This document shows, piece after piece, positions 1-64,000 of a DNA stretch of 64,000 bases. The stretch lies in the NCBI RefSeq assembly GCF_010692725.1, contig NZ_JAAFZB010000093.1:310001-374000 (forward strand), given 5' to 3'. Each line of letters starts with the position of its first letter. The first letter of the stretch is position 1. The notes beneath the pieces were generated by a model, which saw only the letters and a program-made list of their open reading frames with translations, searched no databases and was not told the origin of the DNA. Origin of the DNA: Flavihumibacter soli. Lineage in GTDB: Bacteria > Bacteroidota > Bacteroidia > Sphingobacteriales > Sphingobacteriaceae. Both the position numbers and the translations under genes were made by a program.

Positions 1-66
1 TTAAAGAATAATTAATCAGGTATCTGAAGCTATTCAGCTAAGGCTTTTTAGTAATATTGCACCCGG

Positions 67-714
67 ATGATCTCGATTTATTCAATATCAGCATTGATTG
101 CTGCATATCTGTTTGGCTCTATTCCAACTGCTGTCTGGATAGGTCAAGCTTTCTATGGAATAGATGTAAGGGAATACGGGAGCGGGAATGCAGGGGCTAC
201 CAACACTTTCAGGGTGCTTGGCAAGAAAGCCGGTATCGCCGTCATGATCCTGGATATTTTAAAAGGATATACGGCTACAAATCTGGCCTATCTGATCGGT
301 CTTTCGGTCACTGGCCCGCACAGTTCAGTTCAATTTGCTAATTACCAGTTAGCATTGGGTATCACTGCTGTTATGGGGCATTTGTTCCCGATTTTTGCGG
401 GCTTTAGGGGTGGTAAAGGCATCGCCACATTGTTTGGAATGATATTGGCAGTACACTTCCCGGCAGCAATGCTTTGTGTTCTTGTCTTTGTTACGGTGTT
501 ACTGATCTCCAAGTATGTTTCGCTTAGCTCCATTCTATCAGGATTTACATTTCCGCTAAGTATCATATTCGTATTCCAGTCACCAATCCGTTCGGTTGTG
601 TTATATGGCATGTGTATTTGTGTCCTTATATTGGTTACTCACCAAAAAAACATTGAACGATTATTAAAAGGTAAGGAATCCAAAGTATTTCTGTTCAAAA
701 AGAAGGCAGTTTAA
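67..714 (+). CDS. plsY: Glycerol-3-phosphate acyltransferase PlsY
   Basis: Integral membrane enzyme that moves an acyl group from acyl-phosphate to glycerol-3-phosphate, the first step of phospholipid synthesis. The 215-residue product has the two PlsY glycine motifs: GSGNAGATN at residues 38-46 and GGKG at 115-118, between hydrophobic segments consistent with a five-helix membrane protein. Length is normal for the family. The ATG at 67 places the first membrane helix at the N-terminus. An M48 lipoprotein gene follows on the same strand after 39 bases. No partner PlsX is visible in the window. Confidence 0.95.
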   Translation: MISIYSISALIAAYLFGSIPTAVWIGQAFYGIDVREYGSGNAGATNTFRVLGKKAGIAVMILDILKGYTATNLAYLIGLSVTGPHSSVQFANYQLALGITAVMGHLFPIFAGFRGGKGIATLFGMILAVHFPAAMLCVLVFVTVLLISKYVSLSSILSGFTFPLSIIFVFQSPIRSVVLYGMCICVLILVTHQKNIERLLKGKESKVFLFKKKAV

Positions 715-753
715 CCAACTGCTATCAGAATTAACCTTTTTAACAATATAATC

Positions 754-1566
754 GTGATGATGAAAAATTTGAAATTCTTCTCAGTTATTGCCGCGTCTGC
801 CATGCTGATATCGTCTTGTTCGACAGTACCTTTGACAGGCCGCAGTCAGCTCAGCCTTGTTGATGACCAGTCTTTGCAGCAGGAAGCCAATGGAGCGTAC
901 AGGGCTTTTTTAAATGATCCTTCGACAAAAGTTGTAAGAAGCGGTGCTGATGCTCAGCGGGTGAAGAATGTGGGAGCTAAAATAGCAAGCGCGATCAACC
1001 GCTATATGCAGGCCAACGGATATGGAGCCAAGTACAACTATCAGTACGAGTTTAATCTTGTTGAAAGTAAAGATATAAACGCCTGGTGTATGCCAGGCGG
1101 AAAAGTAGCCGTCTTCACAGGCCTGCTGCCTGTTACCAGGGACGATACAGGCTTGGCAACCGTTATGGGACATGAGATCGCCCATGCTATTGCTCAGCAC
1201 GCCGCAGAACGGATGTCCCAGATGACCGCTGCGCAAGTTGGAGGTGAGGTCGTTGGAGCAGCTGCCGGCGGCAGATCTGAAGGTACACAACAGGTCATCG
1301 GGCAACTCTACGGTGTAGGTGGTCAGTTAGCTTTGTTGAATTATTCCCGGAAACAGGAAACGGAAGCCGACAGATTGGGATTAGTATTCATGGCCATGGC
1401 AGGTTATAATCCCGACAATGCGGTGTTATTTTGGGAACGTATGGCAAGTGCCAAACAGGGTGGTGGAGCACCCCCTGAATTTTTGAGCACTCACCCAAGC
1501 GATGCAACACGTATCGCAGAAATAAAGAGACATTTGCCTGAAGCAAGAAAGTACTATAAGAAATAG
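754..1566 (+). CDS. M48-family metalloprotease, lipoprotein
   Basis: Predicted periplasmic or outer-membrane-anchored zinc metalloprotease, probably acting in envelope protein quality control (family resemblance to BepA/LoiP-type M48 proteins). The 270-residue product starts with a lipoprotein signal (lipobox LISSC, acylated Cys 22). The zinc motif HEIAH lies at residues 140-144 and the downstream ligand motif ETEAD at 202-206. The C-terminal LSTHPS motif is typical of this branch. There are three consecutive Met codons at the start, so the exact start may vary by one or two codons. It follows plsY on the same strand. Confidence 0.92.
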   Translation: MMMKNLKFFSVIAASAMLISSCSTVPLTGRSQLSLVDDQSLQQEANGAYRAFLNDPSTKVVRSGADAQRVKNVGAKIASAINRYMQANGYGAKYNYQYEFNLVESKDINAWCMPGGKVAVFTGLLPVTRDDTGLATVMGHEIAHAIAQHAAERMSQMTAAQVGGEVVGAAAGGRSEGTQQVIGQLYGVGGQLALLNYSRKQETEADRLGLVFMAMAGYNPDNAVLFWERMASAKQGGGAPPEFLSTHPSDATRIAEIKRHLPEARKYYKK

Positions 1567-1619
1567 TATTTGAATGGATAGGTTAGCCGTGAACCAACTG
1601 TTTATCAGAAGTATCCTGG

Positions 1620-2906
1620 TTAATCATTGTCTACACCTAATAATTGAAAGATAGCCTTAGCTTTAAGCAGGCATTCTTTATATTCTTTTTCTGCGTTGGA
1701 ATCGCCGGTAATGGCGCTTCCAACCTGGAAGGAGAGGTAGCCCGTCTTGGCATTGTACAACATCGACCGGATAATAACATTGAAGTCAAAGTCTCCTTCG
1801 GGCGAGAAGTAACCCACGGTTCCGGAATAGACTCCCCGGCGGGTTCTTTCGTATTTATCGATAAGCTTCATCGCGCTGATCTTGGGTGCCCCGGTCATAG
1901 AGCCCATTGGGAAAGTGTTTTTAATTATTTGCGCGTTATTCAGGGCTTTGTCGGCCACGCAGACCACCGTAGAGATCATCTGGTGTACCTGCCTGAAGGT
2001 ATAGACTCCAAAGAGCTCTTCTACTGTTACGGTTCCGGGAACTGCACTTTTGGTCAGGTCATTTCGAACCAGATCAACGATCATCACATTCTCGGCTAGT
2101 TCCTTCTCATTCAGGCGCAGTTCATTTTTTACTTTCTCGTCCTCATCAGGATTTTGCTGTCTTTTGGCGGTACCCTTGATTGGTTGCGATATCAGCTTGC
2201 TTCCCCGGCGACTCAGAAATCGTTCAGGAGTAGCAGAGAGTATATAATGATCGCCCATTCTGAAAAAGTTAGAGAATGGTGTTGGTGAAATACGGCTTAG
2301 TTCGATGTAAGCGCTCACCGGATCCAGGCTTGCATTTTCTGCGTAAAATTCCTGGCAGAAGTTAGTTTCATAGATTTCGCCGCGGTGAATATGGTCCTGA
2401 AGGCTATGAACTGTATCGATGTATTCGGCCTTTGTGAAGCGACTTTCAATCGTGCCACGGAATTTCACAGTTGTTTCTTCCGGCAGATCAATATTTTTAA
2501 TCAAGGATATTACTTCTTTTGACCGGGAAGAGATTACCCTGACTTCTTCTCCTTTTATCAGTATGAGATGCAGCGGTTCAAAAAAATAAAGATCGGGGAA
2601 TTGAAGATTATCGGTATTGTTCGATTGAAGGTCTTCCGTTTCGTTTTTTAGATCGTAGGACAGGAAGCCTGGCAGATAAGATGTATTTTGTTCTATAAAG
2701 TCACTTAATTCCCTGAAGGCCTTTCCCGTATTGCATTTTACAAAACGTTTTGCCCCTGCGGCAATCAGAACATCAAAAGCAGAATAAGGATCTTTAAACC
2801 CGTTGGAATCAAAATAACAGGCCGTTGTAAACTTCGATGACCAGTAAAGAGCCTTCTGTTTGAAAGCTTCTATTGAAGGAACCTGAAAAACCTCTGCCTC
2901 AAGCAT
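1620..2906 (-). CDS. pabB: Aminodeoxychorismate synthase component I (PabB)
   Basis: Converts chorismate plus ammonia to 4-amino-4-deoxychorismate in p-aminobenzoate/folate synthesis. The chorismate-binding domain fills the C-terminal two thirds of the 428 residues. The signature PIKGT at 242-246 has lysine rather than alanine in the third position, which separates PabB from TrpE. The chorismate-binding tail is also present (MTGAPK and a terminal GSAITGDS motif). The amidotransferase partner PabA is not in the window. A class IV aminotransferase that could act as the lyase PabC lies 10 kb away (13098-13937). The gene lies downstream of purA but a strong terminator hairpin (2918-2954) separates them. 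Confidence 0.9.
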   Translation of the reverse strand: MLEAEVFQVPSIEAFKQKALYWSSKFTTACYFDSNGFKDPYSAFDVLIAAGAKRFVKCNTGKAFRELSDFIEQNTSYLPGFLSYDLKNETEDLQSNNTDNLQFPDLYFFEPLHLILIKGEEVRVISSRSKEVISLIKNIDLPEETTVKFRGTIESRFTKAEYIDTVHSLQDHIHRGEIYETNFCQEFYAENASLDPVSAYIELSRISPTPFSNFFRMGDHYILSATPERFLSRRGSKLISQPIKGTAKRQQNPDEDEKVKNELRLNEKELAENVMIVDLVRNDLTKSAVPGTVTVEELFGVYTFRQVHQMISTVVCVADKALNNAQIIKNTFPMGSMTGAPKISAMKLIDKYERTRRGVYSGTVGYFSPEGDFDFNVIIRSMLYNAKTGYLSFQVGSAITGDSNAEKEYKECLLKAKAIFQLLGVDND

Positions 2907-2917
2907 GGTAGTATAGA

Positions 2918-2954
2918 AATAAAGCCTTCTGTAGATTATACAGAAGGCTTTATT
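2918..2954 (-). terminator. Intrinsic terminator of purA
   Basis: A perfect 16-bp inverted repeat with a five-base loop lies just after the purA stop codon. Read on the minus strand the stem AATAAAGCCTTCTGTA closes and is followed by an A/T-rich run. The first half lies at 2918-2933 and the second at 2939-2954. It sits between purA and pabB, so these two same-strand genes are probably separate transcription units. Confidence 0.75.
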
Positions 2955-2957
2955 ATT

Positions 2958-4232
2958 TTAGCAAAGTGTTATAGTCTGAACGCGGTCTGGTCCAACAGAT
3001 AGATATTTGACAGGCACGCCAAGATGTTTTTCCAGGTACTTAATGTAGTTCTGTAATTTTTGAGGTATCTGTGAAACTTCACGGATGCCTGTGAGGTCCT
3101 CGTTCCATCCGGGAACAGGCTCAAATACCGGCTCGGTTTTTACCGCGTTAATATCATACGGCATATAATCGATGGTTTCACCCTGGTATTTGTAATGGGT
3201 GCAGGCGTAAATAGTATCGAATCCGCTCAATACGTCGGCTTTGGTCATTACCATTTCGGTAACTCCGTTAAGCATGATTGCGTATTTAAGAGCAGGGATG
3301 TCAATCCAGCCACAACGGCGCGGACGTCCGGTCGTAGCTCCGAATTCATGGCCAATCTGGCGAAGTTTTTCACCGGTTTCGTCCTCCAGTTCAGTAGGGA
3401 AGGGACCGCTTCCTACACGCGTGCAATAAGCTTTGAATATCCCGATAACATTACCGATATTTTTTGGTGCAATTCCCAGTCCGGTGCATGCCCCTGCGGT
3501 AGTTGTATTGGATGAAGTAACAAATGGATAGGATCCGAAATCAATATCCAGCATGGTCCCCTGGGCGCCTTCGGCCAGCACGGTCTTGCCTTCACGGAGG
3601 TACTGATTAACGAAATGCTCGCTGTCTACCTGGGGGATATTTTTCAATAACTCTACAGCCTCGAAGAACGCAGTTTCTCTTTCAGAGAAATCAGGAATTT
3701 CGCCATAATGAGACAGAATCGACTTGTGCTTGGCTACCAGGCGATCATAACGTTCCCGGAAATCCGACAGGGTAGTATCACCGACTCGTAATCCGTTGCG
3801 ACCGGTCTTATCCATATAGGTTGGTCCGATACCTTTTAGAGTTGAACCGATTTTATCAGCTCCCATTCTAGTTTCCGAAGCCGCATCAAGCAGCTGGTGT
3901 GTCGGAAGGATCAGGTGAGCCTTACGCGCGATCACCAGTTTTTTATCGGCAACCGGATCAAAACCGTTTTTCTTCAGGTTATCCAGCTCCCTTTTAAGAA
4001 TGATAGGATCGATCACCACACCATTACCGATGAGGTTCATGGCTTTTTCGTTAAAGATCCCTGATGGAATAGTATTAAGAACGTATTTCTGATTATTGAA
4101 TTCGAGTGTATGACCGGCGTTAGGACCTCCCTGAAAACGGGCGATAAGGTCATAAACAGGGCTCAGAACATCAACAATTTTGCCTTTACCTTCATCGCCC
4201 CACTGGAGGCCTAATAGTACATCAACAGCCAT
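2958..4232 (-). CDS. purA: Adenylosuccinate synthetase
   Basis: Makes adenylosuccinate from IMP, GTP and aspartate, the first committed step to AMP. The 424-residue product has the P-loop motif WGDEGKGK at residues 11-18, the QGGPNAGHT motif and the TTGRPRRCGW motif, all diagnostic of PurA. Length is normal for bacteria. The ATG start gives the family N-terminus directly. A TACTTTTG box about 65 bases upstream (4298-4305) is a candidate promoter element. Confidence 0.97.
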   Translation of the reverse strand: MAVDVLLGLQWGDEGKGKIVDVLSPVYDLIARFQGGPNAGHTLEFNNQKYVLNTIPSGIFNEKAMNLIGNGVVIDPIILKRELDNLKKNGFDPVADKKLVIARKAHLILPTHQLLDAASETRMGADKIGSTLKGIGPTYMDKTGRNGLRVGDTTLSDFRERYDRLVAKHKSILSHYGEIPDFSERETAFFEAVELLKNIPQVDSEHFVNQYLREGKTVLAEGAQGTMLDIDFGSYPFVTSSNTTTAGACTGLGIAPKNIGNVIGIFKAYCTRVGSGPFPTELEDETGEKLRQIGHEFGATTGRPRRCGWIDIPALKYAIMLNGVTEMVMTKADVLSGFDTIYACTHYKYQGETIDYMPYDINAVKTEPVFEPVPGWNEDLTGIREVSQIPQKLQNYIKYLEKHLGVPVKYLSVGPDRVQTITLC

Positions 4233-4297
4233 TATCTGGTTTTTAGTTTTTGGATCGGAGTAATAAGCTTTTTATTTCCGGATTTTAAAATCTTCTG

Positions 4298-4305
4298 CAA
4301 AAGTA
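4298..4305 (-). promoter_or_regulatory. Candidate -7 box upstream of purA
   Basis: Read on the minus strand the sequence is TACTTTTG, a perfect match to the Bacteroidetes -7 consensus TAnnTTTG. It would give a leader of about 60 bases before the purA ATG. No convincing TTTG -33 element is seen at the expected distance, so this is only a candidate. Confidence 0.3.
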
Positions 4306-4435
4306 TAATCATCTGCCTATCTTTTCAGATAAAAGTTCAAATTCGGTGAAATATGCATAAAACCTATGCCTCATGCACAGGTAGTGCCATCCGGCAAAAC
4401 GGTCCTTGCAGGAGGTCGGGTATGGTTCGGAATTG

Positions 4436-4912
4436 TTAAGCCTTGGCAGTGAATGCGTCGCAATGACCTGCTTTTAGTTTTTCACAATTACCATATAAAT
4501 TCAGAGAGTGATGTTTAATCTCAAATTTAAGCAGGCCGCCCATCATACTCTGTATCTGCTGAATGCGGGGGTCACAAAATTCCACAACTTTACCGCAGTC
4601 CATGCAAATAATGTGATCATGCTGTTTATACCCGTAAGATTTTTCAAACTGGGCCATATTCTTGCCGAACTGGTGCTTGGTTACAAGGTCGCAGTTTAGC
4701 AATAGCTCCAGCGTATTGTAAACGGTTGCACGGCTTACACGATATTTTTTATTTTTCATGTGGATATAAAGTGATTCCACGTCGAAATGATCATTGCGTG
4801 AGTATATCTCTTCCAGGATAGCGAAACGTTCGGGTGTCTTCCTCAGGCTTTTATTTTCGAGATGGGCTTCGAAAATCTTTTTAACCATTGCGATTGTCTC
4901 TTGTGCGGGCAT
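4436..4912 (-). CDS. Fur-family transcriptional regulator
   Basis: Metal- or peroxide-responsive repressor of the Fur/PerR/Zur family. The open frame can start at a TTG (4933), but the ATG at 4912 is preferred, giving 158 residues. It contains the Fur winged-helix region ([21 protein letters not shown]), a [15 protein letters not shown] metal-binding segment with one CxxC pair, and a C-terminal Cys/His-rich tail ([11 protein letters not shown]). It lies 57 bases upstream of the (p)ppGpp enzyme's 3' end, with all neighbours on the same strand. Which metal it senses cannot be told from sequence alone; a Fur- or PerR-like role is equally possible. Confidence 0.9.
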
Positions 4913-4969
4913 AGTAATATTATCGAGCGGCAAATTTATTGAAAATATAAAGAATTACTGATCACTTAT

Positions 4970-7198
4970 TCAGGAAGCTTTTTCCATGCTTCCATCAGGA
5001 GAATCGAATCTGGTAACGGAAGTTACACCTTTGACCTCTTTCAGGCGGCCAATCAAACTATCAAGATGTTCCGTATCATTTACAAAGACCATAATAGAGC
5101 CATCGAAAATTCCCTCGTAGCTGTCAACGGTTATTGAACGCATATTAACTTTGAAGTCACTGGAAATAACGGTTGTAATACTGTTGATAAGACCGACATC
5201 GTCAATGCCTCTGATACGAAGACCTGTTAAAAAGGCCAGTTCCTTCTGTGAATCCCATTTAGCTTTTACAATACGATAACCGTAATTTGCCATTAATTTG
5301 GCAGCATTGGGACAGTTGGTACGGTGAATTTTAATCCCGTCACTCACTGTGACAAAGCCAAAAACGTCATCTCCCGGGATAGGATTACAACAGGTAGATA
5401 ACTTGTAATCAATCTTTTGAAGATCTTCGCCTATCAGAAGGGTATCGCTGTCCTTTCCTTTCGCTTTTTTAAGGAAATTTTCGATCGGTATAGGTTCAAT
5501 TTTCTCAGGTTTATTCTCTACCACCTTCTCTGATGCAGCAAATTCCTTCAATTGTTTCAGATCAATGATACCTTTGGCAACATTATAAAACATATCCTGT
5601 GTCGAAGGAAGCTTGAAGTAATAAGTGAGCTTATACAGATTATCGGAGTTGTAAGTGATCTTAAGCGACTTTAGCTTACGCTCTAATATTTCCTTTCCAT
5701 CTTCAGCGATCTTACGTTTTTCTTCTTTTAAAGCCGATTTGATCTTGGATTTTGCTTTGGCTGTTACTACAAAGCTTAACCAGTCTTCCTTTGGAGTTTG
5801 CTTGCTGGAAGTAATGATTTCTACCTGGTCACCATTCTGTAGTTTGTGAGACAGGGGGACCAGCTTATGGTTAACCTTCGCACCGATACATTTTGCACCT
5901 ATATCGGTATGGATTTCAAAGGCGAAGTCCAGTGCGGTTGCGTTAATCGGTAACTGTATCAGGGCACCCTTTGGAGTGAAAATAAAGATCTCATCTGAAA
6001 ACAGGTTCATCTTAAAATCATCCAGGAAATCCAGTGCGTTTGCTTCAGGGTTGTTTAAAAGTTCACGGATCTTATGTATCCATTGATCCAGGCCGCTATC
6101 GGCAGATGCTTCCTTGTATTTCCAATGTGCAGCGAAACCCTTTTCAGCGATCTCATTCATTCGGCGGGTTCGGATCTGAACCTCAACCCACTGGCCCCGG
6201 GGGCCCATTACTGTTGTGTGAAGAGATTCATACCCATTGGCTTTAGGTGATGAGATCCAGTCGCGTAATCTGTCCGGATTAGGCCGGTATAGATCGGTGA
6301 CTATAGAATACGCTTTCCAGCTATCAGATTTTTCATTTTCGGGCTTACTGTCGAGGATGATCCGGATGGCAAAAAGATCATATACTTCATTAAAGGGTAT
6401 GTTCTTCTTACGCATTTTACTCCAAATGGAGTTGATCGACTTTGGGCGTCCGTAAATATCAGCTTTGAGACCCTGCTCCGTTAAAATCTCATTGATCGGT
6501 TCTATAAAATCCCGGATAAAATTTTCCCGCTCTACTCTTTTCTCATTAAGCTGCCGGGCTATAGATTTATAAGTTTCCGGTTCCATATATTTCATGGAAA
6601 GATCCTCAAGCTCCGACTTCATGGTATAGAGCCCGAGTCGGTGAGCAAGCGGTGCGTACAAATAGACGGTCTCTGAAGAGATCTTCAACTGCTTATCACG
6701 CGGCATGAAATCCATGGTTCGCATATTATGCAACCGGTCGGCAAGCTTGATGAGAATTACCCGTACATCATCCGCCAGGGTCAGCAGCATTTTACGGAAG
6801 TTTTCTGCCTGCAAGGAACTATTATAATCGAAAACCCCGGATATTTTCGTCAAGCCGTCAATGATCTTGGCCGTTTTTTTACCGAATTCTCGCTCAATGT
6901 CTTCGAGAGTTATATCGGTATCCTCTACAACATCATGCAATAGGGCACAAACAATAGAGGTTGTTCCCAGGCCGATTTCTTCAGCGGCGATCTGGGCAAC
7001 GGCAATAGGATGATAGATGTATGGTTCGCCTGACTTTCGGCGCATATCCTGGTGACTTTCCAATGCCATATCAAAAGCGCGGCGGATCATCTTCTTATCG
7101 CCCTTCTGCATGGTTGGTTTACAGGCTCTCAGTAATGCTCGATATCGTTTTAAAATTTCTTTTTTTTCAGCTTCCAGGTCGATCACTAATTCATTCAT
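4970..7198 (-). CDS. Bifunctional (p)ppGpp synthetase/hydrolase (Rel/SpoT)
   Basis: Makes and degrades the alarmone (p)ppGpp in the stringent response. The 742-residue product has the full RelA/SpoT order. An HD hydrolase domain comes first, with the intact HDVVED motif at 88-93, so hydrolysis is expected. A synthetase domain follows (GYESLHTTV), then a TGS domain (IFTPKGALIQLP), and a C-terminal ACT domain ending near residue 730. The intact HD and synthetase motifs suggest this is the main long Rel enzyme. The ATG start at 7198 gives MNELVID, and a DUF4294 gene begins divergently 110 bases away. Confidence 0.95.
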   Translation of the reverse strand: MNELVIDLEAEKKEILKRYRALLRACKPTMQKGDKKMIRRAFDMALESHQDMRRKSGEPYIYHPIAVAQIAAEEIGLGTTSIVCALLHDVVEDTDITLEDIEREFGKKTAKIIDGLTKISGVFDYNSSLQAENFRKMLLTLADDVRVILIKLADRLHNMRTMDFMPRDKQLKISSETVYLYAPLAHRLGLYTMKSELEDLSMKYMEPETYKSIARQLNEKRVERENFIRDFIEPINEILTEQGLKADIYGRPKSINSIWSKMRKKNIPFNEVYDLFAIRIILDSKPENEKSDSWKAYSIVTDLYRPNPDRLRDWISSPKANGYESLHTTVMGPRGQWVEVQIRTRRMNEIAEKGFAAHWKYKEASADSGLDQWIHKIRELLNNPEANALDFLDDFKMNLFSDEIFIFTPKGALIQLPINATALDFAFEIHTDIGAKCIGAKVNHKLVPLSHKLQNGDQVEIITSSKQTPKEDWLSFVVTAKAKSKIKSALKEEKRKIAEDGKEILERKLKSLKITYNSDNLYKLTYYFKLPSTQDMFYNVAKGIIDLKQLKEFAASEKVVENKPEKIEPIPIENFLKKAKGKDSDTLLIGEDLQKIDYKLSTCCNPIPGDDVFGFVTVSDGIKIHRTNCPNAAKLMANYGYRIVKAKWDSQKELAFLTGLRIRGIDDVGLINSITTVISSDFKVNMRSITVDSYEGIFDGSIMVFVNDTEHLDSLIGRLKEVKGVTSVTRFDSPDGSMEKAS

Positions 7199-7308
7199 AT
7201 TAAATACAATAGCTGTTTTTAAAAAGCGTTTGCCTGATTGGGTTACATTCTAAGGGTCAGGGTATTAATAAATACGATTTTAGGTGTAACTTTACAATTC
7301 CTAAATTT

Positions 7309-7923
7309 ATGAAAATTTTCAGGCTTGCGGCTATTTTTTCTTTGGTACTGACGTCGGTAGTAGCAGTTGGCCAGATCAAAAATGACCCGTTTATAAAGGG
7401 CAAAAATGATACCATCACAGTTGCTGTCACCAACATCGACAATGAACTAATTCCCTGGTTCCCGCTATCCGATGTGGTCATTACTGACACCCGCATATTT
7501 AAATCGCCGCTTGAAAGGGCAAAGTTTAACAGGCTCAAATACAATGTTTTGAGGGTACTTCCTTATGCGATGTTTGCCCGTAACAGATATGCGCAGCTGC
7601 AGCGTGACCTGGCCGCATCCAACACCCGCCGGGAAAAGAGGAAACTGATTAAAGCTTTTGAAAAAGAGATCAAGGATATGTTTAACAAAGAGATTAAAAA
7701 CCTGACGATCACACAGGGTGGTATCCTTATTAAACTCATCGACCGGGAAACCGGGACCAGCAGTTACGATTTACTTAAAGAAATGAAAGGTGGTATGACG
7801 GCATTTTTTTACCAGGGAGTAGCACGCGTTTTCGGTAATAACCTGAAGAGTCAATACGATCCGGAAGAAGACCGCGATATTGAAACAATTATTAAAAGTT
7901 CGGGATATTACATGTATAATTAA
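7309..7923 (+). CDS. DUF4294 secreted protein
   Basis: A 204-residue protein with an N-terminal signal peptide (hydrophobic stretch over residues 5-20, likely cleavage after VAVG). The rest matches what I know of DUF4294, a Bacteroidota family of unknown function: a charged helical middle (RREKRKLIKAFEKEIKDMF) and a conserved segment TQGGILIKLIDRETG. It is probably periplasmic. The stop codon is only two bases before the glutathione peroxidase ATG, so it is almost certainly cotranscribed with it and bshB1. Confidence 0.85.
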   Translation: MKIFRLAAIFSLVLTSVVAVGQIKNDPFIKGKNDTITVAVTNIDNELIPWFPLSDVVITDTRIFKSPLERAKFNRLKYNVLRVLPYAMFARNRYAQLQRDLAASNTRREKRKLIKAFEKEIKDMFNKEIKNLTITQGGILIKLIDRETGTSSYDLLKEMKGGMTAFFYQGVARVFGNNLKSQYDPEEDRDIETIIKSSGYYMYN

Positions 7924-7925
7924 AT

Positions 7926-8432
7926 ATGAATAAAAAATCGGTACATCAATTCGACGTTCAGAAAATGAATGGAGAATCGATGAGTTTAAGAGAATTTGAT
8001 AATAAGGTTTTGTTGATCGTAAACACCGCTACCGATTGCGGTTTTACCCCCCAATTAAAAGAGCTTGAATCTTTACGGCGCGACTTTGCAGGTGAAGATT
8101 TCGAAATTCTTGCCTTTCCTTCCAATGACTTTGGTGGTCAGGAGCCGCGGGAAGGAAATGCTATTCTTGAATATTGTGTGCTTAACTACGACGTTCACTT
8201 CCCGATTTTTGATAAAACGAGGGTTCGCGGAAACTATGCTCATCCGCTGTTCAAATTTCTTAGCGATAAAAAGCTAAACGGACATGTCGCTGCGGCGCCG
8301 CGGTGGAATTTCCATAAATACCTGATAAATCGTCAGGGGGAAGTTATTGACTTTTTTTATCCCTTCACCAAGCCGAATTCCTCCAAGTTAAGGAAGAGAA
8401 TACTTCATCAATTAAAACAAGAGATTATATGA
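7926..8432 (+). CDS. Glutathione peroxidase-family thiol peroxidase
   Basis: Reduces hydroperoxides with thiol electrons. The 168-residue thioredoxin-fold protein keeps the catalytic set of Cys-type GPx enzymes: peroxidatic Cys 38 in DCGFTPQ, Gln 72 in GGQEP, and Trp 127-Asn 128 in the WNF motif. A second cysteine, Cys 84, sits where the resolving Cys of thioredoxin-dependent GPx enzymes lies. The last bases overlap the bshB1 start (ATGA), so translation is coupled to a bacillithiol-synthesis enzyme. The physiological reductant may be thioredoxin or bacillithiol; glutathione use is not implied by the family name. Confidence 0.92.
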   Translation: MNKKSVHQFDVQKMNGESMSLREFDNKVLLIVNTATDCGFTPQLKELESLRRDFAGEDFEILAFPSNDFGGQEPREGNAILEYCVLNYDVHFPIFDKTRVRGNYAHPLFKFLSDKKLNGHVAAAPRWNFHKYLINRQGEVIDFFYPFTKPNSSKLRKRILHQLKQEII

Positions 8433-9145
8433 AGCTGGATATACTGGTTTTTGCCGTTCATCCTGATGATGCCGAACTAGGTTGTTCCGGTACTATTTTA
8501 AAACATATTGCTGCCGGTAAAAAAGTTGGTATTGTCGACCTTACCCGCGGTGAACTGGGAACCAGAGGTACTGCTGAAATACGTGATGAGGAGGCGGCCA
8601 GATCTGCGGCGATACTGGGATTACATATAAGGGAAAATCTGCGTATGCGCGACGGCTTTTTTAAGAATGATGAGCAGCACCAACTCCAGGTTATCAGGGC
8701 TATCCGAAAGTACCAGCCGGAAATCATTCTATCTAACGCTTTACATGACCGACACCCGGATCATGGACGGGCAGGTGATCTCGTTTATGACGCTGTATTT
8801 CTATCGGGTCTATCCAGGGTTTCAACTGAAATGGCTGGGGTTGAACAACGTCCATGGCGTCCGGGAATGTTACTTCAATATATCCAGGACCGTTACATAG
8901 AACCGGATATTCTGATTGATGTGACTGACTTCTGGGACACGAAGATGGAATCCATTCATGCATTTTCAACACAGTTTTTCAACCCGGATAACGATGATCA
9001 GGGGACCTATATATCTTCTCCTGAATTTTTAAAGATTATTGAAGCCCGGGCACGTGACCTCGGGAAATACATTGGGGCAACTTACGCGGAGGGTTTTACC
9101 AGCCGTAAGTACCTGGGAGTAGATGATCTCTTCCAGTTGAGATAA
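8429..9145 (+). CDS. bshB1: Bacillithiol biosynthesis deacetylase BshB1
   Basis: Zinc-dependent N-acetylglucosaminyl-malate deacetylase, the second step of bacillithiol synthesis. The 238-residue LmbE-like protein shows the metal motif HPDDAE at residues 11-16, the RGELGTRGT segment typical of BshB1, and the second ligand region HPDHGRAGDL. The start ATG overlaps the stop of the GPx gene by four bases (ATGA). It is the last gene of the forward trio and ends at a strong bidirectional terminator. bshA and bshC are not in the window. Confidence 0.9.
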   Translation: MKLDILVFAVHPDDAELGCSGTILKHIAAGKKVGIVDLTRGELGTRGTAEIRDEEAARSAAILGLHIRENLRMRDGFFKNDEQHQLQVIRAIRKYQPEIILSNALHDRHPDHGRAGDLVYDAVFLSGLSRVSTEMAGVEQRPWRPGMLLQYIQDRYIEPDILIDVTDFWDTKMESIHAFSTQFFNPDNDDQGTYISSPEFLKIIEARARDLGKYIGATYAEGFTSRKYLGVDDLFQLR

Positions 9146-9154
9146 TATTTATAA

Positions 9155-9192
9155 ACACATAAAAAGCCCGGTCAACCGGGCTTTTTATGTGT
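9155..9192. terminator. Bidirectional terminator between bshB1 and the lysine aminotransferase
   Basis: A perfect 17-bp inverted repeat with a four-base TCAA loop: ACACATAAAAAGCCCGG followed by its exact complement. The G/C core is flanked by A and T runs on both sides, so it can stop transcription from both the forward trio (ending at 9145) and the leftward gene ending at 9204. Confidence 0.9.
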
Positions 9193-9203
9193 TGTATTGA
9201 TAT

Positions 9204-10535
9204 TTACAAACCTGGGAGGATTTTTTCCATTATATCTAGTCCTGCATCTACATGTTCAGGTTGCATGATCAACGCCGGCCGGAATCTGATTGTGTGATTA
9301 CCACATCCAAGGAACATGACATTTTGCTCAAGCCCTTTTTGTATGAATAGATCACGCATCTCCTTGCTGGGGAAGTCAAAGGCAGTCAGGAACCCGCGGC
9401 CGCGAACATTACTTACCTTGTCATTGCTTTCAGCGATTTTTTGAAGGCGTTCTTTTAAGTAATTCCCAACCACTGTGGCATTATTCAGCAGATTGTCTTC
9501 TTCGATAATTTCCAGGGCCTTAGAAGAGCGTACCATGTCTACCAAATTGCCCCCCCATGTCGAGTTGATACGGGAAGGAACGTTAAAGACATTGGTTTCG
9601 ATCTCGTCCACTTTCTTTCCAGCCAGAATACCGCATACCTGCATTTTTTTTCCAAATGCGAGGATATCCGGACGGGCATTTTCACCGAAGTGCTCGTGAC
9701 ACCAAAACTTTCCGGTTAAACCTACACCGGTCTGTACTTCGTCATAGATTAAAAAGCAATCGTTCTCATCGCAGATAGTGCGCAACTGTTCCAGGAACTC
9801 CCTGCGGACATGATTATCTCCTCCTTCCGATTGGATAGGCTCAATAATTATGGCACATATATCATTCCTATTGTCTTCAAATGCCTGAGTGATCTGAGCA
9901 ATGGATAATGCTTCTCTCTTCTTCAGATCTTCATACCCTTCGTCAGAATAAGGGAATTGCATCGCCGGCAGGGACACCCTTGGCCAATCGAATTTTGCAA
10001 ACCATTTAGTCTTATCCGGCAATGTATTCGTGAGACTTAAAGTATAACCGGAACGGCCATGAAATGCTTTTTCAAAATGGATGACTTTGAAACCGCGTTC
10101 TTTAGTATAGCCTTTCTGAAAGTTCTTCTGAACCTTCCAGTCCATAGCGACCTTCAGGGCATTTTCTATCGCCAGCGATCCGCCTGCTATAAAAAATGCG
10201 TGAGGCAGGTATTCAGGGATGCCCACTCTTGAGAAGGTTTCCACGAACTGTGCATACTGGGTTGTATAAATATCTGAATTCGAGGGATTAGTGAGCGCCG
10301 CCAGCATCAGATTCTTTTTAAACTCCTCGTCATGAATCATTTTAGGATGATTATAACCCAGCGGTACAGAAGCAAAGCAGGTGAAAAAATCCAGCAGGGT
10401 ACGATTATATTTAGCATCATGAATATAAACACCGTTGCTCTTTTCCATGTCGAAGGTTAAATCAAATCCATCGGCAAGAATGTGTTTACTCAAAGTTTCC
10501 TGAACCTGGTTTGGGGAAATTGATAATTTATACAT
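9204..10535 (-). CDS. lat: L-lysine 6-transaminase
   Basis: PLP-dependent class III aminotransferase that removes the epsilon-amino group of lysine to give aminoadipate semialdehyde, using 2-oxoglutarate. The 443-residue product has the PLP-lysine segment AFGKKMQVCG, characteristic of lysine 6-transaminases rather than ornithine or GABA transaminases, and the cofactor Asp region LIYDEVQTGVG. The N-terminal ISPNQVQETLSKHIL and DFFTCFAS motifs also fit LAT. The gene stands alone; no lysine-degradation partner is adjacent. A TATTTTTG box lies 18 bases upstream of the ATG. Confidence 0.88.
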   Translation of the reverse strand: MYKLSISPNQVQETLSKHILADGFDLTFDMEKSNGVYIHDAKYNRTLLDFFTCFASVPLGYNHPKMIHDEEFKKNLMLAALTNPSNSDIYTTQYAQFVETFSRVGIPEYLPHAFFIAGGSLAIENALKVAMDWKVQKNFQKGYTKERGFKVIHFEKAFHGRSGYTLSLTNTLPDKTKWFAKFDWPRVSLPAMQFPYSDEGYEDLKKREALSIAQITQAFEDNRNDICAIIIEPIQSEGGDNHVRREFLEQLRTICDENDCFLIYDEVQTGVGLTGKFWCHEHFGENARPDILAFGKKMQVCGILAGKKVDEIETNVFNVPSRINSTWGGNLVDMVRSSKALEIIEEDNLLNNATVVGNYLKERLQKIAESNDKVSNVRGRGFLTAFDFPSKEMRDLFIQKGLEQNVMFLGCGNHTIRFRPALIMQPEHVDAGLDIMEKILPGL

Positions 10536-10552
10536 AGCGCTTGGGTTAGACT

Positions 10553-10560
10553 CAAAAATA
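10553..10560 (-). promoter_or_regulatory. Candidate -7 box upstream of lat
   Basis: On the minus strand this reads TATTTTTG, a perfect TAnnTTTG match, placed to give a leader of about ten bases. No clear TTTG -33 element is seen, so it is a weak call. Confidence 0.3.
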
Positions 10561-10723
10561 TCAAAAAGGGCTTAGAACTTAAAATTGTGAGGTTTTTTGA
10601 GCTTTTTGAAAAAGAATAGCTTTAAATGATTTAAACATGTTTTTTTGCCGGAGAAGGTCAATGAAATTTTATTTATCGGCTGGCTCGCCGGGAAAACCGG
10701 TGATGATTCTGCCTGAATATCCG

Positions 10724-11620
10724 CTATATCGCCTGCTGTATTTTTTTTGTCATTCCTAATAAGCCAAGCAGGCCCCCTGTATGAACGGCTAATATTTTAC
10801 TCCCTTCTGGAAAATGGTTTTTCCGAATAAGATCATAAAGTCCGAAAAACATCTTGCCTGTGTACACTGGATCCAGTAAGATACCGGTCGACGACGAAAA
10901 GGTTTGTATAAAATTCAGCAGGTGTGGCTGTGTTTTCGCATAGCCTCCAAAATGATATTCAAGGTGCAAAGTAAAGGAAGGAGGAAAATCAAAATACTTT
11001 TCAATTTCCTGCCTGATGAACCTACCGTCTTTAAAAACCGGTACCGAATGAAATGTAGAAGGAAGGTTTCGGTCGGTAATGCCTTTAAGAATGCCGGCAG
11101 CAGTTGTCCCGGTTCCGCTTGCGCAAATAATGTGATCATAAGGCTGAGTTAATTCACTGATAAGTTCGGCACAGCCTTCTACCGCGTCAGGACCTGAGCC
11201 TCCTTCATCTATGAAAAAAGCCATATCATCGTTCGAAAACCACTTATCAAAAAGGAGCTCTTTATCACGATAGCTCTCCCGATCGACAAAGGTCAGAGTC
11301 ATGCCGAACAATGTGCAAAGGGTTAGAGTATCGTTTTTTACCGGTTCACCCCGTACAATGCCGGTACTTTTGAAGCCAAATTTAGCAGCGGCGCAGGCGG
11401 TTGCGAGCAGGTGATTCGAATAGGCTCCCCCGAAAGTTACCAGGTGTTTTTTATTTTCGCTAAGCGCCTGCCGGAGAACGTATTTTAATTTTCGCCATTT
11501 ATTGCCCGAAATAAACGGATGAATAAGATCATCCCTCTTCACATAGACGCTTACTTTTTTTGTAGCAAAAAAATCGTCTTCAATTAATTCTTCCGGACTG
11601 TAATATTGCAGATCAATCAT
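10724..11620 (-). CDS. ACC deaminase / D-cysteine desulfhydrase-like PLP enzyme
   Basis: Fold-type II PLP-dependent enzyme of the 1-aminocyclopropane-1-carboxylate deaminase / D-cysteine desulfhydrase family. The 298-residue product has the PLP-lysine motif SGNKWRKL near residue 40, the GGAYSNHLLATA substrate loop, and the ASGTGTTAAGI phosphate-binding loop. It is somewhat shorter than typical ACC deaminases (about 330-340 residues), as is common for the desulfhydrase-like members in Bacteroidota. Substrate cannot be decided from sequence. It is a monocistronic-looking leftward gene. Confidence 0.85.
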   Translation of the reverse strand: MIDLQYYSPEELIEDDFFATKKVSVYVKRDDLIHPFISGNKWRKLKYVLRQALSENKKHLVTFGGAYSNHLLATACAAAKFGFKSTGIVRGEPVKNDTLTLCTLFGMTLTFVDRESYRDKELLFDKWFSNDDMAFFIDEGGSGPDAVEGCAELISELTQPYDHIICASGTGTTAAGILKGITDRNLPSTFHSVPVFKDGRFIRQEIEKYFDFPPSFTLHLEYHFGGYAKTQPHLLNFIQTFSSSTGILLDPVYTGKMFFGLYDLIRKNHFPEGSKILAVHTGGLLGLLGMTKKIQQAI

Positions 11621-11762
11621 TAATACCTTACATGATCACAAATATGTCCATTTTTAGAACAGAAAGGGAATGACCGGAAATCTGAACATTTATTGCAGAG
11701 AGTGGGGAATTATATCCCTTTTGATGTAAAAACTTACGCCTAATGTATTAAATATATGTATA

Positions 11763-11968
11763 TCAGTAACTTATAAATCGAATACAACAAGCCTGGTAGT
11801 TCTCCTCCGAATCGGCCAGTGATTCTAAAGGAAGACTATAGTATCTTATAAAACCGTCAATATCAGTTGATTGCCTAAGAATGTTGCTTAATGCCGATAA
11901 TAGATCTGCTTGATTAGATAGGGAAAGAAGTTCAATACGATTACGACATTTCTAGTAAAATTCTTCAT
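11763..11968 (-). pseudogene. Possible frameshifted small gene
   Basis: This is in the 436-base gap between the ACC-deaminase-like gene and the pseudouridine synthase, on the minus strand. An open frame from 11951 to the TGA at 11763 reads like protein (for example NRIELLSLSNQADLLSALS and TDIDGFIRYYSLPLESLA) but has no start codon and is preceded by a stop. One frame over, an ATG at 11968 opens MKNFTR. Adding one A in the AGAAAT run near 11950 joins the two into a sensible protein of about 68 residues. I do not recognise the family. It could be a decayed gene, a sequencing error or chance. Confidence 0.35.
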
Positions 11969-12044
11969 AGCGGTAGCTTTAGACTTAAACTATATACCAA
12001 AGCCGTACCAATTTTGTTTTTAGACAGGTATAAGATTAAAAATT

Positions 12045-12052
12045 TAGATTTG
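12045..12052 (+). promoter_or_regulatory. -7-like box abutting the RluD-type gene start
   Basis: TAGATTTG is a perfect TAnnTTTG match, only four bases before the ATG at 12057. A transcript starting at the usual distance would begin at or inside the first codon, so either the mRNA is leaderless or this match is fortuitous. Confidence 0.2.
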
Positions 12053-12056
12053 CGGC

Positions 12057-13082
12057 ATGATTGAAGATGCCGATGTTCTCGAGGCAGGGGAGCAGGACCT
12101 GTATGAACATTTAAGAATTGTAGTTGACAAAGGTCAGTCCTTACTACGGCTGGATAAATTCCTGATGATCCGTATTGAGAATGCTTCGCGTAATCGTATA
12201 CAAAATTCTATTGAAGCAGGAAATGTACTGGTAAACGACCGCCCGGCGAAGGCAAGCTATAAAGTTAAACCCTTTGATATTATTTCAATGGTATTGCCGC
12301 ACCCACCCCGGGACACTGAAGTTTATCCTGAAGACATCCCCCTTGATTTTGTATATGAGGATAATGATGTAATACTTATCAATAAATCTCCGGGGATGGT
12401 TGTCCACCCTGGTTTTAATAACTATACGGGTACCCTCGTCAATGCCCTGGTCTATCATTTCAACCAGCTTCCCCAACTGCCGGGAAATGAAGGCCGTCCG
12501 GGCCTGGTCCACCGTATTGATAAAGATACGTCTGGTCTTTTACTGATCAGCAAGAATGAACGGGCTATAACTCATCTCGCCAAACAGTTTTTCGATCACA
12601 CCATTAGTCGTAAATATGTGGCACTTGTTTGGGGTGATATCGCGGAGGACGGAACAGTAAAGGGGTATATAGGCCGTAGCGCAAAGGATCGGAAGATTAT
12701 GGCCGTTTACGATGATTCCGAAAAGGGAAAATGGTCTGTTACTCATTATAAAGTCCTTGAACGGTTCAATTATGTAACCCTCATCGAGTGCCAGCTCGAG
12801 ACGGGCCGAACGCACCAGATCCGGGCTCATATGAAACATATCGGTCATCCTTTGTTTAATGACGGCACTTATGGCGGTAACAAGATCATGAAGGGAACTG
12901 TATTCAGTAAGTACAAACAATTTGTTGAAAATTGTTTTGAGTTGTTGCCGCGACAGGCTTTGCATGCTAAATCACTGGGATTTGTACACCCGGTAAGCAG
13001 GGAATCTCTGTTCTTTGATTCCGAAATTCCCGCTGATATTTCAGCGGTTGTCGAAAAGTGGCGCAATTATATAAAAGATTAA
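12057..13082 (+). CDS. RluD-family 23S rRNA pseudouridine synthase
   Basis: Isomerises uridine to pseudouridine in large-subunit rRNA. The 341-residue protein has an N-terminal S4 RNA-binding domain (residues about 28-95, LLRLDKFLMIRIENASRN) and a catalytic domain with the motif HRIDKDTSG holding the nucleophilic Asp. The later GRTHQIRAHMKHIGHP motif is also typical. The short acidic N-terminal extension is usual in Bacteroidota. The class IV aminotransferase starts 15 bases after its stop, suggesting cotranscription. Target uridines cannot be predicted with certainty. Confidence 0.93.
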   Translation: MIEDADVLEAGEQDLYEHLRIVVDKGQSLLRLDKFLMIRIENASRNRIQNSIEAGNVLVNDRPAKASYKVKPFDIISMVLPHPPRDTEVYPEDIPLDFVYEDNDVILINKSPGMVVHPGFNNYTGTLVNALVYHFNQLPQLPGNEGRPGLVHRIDKDTSGLLLISKNERAITHLAKQFFDHTISRKYVALVWGDIAEDGTVKGYIGRSAKDRKIMAVYDDSEKGKWSVTHYKVLERFNYVTLIECQLETGRTHQIRAHMKHIGHPLFNDGTYGGNKIMKGTVFSKYKQFVENCFELLPRQALHAKSLGFVHPVSRESLFFDSEIPADISAVVEKWRNYIKD

Positions 13083-13097
13083 AGCACCGGATTTATT

Positions 13098-13937
13098 TTG
13101 AAATCACAATTCATCAATTTTAATGGGACTATCCTGCCAGCAGAGCAGGCTGTAATGACCGTGACTAACCGTGGATTTCGTTATGGTGACGGATTGTTCG
13201 AGTCTATGCGTTGGATGAAGGGTGAGCTAAAATTTGCCGAGCTCCATACTGACAGGATAAAGAAGGGAATGAAGGCCTTAAAACTGGAGGGATATTCCCA
13301 TATTGACACCTATTTCCTCCGTGAAAATATTGCAGAGCTGATCCGGCGTAATAAAACCGGTCCGAACGCAAGGGTACGTTTAAGCATATTCAGAGATTCA
13401 GGCGGACTATACAACCCCGAAAGCAATAAAATGGGTTATGCCATTGAGGTGAGCAAGATCCAGGAATCTGAATATACATTCAATAACAGGGGTTTGATCG
13501 TTGACATCTTTCAGGACATACCCAAGCCGCTGAACATTCTTTCTAATCTAAAAACAAGCAATTCACTGATTTTTGTGCTGGCAGGCGTATTTAAAAATCA
13601 CCATTCTTTGGATGAAGTTCTAATCCTCAACCAAAATGGGTTTCTGTGCGAAGCCATGAGCAGCAACATCTTCGTGGTTTATAATCGCGAAATATATACG
13701 CCGGCCTTGACCGAAGGGTGCATTTCCGGAGTCATGCGTCACGTGATAATGACCCTTGCAAAAGAAAATGATATTAACATAGTAGAAGCCCAGATAAACC
13801 CTGCGGTGCTGGATCTTGCCGAGGAAGTTTTTCTGACAAATGCGGCAAAGGGAATTCAATGGGTAATGGGATATAATAACAAAAGGTATTTCAATGAAAC
13901 CTCCCGGTTTCTGCTCGAAAAACTGAACAAAAAGTAG
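13098..13937 (+). CDS. Class IV aminotransferase (PabC/IlvE-like)
   Basis: PLP-dependent fold-type IV enzyme, 279 residues, either an aminodeoxychorismate lyase or a D-/branched-chain amino acid aminotransferase. Seen motifs are the entry RGFRYGDGLFESMRW, the PLP lysine in LSNLKTSNSLIFVLA, and the cofactor-phosphate segment EAMSSNIFVV. The gene uses a TTG start at 13098; no ATG lies in a sensible position and the family N-terminus begins right there. It follows the pseudouridine synthase by 15 bases. As a pabB gene exists at 1620-2906 without a visible pabC, a lyase role is plausible but is inference. Confidence 0.85.
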   Translation: MKSQFINFNGTILPAEQAVMTVTNRGFRYGDGLFESMRWMKGELKFAELHTDRIKKGMKALKLEGYSHIDTYFLRENIAELIRRNKTGPNARVRLSIFRDSGGLYNPESNKMGYAIEVSKIQESEYTFNNRGLIVDIFQDIPKPLNILSNLKTSNSLIFVLAGVFKNHHSLDEVLILNQNGFLCEAMSSNIFVVYNREIYTPALTEGCISGVMRHVIMTLAKENDINIVEAQINPAVLDLAEEVFLTNAAKGIQWVMGYNNKRYFNETSRFLLEKLNKK

Positions 13938-13972
13938 AATCCCAACGTTGTTTCCGGTAAAAGTACTTGCTA

Positions 13973-14680
13973 ATGGAAGCACCCAAAGTAGCCTTAGCGC
14001 CACCAGACGGAGGGATCATGTACGCAGAAACTGACATGGATCGGCTGATTCCGGAGCCGCTTAATACATTAACATCGGGATTTTTTTTGATAATCGCCGT
14101 TTACTGGTTAATTCGCCTGCACGGTTTTTCGCTAAGGTCGGTGTTCCTATCCATCGCAACTTATATTTTACTGATCGGTAGCATCGGTGGCACCGCTTAT
14201 CATGGTTTACGACTTTACCCTTTCTTTATCATGATGGATTGGATTCCCATAGTGATTTTATGTATGCTAGCCTGTGCTTATTTCTGGGCGAGAGTTTTAA
14301 AGAAATGGTTAAATGCCTCACTGGTAGTTTTCTTATTTTTCCTGCTGCAGTTCTTTATAAGGGGCTATATGGAGCAGCATAACCACCTGGATTGGGGGAT
14401 CAATCTTAACTATGGATTAATGGCGATAATGGTGCTGACTCCCTTAATAATTTATCTCTTCAAAACCAGTTTCAGCTACTCGTCGCTGGTATTTGTAGCA
14501 ATTGCATGTTTTGCGCTGGCGCTCTTCTTCAGGATCTCCGACGGCTGGAGCCTTTTAGCCGTGGGAACACATTTCCTGTGGCATATACTTGGCGCAGTCG
14601 CAACCCAGATGATATTTTTATATATCTATAGGATTGAAAATACCAGGTTAGTATTGGGCAAGTCCGTTATTACAGCGTAG
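13973..14680 (+). CDS. Alkaline-ceramidase-like (CREST) membrane hydrolase
   Basis: A 235-residue polytopic protein with about seven membrane helices. Its conserved polar residues fit the CREST superfamily (alkaline ceramidase, PAQR, Per1): an N-terminal Glu/Asp stretch before PEPLNTLTSGFF, His 77 in GGTAYHGL, Asp 89 in MMDWIP, Asp 190, and His 200/His 204 in THFLWH. These residues bind zinc in alkaline ceramidases. The Ser that normally precedes the first His by four is Thr here (T74). Sphingobacteriaceae make sphingolipids, so hydrolysis of a ceramide-type amide is a reasonable guess, not shown. An in-frame TTG lies six bases upstream, but the ATG is preferred. Confidence 0.65.
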   Translation: MEAPKVALAPPDGGIMYAETDMDRLIPEPLNTLTSGFFLIIAVYWLIRLHGFSLRSVFLSIATYILLIGSIGGTAYHGLRLYPFFIMMDWIPIVILCMLACAYFWARVLKKWLNASLVVFLFFLLQFFIRGYMEQHNHLDWGINLNYGLMAIMVLTPLIIYLFKTSFSYSSLVFVAIACFALALFFRISDGWSLLAVGTHFLWHILGAVATQMIFLYIYRIENTRLVLGKSVITA

Positions 14681-14685
14681 GTAGA

Positions 14686-15600
14686 TTACAGGCGTACCCC
14701 GCGTAGAAATTCATCGATCTTCATCCTTTTCTTTCCTTCCAGTTGAACGTCTGTTACCGAGATAGTGCCATCTATACATCCAAAACGCAGAAAGGTCTTA
14801 CCATCGCTTTCGTATTTGCCAGGCTTAATGGCAGAAGCAGCTTCCTTTATTTCTGCCTTAAATATTTTAAAGGTCTTGTTATTAATATGGCTGAAAGCTG
14901 TAGGGTAGGGACTTAGACCTCTTATCAGGTCGTAGATCTTTTTAGCAGGCATGTCCCAGCGGATCTGGCAGTCGTCTTTGAATAACTTCGGAGCATGCTT
15001 TAACACGGAACCTTCAATTGCATTTTGGGGTGTTTCCTGGTATTCCCCGGTTTCAATAGAATGCACGGTTTTAACTAGTAGCTCGGCTCCAACTTCCATT
15101 AATTTATCATGAATGTTTCCGGCTGTTTCGTCCGGAGCTATGTTTACCGGCTCAGAAAATAAAATATCGCCTGTATCGATCTCATGCTTCAGAAAGAAGG
15201 TCGTGACGCCTGTTTGGGTTTCTCCGTTTATAATAGCCCAGTTTATTGGCGCTGCGCCTCTGTACTGTGGTAACAGTGAGCCATGTAGATTTATTGTACC
15301 CTTTGGTGGCATATTCCAGACAATCTCTGGCAACATGCGAAATGCAACTACTACCTGGAGGTCGGCTTTCAGGGATCTCAGTTGATCCAAAAATTGTTCG
15401 TCTTTAAGTTTATGAGGCTGCAGAATGTTCAGGCCTTTTTCCCGGGCATATTGTTTAACGGCAGATTCCCTGATTGACTGCCCGCGGCCAGCCGGCTTAT
15501 CCGGCGCTGTGATAACACCAACAATGTTTGACCCTGCTTTTACCAATGCATCTAATGATGCAACAGCAAATTCAGGAGTTCCCATAAAAATTATTCTCAT
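14686..15600 (-). CDS. fmt: Methionyl-tRNA formyltransferase
   Basis: Formylates initiator Met-tRNA using 10-formyl-tetrahydrofolate. The 304-residue product begins with MRIIFMGTPEFA, contains the folate-site/catalytic segment LHGSLLPQYRGAAPINWAI, and has the C-terminal tRNA-binding domain. Length is normal. It converges with the ceramidase-like gene with only five bases between the two stops. A TACCTTTG box lies seven bases upstream of the ATG. Confidence 0.97.
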   Translation of the reverse strand: MRIIFMGTPEFAVASLDALVKAGSNIVGVITAPDKPAGRGQSIRESAVKQYAREKGLNILQPHKLKDEQFLDQLRSLKADLQVVVAFRMLPEIVWNMPPKGTINLHGSLLPQYRGAAPINWAIINGETQTGVTTFFLKHEIDTGDILFSEPVNIAPDETAGNIHDKLMEVGAELLVKTVHSIETGEYQETPQNAIEGSVLKHAPKLFKDDCQIRWDMPAKKIYDLIRGLSPYPTAFSHINNKTFKIFKAEIKEAASAIKPGKYESDGKTFLRFGCIDGTISVTDVQLEGKKRMKIDEFLRGVRL

Positions 15601-15607
15601 ATGCTTA

Positions 15608-15615
15608 CAAAGGTA
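15608..15615 (-). promoter_or_regulatory. -7-like box abutting the fmt start
   Basis: On the minus strand this reads TACCTTTG, a perfect TAnnTTTG match seven bases before the ATG, which would make an essentially leaderless fmt mRNA. No clear -33 element is seen. Confidence 0.25.
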
Positions 15616-15633
15616 GATCAGGAATTAAATACG

Positions 15634-15710
15634 AGGAGTAATGAACAAGGAACAAGGAGCAAGGATAACCATCTTTATTCTTTATTCTTTAATCTTTGTT
15701 CTTTACTCCT
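15634..15710. repeat. Imperfect palindromic intergenic repeat
   Basis: Between fmt and the NamZ gene lies a 77-base palindromic unit. Its ends pair with one mismatch over 15 bases: AGGAGTAATGAACAA at 15634-15648 and TTGTTCTTTACTCCT at 15696-15710. The left arm holds degenerate AACAAGGA copies and the right arm degenerate TTTATTC copies, so the arms remain purine-rich and pyrimidine-rich. It resembles a REP-type or small non-autonomous element. No second copy was noticed in the window. Confidence 0.5.
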
Positions 15711-15726
15711 TTATCATCATTCCCTG

Positions 15727-16989
15727 CTATTGGTATAATAAGTATTTCTTACGCATGATCTTATACTGAGATAAACCTGGTTCCCAGCTCTGGCGTATTT
15801 CTTCCTCTGATTTACCTGCAATGATTTGATTACGCAGGTTTTCAGTCCCTGCAAGTTTATCGAAGTTACCCATCTGGTTACTTTGTTTGTAGTCAAAGAA
15901 CTTCTCCTTATAGGGATAGGCGGCATAAAGTTCCATCAACCAGCTCAGGTTTATTTTCCCGGTATTACGGAATTTGTTTGTGTTGTATTTCCTGAGATCC
16001 AGCCCATAGCAATCTTTATCCTGGTGTAACGGAGTCTCAGCCATTCCCTTTATGCTTTTGGGAGTAAAGTAGAATTTATACTTACCCTTGAGATCAGGAT
16101 TACCGAGAACAGTGAACGGAAATTGCGTGCCACGGCCCTGGCTGAGTATCGTTCCTTCGAAGAGACACAATGTGGGATACAACATGATAGATTGTTGCGT
16201 ATTTAAGTTCGGTGAGGGCTTAACAGGCAAGGTATAAGGCATCGAATGAACATAGTTTGCGACTTTGATGATCTTCAATTTGCAGATGACCTTATTTGCC
16301 AGCCAGCCTTCTCCGTTTAGCATCTGTGCGTATTCGCCCACGGTTAGCCCATGCACAATAGGAATGGGATTTATCCCGATACCGGATTTTAATTTAGCTT
16401 CCAGGATCGGACCGTCAACATAAAAACCATTCGGGTTTGGACGGTCAAGTATCATTAACTCTTTGCCGTTTTCCGCACATGCTTCCATTACACGCTGAAG
16501 CGTATTGATATAGGTATAGAAACGAACGCCGACGTCCTGAATGTCGAAAATCATAATATCAATGTTACTGAGATCTTCAGGAGTCGGTTTATGATGCTTG
16601 CCATAAAGTGAAATAGCCGGGATCCCGGTTTTTTCATCGACGCTATCGTCCACCTTTGCTCCGGCGCTTGCATTGCCGCGGAAACCGTGTTCAGGGCCAA
16701 AGATCTTGACAATGTTCACACCAAGGGCTTTGAGACTGTCTACACTGGTGGTGTTGCCGATTATTGAAGTGGGGTTGACTACCATCCCCACCCGTTTTCC
16801 CTGAAGATAAGGAAGGTATTTTTCCGTCTGGTCAGCCCCGGTTAAAATGTGCTTGGCCGATTGGCGTTTCGGGGCTGAAGCGGTACTTACTGTGTATCCT
16901 GGAGTTTGAACTGGTTGACTAACCTGGCAAGAGCCTGAAAATCCGGAAAATAGGGTTAAGGATAGAAGAGTTGAAAATGTTCCTTTCAT
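15727..16989 (-). CDS. NamZ-like (DUF1343) exo-beta-N-acetylmuramidase, lipoprotein
   Basis: DUF1343 family; NamZ of this family releases terminal MurNAc from peptidoglycan fragments, so a role in cell-wall recycling is likely. The ATG at 16989 is chosen over the longer frame (to 17046) because it gives a lipoprotein signal ending FSGSC (Cys 21), leaving 420 residues. Family motifs visible include GMVVNPTS, FGPEHGFRGNASAG, FDIQDVGVRFYTYI and LDRPNPNG. The gene is divergent from the FtsX-like permease. Confidence 0.88.
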   Translation of the reverse strand: MKGTFSTLLSLTLFSGFSGSCQVSQPVQTPGYTVSTASAPKRQSAKHILTGADQTEKYLPYLQGKRVGMVVNPTSIIGNTTSVDSLKALGVNIVKIFGPEHGFRGNASAGAKVDDSVDEKTGIPAISLYGKHHKPTPEDLSNIDIMIFDIQDVGVRFYTYINTLQRVMEACAENGKELMILDRPNPNGFYVDGPILEAKLKSGIGINPIPIVHGLTVGEYAQMLNGEGWLANKVICKLKIIKVANYVHSMPYTLPVKPSPNLNTQQSIMLYPTLCLFEGTILSQGRGTQFPFTVLGNPDLKGKYKFYFTPKSIKGMAETPLHQDKDCYGLDLRKYNTNKFRNTGKINLSWLMELYAAYPYKEKFFDYKQSNQMGNFDKLAGTENLRNQIIAGKSEEEIRQSWEPGLSQYKIMRKKYLLYQ

Positions 16990-17063
16990 AAAATTGGTTG
17001 TATATCTGCTCAGAAATAAAAAAAATGCATCTTTGCTAAGGTACAAAAAAATACATTTTACGC

Positions 17064-18284
17064 TTGAATCTACCCTTTTTCATTGCTAAGCGCATTACCT
17101 TTAATTCAAACCGCACCTTCTCAAAGCTGATCGTGCGCATCGCGATTTTAGGAATTATGCTTGGCCTGGCTGTCATGATTCTGGCAGTCGCTATCGTAAA
17201 AGGATTTAAGTCAGAAATCCGCGAAAAGGTTCGCGGATTTGCCGGTGATATACAGATTGTTAAATATGATCTGAATACTTCCTTTGAAAATTCTCCTTTT
17301 GATATCAATCCGGTTACCCTGAAAACTATTCAAAAGTATCCCGAGATTGCCTTTACCCAGTCTTTTGCTACGAAACCAGGTATTATCAACACCAATGATG
17401 AAGTCGAGGGTGTTGTTTTGAAAGGGGTGGATAAGAATTATAACTGGGATTATTTTAAAAATATCCTCGTTGAAGGCCGCATCATCAACTTTAGCGACAG
17501 TGTGCAGTCGCAAAGGGAAGTGCTTATTTCCCAGTATACAGCAAACCGGCTTAACGTTAAAGTGGGAGATGATTTTCTAATGTATTTTGTACAGCAGCCT
17601 CTCAGAAAGCGGAAGTTCGACATTGTCGGGATCTATAACCTGGGAGTTGAAGAACTGGACAAAATGTATGTGATCGGAGATATATCGCTGATCCGGAAAC
17701 TAAATAAATGGACCCCGACGCAGGTAGGTGGCTTTGAATTGCGCCTGAAAGATTTCTCCAAACTTGATACAGTCGCTAACAAAGTTTACGAAAACCTGGA
17801 TATCGATCTGCGTTCGGTTACAGTTAAAGAATATTACCCTACGATCTTTGAATGGCTTTCCCTGCTGGATGTGAATACGCAGGTTATCCTGGTACTGATG
17901 CTGGCTGTGGCAGTTATTAATATGATATCAGCTCTAATGATCATGATCCTGGAACGTACCAACATGATTGGGATATTAAAAGCGCTTGGATCCGGTAACT
18001 GGAGTATCAGGCAGATATTTCTCTATAATGCTGCTTATCTTATAGGAATGGGTTTATTATTCGGAAACATATTAGGGATCGGAATAGGAGTTTTTCAGGA
18101 CACCACACACTTCTTCCAGCTCGATCAGGCCTCTTATTTTATAAGTTTTGTTCCGGTTCAATTAGAAATGATGGATATACTTCTTTTGAACGCGGGCACA
18201 TTGATAATCTGTCTGTTAGTTATGCTCATACCCTCCCTGCTGGTGACCCGGATCTCACCTGTAAAAGCCATAACCTTCAAGTAA
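17064..18284 (+). CDS. FtsX/LolE-type ABC transporter permease
   Basis: A 406-residue inner-membrane permease with the MacB-PCD/FtsX layout. There is one N-terminal helix (residues about 22-45), a periplasmic domain (about 50-265), then three C-terminal helices in the FtsX domain, ending in the family tail ISPVKAITFK. This layout is shared by LolC/LolE, which release lipoproteins to the outer membrane. Start is a TTG at 17064, giving the family N-terminus NLPFFIAKRI. No ATPase (LolD) gene is adjacent, so its partner is encoded elsewhere. Confidence 0.85.
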   Translation: MNLPFFIAKRITFNSNRTFSKLIVRIAILGIMLGLAVMILAVAIVKGFKSEIREKVRGFAGDIQIVKYDLNTSFENSPFDINPVTLKTIQKYPEIAFTQSFATKPGIINTNDEVEGVVLKGVDKNYNWDYFKNILVEGRIINFSDSVQSQREVLISQYTANRLNVKVGDDFLMYFVQQPLRKRKFDIVGIYNLGVEELDKMYVIGDISLIRKLNKWTPTQVGGFELRLKDFSKLDTVANKVYENLDIDLRSVTVKEYYPTIFEWLSLLDVNTQVILVLMLAVAVINMISALMIMILERTNMIGILKALGSGNWSIRQIFLYNAAYLIGMGLLFGNILGIGIGVFQDTTHFFQLDQASYFISFVPVQLEMMDILLLNAGTLIICLLVMLIPSLLVTRISPVKAITFK

Positions 18285-18289
18285 TTGTC

Positions 18290-18733
18290 TTACCTCATCT
18301 GGAGAATCAGGACCGCTGATTTTGTTCCTTGTTCAGTTCCGGGGGCTGGCTTAACGTCAGTAAGGATCAGGTTGTAAGGCTTGTCCTCATATTCAATTTG
18401 TAAGGTATCCGCTTTTTGATAGCGGGTTTCACATTGTCCGATGCAGAATGAATATTGTTTATCCGGAGCTTCTGGGCGTCTTACATTCAACTTTACCTTT
18501 GCGTTGCCTGCCCACACACACTGAACATTCTTAGGACAGCGACTGTCTGTTATTTCGCTAACTCTTAGCTCTATATTTTCAGAATTAATAAGGACCTTTC
18601 CGTTTAAAGGAATCTTGAAGGGAGAATTGAGCTCCACATCCTGAGGTGCAGGTAATCCGTCCTTTTTGCAGGTTGATGCCACAAGCGTGCAAACAGTCAG
18701 GAAAGTAGCAAAAGCTATAATGTGAGTTTTCAT
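18290..18733 (-). CDS. Secreted/lipoprotein of unknown function
   Basis: A 147-residue protein with an N-terminal signal sequence ending near Cys 22 (VASTC). The lipobox is imperfect because Thr precedes the Cys. The body is predicted beta-rich, with a Cys-containing segment (RCPKNVQCVWAGNAKVKL) and a second Cys pair (CIGQCETRY) that could form disulfides. I do not recognise a named domain. It is the last gene of the leftward cluster headed by the ECF sigma factor and the two secreted proteins upstream of it. Confidence 0.8.
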   Translation of the reverse strand: MKTHIIAFATFLTVCTLVASTCKKDGLPAPQDVELNSPFKIPLNGKVLINSENIELRVSEITDSRCPKNVQCVWAGNAKVKLNVRRPEAPDKQYSFCIGQCETRYQKADTLQIEYEDKPYNLILTDVKPAPGTEQGTKSAVLILQMR

Positions 18734-18760
18734 ACTATTTGGAACTATTAAGCTTGATGA

Positions 18761-19099
18761 TTAACGGTTCTTCCAGATCAGTTCAATAGGACCCGTGAAA
18801 TTCAGGTTCTGATATTCTCCATTAGTTAAGGTCAGCTGCATCCCATCGCAGTCGTACAATGCCGGAATGCTGTTAACATTCGGCTGGCAGTTTGATAGGA
18901 TAAATACAGTTTGGCCTTTATATGTTGACCTTGAGATACTATAGCAGTCTGTGGATTTGGCTAAGCTCTCTATCCTGGTCTTAAGCCATGTTAAGGTTTC
19001 ATCCGGCCGGTCACCTCCACAGTGATCTGAAGTTGATTTCTCGCAGCCGGTAATCATGATGGCTATCGAGAAAAGAATGATCAATACAGGTCGTCTCAT
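18761..19099 (-). CDS. Small lipoprotein of unknown function
   Basis: A 112-residue protein with a good lipoprotein signal (lipobox ITGC, Cys 19). The mature part has several Cys residues and a YKGQTVFILSNC segment. No domain is recognised with certainty. Its start ATG is three bases after the stop of the beta-barrel protein gene, so it is cotranscribed with the sigma-factor cluster. Confidence 0.78.
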   Translation of the reverse strand: MRRPVLIILFSIAIMITGCEKSTSDHCGGDRPDETLTWLKTRIESLAKSTDCYSISRSTYKGQTVFILSNCQPNVNSIPALYDCDGMQLTLTNGEYQNLNFTGPIELIWKNR

Positions 19100-19101
19100 A
19101 A

Positions 19102-20394
19102 TTATTTTTTTAAGGGAGCAAATCGAAGTTTCAGGTTGAATCCTGCTGATCCGAATTTGAGGTCTTCCGAGCCAAGACCACTGAGAGGATATTTTAAGAA
19201 TGGTTCGAGGCTGATTGTCTGCGTCTTACCAAAGTTTCTGCTTAATCCCAGGGAGAGATTAAGCGTTTGTCCCAAATCAAAATTACTAAGCTGTTTCTTT
19301 ATTTTCTGATCTTGTGTCTGGCTAACGTAGTTTCCAGATGCCGTGCTAAAGTTCCGGTAATAATAGGCATAAGTTTCATTCAGAAATGTGCCCGAGCTCA
19401 AGCCTGCCAGGACATAGAATCTATCGCTTTCCGGAACAAACTGGTACTTGATATTTAAAGGGATATCCAAAGCCAGGAGATTGGCATTATAGCTCGTGAT
19501 TGTTGTCAGATTCCCGGACCCTTGATTCAACTTTGAATCAAAAGACGCGTATGCACTGGACGGCAGGTCTTGCGCATTGTCATAGCTAAGGCTGTGGGAA
19601 GCAATGCTAAGTCCCGTAGAAAACTTCAGGTTTTTACTTAACCTGATATCTGAATTAAAGCCTGCACCGAAGTTCAGCTGATTTTCGCTGCCTTCCGAAT
19701 AATTTAAGTAGCTGCCCGCAAAAACGCTCAATGCAAGTTTCTTTGTTTTCTCATCCGAACGTTTATCCCCAGTTCCGGACTCAGCCGGGTCAGGATTGAA
19801 TTCTTTAATATATACAGGTTTTTTAACCGGATCAATTGGTGTCGGACTAAAATGTGCCGGGTTTTTTACGACCAGGGAAGCTGCCTTAGCCATTCTTATT
19901 TCATCAGCCCGTTCGGATACCACAATTGGTTCCAGTACAGAATCATGCTGAACCTTAGCTATTGAGAGGTTTAAGTCTTCTTCTTTGTTTTCCGCAGGAT
20001 GTGATAAAGCTTGCTTCAGCTCTCCGGTGTTCTGCACATTAGCAGTGCCCTTTCGCTGAGATAAAACAGGCTTATTGTTCTGAAGGACTTCATTGCCTTG
20101 TTCTTCAGTATTGAACTGAGGTGCTTTTTTTGAATTGATCATTCCTCCCTGGTCTTTTGCGGGCTTTATAGCTATCATCTCCTCAGACTGATCAACAAAC
20201 CACAAACCGGTGGCCAGCATTAATATCGCAGCCGCTGTACTTAGCCAAAGAATCAGGGGCCTGCGATTGCGCACAGGATATTTCTTGCGCAGTTCTTCCC
20301 AGCCGGCGTCTGCCGAGGGGTCTTCGAAATTCTCAAAAACCTGCCTTATTCTGCCGGTAAGCATCTTGTCAACTGGTTCGTTCATATATTCCAT
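19102..20394 (-). CDS. One-TM / beta-barrel protein paired with the ECF sigma factor
   Basis: A 430-residue protein with a short cytoplasmic N-terminus, one membrane helix at about residues 46-67, a 160-residue low-complexity linker, and a C-terminal domain (about 235-430) with alternating beta strands like the outer-membrane beta-barrel (porin-family) domain of Bacteroidota. Its start overlaps the end of the sigma gene by 26 bases. The layout suggests a membrane regulator of the sigma factor with a periplasmic or outer-membrane sensing domain. I see no classical zinc anti-sigma motif (HxxxCxxC), so the anti-sigma role is inference. Confidence 0.8.
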   Translation of the reverse strand: MEYMNEPVDKMLTGRIRQVFENFEDPSADAGWEELRKKYPVRNRRPLILWLSTAAAILMLATGLWFVDQSEEMIAIKPAKDQGGMINSKKAPQFNTEEQGNEVLQNNKPVLSQRKGTANVQNTGELKQALSHPAENKEEDLNLSIAKVQHDSVLEPIVVSERADEIRMAKAASLVVKNPAHFSPTPIDPVKKPVYIKEFNPDPAESGTGDKRSDEKTKKLALSVFAGSYLNYSEGSENQLNFGAGFNSDIRLSKNLKFSTGLSIASHSLSYDNAQDLPSSAYASFDSKLNQGSGNLTTITSYNANLLALDIPLNIKYQFVPESDRFYVLAGLSSGTFLNETYAYYYRNFSTASGNYVSQTQDQKIKKQLSNFDLGQTLNLSLGLSRNFGKTQTISLEPFLKYPLSGLGSEDLKFGSAGFNLKLRFAPLKK

Positions 20395-20932
20395 TTTCCT
20401 GTTGCCAGGTTTTTCTTAATTTTTCTTTAGCTCTGCTCAGATTGACTCTGGACGAACTGGCCGGGATTCCCAGCATCTGACCGATTTCTTCGTGGCTGTA
20501 ACCGTCGATCTCATAAAGGTTGAAAACTGTGCGATGTATCTCAGGTAATCTGTTCAAAAGTTTAAGGATATCTGAAGCCTGCAAATTTTCAATAGCGCCC
20601 GGATTAGTGGAAACATTCCCGGCCGTTTCCAGGTCAGCCTGATAAAGAAGTTTCATGTCTTTTCGCCGCCGGTCAATTGCCGTATTCACAATTATTTTCC
20701 GTAACCATGGTTTAAATGTTTTTTCGCTTTCAAACTGACTTATAGATTTAAAAACTTTGATAAAAGCGTCATTAACAACTTCTAGCGCGTCATTTCTATC
20801 CGGCAGATATCGCAACCCGACGCCCATCGCGTAACCGTAGAAATGTTTATACAACTTTTCCAGGTACTTAAGATCGCCATGTTTGCATTTCTGAATGAGC
20901 TCAGACTCAGAAATCAGCGGATTTTTTAACAT
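20369..20932 (-). CDS. ECF-type RNA polymerase sigma factor
   Basis: A 187-residue sigma-70 family protein of the extracytoplasmic-function type. Region 2 covers the DRNDALEVVNDAFIKVF and FKPWLRKIIVNTAIDRRR segments. Region 4 has the helix-turn-helix YSHEEIGQMLGIPASSSRVNL. It overlaps the following beta-barrel/TM gene by 26 bases and follows a small lipoprotein gene by three bases, so it belongs to a tight leftward cluster of six genes (18290-21908). Confidence 0.93.
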   Translation of the reverse strand: MLKNPLISESELIQKCKHGDLKYLEKLYKHFYGYAMGVGLRYLPDRNDALEVVNDAFIKVFKSISQFESEKTFKPWLRKIIVNTAIDRRRKDMKLLYQADLETAGNVSTNPGAIENLQASDILKLLNRLPEIHRTVFNLYEIDGYSHEEIGQMLGIPASSSRVNLSRAKEKLRKTWQQENGIYERTS

Positions 20933-20935
20933 CTA

Positions 20936-21361
20936 TTAGTTTAATCGTTTCAGGCGGTATTCATAAAGTGGGTTGACCGTATTGCAGTTCGGACACGGAT
21001 CATAGCTCCGGGTCAAAATCAGGCTGTCTCCTTTAAAACGGTAATTATATTTACCTTCCAGTATAAGGCCCCAATCGAAATTAGCAGTCCAGATATTCTC
21101 ATCGCTAAAATTTATCACATTTTCTTCTAAAATTTCCAGTGTGCCCGATCCTCCTGCCGGTATATAGCTGGCGTTTCGGCCCGATGAATACCTGTTTTCT
21201 GAAAAGGAAATTTCGGCATTGCCTGATTGAACTGGAAGATCATTTGAAGGACGATAAAAAAATCTTCCCTGGTAAGTGCCATTAAGTGCGCCCGGACTTA
21301 ATTTATCTGTACAAGCTGCGAAAGCCATGCACAGTGCCAGAATAATCATTCTTGTCCGCAT
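20936..21361 (-). CDS. Small lipoprotein of unknown function
   Basis: The ATG at 21361 is chosen over a longer frame to 21421, because it gives a lipoprotein signal ending MAFAAC (Cys 16). The mature protein is about 126 residues and looks beta-rich, with motifs such as GTYQGRFFYRPS, and two Cys near the end (DPCPNC). No known domain is recognised. It sits three bases upstream of the ECF sigma gene and is part of the same transcript. Confidence 0.78.
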   Translation of the reverse strand: MRTRMIILALCMAFAACTDKLSPGALNGTYQGRFFYRPSNDLPVQSGNAEISFSENRYSSGRNASYIPAGGSGTLEILEENVINFSDENIWTANFDWGLILEGKYNYRFKGDSLILTRSYDPCPNCNTVNPLYEYRLKRLN

Positions 21362-21371
21362 CTTTCTGGTA

Positions 21372-21908
21372 TTAATTAAAAGCTGGTTGAATAATGGCGA
21401 GCTCTTCCCTGGTAAACCCATTTCTTAAACTCCAGGCATTTAAGACTGGATCATGCCCGAGCTTGTCGGAATCGTAAAATTCCTTATTGATCTTTTCGGT
21501 AAGGTCTCCGCCGCCCGCCTTGCTTACCAGATAACCAATCGCTGAAACTCTACCCTGATTATCTACTAAACAGGGACTAATATCACTGCCGGATTTGGGG
21601 TAATCCGGAAAGATCCCTGCTTTCCAGTAATCGTTCAGATAATCCAGGAGCTGTTCACGATTTAATCGGGTTTGTTGATCTTGATGTTCGTATTGACTTT
21701 CCCGTAAGAGCATTTCGGCGTAAGCAAGGTGTGTCTGAATTCTCAGGTCCCTGTCAGTTCCGGGTGATGGTAAGTGTCCAAACTTTTTAACATAACTGAT
21801 ATCACCTATGATGGTGTTAATAGCCGGATTGTAATCAGTCGCAGCTGTGAAATAGATCCACACAAATACTAAGATCAAGGTGCTAACCGAAAATATTAAT
21901 CTTTTCAT
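21372..21908 (-). CDS. Secreted protein of unknown function
   Basis: A 178-residue protein with an N-terminal hydrophobic segment (residues about 4-23) that is either a signal peptide or a membrane anchor. The remainder is soluble and predicted helical, with a conserved-looking segment HLAYAEMLLR and GRVSAIGYLVSKAGG. I do not recognise the family. It is the first gene of the leftward cluster containing the ECF sigma factor. Confidence 0.75.
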   Translation of the reverse strand: MKRLIFSVSTLILVFVWIYFTAATDYNPAINTIIGDISYVKKFGHLPSPGTDRDLRIQTHLAYAEMLLRESQYEHQDQQTRLNREQLLDYLNDYWKAGIFPDYPKSGSDISPCLVDNQGRVSAIGYLVSKAGGGDLTEKINKEFYDSDKLGHDPVLNAWSLRNGFTREELAIIQPAFN

Positions 21909-22010
21909 CGAGTTCCTTTTTTATACCCATACGGGAGGGAAAGGAAGAACGATACAGGCATAAAAATTATTGTTTTCTTTAAAGGCCCGCTGAAATCGGT
22001 ATTGTGATAA

Positions 22011-22820
22011 TTATAATATCGTCTTTGCCTCATTCCAGTAATGGTCCATTTCAGCAAGGCTCATATCTTTCAGCTTTTTACCCGAGGATGCCGCTTTACT
22101 CTCAAGGTATTGAAAACGCTTGATAAATTTTTTATTGGTCTTTTCAAGGGCATCCTCCGGATTAATATCGATAAAGCGCGCATAATTGATCAGTGAAAAC
22201 AAAAGGTCGCCAAATTCTCCCTCGGCCCTTTCCTTGTCAATAGTCGAGTTTTCGGCTACATTGAATTCGTCTCTGAACTCGCGCATTTCTTCCTCAACTT
22301 TTTCCCAGACCTGTGATTTTTCTTCCCAGTCAAAGCCGACACCCCGTGCTTTTTCCTGTATCCTCGAAGCCTTTACAAGCGCCGGCAATGAAACCGGCAC
22401 GCCTTCAAGCACTGACTTATTGCCTTCCTTCAGCTTTAATTGTTCCCAGTTCCGTTTCACATCAGCTTCATTATTAACCACTGTATCGCTATAGATATGC
22501 GGATGGCGATGGATCAGCTTATCGCAGATACTGTTTAATACATCCACAATTGTGAAGTCATTTGTTTCTGAGGCAATGCGGGCATAAAATACCAGGTGAA
22601 GCATGATGTCACCAATCTCCTTTTTTATCTCCTGCATGTCGCCATCCAATATGGAATCAGCGAGCTCATAGGTTTCTTCAATCGTCAGGTGACGAAGCGT
22701 CTGCATCGTTTGTTTTTTATCCCACGGGCATTGTTCCCGCAAAGTGTCCATAACGGTTAGGAGCCTTTCGAAGGCAGAAGCAGGGGTGGTGGCAAATGGG
22801 GGAGCAATATTTGCAGACAT
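22011..22820 (-). CDS. mazG: Nucleoside triphosphate pyrophosphohydrolase MazG
   Basis: Hydrolyses NTPs to NMP and pyrophosphate, cleaning the nucleotide pool and possibly lowering (p)ppGpp. The 269-residue product has tandem MazG domains. The first starts at LRE-QCPWDKKQTMQTLRHLTIEETYELADSI with metal-binding EExxE-type residues; the second is around EMREFRDEF and GEFGDLLFSLINYARF. Length matches MazG of E. coli (about 263). A TATTTTTG promoter-like box is 15 bases upstream. A 63-residue protein is encoded 48 bases upstream on the same strand. Confidence 0.95.
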   Translation of the reverse strand: MSANIAPPFATTPASAFERLLTVMDTLREQCPWDKKQTMQTLRHLTIEETYELADSILDGDMQEIKKEIGDIMLHLVFYARIASETNDFTIVDVLNSICDKLIHRHPHIYSDTVVNNEADVKRNWEQLKLKEGNKSVLEGVPVSLPALVKASRIQEKARGVGFDWEEKSQVWEKVEEEMREFRDEFNVAENSTIDKERAEGEFGDLLFSLINYARFIDINPEDALEKTNKKFIKRFQYLESKAASSGKKLKDMSLAEMDHYWNEAKTIL

Positions 22821-22834
22821 AGACTTTTTTTCCG

Positions 22835-22842
22835 CAAAAATA
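22835..22842 (-). promoter_or_regulatory. Candidate -7 box upstream of mazG
   Basis: On the minus strand this reads TATTTTTG, a perfect TAnnTTTG match. It would give a leader of about eight bases, in the gap between the small upstream gene and mazG. Confidence 0.3.
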
Positions 22843-22868
22843 GCGATTTTGAACAGATGTATCGTTCG

Positions 22869-23060
22869 TTAGGAAAGGTATGATTTCATCACTTTGGCGT
22901 ACTCCTCGCGGGTGAAGTAGATAATAGGTTCCTCTGATGTATGGGAAGCCTCCAGGATGATCTTTGTGCCGAACTCGTAAGGCTCGATAGTAATCACGCG
23001 GCCTTTGTCAAAGTTGACCACTTCATCGTCAATAAGCAGGGTAAATGTATCAGCTGACAT
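22869..23060 (-). CDS. Small conserved-looking protein of unknown function
   Basis: A 63-residue acidic protein with no signal or membrane segment. Its pattern of alternating charged and hydrophobic residues (FTLLIDDEVVNFDKG, FTREEYAKVMKSYL) looks like a real folded small domain, mostly beta with a C-terminal helix. I do not recognise the family. It lies 48 bases upstream of mazG on the same strand. Confidence 0.65.
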   Translation of the reverse strand: MSADTFTLLIDDEVVNFDKGRVITIEPYEFGTKIILEASHTSEEPIIYFTREEYAKVMKSYLS

Positions 23061-23292
23061 CGGAGGTTTAGATAGTAATTGTATAACTATTGAATAACAG
23101 GGGTAAATCCTTATTGTTCATTCCAATCAGGGAATTACAATCGACATATGATGGCTGAAAGAAGACGGGCACTATCATGGGTGGTTTGTAAATTAAAAGA
23201 ACTTCATTCTTAATCAGGCTTTAAAATCACAACAGACAAATTTTACTGCTAAACGGGGTTTAAAGGCTGATAACGATAACAGAACTTTGTGT

Positions 23293-23321
23293 TTTGTTTA
23301 AGAAATAAATTTCTATATTTG
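23293..23321 (+). promoter_or_regulatory. Bacteroidetes-type promoter of rplU-rpmA
   Basis: This lies in the 303-base gap upstream of rplU. A TTTG at 23293-23296 and the perfect -7 box TATATTTG at 23314-23321 are 17 bases apart, slightly closer than the 19-21 usual for Bacteroidetes (a second TTTG at 23286 gives 24). The transcript would start near 23328, leaving a leader of about 36 bases before the L21 ATG. The rest of the gap (23061-23290) shows nothing recognisable. Confidence 0.55.
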
Positions 23322-23363
23322 CACCTCGTTAAAAACTAAGTATTTAAATAAATTAATCTAATA

Positions 23364-23675
23364 ATGTACGCAATAGTAAGTATAGCCGGACAGCAATTCA
23401 AAGTTGCAAAAGACCAGCATATCTTTGTACACCGTTTACAAGGAGATGAGGGCGCTAGTATTGAATTTGACAATGTATTATTAGCAGAAGATGGTGGTAA
23501 ATTCAAAGTCGGTTCAGACGCTTTGAAAGGTGCTAAAGTTTCAGCTAAGATCGTGTCTCATTTAAAAGGAGATAAGGTGATCGTTTTCAAAAAGAAACGC
23601 CGTAAAGGTTACAAAAAGAAAAATGGTCATCGTCAGCAATTCACTAAACTTGAGATCACAGGTATCTCTTTATAA
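23364..23675 (+). CDS. rplU: 50S ribosomal protein L21
   Basis: A large-subunit ribosomal protein of 103 residues, with the family start [13 protein letters not shown] and the basic C-terminal segment [20 protein letters not shown] that binds 23S rRNA. It forms the conserved rplU-rpmA pair with L27, 83 bases upstream of it. A promoter is visible at 23293-23321. Confidence 0.97.
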
Positions 23676-23758
23676 GCTGAAAGCTAAGGTTAAAGCCGAA
23701 AGGCTAATAATTAATTAAAAATTCTGGATTGATCTCAATCCATAAAAAATAAAAAACA

Positions 23759-24157
23759 ATGGCACATAAAAAAGGAGCCGGTAGTTCCAGAAACGGTCGC
23801 GAGTCGCATAGCAAGCGTTTAGGTATTAAAATTTTTGGCGGACAGGCTGCATTAGCAGGTAACATCATCGTTCGTCAGCGCGGAACAAAACATCACCCTG
23901 ATAAGTTTGTAGGTATTGGTAAAGACCATACTCTATTTGCTTTAGTTCATGGTACAGTTGTATTCACCAAAAAGCGTGATGACAAATCATACGTTTCTAT
24001 CCTTCCCCTGGAAGACGAAGTAACTGTGGTAGAAACTCCTGTGGTTGAAGAAAAAGCAGCTAAGACTGAGAAACCTGCAAAGAAAGCTAAAGAGGCTGCT
24101 CCTAAAGCAGCAACTGAAACTCCCGGTGAAGAATTAGCTCCGGCAGAAGAATTGTAA
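23759..24157 (+). CDS. rpmA: 50S ribosomal protein L27 with C-terminal extension
   Basis: Large-subunit protein close to the peptidyl-transferase centre. The conserved core is present: [16 protein letters not shown] at the N-terminus and [24 protein letters not shown] in the middle. The N-terminal MAHKK means no cleaved leader of the Firmicutes type is present. The protein is 132 residues, about 45 longer than usual. The extra part (about residues 88-132) is rich in Lys, Ala, Glu and Pro and looks disordered. A bidirectional terminator follows. Confidence 0.96.
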
Positions 24158-24173
24158 TTCTCCGAAACATAAT

Positions 24174-24210
24174 AAAAAAGCCTTGCCGAGATGATCGGCA
24201 AGGCTTTTTT
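24174..24210. terminator. Bidirectional terminator after rpmA
   Basis: Inverted repeat AAAAAAGCCTTGCCGA - five-base loop - TCGGCAAGGCTTTTTT. The G/C stem with A and T runs on both sides stops both the L21-L27 transcript and the leftward polyprenyl synthase gene ending at 24235. Confidence 0.88.
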
Positions 24211-24234
24211 ATTGCCTGGTATTTGAGTGAAGCT

Positions 24235-25206
24235 TTAATGCTCTCTTAAGAGCAGGTCATTTGCAAAATTGCTCAACATATCTTTTTTAATCGGACTTAC
24301 ATTAACACGTTCCAGGCAATCAAGCGCACGCTCTGAGTAGGAAAGCATTTTCTGCTCAGCCAGCTGCCTGACATTCAATTGATCGTAAATCTCCGTAATA
24401 GCAGCAACCTTCTCCAGAGGAGCATTCGATCTGTCCACCCAATCAGTTAACCGACGTTTGGTTTCATCGGAAGCCAGCTCTTTTGCTTTAATAAGCATAA
24501 ATGTTTTTTTGTTGGATGTAATGTCGCCGCCAACTTGTTTGCCAAATTTTTCGGGATCGCCATAAACATCCAATATGTCGTCATGAAGCTGAAAGGCAAG
24601 GCCGAGATTAATTCCAAACTCATAAAGCAGACCAGCATCAGTATTGGAAGCGCCGCCGATAAGTGCGCCGATTTCGAGGGCTGCGCCGAGCAAGACGGCG
24701 GTCTTTAACCGGATCATATTCAGGTAATCAGCTTCAGATACATTGTTCAGTACTTCGAAATTCATATCTATCTGCTGACCTTCGCAAACGCCAACTGCTG
24801 TATCATTAAAGATCTGCAACACATCGGGCAGTATGGCAGGATTAACCTGCATGATTAGTTTGTAGGCCTCCACGAGCATCACATCACCGGACAGAATGGC
24901 GACGTTATTACCCCACTTATGCTGTACCGTTGGCTTTCCGCGACGCAGCGGAGCATTATCCATAATATCATCATGCATCAGGGTGAAATTATGAAAGACC
25001 TCAATGGCCAGAGCAGGCTTGATTGCCTTAGTGATGTCATCAGTAAACAGGTTACAGGCCATCAGTACAGAAACCGGCCTGAGACGTTTCCCGCCAAGTT
25101 CCATCAAGTAGGAGATGGGCTCATATAATTCTTTGGGAGATTGGGGATACCTTGATTCGGCTATTGCCTGATGGATAATAGCCTGAAGCTGATTGATTGA
25201 ATGCAT
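24235..25206 (-). CDS. Trans-polyprenyl diphosphate synthase
   Basis: Chain-elongating prenyltransferase of the isoprenoid synthase fold, 323 residues. It has the first Asp-rich motif in LMHDDIMDNAPLRRG and the second in FQLHDDILDVYGD, which bind the Mg-diphosphate, with the usual GGKRLRP motif early in the chain. It could make farnesyl/geranylgeranyl diphosphate (feeding the carotenoid operon at 59.6-64 kb) or longer quinone side chains; the sequence alone does not decide chain length. The gene stands alone and shares a terminator with rpmA. Confidence 0.93.
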   Translation of the reverse strand: MHSINQLQAIIHQAIAESRYPQSPKELYEPISYLMELGGKRLRPVSVLMACNLFTDDITKAIKPALAIEVFHNFTLMHDDIMDNAPLRRGKPTVQHKWGNNVAILSGDVMLVEAYKLIMQVNPAILPDVLQIFNDTAVGVCEGQQIDMNFEVLNNVSEADYLNMIRLKTAVLLGAALEIGALIGGASNTDAGLLYEFGINLGLAFQLHDDILDVYGDPEKFGKQVGGDITSNKKTFMLIKAKELASDETKRRLTDWVDRSNAPLEKVAAITEIYDQLNVRQLAEQKMLSYSERALDCLERVNVSPIKKDMLSNFANDLLLREH

Positions 25207-25282
25207 TGGGTATAAAGGTACTGCTTGCTGGTATAATAGTGAAATTTCTGCTTTAGGGAAATTGCTTTAGCGCCCAGGGGAT

Positions 25283-27553
25283 CTAACTTACAGAGGGTCT
25301 TGTTACCTGCTGTATCTTAGTTCGGTCTCCCACGATCCAGACAATGTCATTCCACTCAAAAACAACGGAAGAATGTGGATTTAAAATCCTTCTCCCATTT
25401 TTCTCGATGCCGACCACCAGGCCATTTGTTTTCTCGCCAATTCCGGAGCTCTTAATGCTGTAGCCTTTAAGTCTGGTATGCTCATCAACGAGAATCTTTT
25501 GCAGCACGATATCCTCCATATTAAATTCCTCCGCATCAACAGGCTCAATTACATCGAAGACCGGCTTGAAAGTTTGGATCTGCGCATCTGTTGCAATTAT
25601 TCCAATGCGATCATAAGGTAAGAGCTTATGAAGTCCGCCTGGTGCATGGATGAGCTTTTCACCACGTTTAATATAAGCAATGCTGATTCCGAACTGTTCG
25701 CGCCAGGCCAGTTCCTGCAGCGGCTTTCCTATATAGGAAGCCAGCGGATTCACAGGCAGATCGACGATATGCGCTTCCCATGGCGACAAATCTGACTCTG
25801 AATACGCGTTTTTCAGTAAATTATCACTTGCTGGCCGTGCCTCCTCAACTTCCCGGGCATTGAGGTTAGTCAGAAATCTGCCTTCAATTCGCTGGTAGAA
25901 CTGCTGCAGCCTCTTGGAAAATAGCACAAGAACAATGACTATTACAGGCACAGCAACAAATATGGCTACAGTTGTAGATACTATCTCGCCAACCCAAATT
26001 GTAATAAGGATAACACCGATTAAATTTCGCGAAACCTCCAGGACCAGTAAGGGACCGTGGTTGTACTTCTTATCAAGCCACATTTCCTTATAAGCCATAT
26101 TGTTTGGCCGTTTAGCCATTAAAGCCCAGAAGAATGGCGAGGCAATGGCAAGCAACACAATCAGAGACATTACTTTGCTTGTAATGTTGTTATCCATGTT
26201 CTCACTTAAAAAAGGAAGGAGGAAATTGACCGACAGAAGCATCAGGGCCAATATTACGATTCCATTGATAATCACAATATTGATGTAAGCCATGATCACT
26301 CTTTTCCAGTCACTTTCAGCCTGAATCTTCTGCGTACTGGATGAATAATTATTCAGGGTATTAAGCCATTTAGGCGGAAGTATGCTGACAAAAAAGTTAT
26401 AAAAACGATCTGAAAACTTGATCATATAAGGAGTTGTAAAAGTTGTGATAGCCGAGGCTCCCACCGCAACCGGGAACAGGAAATCACTTGTCACATTGAG
26501 GGACACGCCTAACGCCGCAACGATGAACGCAAATTCCCCTATCTGGGCCATACTCATTCCTACCTGTACAGCCTGCCTGAGTGGCTGGCCGGACAGCAAT
26601 GCGCCGAGAGTGGTGCTGAAGAACTTTCCGAAGAGCGTTAGTAGTGTCACCCATAGAACAGGCCAGCGATATTGCCAGATGACCTCCGGATCGATCAGCA
26701 TCCCGACAGATACAAAAAAGACTGCGCCAAAAAGGTCTTTAACGGGTTTGATCAGGTGCTCGACTTTCTCCGCCTTTGTTGTCTCTGCCAGTATCGAACC
26801 CATAATGAATGCTCCAAGTTCTGCAGAAAAGCCCACCTGAGTAGCTATCAGCACCATTCCTAAACAAAGCCCTATCGACAGTATCAGCAGTGTTTCTTCA
26901 TCTAACAGGCCCTTAACGCTGCGAAGCAGAGATGGCAAAAGAAAGATTCCGGTTATAAACCAAAGCGCTAAGAAGAAAAGAAGTTTAAGGACTGTCAGGA
27001 GCATCTCCGTTCCCTGGAATTGCTGCGTCACCGCCACAGTGGAAAGCAATACCATTAACAGGATCACGACTATATCTTCAACAACAAGCACCCCGAATAC
27101 GATCCTGGCATATTGCTTGGTTTTCACACCGAGCTCATCGAAAGCCTTAATGATGATCGTGGTGGATGAACTGGCGAGCATACCTCCCAGGAACAGGCTG
27201 TCCATAGTTGACCATCCCATTCCTTTACCCGCAAAATATCCGGCCAGCGTAATAAAAATGATTTCAACAAATGCGGTTATAGATGCCGAACCTCCCACAC
27301 GCATCAGCTTTTTAAAGCTGAATTCCAAGCCAAGGCTGAACAGTAAAAAGATAACACCGATATCAGCCAGTGTTTTAACATTCACCGTGTCTGCAACTGT
27401 GGGAGTTAAGGATAGATGGGGGCCGACAAGGAGACCGGCGATAATATAACCCAATACTAGTGGCTGCTTAATGCTTCTGAACAGTAGGGTCGTAATTGCT
27501 CCGGTTATGAGTATTAATGCTAAATCTTCAATAAGTTTTGGTAAGTGACCCAT
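25283..27553 (-). CDS. CPA2-family cation:proton antiporter with C-terminal RCK_C domains
   Basis: A 756-residue inner-membrane protein. The N-terminal part (residues about 5-390) has about 12 membrane helices of the Na+/H+ or K+/H+ exchanger fold, including LGLEFSFKKL and the FIMGSILAET and VGMSMAQIGEFAFIVA segments typical of CPA2/KefB members. More membrane helices follow (about 420-550), which is unusual. A soluble C-terminus carries two RCK_C/TrkA_C-like domains (around 600-670 and 680-750), which commonly bind nucleotides or ions as regulators. Probably K+ or Na+ export. It stands alone. Confidence 0.9.
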   Translation of the reverse strand: MGHLPKLIEDLALILITGAITTLLFRSIKQPLVLGYIIAGLLVGPHLSLTPTVADTVNVKTLADIGVIFLLFSLGLEFSFKKLMRVGGSASITAFVEIIFITLAGYFAGKGMGWSTMDSLFLGGMLASSSTTIIIKAFDELGVKTKQYARIVFGVLVVEDIVVILLMVLLSTVAVTQQFQGTEMLLTVLKLLFFLALWFITGIFLLPSLLRSVKGLLDEETLLILSIGLCLGMVLIATQVGFSAELGAFIMGSILAETTKAEKVEHLIKPVKDLFGAVFFVSVGMLIDPEVIWQYRWPVLWVTLLTLFGKFFSTTLGALLSGQPLRQAVQVGMSMAQIGEFAFIVAALGVSLNVTSDFLFPVAVGASAITTFTTPYMIKFSDRFYNFFVSILPPKWLNTLNNYSSSTQKIQAESDWKRVIMAYINIVIINGIVILALMLLSVNFLLPFLSENMDNNITSKVMSLIVLLAIASPFFWALMAKRPNNMAYKEMWLDKKYNHGPLLVLEVSRNLIGVILITIWVGEIVSTTVAIFVAVPVIVIVLVLFSKRLQQFYQRIEGRFLTNLNAREVEEARPASDNLLKNAYSESDLSPWEAHIVDLPVNPLASYIGKPLQELAWREQFGISIAYIKRGEKLIHAPGGLHKLLPYDRIGIIATDAQIQTFKPVFDVIEPVDAEEFNMEDIVLQKILVDEHTRLKGYSIKSSGIGEKTNGLVVGIEKNGRRILNPHSSVVFEWNDIVWIVGDRTKIQQVTRPSVS

Positions 27554-27716
27554 CGGCTAGTATAAAGTGAATTAATGAAAGCCCGAACAGCTTTAGAATG
27601 TGCGCCCAGATTGATAATCTGCGCTTGTCAGCATATAAAAGTAATAAAATAATGAAATAGCCCGTCAGGAATGAGCAGGCCTCTCGAAAAAGGTGACATT
27701 TAATAGATATGGCACG

Positions 27717-27754
27717 AAAAAAAAGAGAACAGGTAGTAAACTGTTCTCTTTTTT
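27717..27754 (-). terminator. Terminator of the DoxX/LLM/NADP-reductase cluster
   Basis: A 12-bp perfect inverted repeat (AAAAGAGAACAG at 27721-27732, its complement at 27741-27752) with an eight-base loop and flanking A and T runs. It lies 38 bases downstream of the DoxX stop on the minus strand. Confidence 0.8.
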
Positions 27755-27791
27755 AATTTCCGCCTGATTATTAAAGGCTAATCTTTGGATT

Positions 27792-28217
27792 TCAGGCTAG
27801 GTAGGGTGTGCGCTTCAGGAGCAAATGATCTAAAGATATTTTACCGCTGCCAGTAACCAGCAATATTACATACCCAATAAGGTAATGCAATCCTATTTCT
27901 TTATTGGCAAATGGATCTGCGGCATGAATTAAGAATACAGCCACCAGCATTGTAATGATCAGCGGGATTGTGGCCAGTCGGGTGCTTAATCCAAACAAGA
28001 TCAGGATAGAACAGAATACTTCGGCAAAGACTGCCAGTGCAAGTGATATTTCAGGGCTGCCAATCAGGGCAGGGAACTGTACAGCATCCCCTGACACAAG
28101 CGACAGCAACTTTGGAATACCATGAACCAGCATGAGCGATGCAATAGAAACTCTCAATATTAAAATAGCAATGTCTATATTTTTATCCTGGTGTTGAACA
28201 TTAAATAATCGTTTCAT
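27792..28217 (-). CDS. DoxX-family membrane protein
   Basis: A 141-residue membrane protein with about four helices, typical of the DoxX family (quinol-oxidase-associated or redox-linked). The [12 protein letters not shown] and [19 protein letters not shown] segments fit. The start ATG lies within the last codons of the luciferase-like gene (17-base overlap), so the two are translated from one mRNA. Substrate unknown. Confidence 0.9.
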
Positions 28218-29274
28218 TTTTTATACTTCTTTGATTGGGTGATTTAATTAATTGTTTTCTTACTGCAGGAGCTACTTTCGTTCCAAAGAGCTCGATCGAA
28301 CGTAATACTTTTTGATGCGGCATATTTCCGAGACTCATTTGGGCCAGGAAGCGCGTGTTGCCGAACAGTTCATGCTCATAGAGTATCTTGTCTATGACCT
28401 CCTGCGGACTTCCTACTGCCAGGGCACCTTTGACAGACCGCGAATGTTCGAAATGCTGCCTGCTCAGCGGTGGCCAGCCCCGGTCTTTACCGACCTTATT
28501 CATCATCGCTGAGTAGGAGGGATAAAGTTCATCAGCTGCCTGTTGCGAATTGTCTGCGACATAGACATGGGAATTAATGCTCAGCTGAAGTTTTGCCGGA
28601 TCGTGACCTGCCTTCGCAGCTGACGAACGGTATAATTCAACAAAAGGCACAAAGTGTTCAGGATTACCTCCAATGATAGCCAGAGCCAGCGGAAGATTTA
28701 AGGTTCCGGCTCTGACGGCTGAGGCAGGCGTTCCTCCTGCTGCCAACCAGATGGGAAGCTTTTCCTGCAATGGCCGGGGATAAACTCCCCGATCTTTAAA
28801 TGAAGGCCGGTGTTTGCCGCTCCAGGTGAGCTTTTCAGTCTCATTCAGTTTGAGGAGTAATTCGAGCTTTTCCTTAAATAGTTCATCATAATCATTCAGG
28901 TCATAGCCAAACAGGGGGTAAGATTCAATAAATGATCCCCTGCCCGCCATCAGTTCTGCCCGTCCTCCCGATAAGAGATCAACGGTGGCAAACTGCTGAA
29001 AAACTCTGACCGGATCGTCAGAACTTAAAACAGTGACCGCACTCGTCAGCTTAATATTTTTCGTTATTGCCGCTGCCGCCCCAAGCACTACAGCCGGAGA
29101 TGATATAGCGTAGTCCTCACGGTGATGTTCGCCAACACCGAAAACATCCAATCCTAATTCATCTGCTAGTTTGATCTCTTCCAGCAGATTGGTCATTCGT
29201 TGATGCGCATTTTCTGCACCCCCTGAAGTTCCGTCAGGCTGCATATCGGCAAATGTATATAGTCCTAATTCCAT
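28201..29274 (-). CDS. LLM-class flavin-dependent oxidoreductase
   Basis: A 357-residue luciferase-like monooxygenase fold enzyme using FMN or F420. Evidence is the N-terminal ELGLYTFAD, the [23 protein letters not shown] substrate/flavin segment, and the [15 protein letters not shown] motif. Substrate unknown. It sits in a leftward trio with an NADP-reductase-like gene upstream and DoxX downstream (overlapping by 17 bases), suggesting a common redox function. Possible regulation by the Crp-type protein encoded 1 kb upstream is inference. Confidence 0.9.
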
Positions 29275-29296
29275 GAGAATTCGTTTAAATAGTCCT

Positions 29297-29959
29297 TTAG
29301 TTATGGAGGATTTTCCAGCCCGCCTGCCAGTTGTACTCGTTTTTTATGTTTAATTGTACAAGCAATAACTGCATGCCTTCAAGTGTTCTGCTCATCGATA
29401 ATGGACCGGCAATCAGCGGGTTAAAGCCTGTGGTCTCTACTAAATCTGAAACCAGATTTAGTGCCTCTTCATCGTCGCCAGCAATAAAAGCGTCAGTTTG
29501 CTTTCCCGCTAAGACTGGCTGATTAAAATTGGTAGAAAAGCTTGTGTTGAACGCCTTAACTACTTTGGAGTTTGGGAGTAGTTTCTGAAGCTGTTCCGCC
29601 GCACTGGTATCAGGAGAGGTCGATAAGCCATCGTAAGTTCCATTCAGGGGATTTGCGATGCTAATCACTATCTTCTGATTAGCTACTTCCCTGATCTTTT
29701 CCGCCATGGCAAATTCCTCACCGAAAGGGATGGCCAGGATAATAATGTCGGCCTCCCAGCTGGCATTGTAGCAGCAATCTATGGATTCAACTTCCGCTCC
29801 CGGGTTTAGGGATTTGATTTCATCAGCCAGCGAATCTGCTGTATTATTTGGCCCCGAAAGTAGCAGAAGCCGGTAGTTGCCTTTAGCCAGGCTTCTCGCG
29901 ATGGCTGAACCCATGTTACCAGTCGAGCCGATTATTGAGACTGTTTGTTTAGTTTGCAT
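29297..29959 (-). CDS. NADPH-dependent F420-reductase-like protein
   Basis: A 220-residue NADP-binding Rossmann protein of the F420-reductase-like (NPDR) family. The glycine motif [20 protein letters not shown] is near the start. The ATG at 29959 is preferred over the longer frame to 29977. The following segments [10 protein letters not shown] and VVKAFNT also fit the family. Most Bacteroidota lack F420, so the true co-substrate is probably a flavin or NADP only. It lies 22 bases upstream of the luciferase-like gene. A perfect TACTTTTG box is just upstream. Confidence 0.88.
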
Positions 29960-29976
29960 ATCTGATATTCGATACA

Positions 29977-29984
29977 CAAAAGTA
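29977..29984 (-). promoter_or_regulatory. Candidate -7 box of the NADP-reductase/LLM/DoxX operon
   Basis: On the minus strand this reads TACTTTTG, a perfect TAnnTTTG match, giving a leader of about ten bases. It is the only such box in the gap between the Crp-type gene and this operon. Confidence 0.4.
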
Positions 29985-30056
29985 GTTGCATGGAGATGCT
30001 CATTCCATTGAGCCTGAACAATAAAAAGCCTTGATTTATATCAACAGATCCGGAAA

Positions 30057-30635
30057 CTACTTGGAAGCGATTTTTTTACGGATGCGACTCAGCGTTTCCG
30101 GTTTTAACCCCATATAGGAAGCGATCATATGCTGGGGGACACGCTGGGCGATATCCGGATATATCGAAATGAATTGTATGTAGCGCTCTTCTACCGGCAG
30201 GCTGATTATCGATGTGAGCCTTCTCTGCATCGCCATATAGGCTCCCGTTAATTGCATGCGAGTATACGTCTCGTACTTGGGAACACGTTTTAGAATTTCG
30301 TCCTGGGCTGACTTAGTTATAAGTACAATTTCGCTATCTTCCAGCGCGTCGATATGATACTGAGCCGGCTCGCCGGTAATAAAGCTATAGAGATCAGAAA
30401 TAGTCCAGCCTTCCAGGGCAAATTGAATGATATGCTCGTTGCCTTTTTCATCTGTGGAATATGCCCTCAGTGTTCCTTTTTCCACAAAAGCGATCGCTTT
30501 GCAAACATCCCCCGCCTGGAGCAGGTACTGTTTTTTACGAAGTTTTTTGGGAGTCAGATAACTTTTTATGATCTCCTCTTCTTCTTTTGTAAGAGCGATC
30601 TTTTCATTCAGGCTTTTAAAGAATAGTTCGTACAT
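30057..30635 (-). CDS. Crp/Fnr-family transcriptional regulator
   Basis: A 192-residue protein with an N-terminal cyclic-nucleotide-binding-like beta barrel (residues about 20-130; AIAFVEKGTLRAY) and a C-terminal DNA-binding region ending in the helix segment SYMGLKPETLSRIRKK. The typical cAMP phosphate-binding Arg-Ser pair is not evident, so it may sense another effector. It lies upstream of the redox trio on the same strand and may control it. Confidence 0.9.
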   Translation of the reverse strand: MYELFFKSLNEKIALTKEEEEIIKSYLTPKKLRKKQYLLQAGDVCKAIAFVEKGTLRAYSTDEKGNEHIIQFALEGWTISDLYSFITGEPAQYHIDALEDSEIVLITKSAQDEILKRVPKYETYTRMQLTGAYMAMQRRLTSIISLPVEERYIQFISIYPDIAQRVPQHMIASYMGLKPETLSRIRKKIASK

Positions 30636-30864
30636 GCGTGCTGGGGATAGAGGTACAGGATTATCAGCTTTGAACTCAGGCTAATCACATGTAAATAAAC
30701 TGATTTTTCTGCTGAGTTTTTCTTTTGATGCGTAAATAGAAAGCTCCTGTTTGTTTTAACAGGATATCGCGTTGAGGTTTATTTCTCTGTTGCGAAACCT
30801 CATAAATTAAGTAATTGAACTAAGATCAAAATAGTAGTTCTATTCGACAGGAATAATAGGAACA

Positions 30865-30931
30865 TTCTAGTAGTTGGACTCAAGGATCTTACTAGAAAGC
30901 TACTAGAAAACCCCTATAAAGTCTCTATAAA
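30865..30931. promoter_or_regulatory. Cluster of short repeats upstream of the Crp-type gene
   Basis: In the 441-base gap 30636-31076 (no gene seen), TACTAGAAA occurs at 30890-30898 and again at 30901-30909, 11 bases apart. TTCTAGTA, the complement of TACTAGAA, lies at 30865-30872. Just after, CTATAAA occurs at 30914-30920 and 30925-30931, again 11 bases apart. One-helical-turn spacing suggests a protein-binding site, but chance in A/T-rich sequence is possible. Confidence 0.3.
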
Positions 30932-31019
30932 ACTTTAACTAATTAATGATGATAAGCATCATGATTTAAGGCTCTCATGAGCAGCATTTCCGAGAACAGG
31001 TTCCTGGTTACTGTAATTA

Positions 31020-31056
31020 TAAAAAAAACCCGGCTAAATATTTTAAGCCAGGTTCT
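31020..31056 (-). terminator. Terminator of the dienelactone hydrolase gene
   Basis: Read on the minus strand, the stem AACCTGGCT pairs with AGCCGGGTT (one mismatch) and is followed by eight T residues. It lies about 20 bases past the hydrolase stop. Confidence 0.75.
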
Positions 31057-31076
31057 GCTTTGAAAGGTCTTATTTC

Positions 31077-31928
31077 CTATTTCAATTTTTCCCGGAACAA
31101 CTCTACAGTTCTTTTCCAGGCAAGCTTTGCCGCAGTCTCATCATATCTGGTAGGTGAAGTATCATTGTTGAAGGCGTGATTTACACCTTCGTAGATATAC
31201 AGCTTATAATCTACTTTATTGGCTTTCAATGCTTCCTCATAAGCTGGTATACCGGCATTGATGCGCTCATCCAAACCTCCGTAGTGCAGCATGACCGAGC
31301 TTTTGATCTTTGAGACATCTTCAGCCTTTGGTTGCGCTCCGTAGTAAGCCACTGCAGCCTGAAGCTTTGGATCGTTGACGGCTAGTTTGTTGGCCATAGC
31401 GCCGCCCCAGCAAAAGCCGACACAGCCGGTTTTTCCGTTTCCCTCTTTATGAGAGCGGAGATAGTCAAGGCCACGAAGGTAATTCTGAAGTGTTTTTTCA
31501 GGATCTAATTTGCCGATCATTTCCCTTCCCTTATCCTGATCTTCAGGGGTGCCGCCCAATGGAGACAATGCATCGACGCCCATTGCCAGAAATCCCTCTG
31601 CCGCTATTCTCTTTGTGACATCAATAATGTGTGGATTCAAGCCCCTGTTCTCATGGATGACCAGCACAGTCCCCAGTTTGTTTTTATTCTTAGGTCTTGC
31701 CAGGACAGCTTTCATTTCACCATCTGATCCGGGATAGGTGATATTTTCTACTGTGAGGTCTTTCTCATCAAACTCTGCAGCAGCGGCATAGTTGTTTTCC
31801 AGGAGCGGAAGAATGTTTAAGGCTATGGCGGTACTTCCGGTCAGCATCGCCAGCCTTTTCATAAAATCCTTTCTCGTTATACCGCTGTGCGTGTATTCAT
31901 CATAAAGATTAATTATTTTCTGATCCAT
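31077..31928 (-). CDS. Dienelactone hydrolase-family protein, probably exported
   Basis: A 283-residue alpha/beta hydrolase of the dienelactone hydrolase family. The catalytic triad is visible: Cys 173 in GFCWGG, Asp 220 in YGGLDERI and His 251 in GVNHAFNND. The N-terminus carries a basic segment and a hydrophobic stretch (RKDFMKRLAMLTGSTAIALNI) that looks like a signal, possibly Tat-like although the twin arginine is not canonical. Natural substrate unknown. It stands alone with its own terminator. Confidence 0.88.
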   Translation of the reverse strand: MDQKIINLYDEYTHSGITRKDFMKRLAMLTGSTAIALNILPLLENNYAAAAEFDEKDLTVENITYPGSDGEMKAVLARPKNKNKLGTVLVIHENRGLNPHIIDVTKRIAAEGFLAMGVDALSPLGGTPEDQDKGREMIGKLDPEKTLQNYLRGLDYLRSHKEGNGKTGCVGFCWGGAMANKLAVNDPKLQAAVAYYGAQPKAEDVSKIKSSVMLHYGGLDERINAGIPAYEEALKANKVDYKLYIYEGVNHAFNNDTSPTRYDETAAKLAWKRTVELFREKLK

Positions 31929-31973
31929 GTTTAAGAATTTATTATTGGAGGTTAGGTTTAATTAATTATCGAT

Positions 31974-34106
31974 TTATGAGGTAACAAGAGTAAAATCAAT
32001 CTGGCGTTTACTCAGGTCCACCTTTTTTACCATGATCTTCACTTCGTCACCTAGCTGGTATTTCTTCTTCTTCCGCTGGCCTATTATACAATAGTTCTTT
32101 TCATCAAGCACATAGAAATCATCGTTTATGTCCCGCAACCGCACCATGCCTTCGCATTTATTTTCAATGATCTCGACATACATCCCCCATTCAGTTAGAC
32201 CGGAAATAATACCGTTATATTCTTCCCCGATATTATTTTCCAGGTATTCCGCCTGCTTGTATTTCACGGAGGCACGCTCCGCGTCGGCTGCTTTCTTCTC
32301 CATCTGGGAAGAATGAAAGGACATTTTCTCATACTCATCCTCGCTGACAGATTTTCCGTCCTGGAGATAGAGTTCGAGCAGGCGATGCACCATTACGTCG
32401 GGATATCGACGGATGGGTGAAGTGAAATGGGTGTAGAAATCAAATGCCAGGCCGTAATGGCTGTGTTTTTTGGTCGTATAAACGGCCTTTGCCATCGAGC
32501 GAATAGCCAGCTGGGTTAAGACATTTTGCTCCTTTTTACCTTCGACATCTTCCATAAGGTAATTTAATGAGCGGGCTATTTCCCTGTCGGAAGTGGTATT
32601 TATCTTATATCCGAACTTTAAAGCGAACTGCGCAAAGTTTTGAAGGATCAATTCGTTAGGGGCATCGTGCGCACGATATACAAAGGTCAATTTCTGTTTA
32701 CCCTTCCCTTTTTTCGCGATAAACTCAGCCACCTTGCGATTAGCCAGCAGCATATAGTCTTCAATGAGTTTATGTGCATCCTTACGCTCTTTCACATATA
32801 CGCCGATCGGGTTTCCCTGCTCGTCAAGTTTGAACTTAACCTCCGTAGTTTCAAAACTGATCGCGCCATGTTTAAATTTCTCTGCGCGAAGGAGATAAGC
32901 CAGCTCATTCAGTTTCAGAAGTTCTTCGCTGTATTCGCCCGTTTTGGTTTCGAGGATAAGCTGCGCGTCTTCATAGCTAAAGCGCTTATTGGAGTGGATG
33001 ACCGTTTTACCAAACCACTGGGTGATCACCCGGGCATGCGCATCCATTTCAAAAACAGCTGCAAAGCACAGTTTGTCCTCGTTCGGCCGTAAGGAACAAA
33101 GACCATTGGATAAGTGCTCGGGAAGCATCGGGATTACCCGGTCTACCAGGTAGACTGATGTTCCCCGCTCGAATGCTTCCTTGTCGAGTGCCGAGCCGGG
33201 CTTGACATAATGGGAAACATCGGCAATGTGTACTCCTATTTCGTAGTTCCCATTGTCCAGCACCCTGAATGAAATTGCATCATCAAAATCTTTTGCGTCT
33301 TCCGGATCGATAGTGAAAGTAACGATATCTCGGAAATCACGGCGCTTAGCTATCTCATCGGCGGAAATATCATCTGATATTGCTTCTGCTTCTTTTTCAA
33401 CGTTTTCGGGGAAGGAGAGGGGGAAGCCATAGTCAGCGAGAATGGCGTTCATTTCCGTATTATTATCGCCCTGCTGACCTAAAACATGCTTCACACGACC
33501 AATAGGATTTTTTGCACCCTCAGGCCAGTCAACAATTTCGGCAATTGCCTTCTCTCCGTTTTTAGCTCCAAGAATATCACTCAGGGGGATAAAAATATCG
33601 TGAAGCATCTTCCGGTCATCCGGAATGAGGAATGCAAACTTTTCAGATAGCTTGACGATGCCTGTGAACTCCATACGGGCACGTTCGACGATCTCGACAA
33701 CTTCACCTTCCTTTTTACGTCCTTTGCTCTTTGCATAGACATAAACCTTTACTATATCCTTATGAAGGGCGTTACGAAGCTTGCGGGGTCCAATATATAT
33801 ATCATTCTCAAATTCATCCTCACTTACAATGTAAGCTGAGCCGTCGGCTGTCATATCCACACGACCAGTAACATAAGTTTTCAGCTCATTTAACCGAAAT
33901 TTTCCTCTTTCAGGCTCACTCAGAACTCCTTTTTTGGCTTCCTGCTTTAAGATACTCAGAATTGCTTCGCGGGCTTCCTGGTCTTCCAGGTTAAGTTTTG
34001 AAGCGACTTGTTTATAGTTTAGCGGTTTGTTACCGCTCTTTTCAAAAACATCCGAAATGAGTTTGGTTAAAACCAGATCGAAGTTATTTGTTTTCTTTTT
34101 AGACAT
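31974..34106 (-). CDS. rnr: Ribonuclease R
   Basis: Processive 3'-5' exoribonuclease of the RNase II/R family, degrading structured RNA. The 710-residue product has the N-terminal helix-turn-helix/cold-shock region, the RNB catalytic domain with DPEDAKDFDDAIS holding the metal-binding Asp residues, and a C-terminal S1 domain (NGIISGLTEWGMYVEI). Domain order and length match RNase R rather than the shorter RNase II. It stands alone, about 250 bases downstream of the ABC ATPase. Confidence 0.95.
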   Translation of the reverse strand: MSKKKTNNFDLVLTKLISDVFEKSGNKPLNYKQVASKLNLEDQEAREAILSILKQEAKKGVLSEPERGKFRLNELKTYVTGRVDMTADGSAYIVSEDEFENDIYIGPRKLRNALHKDIVKVYVYAKSKGRKKEGEVVEIVERARMEFTGIVKLSEKFAFLIPDDRKMLHDIFIPLSDILGAKNGEKAIAEIVDWPEGAKNPIGRVKHVLGQQGDNNTEMNAILADYGFPLSFPENVEKEAEAISDDISADEIAKRRDFRDIVTFTIDPEDAKDFDDAISFRVLDNGNYEIGVHIADVSHYVKPGSALDKEAFERGTSVYLVDRVIPMLPEHLSNGLCSLRPNEDKLCFAAVFEMDAHARVITQWFGKTVIHSNKRFSYEDAQLILETKTGEYSEELLKLNELAYLLRAEKFKHGAISFETTEVKFKLDEQGNPIGVYVKERKDAHKLIEDYMLLANRKVAEFIAKKGKGKQKLTFVYRAHDAPNELILQNFAQFALKFGYKINTTSDREIARSLNYLMEDVEGKKEQNVLTQLAIRSMAKAVYTTKKHSHYGLAFDFYTHFTSPIRRYPDVMVHRLLELYLQDGKSVSEDEYEKMSFHSSQMEKKAADAERASVKYKQAEYLENNIGEEYNGIISGLTEWGMYVEIIENKCEGMVRLRDINDDFYVLDEKNYCIIGQRKKKKYQLGDEVKIMVKKVDLSKRQIDFTLVTS

Positions 34107-34352
34107 ACTTGTGTATTTGTTTCTAAGATAAGGCTTAGATGTTAATTATAGTAAAATGGATTTGTTTACCCTGCTGCTTGTGCCTGGAGCAGCAGCAAAA
34201 ACGACACTTCTTAAATAAACAGGGAATCGCAGCCCATGTTTAAAGGTTATTTACCGAACCATACTATCAAGAATAGTACCTGTTAAGAGAAAGCCTTAAA
34301 TGGATTGGAATGATTGACATCCGAGGAGATGCTACCCCGAAGCAAGTCGTTT

Positions 34353-36086
34353 TCAGCTTTTGACTGCTATCCCTTTCGGAATAGCATTGATCAGCTTGCG
34401 GGTGTAATCTGATTGCGGGTTGTGATAAACATCCTCAGCGTCGCCTATTTCTTCGATGCGGCCTTTATTCATTACCATCATCCGGTCAGAAATATGTTTC
34501 ACAACAGCAAGATCGTGTGAAATGAAGATGTAGCTGAGTTTGAATTCTTCCTGAAGTTCTCTCAGGAGGTTTAGAACCTGCGCCTGGACCGATACGTCGA
34601 GGGCAGATACACTCTCGTCGCAAATAATAAATTCAGGCTGTAGTGCCAGTGCGCGCGCAATAGATATTCGCTGGCGCTGACCGCCTGAAAATTCATGTGG
34701 GTAGCGGTTAAAGTGTTCCGTTCGCAAGTTAACACGCTCCAGGAGTTCGAGTACCCGTTTCTTTCGTTGTTTGTCGTCCGAGAAGACCGCATGTACCTGC
34801 ATCGGTTCCATGATCGACTGGCCGATCGTGAGCCTGGGATTGAGAGACGAATAAGGGTCCTGGAAAATGATCTGGATTTCCCTGCGGAACGCGCGCATTT
34901 TATCCGAAGACAGATCCCGCAGATTCGTCCCTTTAAAGAAAATATTCCCGCCTGTTGGTTCTATCAGCCGGAGGATGCTTCGGCCTAAAGTTGTTTTACC
35001 GCAACCTGATTCTCCCACGAGTCCTAATGTCTCTCCCGGGAATACTTCGAAACTAACATCATTTACAGCCTTTTTATATTCCTTTACCGGTCTGAAAAGT
35101 CCCTGGCTTACCGGGAACCAGGTATTCAGGTTTTCTACTCTCAATATGGGTTTATGGGAGTAGATGATATTTTTCCGAATGGCGGTTTTCGCTTCATCGA
35201 TCTGAAGAGTCTCCAGTACCTGGGTTAGTGTCTGGCCGGCCTGGATATTTCCCTGTTCATCCTCGCTTAAAAAATCAGCCACAACCGGTAATTTATATAA
35301 GCGCCTTTCGGGAGATGGCCGGCAGGCAAGTAAGCCGCGGGTGTATGGATGACGCGGATTATTAAAAATTTCCTGGACTTCGGCTTCTTCGACGATCTCA
35401 CCTCTGTACATCACAATGACCCGGTCGGCGATCTCTCCAATCACGCCAAGGTCATGAGAAATAAATATCAGGCTCATATGCCGTTCTTCCTTGATCCTGA
35501 GAAGGAGTTTCAGGATTGTATTTTGAACGGTTACATCGAGTGCGGTTGTGGGTTCATCAGCTATAAGAACGTCGGGATTACAGGAGAGAGCCATGGCGAT
35601 CATCACTCTTTGTTTCTGCCCCCCGGAAATCTCATGGGGATAGCTGTTATAGATGTGCTCGGGAGAAGGAAGCTGGACTTCGTTGAATAATTCAAGTACA
35701 GCTTCTTTGACATTTTTTACTTCTGTTCCGCTTCTATGCCGTTTAATTGCTTCTGCCACCTGGGAACCACAGGTCAAAACTGGATTCAGAGAAGTCATTG
35801 GTTCCTGGAAGATCATCGAAATCTGGTTTCCCCGGTAATCCGGCATTTTCTCCTCCGGAAGTGCCAGCAGATCGATATCCTTATAAAAAATATGGCCGCT
35901 AAACAGGCTGATGGCCGGGTCATGGAGTCGCATGATGGAAAGCGACGTGACGGACTTGCCGGAACCTGATTCCCCGACGATACCCATAACTTCACCTTTT
36001 TTTAAATCAAAAGAGACTCCTTTAACAGCTTCAAACCAACCACTTTCGGTCTTGAACTTTACTTTCAGGTTTTCTATGCGGATCAT
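34353..36086 (-). CDS. Fused double-ATPase ABC protein (oligopeptide-type)
   Basis: A 577-residue protein with two ABC ATPase domains, like the DppD-DppF/GsiA class that powers peptide or nickel uptake. The first Walker A is GESGSGKS at 38-45, with signature ISGGQKQR; the second is GESGCGKTT, with signature FSGGQRQR. Each half ends in the oligopeptide-type C-terminal region ([16 protein letters not shown]). The ATG at 36086 overlaps the stop of the exonuclease gene by four bases (ATGA), which supports this start over the longer frame. No permease or substrate-binding gene is near. Confidence 0.93.
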
Positions 36087-36802
36087 TTCTCTAAGATCGA
36101 TATCAGGTTTTCGGGAATAAGTGGCAGGCACTTGAATTTCAGTAAGAGTTGTGCTGTGGTAATCACATCCTTCTGACAGTAGGTAACGATCCGCTGAAGA
36201 TCATTGTCCTGCCAATATACCTTATTGACATCGCTGCCGCTGATATCGTCCTTCGGTGTAGGGATATTAAACACGGCCGACAGCAAGTTTAAAGAAGTGT
36301 AATTTTTATAGTCGCCGAACTTCCATAGCTCCAGTGTGTCTAAATGATTTACTTCCCATGGTTTCTTGCCCCTGATCCGAAGCTGTGGTGGGATAGGAAG
36401 ACAGTTTACAAGCATTCTTCTGCAGATATAGGGAAAATCAAATTCCTTTCCGTTATGTGCACAAAGCGAGAGTGTCGAAGGCTGCTTGTTAAGAAGTGAG
36501 CTGAAATCCTCTAAGATCTGTGCTTCATCATCACCGGCGAATGATTTAATCTTTAATCCGGTTTCACCTCCTGGCAGATGTGAAAAAATTCCCGCTGATA
36601 TGCAAATGATCTTCCCAAATTCAGCCCATATTCCGGCACGTGAATAAAATTCGGCAGCGGTCTCGCCATCCCGGCGTTGATACTGGGTTTTCTGAGCCCA
36701 AAGTTCAGTGAATGGTGCCGGAACCTGATCAAAGGCAGGATATTGGGGGACAGTTTCAATATCCAGAACTAAAACCTGATGCAGATCAATATTTTCCAGC
36801 AT
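36083..36802 (-). CDS. 3'-5' exonuclease related to the PolB exonuclease domain
   Basis: A 239-residue protein of the predicted PolB-like DEDD exonuclease family. The DxE motif lies near the N-terminus (VLDIETVPQYP), a second Asp-containing motif in AHNGKEFDFPYICRRML, and the third in IVTYCQKDVITTAQLL. Probably acts on DNA or RNA 3' ends; its cellular role is unknown. It is translationally coupled (ATGA) to the fused ABC ATPase, an unexplained pairing. Confidence 0.87.
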   Translation of the reverse strand: MLENIDLHQVLVLDIETVPQYPAFDQVPAPFTELWAQKTQYQRRDGETAAEFYSRAGIWAEFGKIICISAGIFSHLPGGETGLKIKSFAGDDEAQILEDFSSLLNKQPSTLSLCAHNGKEFDFPYICRRMLVNCLPIPPQLRIRGKKPWEVNHLDTLELWKFGDYKNYTSLNLLSAVFNIPTPKDDISGSDVNKVYWQDNDLQRIVTYCQKDVITTAQLLLKFKCLPLIPENLISILEK

Positions 36803-36873
36803 GAAGTAAAATTAGGAGTTTAATTTAGAAATGGAAGTATCGCCTCATTTGGAAATTAAGGTCGTATGCCGGA

Positions 36874-37278
36874 TTAGCCTATCATTACTCCTGGCTTGTT
36901 AAGCACGGGAATACGAATCATATTTGTTTCAACGATGCTTTCGGGTACAAAAATAAATTTTTTATCAAAGATCTGACCGTTAATATAATAGCTTAGCCAG
37001 TATTCGTTTGTTAATCCAAATACTTCTTCATCAATGAGCTCGATCAGTGCGAAGCTCCGGGCTGGCAGGTCGCCAATAGAGTGACGAAGTATGGATGTCT
37101 TAACGTCTTCACCTTCTTTTTGTCCATATCCCTTTGAACTTACCAGTACAGTTTCTATCGGTTCATTCTTCAGGTTTATCAGATAAACATTCCAGCTCTT
37201 CCCTTCAGGCGTTGAGTTTTCAAGTACTACCGCAACCGCAATGTTTTCAACAATATTTTCAGGCAGGTCTTTTTTCAT
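36874..37278 (-). CDS. Small protein of unknown function
   Basis: The ATG at 37278 is preferred over a TTG two codons upstream, giving 134 residues. It is soluble, with no signal or membrane helix, and looks beta-rich (AVAVVLENSTPEGKSWNVYLINLKNE) with a conserved-looking tail. I do not recognise a domain. It lies 44 bases after topA on the same strand, so it may be cotranscribed with topA. Confidence 0.75.
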   Translation of the reverse strand: MKKDLPENIVENIAVAVVLENSTPEGKSWNVYLINLKNEPIETVLVSSKGYGQKEGEDVKTSILRHSIGDLPARSFALIELIDEEVFGLTNEYWLSYYINGQIFDKKFIFVPESIVETNMIRIPVLNKPGVMIG

Positions 37279-37322
37279 GAGCAAACTGTGTCTCTAAATC
37301 AGGGGCATCAGCAGTAAACTGG

Positions 37323-39881
37323 CTACTTTTTCTTAGGCGCGCTTTTTTTTGCTGGTTTTTTGGCTTTTGTGCTGAAGGCATCCGGCACCTGATCTGTGAT
37401 TAACTTCTTTACGCTATCCAGCGGCATTGAAGCTAATTCTTCAGCAGTATATTTTTCATTTGTCGCCGGGTTCTTTCCGAGTTTAAGCATCAGTTTCTTG
37501 AAACGAATAAATGGTCCCCATCTTCCGTTTTCAATTGCTATTTTTTCCACTGGCCATTCCTGAATGAAGCGGTTAGATTCCTTTTCAATTTTCTTGTCAA
37601 TCAGTTCAGCGATCTCTGATTTGCTTAGATTTTCGAAGTTGTATCGAGCGGGAACATTGATATAAAGGTCATTCCATTTGATAAAGGGACCGAAGCGCCC
37701 TTTCCCTTTGGTAACCGGCAAATTCTGATAATGAGAGATCGGCGCGTCAGCAACGTTTTTTTCATTGATGATCTCTATGGCTCTCGCTAAATTAACAGAA
37801 AGCGGATCTTCCGATTTAGGAAGAGAGATGAAGGTTTCTCCCCACTTAACGTAGGGGCCGAAACGACCAACGCCCACACTTACTTCTTTACCTTCGTACT
37901 CATCAAGCGTGAACGGTAATTTGAAGAGATCCAATGCTTCTTCAAGTGTAATTGTCTCAACCATCTGGCCACTGCGTAAACTAGCGTAGCGAGGTTTCTC
38001 TTCTTCTTCGCTTTCAGCAGATTCGCCGATCTGCACAAATGGACCATATCTGCCGATTCGGACAGTGATTTTTTTCCCTGTTGCAGGATCAGGGCCTAAG
38101 TCCCGGCCACCATTGGCTCGTTCGGCATTCAGAGTAGTTTTTTCGACTTCCAGGTGAAATGGGTGGTAAAAAGATGTAAGCATTTCTGACCAGTTCTTAA
38201 GTCCCTGTGCTATCTCATCAAATTCCTTTTCTACGGTCGCTGTAAAGTTAAAGTCAACGATTCCTTTGAAATGCTCCACCAGAAAATCATTCACAACCGC
38301 CCCGATATCAGTCGGGAAAAGCTTACTTTTTTCGGCGCCTGTGATTTCAGACTTTGTATCAGAAGCGATCTTACCATCTTTCAATGAGATGACATGAAAA
38401 TTCCGGGTCTTGCCATCACGATCTTCCTTAACAACGTAACCGCGGTTTTGGATCGTGGAGATGGTTGGGGCATAGGTGGATGGTCTTCCAATACCTAATT
38501 CTTCGAGTTTCTTTACCAGGCTTGCCTCTGTGTACCTGGCCGGTGGTCGGGTATAACGCTCCGTAGCAGTCATCTCTCTCAGATTGAGTTGCTGTCCAAC
38601 GGAAAGGGGAGGAAGGATTGCATTTTCTGAATCCTCATCCAAACTAACTTCCTGTTCTTCGTCGGTAGATTCCATGTACACCTTAAGGAAACCGTCGAAT
38701 TTCATCACTTCCCCATTGGCGATAAGTTCTTCCGAACGGGTAGATATATTAATACGGGCTGTCGTTTTTTCAAACTGGGCCTCGCTCATTTGAGAGGCGA
38801 TCGCACGCTTCCAGATCAATTCATACAAGCGCTTTTCCGAAGGATCACCGTCGGTTGTATGGTGATTAAAATACGTCGGACGAATGGCTTCGTGGGCTTC
38901 CTGTGCACCTGCCGACTTAGTTTTATATTTCCTGACCTGATGGTACTTTTCTCCGTAAGCGGAGTTTATTTCATTGGCTGCAGCGTGTAAAGCGGTATCA
39001 GATAAATTCACCGAGTCGGTACGCATGTAGGTGATCTTTCCATGCTCATATAGTTTCTGAGCTACAGACATTGTACGAGCGACCGAAAATCCAAGCTTTC
39101 TGCTTGCTTCCTGCTGTAATGTTGAAGTTGTAAAGGGAGCTGCCGGGCTACGCTTGGTCGGCCTTGTGTCGAGACTCTTCACTGTAAAGATCGCATTCAA
39201 GGAGTCCTGAAGGAATTTCTCTGCCTCCTGCGACGTTTGAAAGCGCTCCGGAAGTTGCGCTCTGAATATTTCTTTCTGTTTGTCGGTTGAGAAAATAGCG
39301 ACCACTTTGAAGGCTGCAGTCGGTTTAAACCTGTTTATCTCGCGCTCACGATCAACGATAAGCCTGACTGCCACTGACTGGACGCGTCCGGCAGAAAGAG
39401 CCGGCTTTACCTTTTTCCATAGCACGGGCGATAATTCGAAACCCACCAGGCGGTCTAAAACCCGTCGGGCCTGTTGAGCATTAACCAGGTTGTAATCTAT
39501 CTTGCGTGGCGATTCAATAGCTTTAAGAATAGCCGGCTTAGTGATTTCATGAAATACTATCCGCTTCGTGTTATCGTCACTCAGGCCCAGCGTTTCGAAC
39601 AAGTGCCATGAAATAGCTTCTCCCTCCCGGTCCTCATCGGAAGCTAACCATACCATCTCTGCCTGTTTTGCTAATTTCTTTAATTCAGCAACGACTGCTT
39701 TTTTATCGGCGGGAACTTCATACCGCTGAGCAAAGTTGTTTTTGATGTCAATGGCATCATCCGTTTTTGCGAGGTCACGAATATGGCCATAGCTGGACTT
39801 TACCAGAAAGTCCTTTCCCAGATAGCCTTCGATAGTTTTAGCTTTCGCCGGTGACTCAACAATAAGTAGGTTTTTAGCCAT
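37323..39881 (-). CDS. topA: DNA topoisomerase I
   Basis: Type IA topoisomerase that relaxes negative supercoils. The 852-residue product has the Toprim acidic motif SDEDREGEAI at 81-90 and the active-site Tyr 285 in ITYMRTDS. The C-terminus has four copies of an R-(F/Y/W)-GPF/Y motif (RYGPFVQIG, RFGPYVKWG, RFGPFIKWN, RWGPFIRFK) from the Toprim-C repeat family, in place of the Cys4 zinc fingers of E. coli TopA. The last 20 residues are Lys-rich. Confidence 0.96.
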   Translation of the reverse strand: MAKNLLIVESPAKAKTIEGYLGKDFLVKSSYGHIRDLAKTDDAIDIKNNFAQRYEVPADKKAVVAELKKLAKQAEMVWLASDEDREGEAISWHLFETLGLSDDNTKRIVFHEITKPAILKAIESPRKIDYNLVNAQQARRVLDRLVGFELSPVLWKKVKPALSAGRVQSVAVRLIVDREREINRFKPTAAFKVVAIFSTDKQKEIFRAQLPERFQTSQEAEKFLQDSLNAIFTVKSLDTRPTKRSPAAPFTTSTLQQEASRKLGFSVARTMSVAQKLYEHGKITYMRTDSVNLSDTALHAAANEINSAYGEKYHQVRKYKTKSAGAQEAHEAIRPTYFNHHTTDGDPSEKRLYELIWKRAIASQMSEAQFEKTTARINISTRSEELIANGEVMKFDGFLKVYMESTDEEQEVSLDEDSENAILPPLSVGQQLNLREMTATERYTRPPARYTEASLVKKLEELGIGRPSTYAPTISTIQNRGYVVKEDRDGKTRNFHVISLKDGKIASDTKSEITGAEKSKLFPTDIGAVVNDFLVEHFKGIVDFNFTATVEKEFDEIAQGLKNWSEMLTSFYHPFHLEVEKTTLNAERANGGRDLGPDPATGKKITVRIGRYGPFVQIGESAESEEEEKPRYASLRSGQMVETITLEEALDLFKLPFTLDEYEGKEVSVGVGRFGPYVKWGETFISLPKSEDPLSVNLARAIEIINEKNVADAPISHYQNLPVTKGKGRFGPFIKWNDLYINVPARYNFENLSKSEIAELIDKKIEKESNRFIQEWPVEKIAIENGRWGPFIRFKKLMLKLGKNPATNEKYTAEELASMPLDSVKKLITDQVPDAFSTKAKKPAKKSAPKKK

Positions 39882-40044
39882 TAAAATAGGTGGTTTTGCT
39901 GCAAAGTAAGTTATTTAATAAGGTAAAGCCAAATAGGCCTGGCCTTATCCTGTATAAAAACAACCAAAAGAAAGTTGATTTTGTTAGCGTTGACAGTGGT
40001 TTCTGTCAGGAAATATATTTTTATTGCAGCGTCGTCAGGGGCAC

Positions 40045-41133
40045 CTAAATAAGAAAGCCACCGCCCAGAAGGTCCTGTCCTTCATAAAATACGGCTGATT
40101 GACCAGGGGCGATTCCCGAAACTGCGTGATGAAAATCAACCCTCATATGATTCTCTTCCTGAACTATGCTGCTCAGGGCTCCGGCATCTTTATAACGAAT
40201 TTTAGTTATTGCTTCAAGGGGTTCGGTAATGGAAGCATATTTTACAAGATTAAGATTGCGCACCCTCGCCGAGGTACGGTCGAGTTCATCAACAGTTCCA
40301 AGCATCACGGTATTGCTTTCAGGCAGGATACGGGTAACAAACATTGGCTGGCCAAGCGCTATGCCAAGGCCCTTACGTTGTCCGATGGTGTAATAAGGAT
40401 AGCCCTGATGTTTTCCAACTACGCTTCCGTTGCTCAGAACAAAATTTCCGGGACCTACGCGTTCATCGAGATCTTCAACCTTATGACGAAGAAATGCCCG
40501 GTAATCATTGTCAGGTACAAAACAGATCTCATAGCTTTCGGATTTTCCTGCAAGCTCAACCTGACCCATATCCATGGCCATCTGCCTTATTTCCGCTTTG
40601 GTAAAGTTTCCTAATGGGAACTGAGTTCGCGCGAGATTCTCCTGTGATACCCCCCAAAGTACATAAGACTGGTCTTTATTTTCGTCCCTTCCTTTTGAGA
40701 TCACATAACGGCCGTTATCCTGTAAACGAATATTCGCGTAATGGCCTGTGGCTATAAATTCACAGTCCAATTTATTGGCACGTTTTAGCAAGGCTTCCCA
40801 TTTGATATGGGTGTTGCATAACACACATGGATTAGGGGTTCGGCCAGCCAGGTATTCATCAACAAAATTATCGATTACGAAATCGCCGAATTCATTTCTT
40901 ATATCAAGAATATAATGTGGGAATCCATAACCAACCGCCAGGGAGCGGGCATCATTAATACTATCTAAACTGCAGCAGCCCGTTTCCTTTAATGAACCAC
41001 CCGCAGAGGCATAATCCCAGGTCTTCATGGTAAGGCCAATAACTTCATAGCCCTGTTCGTGCAGCATTACTGCAGCAACCGAACTATCAACACCGCCACT
41101 CATGGCTACCAGAATCCTGCCTTTTTTACTCAT
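40045..41133 (-). CDS. mnmA: tRNA-specific 2-thiouridylase MnmA
   Basis: Adds sulfur to U34 of tRNA-Lys, -Glu and -Gln. The 362-residue product has the ATP-pyrophosphatase P-loop SGGVDSSVAAVML near residue 13, the catalytic Cys 103 in TPNPCVLC and its partner Cys 204 in YEICFVPD. Length is normal. It is monocistronic, with a TATCTTTG box 60 bases upstream. Confidence 0.95.
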   Translation of the reverse strand: MSKKGRILVAMSGGVDSSVAAVMLHEQGYEVIGLTMKTWDYASAGGSLKETGCCSLDSINDARSLAVGYGFPHYILDIRNEFGDFVIDNFVDEYLAGRTPNPCVLCNTHIKWEALLKRANKLDCEFIATGHYANIRLQDNGRYVISKGRDENKDQSYVLWGVSQENLARTQFPLGNFTKAEIRQMAMDMGQVELAGKSESYEICFVPDNDYRAFLRHKVEDLDERVGPGNFVLSNGSVVGKHQGYPYYTIGQRKGLGIALGQPMFVTRILPESNTVMLGTVDELDRTSARVRNLNLVKYASITEPLEAITKIRYKDAGALSSIVQEENHMRVDFHHAVSGIAPGQSAVFYEGQDLLGGGFLI

Positions 41134-41194
41134 CTTGATATGGAACTCCTACAAGGTTTAACAAGCAAGGAGGTTAATTTTATAAAATTGAGCA

Positions 41195-41202
41195 CAAAGA
41201 TA
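41195..41202 (-). promoter_or_regulatory. Candidate -7 box upstream of mnmA
   Basis: On the minus strand this reads TATCTTTG, a perfect TAnnTTTG match, giving a leader of about 55 bases. No clear -33 partner is seen. Confidence 0.35.
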
Positions 41203-41252
41203 GAGTTTTAGCTACTTTTTTCTTTTAATCTACCGTCAGTTGTCCGTAAAGA

Positions 41253-41861
41253 TTAATTCTCGCCTTCAATCAGTATCAGTAATTCTTCGTTCATATCCCT
41301 AATTGTATCAATATCTGATAGTTTCGGCAGAATGTAAAATGACTTCGAAAAGGACTGGATTTGCGATAGCGTTTGCTCAAATACTGTTTCGGTACTCCAA
41401 TCCTTATTTTTAAAGAGTTCAGGATACGGAGAATTCATTCCAAGCAGATAATATCCACCGTCATTGGCGGGGCCAATAACAAAATCATAAGCACTCAGTT
41501 TATCGAAGGCTGTTGCTATAAGATTTTCATTTAGTTCGAGACAGTCACTTCCAATTATTATTACCCGCGGGTATCCTTTTGAAAAAGCCTGGTCAAATGC
41601 AGTGCTCATCCGTGAGCCTAAATCATCACCATATTGGAGGTGTTTCTGGAATTTTTTTGACGACCAGTCATCGGTTTCCGGAACAAACCCTGAATAGAAT
41701 AATAATCGGTCAGCCTTCGTTTTGCTGCTGATCAGACGTGTATGGTCTAACAGGTAGTTATAAACAAGCAGGGCTTTGGCGGGCCCGATAGTTTTAGCCA
41801 GCCGGGTTTTAACAGTTCCTGCTTCGGGATTTTTAATGAAAATAATCAGGGCTTTATCCAT
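41253..41861 (-). CDS. TIGR04282-family glycosyltransferase-like protein (DUF2064)
   Basis: A 202-residue protein of the rSAM/selenodomain-associated transferase 1 family, which is found beside ArsS-type genes. The ATG at 41861 overlaps the ArsS stop by one base (TAATG), so the two are translated from one mRNA. Visible motifs are FIKNPEAGTVKTRLAKTIG near the start, VIIIGSDCLELN in the middle, and GPANDGGYYLLGM. A nucleotide-sugar transferase fold is likely; substrate unknown. Confidence 0.87.
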   Translation of the reverse strand: MDKALIIFIKNPEAGTVKTRLAKTIGPAKALLVYNYLLDHTRLISSKTKADRLLFYSGFVPETDDWSSKKFQKHLQYGDDLGSRMSTAFDQAFSKGYPRVIIIGSDCLELNENLIATAFDKLSAYDFVIGPANDGGYYLLGMNSPYPELFKNKDWSTETVFEQTLSQIQSFSKSFYILPKLSDIDTIRDMNEELLILIEGEN

Positions 41862-42910
41862 TATGTTAGTTCTCCGCCACAACTTGAGCCGGCTCCGGCA
41901 GTACAGCCGAAACAGTGCTGGTTAACAATAATCTCGCGATCGAGTAATTTACCGGCATTAAAAGCTGAGATGTGTCGGGAGGACTGATTGCCGATCTTCA
42001 GATCAAGCATCTGATTGAAATCGCAATCGTATAAAAAACCATCCCAGCTAACTGATATCATGCTTCTGCACATTACATTTTCCGCTGCATGCGGGTTAAA
42101 CGATGCTACGAGTTTTTCCATATACGCATCGTAATTGCCGCTCACGAGCAGGTAGTCGAGGAACCGGCTTATTGGAAGGTTCGTAATGGCATACAGTTCA
42201 TTAAACTTGATTTGAAATCTCCTGAACAACTCGGTTTTGAAATCGGCCTCTAATCCCGCCTGGGCAGGAGGGAGGAAGGCGCCGGACGGGTTATAAACCA
42301 GGTTCAATTTGAGTCCGGTGCCTGGGATTCCGTAGCCGGCATCATTCAGCATTTTTAAAGCCTTAATCGAATCCTCAAATACACCGTCGCCCCTCTGAGC
42401 ATCAGTTTTTACGCTTGTAAAGTAGGGAAGCGAGGAAACAACTTCTACTTTGTTCTGCCTGAAGAAGAATGGCAAGTCATTATATTTTTTATTAGCAACA
42501 ATAATGGTGAGGTTACAGCGGACTATCACTTTTCGTCCGAGGTTAGTGATCTGTTCTACAAACCAGCGGAAGTTTGGATTCATTTCCGGTGCGCCACCTG
42601 TAAGATCAACCGTAGAAATACTCGTGTCAGCCAGGGCATTTAAGCATTCCATCATCGTCTCCTTCGTCATAATTTCCCTTCGGTCCGGCCCAGCGTCCAC
42701 ATGACAATGCTTGCAGGTTTGATTGCACATTTTCCCGATGTTCACCTGCAGAGTATTGACGGTAAGTGGCTTAAGGGGATATAGTCTGACGTCTTGTAAC
42801 TTTTCTGCGAATCTGGGCAAAGCTGTGACTTTTTCATCAGCGGAGTTAAGCACCTGCAGCTGTATGAAAGTATCTGATAACTGATTATGTGATGCTAAAA
42901 GGCTTTTCAA
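41861..42910 (-). CDS. arsS: Arsenosugar biosynthesis radical SAM protein ArsS
   Basis: Radical SAM enzyme believed to adenosylate methylated arsenic on the way to arsenosugars. The 349-residue product has the cluster motif CNQTCKHC (Cys 62, 66, 69) and a C-terminal extra Cys set (Cys 333, 336 and 344 in CFGCTAGAGSSCGG). The gene uses a TTG start at 42910; no better ATG exists and the family N-terminus begins there. It is followed by the TIGR04282 gene with one base of overlap and preceded 40 bases away by an AhpD-like gene. Confidence 0.9.
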   Translation of the reverse strand: MKSLLASHNQLSDTFIQLQVLNSADEKVTALPRFAEKLQDVRLYPLKPLTVNTLQVNIGKMCNQTCKHCHVDAGPDRREIMTKETMMECLNALADTSISTVDLTGGAPEMNPNFRWFVEQITNLGRKVIVRCNLTIIVANKKYNDLPFFFRQNKVEVVSSLPYFTSVKTDAQRGDGVFEDSIKALKMLNDAGYGIPGTGLKLNLVYNPSGAFLPPAQAGLEADFKTELFRRFQIKFNELYAITNLPISRFLDYLLVSGNYDAYMEKLVASFNPHAAENVMCRSMISVSWDGFLYDCDFNQMLDLKIGNQSSRHISAFNAGKLLDREIIVNQHCFGCTAGAGSSCGGELT

Positions 42911-42950
42911 AGGGAGTTAATTAGTTTCAAAATGTCGTTCGAAAATACCA

Positions 42951-43283
42951 CTACATCGAGAGTTGCTTTACCTTGTTCATCATTTGAACACCGTGCACCA
43001 GGGATGATCCGCCGCGTATAGCAGCTGCTACATGGATGGCTTCCATCATTTGCTCTTCATTCGATCCTTTTTCAAGGCAGTCCGTTGCGTAGGCATCGAT
43101 ACAATAGGGACATTGGACTGTATGAGCAACTGCCAGAGCGATTAAAGATTTTTCGCGGGCAGTTAATGCGCCTTCTTCAAACACTTCTCCATAATAGTCG
43201 AAGAATTTTTTGGCAAGATTGGGCTGGTATTCTGAGATCGTAGCAAATTTCTTAAGATCTTCCGGGTCATAGTAGGTTTTCAT
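42951..43283 (-). CDS. Arsenosugar-associated peroxidase-like (AhpD-fold) protein
   Basis: A 110-residue AhpD/CMD-fold protein with the catalytic CPYC pair (Cys 58, 61), as in TIGR04030, a family typically neighbouring arsS. The rest is the helical CMD fold (ALTAREKSLIALAVAHTVQCPYCIDAY). It probably handles peroxides or thiol redox in the pathway. It sits 40 bases upstream of arsS on the same strand, the first gene of the cluster. Confidence 0.88.
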   Translation of the reverse strand: MKTYYDPEDLKKFATISEYQPNLAKKFFDYYGEVFEEGALTAREKSLIALAVAHTVQCPYCIDAYATDCLEKGSNEEQMMEAIHVAAAIRGGSSLVHGVQMMNKVKQLSM

Positions 43284-43360
43284 ATCATCCTTATTTAACT
43301 ACGACTAAGATAAGCCAATAGTTTTACCTGCTAAGTAATGACTTTTGAAATGCCTGCTTC

Positions 43361-43467
43361 TTATCGCATCTTAATTGATAAGTATGGATTATCTATAACT
43401 GGCTGATAATCATAAAATATCCATGTTTTAATAGATAATGAGGTGTTATCTATTATTTAGTTGATAA
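43361..43467. promoter_or_regulatory. GATAA/TTATC operator-like array
   Basis: Seven GATAA or TTATC pentamers occur in 107 bases, at 43361, 43377, 43389, 43405, 43434, 43446 and 43463. Two pairs form inverted repeats: GATTATC (43387-43393) with GATAATC (43405-43411), and TAATAGATAA (43429-43438) with TTATCTATTA (43446-43455), a perfect 10-bp repeat with a seven-base spacer. The array lies between the arsenosugar genes (leftward) and the cyclase-like/HTH gene (rightward) and ends about 40 bases before that gene's ATG. It fits autoregulation by its HTH domain. Confidence 0.6.
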
Positions 43468-43505
43468 TACTTCATAATCTAGTTTTAAATAGATATTTTA
43501 GACTT

Positions 43506-44135
43506 ATGAATTATGATGCGCTGGTCTTAACGGCAGATATTCGTGGATTTACGAAACTTCTTCCTGAAAAAAGAGAAGAATTGATACTATCAATCAGTGA
43601 TGTACTGCATTCCTGGGTGGACCCGGAATTTGCCCGCATATTTCGCGGTGATAGTATTCAAATGTTATTCCGGAATCCAAAGGAATGCCTGAACCGTGCA
43701 ATTCAATTAAGGTGTTGGTTGAAAAAGAGTGTTCTCGCAGAAGATTTTATGCTCGATGCCAGGCTTGCTTTTGGTATAGGAAAGATTGACTACTATGGCG
43801 ATACTGTGCTTGACTCCGATGGAGAGGCTTTCCATTTGTCAGGCAGAGCATTTGATATGCTTGAGCCAGACGAGTTCATGCGGATAGCTACATCTGATGA
43901 AGCTTTAAATGAACAGTTAAATATTATTGTCCGTTGGGTTGATATTCAGATTAGAGACTGGACCCGAGGGCAGGCCGAAGTGATCTACCTATTGCTGGAG
44001 AATAAAACTCAACAGGAAATGGCTGATGAGCTAGGAGTAGTGCAATCGGCAATAAATAACAGGCTAAAGTTAGCCAGATGGAAAGATGTTGAAAGAACAA
44101 TTGACTATATCTCCTCCCTGTTAAAACATTCATGA
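43506..44135 (+). CDS. SatD-like protein: cyclase-like domain plus HTH
   Basis: A 209-residue protein. The N-terminal half resembles a class III nucleotidyl cyclase fold: LTADIRGFTKLL matches the DIxGFT metal-binding signature, RIFRGDSIQMLF fits the next conserved strand, and GIGKIDYYGDTVLDSDGEAFHLSGRA fits the later one. The C-terminus has a helix-turn-helix (TQQEMADELGVVQSAINNRL). The ATG at 43506 is preferred over a TTG 45 bases upstream. It overlaps the DUF3307 membrane gene by four bases (ATGA). This pairing with DUF3307 is known for SatD-family proteins; whether the fold still has cyclase activity is unknown. Confidence 0.75.
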   Translation: MNYDALVLTADIRGFTKLLPEKREELILSISDVLHSWVDPEFARIFRGDSIQMLFRNPKECLNRAIQLRCWLKKSVLAEDFMLDARLAFGIGKIDYYGDTVLDSDGEAFHLSGRAFDMLEPDEFMRIATSDEALNEQLNIIVRWVDIQIRDWTRGQAEVIYLLLENKTQQEMADELGVVQSAINNRLKLARWKDVERTIDYISSLLKHS

Positions 44136-44863
44136 GTATGATAGAGGAAACAAGTATTCTGCTTAAACTATTAATTGCCCATTTTTTAACAGATTTTGTC
44201 TTACAGCCCACTCATTGGATTACTGACCGAAAGACCAAAAAATGGCGTTCAGGAAAACTTTATTATCATGCACTGGTAACCGCTGCAGTTGCTTATGTTC
44301 TTACTGGTTTATGGAATTTATGGTGGCTGCCTATATATGTCTTCACTACTCATTTCCTCATCGATCTCTGGAAGTCATATCGACCGGCAAAAATTAGTTA
44401 CTTCTTAATTGATCAGCTGCTTCACCTTATAACAATTGTTGTTTTATGGCTGATCATAGTTGACAGGTGGGGTGCGACAGGAGTACTTCTCTCCCGACTG
44501 TACAGCGATCCTAAAGTTCTGGTTGTTTCGGCAGCTTACATTTTTATTACCTGGCCGATGGGCATAATGGTGGGCCTGGCAACTGAGAGATGGCGTGAAG
44601 AAGCGGGTGCAAACGCTGAAGGCCTGGCCAGGGCAGGCATGTGGATCGGATTTTTCGAGCGCTTTTTAATATTAACGTTTATCCTGATTGATCAATATAC
44701 CGCTGTTGGTTTACTCATTGCTGCAAAGTCAATTTTGAGATTTAACGATAAGGAAGGGAACACTCAAAAGAAGACAGAATATGTATTGATCGGAACGCTG
44801 ATGAGCTTTGCAATATCTGTTTTGCTGGGGTGGATAATCAGCACCGTACTTCAGGCTACTTAA
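44132..44863 (+). CDS. DUF3307 membrane protein
   Basis: A 243-residue integral membrane protein with about five or six helices. The N-terminal segment LLIAHFLTDFVLQPTHWI and the HFLIDLWKSYRP motif fit DUF3307, a family of unknown function with conserved His/Asp residues in the membrane. It is translationally coupled to the cyclase-like/HTH gene and converges with the aldehyde dehydrogenase, which it overlaps by eight bases. Confidence 0.85.
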   Translation: MSMIEETSILLKLLIAHFLTDFVLQPTHWITDRKTKKWRSGKLYYHALVTAAVAYVLTGLWNLWWLPIYVFTTHFLIDLWKSYRPAKISYFLIDQLLHLITIVVLWLIIVDRWGATGVLLSRLYSDPKVLVVSAAYIFITWPMGIMVGLATERWREEAGANAEGLARAGMWIGFFERFLILTFILIDQYTAVGLLIAAKSILRFNDKEGNTQKKTEYVLIGTLMSFAISVLLGWIISTVLQAT

Positions 44864-46235
44864 TAAAAACGGTTTTAATGTTAACAAACTCACGAATACC
44901 GTAAGCTGATAGTTCACGTCCGTAACCTGATTGTTTTATACCACCGAAAGGCAGGCGAGGATCGGAGCGGACCATATCGTTGACGAAGCAGGAGCCAGCC
45001 TGCAAACTCTTCGCAGCTATTTCTTCGGCTCTTTCAATATTTCGCGAGAATACAGAAGCTCCCAGACCGAAGATCGTATCATTTGCTATATTAATAGCCT
45101 CTGTTTCATCATTGACAGTAATTATAGCCGCAACCGGACCAAAAAGCTCTTCATCATAGGCAGGCATACCTTTTTTAACACCGGTCAGTACGGTAGGCGG
45201 ATAGTATGCATGCTTTCCTTCCGGAACAACACCCCCCAAAACGCATTTAGCACCTTTTTCAATACTTAACAGTACCTGCTGATGAAGATGATCACGAAGT
45301 TCAGTTGTAGCCTGCGGACCAATCTGCGTGTTTTCATCCATTGGATCGCCCATTATCTTTGAAGCCATTTTATTCTTAAACACTTCGATAAACCTGTCGC
45401 TGATATCTTTAACAACAATAAATCGCTTAGCCGCTATACAACTCTGCCCGCTATTAATTAACCTGCTGTTTACGCAGGTCTCTGCAGCTAATTCCAGGTC
45501 GGCATCCTTTAAAATAATGTATGCATCACTTCCTCCCAGCTCCAGAACTGTTTTCTTTAAAACTGAACCAGCTTTTGCTGCTACTTTTGTACCTGCCTCC
45601 ACACTACCCGTTAAGGTAATTGCGCTGATCAAAGGACTTTCTATCACCGAATTGACTAAATCGCTTCCAATCAGGAGTGTCTGGAAGACATGATCCGGAA
45701 GTCCTGAGTCTTTGATAATCTCTTCAATGGCAAGTGCACATCCGGGCACATTAGAGGCATGCTTCAATAACGCGCAGTTGCCGGCTACTAAAGTGGGCGC
45801 AAGAAAGCGAAATACCTGCCAGAACGGAAAGTTCCATGGCATCACAGCAAGAACGATTCCTAAGGGCTCAAAACCTACATAACTTTTTGAAGCGTCAGAA
45901 TCGATAAATTCATTTTTCAGAAACTCGGCTGCATTCACTGCATAATAGTCGCAAACTGCAGCACATTTTTCAATCTCTGCAACTCCTGCCTTCACCGGCT
46001 TTCCCATCTCCAGGGCCATCAGGCGTGCCAGGCGGTCTTTATTGTTTACCATCGACACGGCTATTTTTGCTAAATAGTCGCCACGTTTTAGCAAAGGCAA
46101 CTGTTTCCACGAAGCCCATGCATCGAAGGTCTGTGAAATTTTTTCGTTTACATTGTGCAGAGTATGTGTCTCGTATATATTAATGAGCTGTCCGTTAACC
46201 GGATTAATGGATTGCAGATGCATTTGCTTTATCAT
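44856..46235 (-). CDS. NAD(P)-dependent succinate-semialdehyde dehydrogenase-type enzyme
   Basis: An aldehyde dehydrogenase of 459 residues with the catalytic Cys in NSGQSCIAAKRFIV and the general-base Glu in VLELGGSDAYIIL. The LPFGGIKQSGYGREL tail and the overall length are typical of the succinate-semialdehyde dehydrogenase group (GabD-like). The start ATG at 46235 overlaps the stop of the upstream lipoprotein gene (ATGA). Its natural substrate cannot be fixed from sequence. Confidence 0.9.
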   Translation of the reverse strand: MIKQMHLQSINPVNGQLINIYETHTLHNVNEKISQTFDAWASWKQLPLLKRGDYLAKIAVSMVNNKDRLARLMALEMGKPVKAGVAEIEKCAAVCDYYAVNAAEFLKNEFIDSDASKSYVGFEPLGIVLAVMPWNFPFWQVFRFLAPTLVAGNCALLKHASNVPGCALAIEEIIKDSGLPDHVFQTLLIGSDLVNSVIESPLISAITLTGSVEAGTKVAAKAGSVLKKTVLELGGSDAYIILKDADLELAAETCVNSRLINSGQSCIAAKRFIVVKDISDRFIEVFKNKMASKIMGDPMDENTQIGPQATTELRDHLHQQVLLSIEKGAKCVLGGVVPEGKHAYYPPTVLTGVKKGMPAYDEELFGPVAAIITVNDETEAINIANDTIFGLGASVFSRNIERAEEIAAKSLQAGSCFVNDMVRSDPRLPFGGIKQSGYGRELSAYGIREFVNIKTVFIK

Positions 46236-46606
46236 TTTATCAAGGAATCCTTTTTAGCCTTGTTTTTTAGCTTATTACCCAAGCCTTCCAACTTGTCCGC
46301 AGCCTTTTCGGCTTGACTTTCGATTTTATTCCCCATGTCGTCTAATGAAGCCTTAATCGAATCGATACGTGCATCAGCAGAAGTAATGATATCAAAAACC
46401 GTATCCTTTCTGAAAACAACGGTACGGTCTTCGTTTTTATAGGTCCAGAGTTCTGCTATACCGATGTTATTTTTCCTATCCGGATCACCTGCGTGCCGGA
46501 TAACCTCCTCACCGGTCATGCCAATTTTTACTGTGGACAGATCTTTTTTATTTTCAGAGCAGGAAATCAGGGTGGTCGCGATAACAATAAAGCGCAAATA
46601 CTTCAT
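46232..46606 (-). CDS. BamE/SmpA-like small lipoprotein
   Basis: The ATG at 46606 is chosen because it gives a lipoprotein signal ending LISC (Cys 16), leaving 124 residues. The segment VKIGMTGEEVIRHAGDPDRK resembles the SmpA/OmlA (BamE) fold, where GMTxxEV precedes a turn and a GxP motif. The C-terminus is a Lys- and Glu-rich helix (coiled-coil-like). Its stop overlaps the dehydrogenase start by four bases (ATGA). Confidence 0.75.
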   Translation of the reverse strand: MKYLRFIVIATTLISCSENKKDLSTVKIGMTGEEVIRHAGDPDRKNNIGIAELWTYKNEDRTVVFRKDTVFDIITSADARIDSIKASLDDMGNKIESQAEKAADKLEGLGNKLKNKAKKDSLIK

Positions 46607-46835
46607 TTTTTGGGTTTTCAAATAAACAATGTATTGAGGGAAATTGTTGGAGTTGCGTTTTATTAAAAACAATTAGATTATGTGCATTATAAATTAATAA
46701 TTGTGCAAACCTTATGATTATTAATATGTTAGATTTCAATTAACTTAAAAAAGTTATGCTTGTTCGAGGCGTTATAGTGAGTATTTATTTCGACCTGACA
46801 GCTAACATAATAATCACTCACCATTGATCGAAAAC

Positions 46836-48227
46836 ATGAAAAAGTTATTGTTTTTAAACCTGGCTTGCTTAGTCCTCTTATTTGCATGTAAGAAAGACGA
46901 TTCTATAATTGATAACGAACCCCAGACTCCCGTGACTCAAACACTTAGCGGCAGTATAAGTGAAAATATGACTCTCAAAGCTGACGTAAGATATCTTTTA
47001 AAAGGTCAGGTATATGTTAAGAATAATGCTACTCTAACGATTCCGGCAGGTGTTACCATTGAAGCGGAAAAGATTGACGGTGCAGCAGAAAAAAGTGCTC
47101 TGATCGTAAGTAAAGGAGCAAAATTAGTAGTCAATGGAACCGCAGATCTTCCCGTAGTTTTTACGTCAGCCGCAGCCTCAAAAGCTCCTGGTGACTGGAT
47201 CGGTATAATTGTTCTCGGTAAAGCACCTACCAACCTGAGTGGTGCTCACATTATGGGCCTTGCCGCATCAACGGACACTGAGTTCGGCGGTGATGTGCCG
47301 GATGATAACTCCGGATCTATACAATACGCAAGAATTGAATACACTGGTGGTCTTAACGCCGAAATGGAGGAAGAGTGGGAGTTAGACAAGGCGAGTGGTT
47401 TCAGTTTAATGGGTGTTGGCTCGGCAACCAAAGTGGAACATGTTATGGTAAGCAATTCAAGGGATGACGGATTTCAGTTTGTTGGAGGGAATGTAAACGC
47501 AAAATATCTTTTGGCATACAACGATGGTGATGATGACTTCGATTTTGATCGTGGCTATACGGGTAAATTGCAGTTTCTGGTCGCCTATCGCACTGGTAAT
47601 TCGAGTACAGTGATACGAGGTAACGGAATGGAGAGCTTAAATGATAAGGGGGCATCAGAGGCTCAGCCTTACACGCGGCCGGTAATTTCCAACATGACAA
47701 TCCTGGGCCCTGCGGGCATCAGCACCGATCTAACGAATCAAAGCCAGGGAATATATATCCGCAGGAATACACGATTTGTTATTCGTAACTCTGTAATAGC
47801 CGGATATACTAACGGTGGCCTGATGATGTGCCCTAAAACAAAGCCGCTATTAGTAAATAATTTAGGTTCCCAGTTTAAATTCAATATTGTGAACGCTGAT
47901 GTACCCGAACGGGCTTTTACCTATGATGACGGACCAACGGGAATTGTGATAGTTCCCGATCCGGTTGTAGCGAGGTATGCTACCGAATCCACGAATATTG
48001 AAAAGGAGGCTGTTAACCGGAATGCAATTGTTGACCCAATTACAGAATTGAAGTTTCAGAATATCGCACCCTCTGTTCCAAACCTAACGCCAATGGCAGG
48101 CTCCGCAGCACTCACTGGAAGTGATTTTGCGGATAATGAATATGCTGCTTTTTTTACCAACGTGACATTTCGGGGTGCAATCGGTACTGAGAACTGGACC
48201 ATAGGAAAGTGGACAAACTGGAGGTAG
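46836..48227 (+). CDS. Parallel beta-helix lipoprotein
   Basis: The ATG at 46836 gives a lipoprotein signal ending LLFAC; the mature protein is about 445 residues. It has repeated beta-rich segments (LTIPAGVTIEAE, LIVSKGAKLVVNGTADLPVVFTSA) that fit a right-handed parallel beta helix, and an Asp-rich loop NDGDDDFDFDRGYTG that may bind calcium. Probably a surface or periplasmic polysaccharide- or matrix-binding protein; similar Bacteroidota proteins are often misannotated as multidrug transporters. No neighbours point to a substrate. Confidence 0.8.
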   Translation: MKKLLFLNLACLVLLFACKKDDSIIDNEPQTPVTQTLSGSISENMTLKADVRYLLKGQVYVKNNATLTIPAGVTIEAEKIDGAAEKSALIVSKGAKLVVNGTADLPVVFTSAAASKAPGDWIGIIVLGKAPTNLSGAHIMGLAASTDTEFGGDVPDDNSGSIQYARIEYTGGLNAEMEEEWELDKASGFSLMGVGSATKVEHVMVSNSRDDGFQFVGGNVNAKYLLAYNDGDDDFDFDRGYTGKLQFLVAYRTGNSSTVIRGNGMESLNDKGASEAQPYTRPVISNMTILGPAGISTDLTNQSQGIYIRRNTRFVIRNSVIAGYTNGGLMMCPKTKPLLVNNLGSQFKFNIVNADVPERAFTYDDGPTGIVIVPDPVVARYATESTNIEKEAVNRNAIVDPITELKFQNIAPSVPNLTPMAGSAALTGSDFADNEYAAFFTNVTFRGAIGTENWTIGKWTNWR

Positions 48228-48431
48228 TTCAGCAAAATTGAGGATTTACGGGCAACGTTAAGTTTTTAGTGATTCAGTAATGGGGTAAATAGTATAGGAG
48301 TCTGAGGCGTCCTGATTGCCGGAATAGGGATAAAGAGTTAAAAGCTATTTATCAGGGCGTTGAATTCTGTATGCCCAGGATAGTGGGAGCTGCTAGACGG
48401 TTCCTTTTAATTCTGAAAAAATAAGGAGGAG

Positions 48432-48629
48432 TTACACAGCCTTGTCAGGGTGATTCTGTGAAATAAGATGCCATGCATCCCGATGATCTTTCTCAAACAA
48501 AACTTCATAATTAATGCCGTCCAGGGTAAAAGCAAAGGAAAGGGATTTTATCGTTTCATCCTTCGGTATAAAATTCGGCATCAGTGAACTTGCTACACTT
48601 GCAATCTGTTCAGAGGTATGTTTAGGCAT
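48432..48629 (-). CDS. Small protein of unknown function
   Basis: A 65-residue soluble protein with no signal, with a plausible fold (FAFTLDGINYEVLFEKDHRDAWHLI) and Lys/Asp-rich surface. I do not recognise the family. It lies alone in a 470-base region between the beta-helix gene and the WGN-repeat gene; the rest of that gap shows nothing recognisable. Confidence 0.6.
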   Translation of the reverse strand: MPKHTSEQIASVASSLMPNFIPKDETIKSLSFAFTLDGINYEVLFEKDHRDAWHLISQNHPDKAV

Positions 48630-48699
48630 CGTAATTTGAGTATTCCGTAAATCTAAGGATTCTTCAAATTAAATTAAGGCGTAGGGGTTGATGGATCAA

Positions 48700-49125
48700 T
48701 TATTTGATCAAACCGACTACCGTGCCTGATTGAACGTCGTCTGCATTTCCCCATTCCATTGTTGGATATGTGAAAAGAGAGATATTCCTTAATTCATCCA
48801 CCGAGTTTTCTTTCACATCTTCCGGATTTCCCCAGTTCATCTCTGGTGCCGCCAAAGTCATTAAGTATTTTAATGATTCTACTGCTTCAGAAGTCACGTC
48901 GTCGGGGTTCCCCCAGGTCATTTCAGGTGCTGGTAACATCATCGAGTTTTTTAATGATCTTACTGATTCAACAGATACATCTTCCGGATTGCCCCAGTTC
49001 ATTGTCGGAATTGTTATTAAAGAGCGTTTTATGCCGGTTTCTTTTTTGTTAAAGTCGCTGGCGAATGTGTTAGCACTGCCTAACAGTATTAATGCTATTA
49101 TTGAACTTATTTTAATTACTTGCAT
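48700..49125 (-). CDS. Secreted WGN-repeat protein
   Basis: A 141-residue protein (ATG at 49125) with a signal peptide ending near ANTFAS and a mature part made almost entirely of four copies of an 11-residue motif P-x-M-x-W-G-N-P/A-x-D-V. The copies start at residues 40, 67, 94 and 121, an exact 27-residue period. Between copies lie short helical Ser/Leu segments (VESVRSLKNSM). It is probably exported. I do not recognise the family; the regular Trp/Gly/Asn motif suggests a repeat structure that binds a ligand or metal. Confidence 0.75.
   Translation of the reverse strand: MQVIKISSIIALILLGSANTFASDFNKKETGIKRSLITIPTMNWGNPEDVSVESVRSLKNSMMLPAPEMTWGNPDDVTSEAVESLKYLMTLAAPEMNWGNPEDVKENSVDELRNISLFTYPTMEWGNADDVQSGTVVGLIK
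48733..49008 (-). repeat. Four 81-bp coding repeats in the WGN-repeat gene
   Basis: At the DNA level the four motif copies of the protein above repeat every 81 bases with visible similarity, consistent with tandem duplication of a 27-codon unit. Confidence 0.8.
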
Positions 49126-49269
49126 GATTTCTATTTGTTTGTTGATCAAATGTAGATCAGCAATAGATGTCCGGCAATTGCTTTATGGCAGGCTGCATTA
49201 TGTAATCGGTGGAACGCATTCTTTTGTCGGTAAACAAAATGCACTATTAAATAAATATGCTTGTAAACA

Positions 49270-49310
49270 GAAAAGTCCTTAATAGAACATGAGTTCTTTA
49301 AGGACTTTTC
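49270..49310 (-). terminator. Hairpin terminator after the 74-residue gene
   Basis: A 13-bp perfect inverted repeat GAAAAGTCCTTAA / TTAAGGACTTTTC with an inner GAAC/GTTC pair, forming an extended stem. It lies 17 bases past the stop of the small gene at 49327 on the minus strand. Confidence 0.75.
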
Positions 49311-49326
49311 GTAGGTAAGGCTCTAT

Positions 49327-49551
49327 CTACTCTATGTTCAGCTGATTAATTTGAAGCCCTATCTGGTTAACCTCTTCATCAGCTTCAAAACGAGGCAGCT
49401 CAGTTTGGGGATCCAGTTTTAACCAGTGCTCGTCATCTTTCTGAATTTTTAAATATTCAACACCCTCTTTGAATATTGTATAAATATTATCCTCTTCCGG
49501 AAACACCGAGTAGATTGTATTTCCAATTGTAATATCAAAAGGCTCTTGCAT
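49327..49551 (-). CDS. Small protein of unknown function
   Basis: A 74-residue acidic soluble protein (MQEPFDITIG start) with a regular beta pattern (TIYSVFPEEDNIYTIFKEGVEYL) and a C-terminal helical tail. No family recognised. It is followed by a strong hairpin terminator and lies downstream of the superoxide dismutase gene on the same strand. Confidence 0.7.
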   Translation of the reverse strand: MQEPFDITIGNTIYSVFPEEDNIYTIFKEGVEYLKIQKDDEHWLKLDPQTELPRFEADEEVNQIGLQINQLNIE

Positions 49552-49588
49552 GTAATATTATGGGCGAAATTTTAAACGAATAATTTAA

Positions 49589-50194
49589 TCAATTAGCTGC
49601 TATAAGACCGCATCCTATCCGGCTTCCGGCATTACCACTTGGTTGCGAAGTGTAATCGTCAACACCTGAATGTACAATTACAGATCGGGTTAATATATTA
49701 GTTTTTTCGTCGCCACCGATACTCCAGCGGTTACTGCTCAACGTAATGCTACCTTCACCTTTTTCGTTCAGGCTGACATTACCAATGTCGCCTGAGTGGA
49801 AAGCTGTAGAATTCCATTTCCCGTGTGCTTCATTTGTTGGGTTCCAGTGCCCGTGAGCGCCTTTGCCTGCATCGCTGCAATCACCATGTTCATGAAGATG
49901 AACGGCGACGCTCTTATTTGCCATTTGCGGGAAGGAAACCTGGAGAGTAAGTTCCACAGTTCCATCATCCTTCTTTGTAAAGTGTGCACTACCACTGCCG
50001 GTTGTGTCTGATTTGGTCGCATTAATATCTGCATGCGCTTTCATTGGCGAAGTGTTTTCGGCAATTGTATCTGTAGTACTGATAGTGGAATCCTTATTAT
50101 CAGCATTGTTTCTTTGATTGCTGCATGATACTGCAGTTAACATCAAAAAACCAATAGCTAATATTCCCCGGGCTGTTAACAGTTTTGTCGTCAT
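49589..50194 (-). CDS. sodC: Cu/Zn superoxide dismutase-family lipoprotein
   Basis: Periplasmic superoxide dismutase anchored as a lipoprotein (lipobox AVSC, Cys 24). The 201-residue protein keeps the metal ligands: the His pair in HLHEHGDC (His 99, 101), the bridging His 116 in GHWNP, His 124, His 133 with Asp 136 in HSGDIG, and His 175 in VIVHSG. Two Cys (106, 195) can form the family disulfide. The N-terminal 50 residues after the signal are a Ser/Thr-rich linker. It probably protects the envelope from superoxide. Confidence 0.9.
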   Translation of the reverse strand: MTTKLLTARGILAIGFLMLTAVSCSNQRNNADNKDSTISTTDTIAENTSPMKAHADINATKSDTTGSGSAHFTKKDDGTVELTLQVSFPQMANKSVAVHLHEHGDCSDAGKGAHGHWNPTNEAHGKWNSTAFHSGDIGNVSLNEKGEGSITLSSNRWSIGGDEKTNILTRSVIVHSGVDDYTSQPSGNAGSRIGCGLIAAN

Positions 50195-50274
50195 CTTTTA
50201 AAATCGTTTAAGGTAAATTTATTTCATAACAAACGGCTTAACAGAAGGTTTAGCCTGATAAAAGCATCCTGGTA

Positions 50275-50694
50275 TTAATTTGAAAATATTTTTCGAAGAT
50301 GAAATTGAAAGAATGCATCCAGTGAGTCCGTCCGTTTATCATTATTAGTGAAATTCAGGGGTTTTATGAGGTAACCGCTAATGCCAAGGCTTTCTGCCGC
50401 GCGCCTGTCAGCTTCTTCACCGGAAGTTGTCATTATAAATATATTAATGTCCTGGTAACGCTCCTCTGCTTTAATAACCTTCAGAAATTCAATTCCATTC
50501 ATCTTTGGCATGTTCAGATCAAGCAGAATGATATCCGGCAGATTGTCTTCGTTCTCTTTCAGAATTTCTAGTGCTTCAATTCCATTATACGCAGTGAAAA
50601 GTTCATATTTCTGGTCTAACTTATTCAGTGAACGCTCAACGCTGATCACGTCAAGCTGGTCGTCTTCGATGAGCAAAATTATTTTTTTATCCAT
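50275..50694 (-). CDS. Single-domain response regulator
   Basis: A 139-residue receiver-only protein with the acidic pair at 11-12, phosphoacceptor Asp 59 in IILLDLNMP and the conserved Lys in YLIKPL. No output domain, so it probably passes phosphate on or acts by protein contact, like Rcp-type regulators that partner with phytochrome kinases. It lies six bases after the CHASE3 kinase stop, the last gene of a four-gene two-component operon. Confidence 0.92.
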   Translation of the reverse strand: MDKKIILLIEDDQLDVISVERSLNKLDQKYELFTAYNGIEALEILKENEDNLPDIILLDLNMPKMNGIEFLKVIKAEERYQDINIFIMTTSGEEADRRAAESLGISGYLIKPLNFTNNDKRTDSLDAFFQFHLRKIFSN

Positions 50695-50700
50695 TGTGAC

Positions 50701-52161
50701 TTATTTTTTGGGCCAGGTAAATATGAACGAAGCCCCCTGTCCAAGTTGCGACTCCACCTTTATGCTACAATGCAGATCTTCTATGATCTTGTGCACTATT
50801 GCAAGGCCGATGCCGGTGCTTTCCTTGGCGTGCTTTTCCCTCAGAGTCTGGAAAATGATAAATATTTTTTCGTGATATTTTGAATCAATGCCTATACCAT
50901 TATCTCTTACAGTGAATTCAAAGAATTGTTGTAACTCTTTGCAGCTAATAAATATATGGCCGGGATTAGTTGAAGAAGCATATTTAACTGAGTTGCTTAT
51001 GAGATTGCTGAATACTTGTTCCAGTCGAATTTTTTCGGTACTGAATATGGGCAATTCGCTGACTTCAACTATAAAATTGGTGGGTACTATAGACTCAGTG
51101 ATTTCCTTTACTAATGTGTTAACGTCAACAATTTCTTTAATAGGCTGTGCACGGCTTATTCTTGCATAGTGGAGCAGCGCATCAATTAGTTCGTCCATTC
51201 TTTTGATACGACCTGGAATAATATCCAGGTATTTCCTCATTTGCGCGGAGAGCTCACTGGCCAGATCCTCCTGGATCCATTGCACTGCGTTATAGATGCC
51301 TCTAATCGGCGCCTTCAGGTCATGTGATACGACATAAGCGAACTGGTCGAGTTCTTTATTCCTTTTTTCCAGTTCAGTTATATTTTTACTTAACGTCCCA
51401 GACATAAGATTCAAAGATTGGGAAAGGCTGCTTAGTTCGTCATTCTTGTTATCTTCTACTTTAACAAACCTACCTTTGGAGATATTATCGGCAAGCTGTA
51501 CCATGGCATCAATTCGGCTGGAAATAATCCGGATAATGTATAATGTACTTACTAAACCGATTAAAATAGTTAGTAGAATAAAACCGATAGAATACAATTG
51601 AGTCTGTGTGATTGAAGCATTTAGGATCTCGCGACGCCAACCCCTTACTTTGTATTCATGTCTGTCGAATTCCTTGAATTTTTGACTGATCTTATCATTG
51701 ATCTTTTTTCCGTATCGTGTTTTAAATTGTGCTTCAAACAATTCCTTATAATTGTTTGGTAAAGAAATGATACTGTTTTGCTTAGCAGCAATTAAGGCGT
51801 TCGCATATTTAATCCATTCCTTGTGAAGGATGCTTATTGAGTCAAGCTTTGCGCGTTGTGATTTTGTATTTCTGATTAATATTTTCTCCTCCTTAAACAG
51901 AGGAGGGATCGTTTTTAAGCCCCTGTAATATGGCTCCAGGAAAGTCGTGTCGTCCGTCAGCAAATAACCACGATGAGCGCTCTGCATATCAATTATACTT
52001 TCGTTCAGCTTGCTAGAATTCCGAAGGATTGTTTCTGACTTTGCAAGGAATGCGGAGTTTTTATTTACTTTTTGAGAAAGGACATAATTTGCATAGCTAT
52101 TGATTAACGACAGGCTTATTACAATTGAAAATCCAATAAATATCCTGGTGGATAAAGTCAT
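50701..52161 (-). CDS. CHASE3-type sensor histidine kinase
   Basis: A 486-residue membrane kinase. It has TM1 at about 7-26, a periplasmic CHASE3-like region (about 30-185), TM2 at about 188-210, a HAMP domain (about 211-263), the phosphorylated His 280 in VVSHDLKAPIR, and a catalytic ATP-binding domain with the N-box LISNSVKY and G boxes DNGIGID and GIGLAIV. It lies between the receiver-kinase and the single-domain receiver in the operon. Confidence 0.92.
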   Translation of the reverse strand: MTLSTRIFIGFSIVISLSLINSYANYVLSQKVNKNSAFLAKSETILRNSSKLNESIIDMQSAHRGYLLTDDTTFLEPYYRGLKTIPPLFKEEKILIRNTKSQRAKLDSISILHKEWIKYANALIAAKQNSIISLPNNYKELFEAQFKTRYGKKINDKISQKFKEFDRHEYKVRGWRREILNASITQTQLYSIGFILLTILIGLVSTLYIIRIISSRIDAMVQLADNISKGRFVKVEDNKNDELSSLSQSLNLMSGTLSKNITELEKRNKELDQFAYVVSHDLKAPIRGIYNAVQWIQEDLASELSAQMRKYLDIIPGRIKRMDELIDALLHYARISRAQPIKEIVDVNTLVKEITESIVPTNFIVEVSELPIFSTEKIRLEQVFSNLISNSVKYASSTNPGHIFISCKELQQFFEFTVRDNGIGIDSKYHEKIFIIFQTLREKHAKESTGIGLAIVHKIIEDLHCSIKVESQLGQGASFIFTWPKK

Positions 52162-52185
52162 AGTACAAATTAAGTGCTGACAGCT

Positions 52186-53415
52186 TTAGCGAGTTTCTTC
52201 TATTTCATTCCCTGGTATAGTGAACTTAACTGTTGTTCCAACCCCAATAGAGCTCTCGATATGTATTGATCCGCCATGCTGCGCCACAAAGTCCTTTACA
52301 AGCAATAGGCCAAGCCCGCTGCCTTTTTCATTATCTGTTCCGGATATTGATGAAGAAAAGGATGTCGCAAATAACTTGTCTCTCGTTTCAGGGCTCATTC
52401 CTACTCCGCTATCTTCTACACAGACTTCGATCATGCTTTGCAAGGGTTGTGCGGTCACTTTAACGCAGCCCCCGTGAGAGGTGTATTTAATAGCATTAGT
52501 AACCACATTCTGCAGTATGGAGCGCAACATTTGAGAATCAGCACTCACATAAATATTCTTGGGAACCAGGTTCTGAAGATTAATCTGCTTCTGAAAAGCA
52601 TTATCATTCAGAAGTTCCAGCGACTCATTCATCCGGTTAAACAAATGAATTGATTCGGGTTTAAAGTTAGTCTTGTCCTGTTGTTTTTTTGCCCAGTCAA
52701 CGAGTTCGTTTAGTTGTTGAAGAATTTTTTTTGAAGTACTGTGAATAATGGTTGATAAGGTTGTAATGTTCTTCGGCGTATGATTTTCGGCACCTGCATA
52801 CAATTTTTCGGAGGAAACAAGTAAAGCTGTAAGAGGGTTTCGCAGGTCATGCGAAATGACCGAGAGAAACTTATCCTTTGAGATGTTTAATTCCTTCAGT
52901 TCCGCATTTGCCTTTTCTAATTCGAGAGTTCGTTGTTTAACCCGTTCTTCCAGATCCTGATTTAGATGAAGCAATTCTTCGTTTATACTTCTTAGTCTTT
53001 CTTCCTGTAGTTTCAGAAGCTGATTCTTTTTAAACAGCTCGGAAAATACAGCCACTTTCGAACGTAGAATTTGGGGATTGACAGGTTTACGAATGTAGTC
53101 GACAGCGCCGTACTGATAGCCCTTAAAGACCGAGGAATCCTCATAATCCTGGCCAGTGATAAAAATAATAGGGATGTTTCGAAGTTTCTCGCGTTCGTAA
53201 ATGATTGCCGCAGTTTCATACCCGTCCATGATGGGCATTTTAACATCCAGCAGGATAAGTGAAAAATCCTGTTCCTTCAGCAATATCTTAAGCGCGTCCT
53301 TTCCGGATGTGGCTTTTGAGAAAGAATAGCCTTCTTTCTCAAGAACCAGTTCCATAGAAAGCAGGTTGTCTTCCCGGTCATCAACCAGCAATATTTTTAT
53401 TTGATCTTTACTCAC
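52186..53415 (-). CDS. Receiver-histidine kinase hybrid
   Basis: A 409-residue soluble protein with an N-terminal receiver (phosphoacceptor Asp 57 in LILLDVKMP), a coiled-coil segment (about 125-180), the kinase His 189 in SVISHDLRNPL, and the ATP-binding domain (N box VVTNAIKY). It has no membrane segment. The start is a GTG at 53415. It lies 26 bases downstream of the giant kinase and 24 bases upstream of the CHASE3 kinase. Confidence 0.9.
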   Translation of the reverse strand: MSKDQIKILLVDDREDNLLSMELVLEKEGYSFSKATSGKDALKILLKEQDFSLILLDVKMPIMDGYETAAIIYEREKLRNIPIIFITGQDYEDSSVFKGYQYGAVDYIRKPVNPQILRSKVAVFSELFKKNQLLKLQEERLRSINEELLHLNQDLEERVKQRTLELEKANAELKELNISKDKFLSVISHDLRNPLTALLVSSEKLYAGAENHTPKNITTLSTIIHSTSKKILQQLNELVDWAKKQQDKTNFKPESIHLFNRMNESLELLNDNAFQKQINLQNLVPKNIYVSADSQMLRSILQNVVTNAIKYTSHGGCVKVTAQPLQSMIEVCVEDSGVGMSPETRDKLFATSFSSSISGTDNEKGSGLGLLLVKDFVAQHGGSIHIESSIGVGTTVKFTIPGNEIEETR

Positions 53416-53441
53416 TTCAAAATTCTATAGCCGTTATTATT

Positions 53442-56400
53442 CTATTTGTGTAACCAAACCTTCATCAGAGACATTAACTGATCTGTTTTAACTGGTTTGG
53501 TAATGTAATCGGACGCTCCCGAAGCAATACATTTCTGCCTGTCGCCGATCATCGCCTTAGCAGTTACTGCGATAATAGGCAACAATTGATTGCGATTTTC
53601 TTTGCGAATCCATTGAATAGTCTCATATCCATCCATCTCAGGCATCATAATATCCATAAGAACGATATCGATGTTCTTTTCAGTATTTAAAATTTCCAAC
53701 GCTTCCCGGCCGCTTTCAGCAGTAATCACATCGAGATTGGATCTTTCAAACGCAGCTGTGAGCGCAAAGAGATTACGAACATCGTCATCAACTACCAAAA
53801 CTTTTTTGCCGTCCAGGATACTGTTGTTATCTTTTTCAGCAAACACAATTTCTTTGCATTCGCTTGAGATATGATTCATATCGATGTGAAGGGACTTTAG
53901 TATCTGCTCCACAAGCCTGCATTCCAGATCCGGTGTTTTCAGCAGCGTTTTGAAATTGAAACGTTTGATGTGTATCAGTTCAGTTTTTGGAATTTCTGTT
54001 TCAGAATACAGTACCAGGCTGGTGTCAAATTTCTTGGTCTGATTCAGGAGCTTAACCAAGTCCTTAGATTCATTGGCGTCGTATTCAAATACGATACTGT
54101 CATAGTCATCCAGGTCTCTTAACTTTTCCAGGGCCTTTTTCACGCTGGGAACTGTTACAACAGAGATATGCGGGCTGCTTAGCAGCCGGGTAAGGCTATC
54201 TTTTTGCTTCTTATCATTTTCTATAAGAAGGATTTGTTTAACATTTCGATCATGAAAAGTAGTGATACCGGCCATGAGATCATCGAGAGAGCGATTAGAT
54301 AATGGTTTCAAATGAAAGCTTTTGGCCCCATGTTTTAAAGCCAGTGCACGGTTGTCCTCGCCTGAGATCAAATGAATTGGAATATGTCTTGTTTCCGGAT
54401 TATGTTTTAGAAACTTCAGAACCTTCCACCCGTTTGATTCCGGCATATTTACATCGAGCGTGATAGCAATCGGATTAAAATTTTGAATGCAGTCAAAAAT
54501 TTCAAGGTATGTCAATGCTACCACTGCCTTTAACCCGAAATCGTGCGCTTTATCAATCATTATCTTGGTAAACCTGATGTCATCCTCGATGACTAAGACG
54601 ACCCTGTCCGCCGGCAAAATATTAAATCGGTCATCATCAATAATATCCTCCGCTTCGGCCTGGATGCTTTTTAAAGCAGGAGCTGGAGGTAAGTGCCTGA
54701 TCGGATTTTCTCCCACCAGTTTCGTTCCTTCCTTATACATCAAAGGCAGATAAAGGCTAAATACACTTCCTTTGCCCAGTTCACTTCTTACGGTAATAGT
54801 GCCTTTTAGTAATTCAGCGAATCCTTTACTGATAGATAGTCCAAGGCCAGTGCCTCCGTATTTCCGGCTTGTGGATCCTTCGGCCTGTTGAAATGCTTCG
54901 AAAATAAGGTCCTGCGTATTTCCGGAAATCCCGATTCCGGTATCCTCGATTTCAAACACAATTACCGAGTCGATTCCCTTCAGGGGATGCTTTGCTGCTT
55001 TGTTACGGTAGATATTTAAGCTTACTTCACCCTTTTCCGTGAACTTGAATGCATTAGAAAGCAAGTTTTTCAGAATTTGATTCAGACGCTGAATATCCGT
55101 TTCCATTGTGTCCGGAAGATCCTCCTCAATGTCAATTTTAAAGTTCAGGTTCTTGGCCTCAGATATAGGCTTAAAGGTCGCTTCTACATAGGAAGCGATC
55201 TCCCGGAAGCTTACAGGCATAACGTCCGCTGAAATAACCCCTGACTCAATTTTTGAAAGATCAAGAATGTCGTTGATAAGCTGGATCAGGTCATCTCCGC
55301 ATGAGTGGATGGTCTTAGCATATTTAATCTGTTTGTCACTCAGGTTACCATCATGATTTTCAAATAGCTGCTGGGCAAGAATAAGTAAACTATTGAGCGG
55401 TGTACGCAGCTCATGCGACATGTTTGCAAGGAACTCCGATTTGTATTTCGACGTCAGAGCCAGCTGCTCCGCTTTTTCTTCAATGGAACGACGCGCCTCT
55501 TCCACCTCTTTATTGATCTGCTCCACCTCTTCTTTCTGTTTCTCAAGAAGCTGAGCCTTATCGTTGAGCTCGTCGTTGGCTCTTCGTAGTTCTTCCTGTT
55601 GTGAGCTCAACTCTCCCGCAAGCGATTGTGACTGGGAGAGGAGTTCTTCAGTCCTCGTATTTGTTTCAATATTATTGAGTACGATACCGATACTTTCCGT
55701 TAGCTGATCCAGGAAATCGAGGTGAGTCGGGCTGAAATTGTCAAAGGAAGCAAGTTCAATTACCGCCTTGATATTGTTCTCGAAAAGTACAGGTAATATG
55801 ACAAGTGACGATGGGGGAGCACTGCCGATTCCTGATTTTATCTGGAGATAGTCTCCGGGAACATTGGTGAGCAGAATTCTTTCTTTATCGATAGCACATT
55901 GTCCCACCAAACCTTCATTAAGGGAGAACTCCATATTAATGGTTCTCTTGTTGTTTGGTGCATAGCCAGCGAACAATTTTAATTTTGGAACGCCAGTCAG
56001 TTCTTCAGGATGCTCCAGAATATAGAATGCCCCGTATTTCGCATTTACAAGTTCAGATAGCTCAGAGAGGATCTTATTTGCAACTGCATTCCGGTCACGT
56101 TGTCCCTGAAGCATCTGTGTAAACTTGGCAAGGTTGGACTTAAGCCAATCCTGTTCATGGTTCCTTAAGGTGGTTCCCTTCAGGTTGGCGATCATCTGGT
56201 TAATCGTATCCTTTAACGCTTCCAGCTCTCCTTTGGCATCCACACCGATAGTTCGGGTTAAATCCCCCTTAGTTACCGCTGATGCAACCTCTGAGATCGA
56301 ACGTACCTGGGTTGTTAAGTTCTGTGCCAGCTGATTTACGTTCTCCGTCAAATCCTTCCAGGTTCCTGAAGCGCCCGGTACGCTCGCCTGACCACCTAAT

Positions 56401-59147
56401 CGTCCTTGTACACCCACCTCACGGGCAACGGTTGTTACCTGATCTGCAAAGACCGCCAGGGTATCAATCATCTCGTTAATCGTATCGGTTAACTGAGCTA
56501 CCTCACCAAGTGCGTTGATTGAGAGTCGTTGTTTCAGGTTTCCTTTTGCAATACCGGTAGCCACCTTAGAGATACCACGGATCTGGCCGGTTAAGTTGGA
56601 TGCCATCTGATTTACCGAATCCGTTAAATCTTTCCAGGTACCACCCACACCTTTTACCTGTGCCTGGCCGCCCAGCTTTCCTTCGGTTCCTACCTCCCTT
56701 GCCACACGCGTTACTTCGGATGCAAATGAGTTCAGCTGATCCACCATCGTATTGATCGTGTTCTTTAAATCCATCATCTCACCCTTAACGTCGATCACCA
56801 CCGTTTTAGAAAGGTCACCACCTGCCACCGCCTTGGTTACCTCAGCAATGTTACGTACCTGGGATGTGAGATTACTCGACATCTGGTTTACCGAATCTGT
56901 TAAATCCTTCCAGGTACCAGCAACACCGGGAACAAAGGCCTGGCCACCAAGGTTACCGTCGGTACCTACCTCACGTGCCACACGGGTTACCTCTGAGGCA
57001 AATCCCCTGAGCTGATCCACCATCGTATTAATAGTTTCTTTCAGCTGGAGAATCTCTCCACGTACATCGACCGTGATCTTTTTGGATAAATCCCCGTTTG
57101 CTACCGCTATGGATACATCCGCTATGTTTCTTAACTGGGCCGTCAGGTTACCAGCCATCTTATTTACCGAATCCGTTAAATCCTTCCAGGTACCATCGAC
57201 ACCCGGTACGTTGGCCTGACCTCCCAGCTGGCCCTCTGAACCTACCTCACGTGCTACCCTCGTTACCTCTGAGGCGAAACCACGGAGCTGATCCACCATG
57301 GTGTTGATCGTATTCTTCAGCTCAAGTAACTCGCCTTTGGCATTTACCGTGATCTTTCTTGAAAGGTCACCTTTAGCCACCGCCGTGGTTACTTCAGCAA
57401 TATTCCTTACCTGGGACGTTAAGTTATCCGCCATCTTGTTCACGGAATCTGTCAAATCCTTCCAGGTACCACCAACGCCTGGCACATTCGCCTGGCCCCC
57501 AAGCTGTCCTTCCGAACCTACCTCACGTGCCACACGTGTTACCTCTGAACCGAAAGAGTTCAGCTGATCCACCATCGTATTTATAGTGATCTTTAACTCG
57601 AGCATTTCTCCCCGAACGTCAACCGTGATCTTTTTAGATAAGTCACCCTTGGCCACCGCAGTAGTTACTTCGGCTATATTTCGTACCTGTCCAGTCAGGT
57701 TACCTGCCATCTGGTTTACTGAATCCGTTAAATCCTTCCAGGTTCCACCAACCCCGGGAACATTCGCCTGACCACCTAACTGGCCGTCGGAGCCTACCTC
57801 CCTGGCTACCCTGGTTACCTCCGATGAGAAGGAGTTGAGCTGATCCACCATCGTGTTGATGGTGTTTTTCAGCTCGAGGAGCTCGCCTTTCGCGTCCGCG
57901 GTAATTTTGCGGGATAGATCTCCCTTGGCTACCGCCGTCGTTACGTCGGCAATATTTCGCACCTGGTCGGTCAGGTTACTACCCATCTGGTTTACCGAGT
58001 CGGTCAGATCTTTCCACACCCCGCCGACACCTTTCACCTTCGCCTGGCCCCCCAGTTTACCTTCCGTACCTACCTCTAATGCCACACGCGTTACCTCCGA
58101 AGCGAAGGAGTTCAGCTGATCCACCATCGTATTGATGGTTTTCTTTAATTCAAGCATCTCTCCCTTAACATCCACCGTGATCTTCTTGGAAAGGTCACCA
58201 TTGGCCACCGCTGTTGTTACACCCGCTATATTTCGTACCTGCGAAGTAAGGTTACCCGCCATACGGTTCACGGAATCTGTCAAATCTTTCCAGGTACCTG
58301 CAACTCCCGGTACCTTTGCCTGGCCTCCAAGCTTTCCTTCTGTACCAACCTCCAGTGCTACCCGGGTTACCTCAGAAGAGAAGGAGTTGAGCTGATCCAC
58401 CATCGTATTGATCGTGTTCTTTAATTCCAGGATTTCCCCTTTGGCTTCAACGGTGATCTTTCTCGAAAGGTCACCCTTTGCCACCGCTGTAGTTACCGCA
58501 GCTACGTTCCGTACCTGAGCAGTTAAGTTACCCGCCATCTGGTTTACCGAATCGGTTAATTCTGCCCAAACACCCGCAACACCCTTGATTTTTGCCTGCT
58601 CACCTAATTGACCTTCCGAACCTACCTGCCTTGCTACCCGTGTTACCTCCGCAGAGAATAGCCGGAGCTTGGAAAGCATCTGGTTAGACTCCTTGGCAAT
58701 ACGCATAAACTCCCCTTTGAGGGGCTGGCCATTGATCTCAAGTGAAATCTCTTTAGACAAGTTGCCATTCGCAACTGAGTTGATCATCCCCGCGATTTCC
58801 AGGGTAGGGTGGGTCAAGTCAGTGATCAGGTTATTTAAAGATTTTATGCCGTTAGCCCACTCACCCCGGGCATCTGGAAGATCAATCCTCTTGGAAAGAT
58901 TTCCACCCTTACCGATAATTTTTTCAGCTGACGATATTTCTGAAACAACCCGTTCATTCATATCGATAATGTCATTCAGCACTTCGCAAACCCTGCCACA
59001 GAGACCAGCTTGGGTAACAGGCATTCGGGCATTCAGCTTACCGTTTTTTACCAATGAAAGCACCTTTAATAATTCTTTTAGATCAAGCGTTTCTTCAGGG
59101 GCTGATACTGATGAACCATTAATGTACTGTATATTTTCTTTACTCAT
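53442..59147 (-). CDS. Poly-HAMP hybrid histidine kinase, 1901 residues
   Basis: A giant cytoplasmic hybrid kinase like the group III (Nik1/Os-1) poly-HAMP kinases. Order: degenerate HAMP-like N-terminus (about 20-208); eight near-identical 92-residue HAMP-pair units starting at residue 209, with a partial ninth (945-990); GAF domain (about 1010-1160); coiled coil (1165-1230); HisKA with His 1245 in NMSHELRTP; HATPase (1350-1470); receiver 1 (Asp 1565 in TLDVNMP); a degenerate receiver (about 1636-1755); and receiver 3 (Asp 1832 in VLMDIMMP). There are no membrane helices. It heads a four-gene operon of two-component genes. Confidence 0.95.
56181..58523 (-). repeat. Eight-and-a-half tandem 276-bp HAMP-pair repeats
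   Basis: Within the giant kinase, units of 92 codons (276 bp) are repeated with an exact period. Unit starts lie at residues 209, 301, 393, 485, 577, 669, 761 and 853; a partial unit runs 945-990. Key motifs repeat each time: (V/I)-A-x-G-D-L-S-x-K-I, TINTMVDQL, SEVTRVAxEVG and [10 protein letters not shown]. Units 1-7 are close copies, unit 8 and the partial ninth are more diverged, suggesting recent expansion. Confidence 0.9.
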
Positions 59148-59639
59148 TTTTAAATGATTTTCTTGAGTGTATAATTATTAGCGCATACATGTATTTATTT
59201 GTATACGACCGTGTTTGTCGATTAATTTTCAGCTTCTGCAGGCAATATACTGAGTATGGGTAATGTTCCTGTATAGTTCCTTCCAGGAGCAATTAAAGCA
59301 TAGAAACGATTTAATATATTACGACAGAGTGTGCGTTTTGTTACCGAGAACGAGATTTCGTTCTTGAAATTTGAGATACCGAATGTTGAGCTTCCTATAA
59401 TTTTTATAAACATTAACCGCAAACGAATTAATTGATGTGATCCTGTGTCATTAAAATTAAAGGTAATGAATCATAAGTGCTGTTCATTTGACGATTTAGC
59501 AAAATAAGGGTGTGTAATCCGGTAGTTAAAGTAGCAAAAAGCTAGCCGGATTTCAATTAAGTCTTGATCTTTTGTGGCTCTTCTGCTGTTGTAATGCAGG
59601 TCGTGTCAACACAAATTGGTTGAGTCACCAAATGATGGG
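59148..59639. other. Gene-free gap between the kinase operon and the carotenoid operon
   Basis: This gap of 492 bases presumably holds the promoter of the kinase operon. No clean TAnnTTTG box is seen near the start. A 66-residue leftward open frame (59222-59422) lacks convincing coding character. An imperfect ATCCGG/CCGGAT hairpin lies at about 59517-59551, without a T run to make it a terminator. Nothing else is recognised. Confidence 0.5.
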
Positions 59640-60356
59640 CTAAGTATAAAGGGATTCTTTGATCTTTTTTGATCTTTGCCTCTTTAACAGGTTCTTGTAG
59701 ATAAGTAGGTTGATTAAAATTAATTCCATCCCATAAAATACATCCTCAAGCGGAATGGTCCCTATACGAATCCCTATGGTTTCCATCTCATTATACCATA
59801 CTACCGGATGTTCCAATCCCGAACCGGTTAAAATGCCGTTTACTATAAGGAAGGGTATTAACAGTATGGCGTAAATCAGATAAAACTTAGAAAGCCAGGT
59901 AACTTTTAAAATGTATTTTGCTAAAGCCAATACAACAGCGAGACTAATAAAGGTAAAGACTGAATAGAGTTTATTATAGAAGAGAATCCCGGTTGTGATC
60001 AGGATAATAATAAGCAATAGGGTCAGGGTGGACTCTGCCGAAACCGGTGATTTTTTTATCAGAATATCCAGGCAATGGTAAGTAAAGACACAAGCATAAG
60101 GAATACAGAAAAAGAACAGGATCTCTTCTACAGGTAAATTAAGCACTTCAACACCCGTCAAATAATTTTTATTGAAGCCCCAGACACCGAGGTAGGTAAA
60201 ATAAACATCCCAAACGATGAAGATAAAGCCCGTTATACCTAGGCCCGGGAAAAATGATTTCCAGGTCTTGTAGAATTTAAGTTTTGGATGAAATGAAAAT
60301 AGGAAGGGGATCAATATGGTACCTAAGTTTACCAGCAGATAAGTAAACTTCGTCAT
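59640..60356 (-). CDS. crtYcd: Fused lycopene cyclase (CrtYcd-type)
   Basis: Membrane lycopene beta-cyclase of the heterodimer-derived, fused form. The 238-residue protein has about six helices and the two half-motifs, PVEEILFFFCIPYACVF in the first half and PLEDVFYGMELILINLL in the second; each contains the conserved P-x-E-E/D. This makes beta-carotene from lycopene. It is the last gene of the carotenoid operon; its ATG overlaps the crtZ stop (ATGA). Confidence 0.9.
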   Translation of the reverse strand: MTKFTYLLVNLGTILIPFLFSFHPKLKFYKTWKSFFPGLGITGFIFIVWDVYFTYLGVWGFNKNYLTGVEVLNLPVEEILFFFCIPYACVFTYHCLDILIKKSPVSAESTLTLLLIIILITTGILFYNKLYSVFTFISLAVVLALAKYILKVTWLSKFYLIYAILLIPFLIVNGILTGSGLEHPVVWYNEMETIGIRIGTIPLEDVFYGMELILINLLIYKNLLKRQRSKKIKESLYT

Positions 60357-60823
60357 AACTTTCCTTGCTTCAATTGACGAAAGTATTTAAAGGGCACCCA
60401 GAGCATTCCAAAACATTCACCCTCATCTTTATTAAGGTGCTTATGGTGCACCTTATGGGCCCGGCGGATAGCTGCGAAATAAACGTTATTGGCATTTCGA
60501 AAAATTTTGAAACGCTGGTGAATAAAGATATCGTGAATAATAAAATAAGCGAAACCGTATAAAGTGATTCCCAGCCCGATCCAGAAAAGGAAGTTATAGC
60601 CGTTCAGCATACCAAAATATAAAGCGATAATTCCGGGAAGGGCAAAGATCAGGAAGAAAAAATCATTGTCTTCGAAGAAGCCTTTAGATTCTTTTTTATG
60701 ATGATCCTTATGCAACCGCCACAGCAAACCATGCATTATATACTTGTGTGTAAACCAGGCTACTGCCTCCATGCCAAAAAAAGCCGAAAGCGTTATAAGC
60801 GCATTAATGATAACTGCTTTCAT
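60353..60823 (-). CDS. crtZ: Beta-carotene hydroxylase CrtZ
   Basis: Membrane di-iron hydroxylase that turns beta-carotene into zeaxanthin. The ATG at 60823 is preferred over a TTG three codons upstream, giving 156 residues. The His clusters are visible: HKYIMHG, HKDHHKKE, HDIFIHQRF and HKVHHKH. It overlaps the crtYcd start by ATGA and lies just after the SRPBCC gene, which it overlaps by 20 bases. Confidence 0.92.
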   Translation of the reverse strand: MKAVIINALITLSAFFGMEAVAWFTHKYIMHGLLWRLHKDHHKKESKGFFEDNDFFFLIFALPGIIALYFGMLNGYNFLFWIGLGITLYGFAYFIIHDIFIHQRFKIFRNANNVYFAAIRRAHKVHHKHLNKDEGECFGMLWVPFKYFRQLKQGKL

Positions 60824-61283
60824 TGTCAACAAACATTTTATTTAAGATCCCTTTCCGGTATGCAAAGATATCCGCTATTTTTTCCCTCACGACCAGGGAG
60901 TTCGTATATCTTCCAATGATACCAAAAGGCAACTGATACTTTACTTCATCCTGCATAACAAGACCCTTTTCCTGGGGTAAATAAATATGCCTGTGCTCCC
61001 ATAACTTGTAAGGCCCTTTGACCTGTCGGTCTGTAAAAGATGTGGGTTTATTTACTTTTGTTATTTCGGTTTGCCATCTAAGGGGAATGCCGAACAGGGG
61101 TTTTACTGTGTAGTCTATAATCATCCCTTCATAAATTTCCTCTCCCTTAAGCTGGGTCAGTATCTTAAAGTCCAGTTCGGGCGGGGTTATCAACGCAAGG
61201 TTTTTCGCGCTTGAAAAGAAATCCCATGCAGTTGCTATATCAATCGGCAGAAATTGTTCGGTATGGAAATAATAGGTGTCCAT
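60804..61283 (-). CDS. SRPBCC-family protein in the carotenoid operon
   Basis: A 159-residue soluble protein with the SRPBCC/START-like fold (a single hydrophobic pocket): N-terminal strand TEQFLPIDIATAWDFFSSAKNLALITPPEL and the DRQVKGPYKLWEHRHIYLP middle. Such proteins bind lipids or small hydrophobic ligands. In Bacteroidota carotenoid operons it may handle an isoprenoid intermediate; no activity is shown. It lies between idi and crtZ. Confidence 0.85.
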   Translation of the reverse strand: MDTYYFHTEQFLPIDIATAWDFFSSAKNLALITPPELDFKILTQLKGEEIYEGMIIDYTVKPLFGIPLRWQTEITKVNKPTSFTDRQVKGPYKLWEHRHIYLPQEKGLVMQDEVKYQLPFGIIGRYTNSLVVREKIADIFAYRKGILNKMFVDNESSYH

Positions 61284-61285
61284 AG

Positions 61286-61810
61286 CTAGTTGCTTATTCG
61301 ATGAAAATGTTCATTAACTTTTGGAAGGCAGATTTTTAACCATGCTGAAAAGTCCTCAGGATGCAGGTCGATAGCCTGAACAAGATCCTCCAGCGTCATA
61401 TACTTGAAGTCCTTAACCTCCAGGGGATTAATGACTGGTATGTCATCTGATCTTCCAAAAAATACATGGTCGTATTCATGTTCAGTTAGCCCGTTTTCAA
61501 ATTCCATTTTATAAGTAAAACTGAATATAAACTCCGCGTGGCAATGCATTCCCATTTCTTCCGCAAGCCTTCTTTCAACTGCTGTTGCTAATTCTTCACC
61601 TAAACGCGGATGGCTGCAGCATGTGTTCGTCCATAAGCCACCAGAATGATATTTATCATTGGCCCGCTGCTGCAGCAGTAATTGGCCTTTACTATTAAAG
61701 ATGAAAATGGAAAACGCCCTGTGAAGCAATCCTTTCTGGTGTACAGAAAGTTTATCCATTCCGCCAAGCGCCTTATCATCTTCATCCACTAAAATCAGTA
61801 ATTCCTCCAT
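61286..61810 (-). CDS. idi: Isopentenyl-diphosphate delta-isomerase
   Basis: Interconverts isopentenyl and dimethylallyl diphosphate, supplying prenyl primers for the carotenoid genes. The ATG at 61810 is preferred over the longer frame (to 61840), leaving a 13-base gap to the upstream gene; the 174-residue product is of Nudix type I. It shows the catalytic Cys in TNTCCSHP, the Nudix-box region GEELATAVERRLAEEMG, and EHEYDHVF with the metal-binding residues. Confidence 0.95.
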   Translation of the reverse strand: MEELLILVDEDDKALGGMDKLSVHQKGLLHRAFSIFIFNSKGQLLLQQRANDKYHSGGLWTNTCCSHPRLGEELATAVERRLAEEMGMHCHAEFIFSFTYKMEFENGLTEHEYDHVFFGRSDDIPVINPLEVKDFKYMTLEDLVQAIDLHPEDFSAWLKICLPKVNEHFHRISN

Positions 61811-61823
61811 CGCGTAATTATTT

Positions 61824-62291
61824 TTAGGCTTTGAGATCACTTAGGTAACGGGTGATCATGTTTTTCAGCGCCAGATCGTTTATGTATGGCAACGAAACTG
61901 TTAAAAATTGCTGATCAGTTTTAATACTGTTATTATACCCGAGAAAAGAAGGCGCATTGGTTTGGATCGTGAATCGTAAAAAACGTAATTCAACATTTTT
62001 TGTGTCATTACGAACAGCTTTTTCAAGCATGTTTTTGCCTTTTCGAAAGTAGTTGATCTTTGATATCGGATTAAGTACATATTTTGCCATCACCATCGTT
62101 GCTGCGGCTTTATAACCAATTAGTTCCGAAATGTTTTCACCCTTGTCAGGTATCTGAAGCTCGGTCAATATCCTGCAGGATTTCTCCTGGCCTGCAGCTT
62201 TTCTATAAAGTGATCTTATCTCAGGCAAAGTTGATGCATTTGCAACGACCTGAGCCGAGATAATCATTAACAATATCAGCCTTATTTTCAT
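61824..62291 (-). CDS. Secreted protein of unknown function in the carotenoid operon
   Basis: A 155-residue protein with an N-terminal signal peptide (ILLMIISAQVVANA) and a helical mature region. Segments such as SELIGYKAAATMVMAKYVLNPISK and LRFLRFTIQTNAPSFLGYN look conserved. Its stop lies 13 bases from the idi ATG and its start overlaps the crtB stop (ATGA). I do not recognise a function. It is unusual that a secreted protein is locked between crtB and idi. Confidence 0.8.
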   Translation of the reverse strand: MKIRLILLMIISAQVVANASTLPEIRSLYRKAAGQEKSCRILTELQIPDKGENISELIGYKAAATMVMAKYVLNPISKINYFRKGKNMLEKAVRNDTKNVELRFLRFTIQTNAPSFLGYNNSIKTDQQFLTVSLPYINDLALKNMITRYLSDLKA

Positions 62292-63124
62292 ACCATATTC
62301 ATTTTAAATTCGAACAGGCTGTTGAGCATAAGCCCGAATTTTTGACCGTTATTTATCCTAACCCTGGCAGAAAGAACTTGTTGGGCGGGAATTTTCCGGA
62401 TCTTATTAAACAACGACCGATAGTATACATAAGCAAGGTAAACTCCTCCTTTAGAGGATGAAGGAAGCATTCTGATTCCCACCAAAGCCGTTTTAAATTC
62501 ATTTTCAATTTCCTCCTCAATCTGCAGCTTCGCCTGACGATTGAAATCAGTCATATCGACGCCGGGGAAATAGGTGCGTCCGAGCACATGATAATCGTCC
62601 TTAATATCTCTGAGAAAGTTTACTTTTTGAAACGCCGAGCCTAATTTCATCGCGTAAGGCCTTAGCTCTTCATATTTATGTTTATCACCTTCCACAAACA
62701 CATGCAGGCACATCAGGCCGACGACTTCCGCGGATCCCAGTATATATTGCTGGTAGTTCTCACGGGTATAGTGTACCTTTTCAAGATCCATTTTCATACT
62801 TTCCAGAAACAGCTCTATCAGGTTGTGACTTATCTGGTACTGCTTTACAGCCTGCTGAAAGGAATTTAAGATGGGATTGGTAGAAATTCCATTTTCCAGC
62901 GCTTCATAAGTCTCTGCCCGGAACTTTGAGAGAAGCTGCTTTTTATCAAATCCATCGAAGCTATCTACGATCTCATCAGCTACTCTGACAAATCCGTAAA
63001 TAGCATAAATAGCGTTTCGAAGACGGATGTTTAAAAAATAGATGCCAAGTGAGAAACTGGTGCTGTAAGTGCGGGTGGTCATTTTACTTATCTCAATTGA
63101 TAAGTTATCAAATAACTGTTTCAT
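62288..63124 (-). CDS. crtB: Phytoene synthase CrtB
   Basis: Squalene/phytoene synthase family, condensing two geranylgeranyl diphosphates to phytoene. The 278-residue product has the first Asp-rich motif around VADEIVDSF and the second in LRDIKDDYHVLGRTYFP. Length is normal. The gene overlaps the end of crtI by 17 bases and the start of the secreted protein gene by four (ATGA), so the operon is tightly coupled. Confidence 0.95.
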   Translation of the reverse strand: MKQLFDNLSIEISKMTTRTYSTSFSLGIYFLNIRLRNAIYAIYGFVRVADEIVDSFDGFDKKQLLSKFRAETYEALENGISTNPILNSFQQAVKQYQISHNLIELFLESMKMDLEKVHYTRENYQQYILGSAEVVGLMCLHVFVEGDKHKYEELRPYAMKLGSAFQKVNFLRDIKDDYHVLGRTYFPGVDMTDFNRQAKLQIEEEIENEFKTALVGIRMLPSSSKGGVYLAYVYYRSLFNKIRKIPAQQVLSARVRINNGQKFGLMLNSLFEFKMNMV

Positions 63125-64000
63125 GGATGGAATTCTTTAGATGTTTAAGGGCCTGTTCGGCAGCCAGTTTACCGGATATCAATGCCGGAGGTACTCCCGG
63201 TCCGGGAACAGTGAGTTGACCGGCGTAAAATAGATTACAGACCTTTTTATTTCGAATCTTTGGTTTCAGGAGAGCTGTTTGCATTAAAGTGTTCGCCAGC
63301 CCGTAAGCATTTCCCTTATAAGAGTTATAGTCAGAGATAAAGTCATCGACGCAGTAACTTTGTTTAAAGTCGATAAACGGCTCCAACTCTTCGCCGATCT
63401 GGTCCTGAAGCCTCCTGATCATAATGGCGAAATATTTTTCCCGCACTGCCTCATTGTCTGAAATACCGGGTGCCAGGGGCATAAGTAGAAACAGACTCTC
63501 ATGCCCGAAGGGCGCTATGGTATTATCTGACTGCGTAGGACAGCAAACATAGAAAAGTGGTTTTGTTGGCCATTTCGGGTCTTTATAAATTTCAAGGGAA
63601 TGCTGTAACAGTTCCTCTTCAAAAAATAGTGTATGATGCCTGATATTCTTTATTCGCTTTCTAAGCCCGATATAGTAAATGAGGCAGGAGGGAGCAAACG
63701 TTTTTTTTGCCCAATATTCATTGCTGTAATTTCTATACCTGGCAGGTAACAGTGAGCTTTCTACATGGTGATAGTCGGCAGCCGCGATAATGATGTCTGA
63801 CTCGATCCGTTTGCCATTAACCCACACGGCAGTTGCCAGATTATTCTCTATATCTATCTTTTCAACAGCGGAATTGAAGTGAAAGGTAGCACCGGCATCC
63901 GTACTAACCTTCAGGATAGCCTCTATTACCACACCGAATCCACCCTTCGGATACCAGGTTCCCAATTTCAGACCTGCATAATTCATCAGGCTATACAAAG
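63108..64000 (-). CDS. crtI: Phytoene desaturase CrtI (C-terminal part, truncated by window)
   Basis: C-terminal 297 or so residues of a FAD-dependent phytoene desaturase; the N-terminus with the dinucleotide-binding motif lies beyond the window edge. Visible family traits include LKLGTWYPKGGFGVVIEAI, IIAAADYHHVESSLLP, and the C-terminal FAD-contact segment NLFYAGQLTVPGPGVPPALISGKLAAEQ. It is upstream of crtB in the operon and overlaps it by 17 bases. The open frame runs to the last base of the window. Confidence 0.93.
   Translation of the reverse strand, partial: LYSLMNYAGLKLGTWYPKGGFGVVIEAILKVSTDAGATFHFNSAVEKIDIENNLATAVWVNGKRIESDIIIAAADYHHVESSLLPARYRNYSNEYWAKKTFAPSCLIYYIGLRKRIKNIRHHTLFFEEELLQHSLEIYKDPKWPTKPLFYVCCPTQSDNTIAPFGHESLFLLMPLAPGISDNEAVREKYFAIMIRRLQDQIGEELEPFIDFKQSYCVDDFISDYNSYKGNAYGLANTLMQTALLKPKIRNKKVCNLFYAGQLTVPGPGVPPALISGKLAAEQALKHLKNSIHETVI

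Follow-up and report, generated by a model that had tools for sequence, protein, structure and literature searches.

In Flavihumibacter soli, a SatD-like protein that joins a cyclase-fold domain to a C-terminal helix-turn-helix (HTH) very probably binds a row of five palindromes in front of its own gene, because sites and recognition helix change together across homologues. The gene lies in the stretch of 64,000 nucleotides that we analysed (hereafter the window), and it overlaps a gene for a DUF3307 membrane protein. The reading that we favour with fair confidence is that SatD is a one-component autorepressor acting on its own array, with the cyclase-fold domain as its sensor and DUF3307 as its output.

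The operator array and the recognition helix

The sequence-only reading had counted seven GATAA/TTATC sites in 107 bases, and this count is exact. The seven words (43361-43467) lie within an AT-rich intergenic stretch 5' of two overlapping plus-strand genes; at least four such words per 107 bp occur nowhere else in the window outside this cluster, and when the local sequence was shuffled 5000 times with its dinucleotides preserved, the count never reached seven. The 10-bp inverted repeat with a seven-base spacer described there (43429-43455) is likewise perfect (TAATAGATAA at 43429-43438, TGAGGTG, TTATCTATTA at 43446-43455). However, the reading had missed that all seven words are half-sites of ~20-bp palindromes, the first four of five. 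These palindromes of 19-20 bp, to which no strand is assigned, start at 43362, 43390, 43418, 43447, and 43476 and form an array (43362-43495) with spacings of 28, 28, 29, and 29 bp. Operator O1 (TATCGCATCTTAATTGATA, 43362-43380, 19 bp) is the most degenerate and is followed by O2 (TATCTATAACTGGCTGATA, 43390-43408, 19 bp), O3 (TATCCATGTTTTAATAGATA, 43418-43437), O4 (TATCTATTATTTAGTTGATA, 43447-43466), and O5 (AATCTAGTTTTAAATAGATA, 43476-43495), with the ATG of the satD-like gene 10 bp past the end of O5. The strandless inverted repeat consists of the right half of O3 and the left half of O4.

We compared this array with those of homologues from the family, in which 161 of 301 genomes have a satD-like gene (one copy each), and from named genomes outside it. 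An array was found de novo 5' of 177 of the 201 homologues, Gammaproteobacteria and archaea included; several of the 24 loci without one have satD directly after another gene, such as an ABC-F gene. What is conserved is the layout TAT-xyz-N8-z'y'x'-ATA, repeated with a period of 28 or 29 bp and with more than 20 different xyz triplets. Half-sites differ by lineage, with TATCTA in the group of the window and TATCGG, TATAAG, TATAAC, TATAGA, TATCTG, TATGAC, and others elsewhere, and more divergent forms are found in Proteus (TGTTACC), Prevotella-like genomes (AACAACC), and a haloarchaeal plasmid (TACAACC). Tandem palindromes also occur on three plasmids, one each from a haloarchaeon, Vibrio, and Enterobacter. 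The earlier expectation of a GATAA array upstream of orthologues therefore holds for the geometry but not for the word: GATAA is absent from most of their arrays and is ruled out as a conserved motif. Its absence would have been a misleading argument against self-binding, because the half-site diverges with the recognition helix while the geometry stays fixed.

This regularity emerges even when no motif is specified. Across 156 non-redundant upstream regions, direct repeats of exact 6-mers peak at 28 bp (930 vs 9 in shuffles) and 29 bp (575 vs 13) and recur at 56-58 and 84-87 bp, and inverted 6-mer copies peak at 14 bp (320 vs 10 in shuffles) and appear again at 42 and 70 bp. The de novo fits gave 380 successive operator spacings of 28 or 29 bp. 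The last operator ends a median of 22 bp before the ATG, often only 7-10 bp. A TAnnTTTG box is present in the last 70 bp of 65 loci and overlaps an operator in 47 of them; the idea that the last operator incorporates a promoter -7 box was nevertheless set aside as weakly supported, TTTG enrichment there being 12% vs 5%.

The recognition helix region of the window protein (residues 180-189, QSAINNRLKL, 44043-44072, plus strand) contains three positions, 181, 182, and 185, that covary with operator bases. Among ~200 protein columns, and with descent partly corrected, residue 185 shows the highest association with the triplet, 182 the second, and 181 the fourth. Their base partners come close to one residue per base, 181 pairing mainly with x, 182 with y, and 185 with z: S182 occurs with G and A or Q182 with A, while E or Q185 occurs with G, K or R185 with C, and N185 with A. 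Between pairs of proteins 45-60% identical outside the HTH, these three residues differ in 11% of cases when the operator is the same and in 69% when it is different. One locus, L122, appears to be a natural switch in which helix and operator changed together, since it combines QPLVSGALKRA with TATCTG whereas its siblings, 82-85% identical, have QS[SL]VSEALKRA and TATCGG. In leave-clade-out prediction, accuracy was 0.66 for base y (0.51 by majority, 0.34 by nearest relative) and 0.62 for base z (0.43 and 0.18, respectively); base x was predicted no better than by majority at the strict cut. When disjoint nearest pairs are used, certain columns outside the helix score as high as those within it. 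The highest-ranking columns nevertheless match the expectation for a recognition helix, and SatD resembles an autoregulatory HTH transcription factor in that its promoter carries sites matched to this helix by sequence comparison. Array geometry and covariation thus both support the initial proposal that the protein has its own operators. The more than 20 helix/operator pairs constitute a natural library that reads almost as a residue-to-base code.

In the genomes tested, the operators are almost confined to satD. In several TATCGG-type genomes all exact operators are at satD, and so are nearly all tandem operator pairs in the 301 genomes, the exceptions being three prophages and one site in genus g16. 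A regulon beyond satD was rejected, the pattern showing no excess in the genome of the window (210 vs 251 in the control). In g16 (L222-L225), a conserved 72-aa gene next to trpS has an operator-like pair at its 3' end, which may be another target of SatD or else a hairpin.

The satD-DUF3307 gene pair

The satD-like gene (43506-44135, plus strand, 209 aa) most likely starts at ATG 43506; TTG 43461 is also open but lies inside the array. Its product has a cyclase-fold domain (approximately residues 1-130) and a C-terminal HTH (approximately 154-208), a fusion suggested beforehand and borne out by an AlphaFold monomer model (78-sequence alignment, pLDDT 96.8) and by fold and profile matches; weak HTH matches include HTH_ParB. 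Against Pfam SatD (PF16264) it scores 23.7 bits (E 4e-5), under the curated cut-off of 29, and we call it SatD-like because 33 of 46 relatives match this family (E up to 0.1, best 3.4e-12). Length and the HTH end are further likenesses to SatD, a family named after the SAT operon of Streptococcus and tied in the literature searched to acid tolerance only. Contig scans with the single protein as query and with alignment A1 gave no matches.

The best PDB match of the N-terminal part is Ma1120 (Foldseek E 1.2e-4, probability 1.00, TM 0.59 by target length), also found weakly by sequence profile. Class III cyclases rank first, followed by GGDEF domains, with cUMP and uridylate cyclases among the matches. 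The ADIRGFT and FRGDS motifs noted previously are both present and contain the two metal-aspartate positions aligned to Ma1120, D11 (DIRGFT, codon 43536-43538, plus strand) and D49 (FRGDS, codon 43650-43652, plus strand), each invariant in 201 of 201 sequences. The protein therefore has the fold and both metal aspartates in common with class III nucleotidyl cyclases (Ma1120, Rv1264) and also with GGDEF domains. In contrast with these cyclases, it is fused to a short HTH and lacks a conserved transition-state Asn/Arg pair (V/I/R/H/Q in column 110 and R/E/A/K/P in column 114, positions assigned by motif without structure superposition). The DUF2652 proteins of Bacteroidetes are likewise uncharacterised, cyclase-like, and bacterial, but they form a different family, single-domain as described (PMC4886424), and a Pfam scan gave no DUF2652 match.

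The downstream gene (44132-44863, plus strand, 243 aa) encodes, as anticipated, a DUF3307 membrane protein (PF11750, 93 bits vs a cut-off of 23) and overlaps satD by ATGA (44132-44135). It is predicted to be all-helical, and its predicted fold has no match in the PDB, so that structure gives no function. Its invariant residues are H17, D21, H74, D78, D94, Q95, H98, E176, R177, K199, R203, and E216, and the His, Asp, Glu, and Lys among them suggest ion transport or a metal-dependent enzyme. The coupling proposed for the two genes is nearly obligate: DUF3307 is directly 3' of satD in 130 of 130 loci and in 79 of 80 of another set, the exception being at a contig end. Of 198 genomes sampled evenly across the phylum, 48 carry DUF3307, and satD adjoins it in 45; of the other three, one is a relic, and two, which belong to a single genus (L238, L239), lack satD but retain an intact DUF3307. 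Conversely, satD copies without a DUF3307 partner (G316, L241) no longer have their motifs.

The genes flanking the pair stay the same within a genus but vary from one genus to another. In the window, the divergent neighbour (42951-43283) is an arsenosugar-biosynthesis-associated peroxidase-like gene (TIGR04169, 1.2e-58), which is retained next to satD in L001-L003. At 48 loci between L042 and L200 (mostly genus g14) and at L227, satD is separated by its array from a divergent ligase-associated DNA exonuclease gene, so that SatD may act on a DNA-repair operon as well.

Proposed mechanism and competing explanations

We propose that C-terminal HTH dimers of SatD would bind the palindrome row 5' of satD-DUF3307. 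Half-sites ~14 bp apart and alternately inverted, with a period of 28-29 bp, would accommodate a lattice of neighbouring dimers, whose regularity suggests cooperative binding. The bound array would cover the promoter and repress the two-gene operon. The N-terminal cyclase-fold domain is the most likely sensor, in which the two invariant aspartates may hold a nucleotide or metal-nucleotide, and this ligand would loosen or tighten the lattice and so set the amount of DUF3307. The comparative evidence is strong for array geometry, half-site/helix co-evolution, gene coupling, and the near single target; we infer repression rather than activation, nucleotide sensing, and the role of DUF3307 as output. 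Of the nucleotide-responsive switch first suggested, the fused cyclase-like fold, the operators, and the coupled membrane partner are thereby supported, whereas nucleotide binding or synthesis is a putative property. A literature search that covered a minority of subscription papers returned no account of SatD DNA binding, the operator array, the DUF3307 link, or phage-borne operators. satD-DUF3307 is a very widespread, unstudied pair, present in bacteria, archaea, and plasmids, for which a concrete testable mechanism can now be proposed.

It is extremely improbable that the array serves another factor, such as a nucleoid or partition-like protein, or is due to chance. Its AT-richness and the HTH_ParB match are compatible with this explanation, but the geometry is far above shuffles, the array follows satD across phyla, and the half-site tracks SatD's own recognition helix. 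Another option, to which we give little credit, is that SatD works as a catalytically active nucleotidyl cyclase and that DUF3307 is gated by its product in a Pycsar-like manner, the HTH being secondary. The class III fold, the two metal aspartates that never vary, the cUMP and uridylate cyclases among the fold matches, and a membrane partner within the same operon agree with such a system, whereas the variable columns 110 and 114, the lack of a cyclic-nucleotide domain in DUF3307 in a Pfam scan, and the lack of any match to PADLOC models (Pycsar and other anti-phage systems) speak against it.

The PADLOC result also weighs against an alternative that we rate as somewhat less improbable but still unlikely, namely that SatD is antitoxin-like and keeps a harmful DUF3307 off, so that loss or titration of SatD would release this effector in defence or plasmid addiction. 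Transposon sequencing shows a gene annotated satD in Streptococcus pyogenes to be essential, although ~29% of genomes lack it (PMC11323703), as expected for the guard of a harmful partner; this is suggestive only. The loss of satD motifs where DUF3307 is missing, the presence of operators in phages, and small ColE1-type plasmids with satD-DUF3307 as their main cargo point in the same direction. However, L238 and L239 keep DUF3307 intact without satD, two counterexamples to a strict toxin-antitoxin logic in which the effector is never kept without its guard, and neighbours fixed within genera, as at the 48 loci beside the exonuclease gene, are unlike those of fast-moving defence genes.

Operators in phages, prophages, and plasmids

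The three prophage pairs, all in relatives, match the SatD type of their hosts. One (L228:9872-9919, G217) is in a Mu-like prophage, in which PHROGs matches identify a transposase, a tail sheath, and a tape measure; this pair closely precedes a small ORF (~59 codons, by eye resembling an HTH protein) that separates early from late genes. Another (L221:2524-2571, G012) is in a prophage with a terminase, and the pair of the G187 prophage (L226:2596-2643) has an exact counterpart in a 57-kb IMG/VR contig (L250). Across IMG/VR, exact operator pairs of the TATCGG type at 28 bp occur in 15 contigs and those of the TATAAG type at 29 bp in 65, and reversed-pattern controls gave 0 and 0. When the linker was left free from 0 to 30, all 21 TATCGG contigs had 8 or 9, and TATAAG gave 6 contigs at 8, 65 at 9, and a separate group at other values. 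In total, 92 IMG/VR contigs have the 28/29-bp geometry (stretches L247-L326, L333, L341-L346, and L349-L353). Phage contigs of ~29 kb (most of L327-L340) with two TATAAG palindromes at 35-43 bp were set aside as probably unrelated.

Neither satD nor DUF3307 was found in the stretches of these 92 contigs (long contigs being covered in part), and given their absence from 108 stretches, we rejected the idea that the phage arrays are satD loci. DUF3307 was not found in INPHARED phages and occurs in one IMG/VR contig. RNA hairpins or terminators were also rejected, given that spacer bases rarely pair (1.5 of 4) and that TATCGG linkers take only two of the possible lengths. In the first 79 viral contigs the pair is intergenic in 74, is present in two or three copies, and often has no gene start near. 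TATCGG and TATAAG pairs occur together in two contigs, L249 and L275 (in L275 the TATCGG pair has one mismatch), and in L284 a TATAAG pair adjoins a TATTAC pair.

Because many phages carry operator pairs without the gene, they would seem to exploit SatD binding or be exposed to it, which points to an unrecognised phage-host interaction. The sites may be decoys or borrowed operators, or may reflect host-imposed binding. A more specific version, conceivable but on the doubtful side, is that satD-DUF3307 is phage-responsive and that the pairs of Bacteroidota phages are decoys titrating the host repressor while the phage genome multiplies, some of them for two SatD specificities (L249, L275, L284). 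Phage CI and restriction controller proteins are autoregulated repressors with co-evolving operators, and some phages use host LexA sites. Like SatD, the former are self-targeted HTH proteins whose operator and recognition helix diverge together, and the latter likewise are phage genomes bearing the sites of a host regulator. SatD differs from all of these in its cyclase-fold domain and its 28/29-bp tandem lattice kept across bacteria and archaea, and phage SatD sites, unlike phage-borne LexA sites, are often away from gene starts.

The ColE1-type plasmids with satD-DUF3307 as main cargo (L230, L231) measure 3.8-4.4 kb and come from E. coli and Klebsiella; these small enterobacterial plasmids offer a compact laboratory model of the pair.
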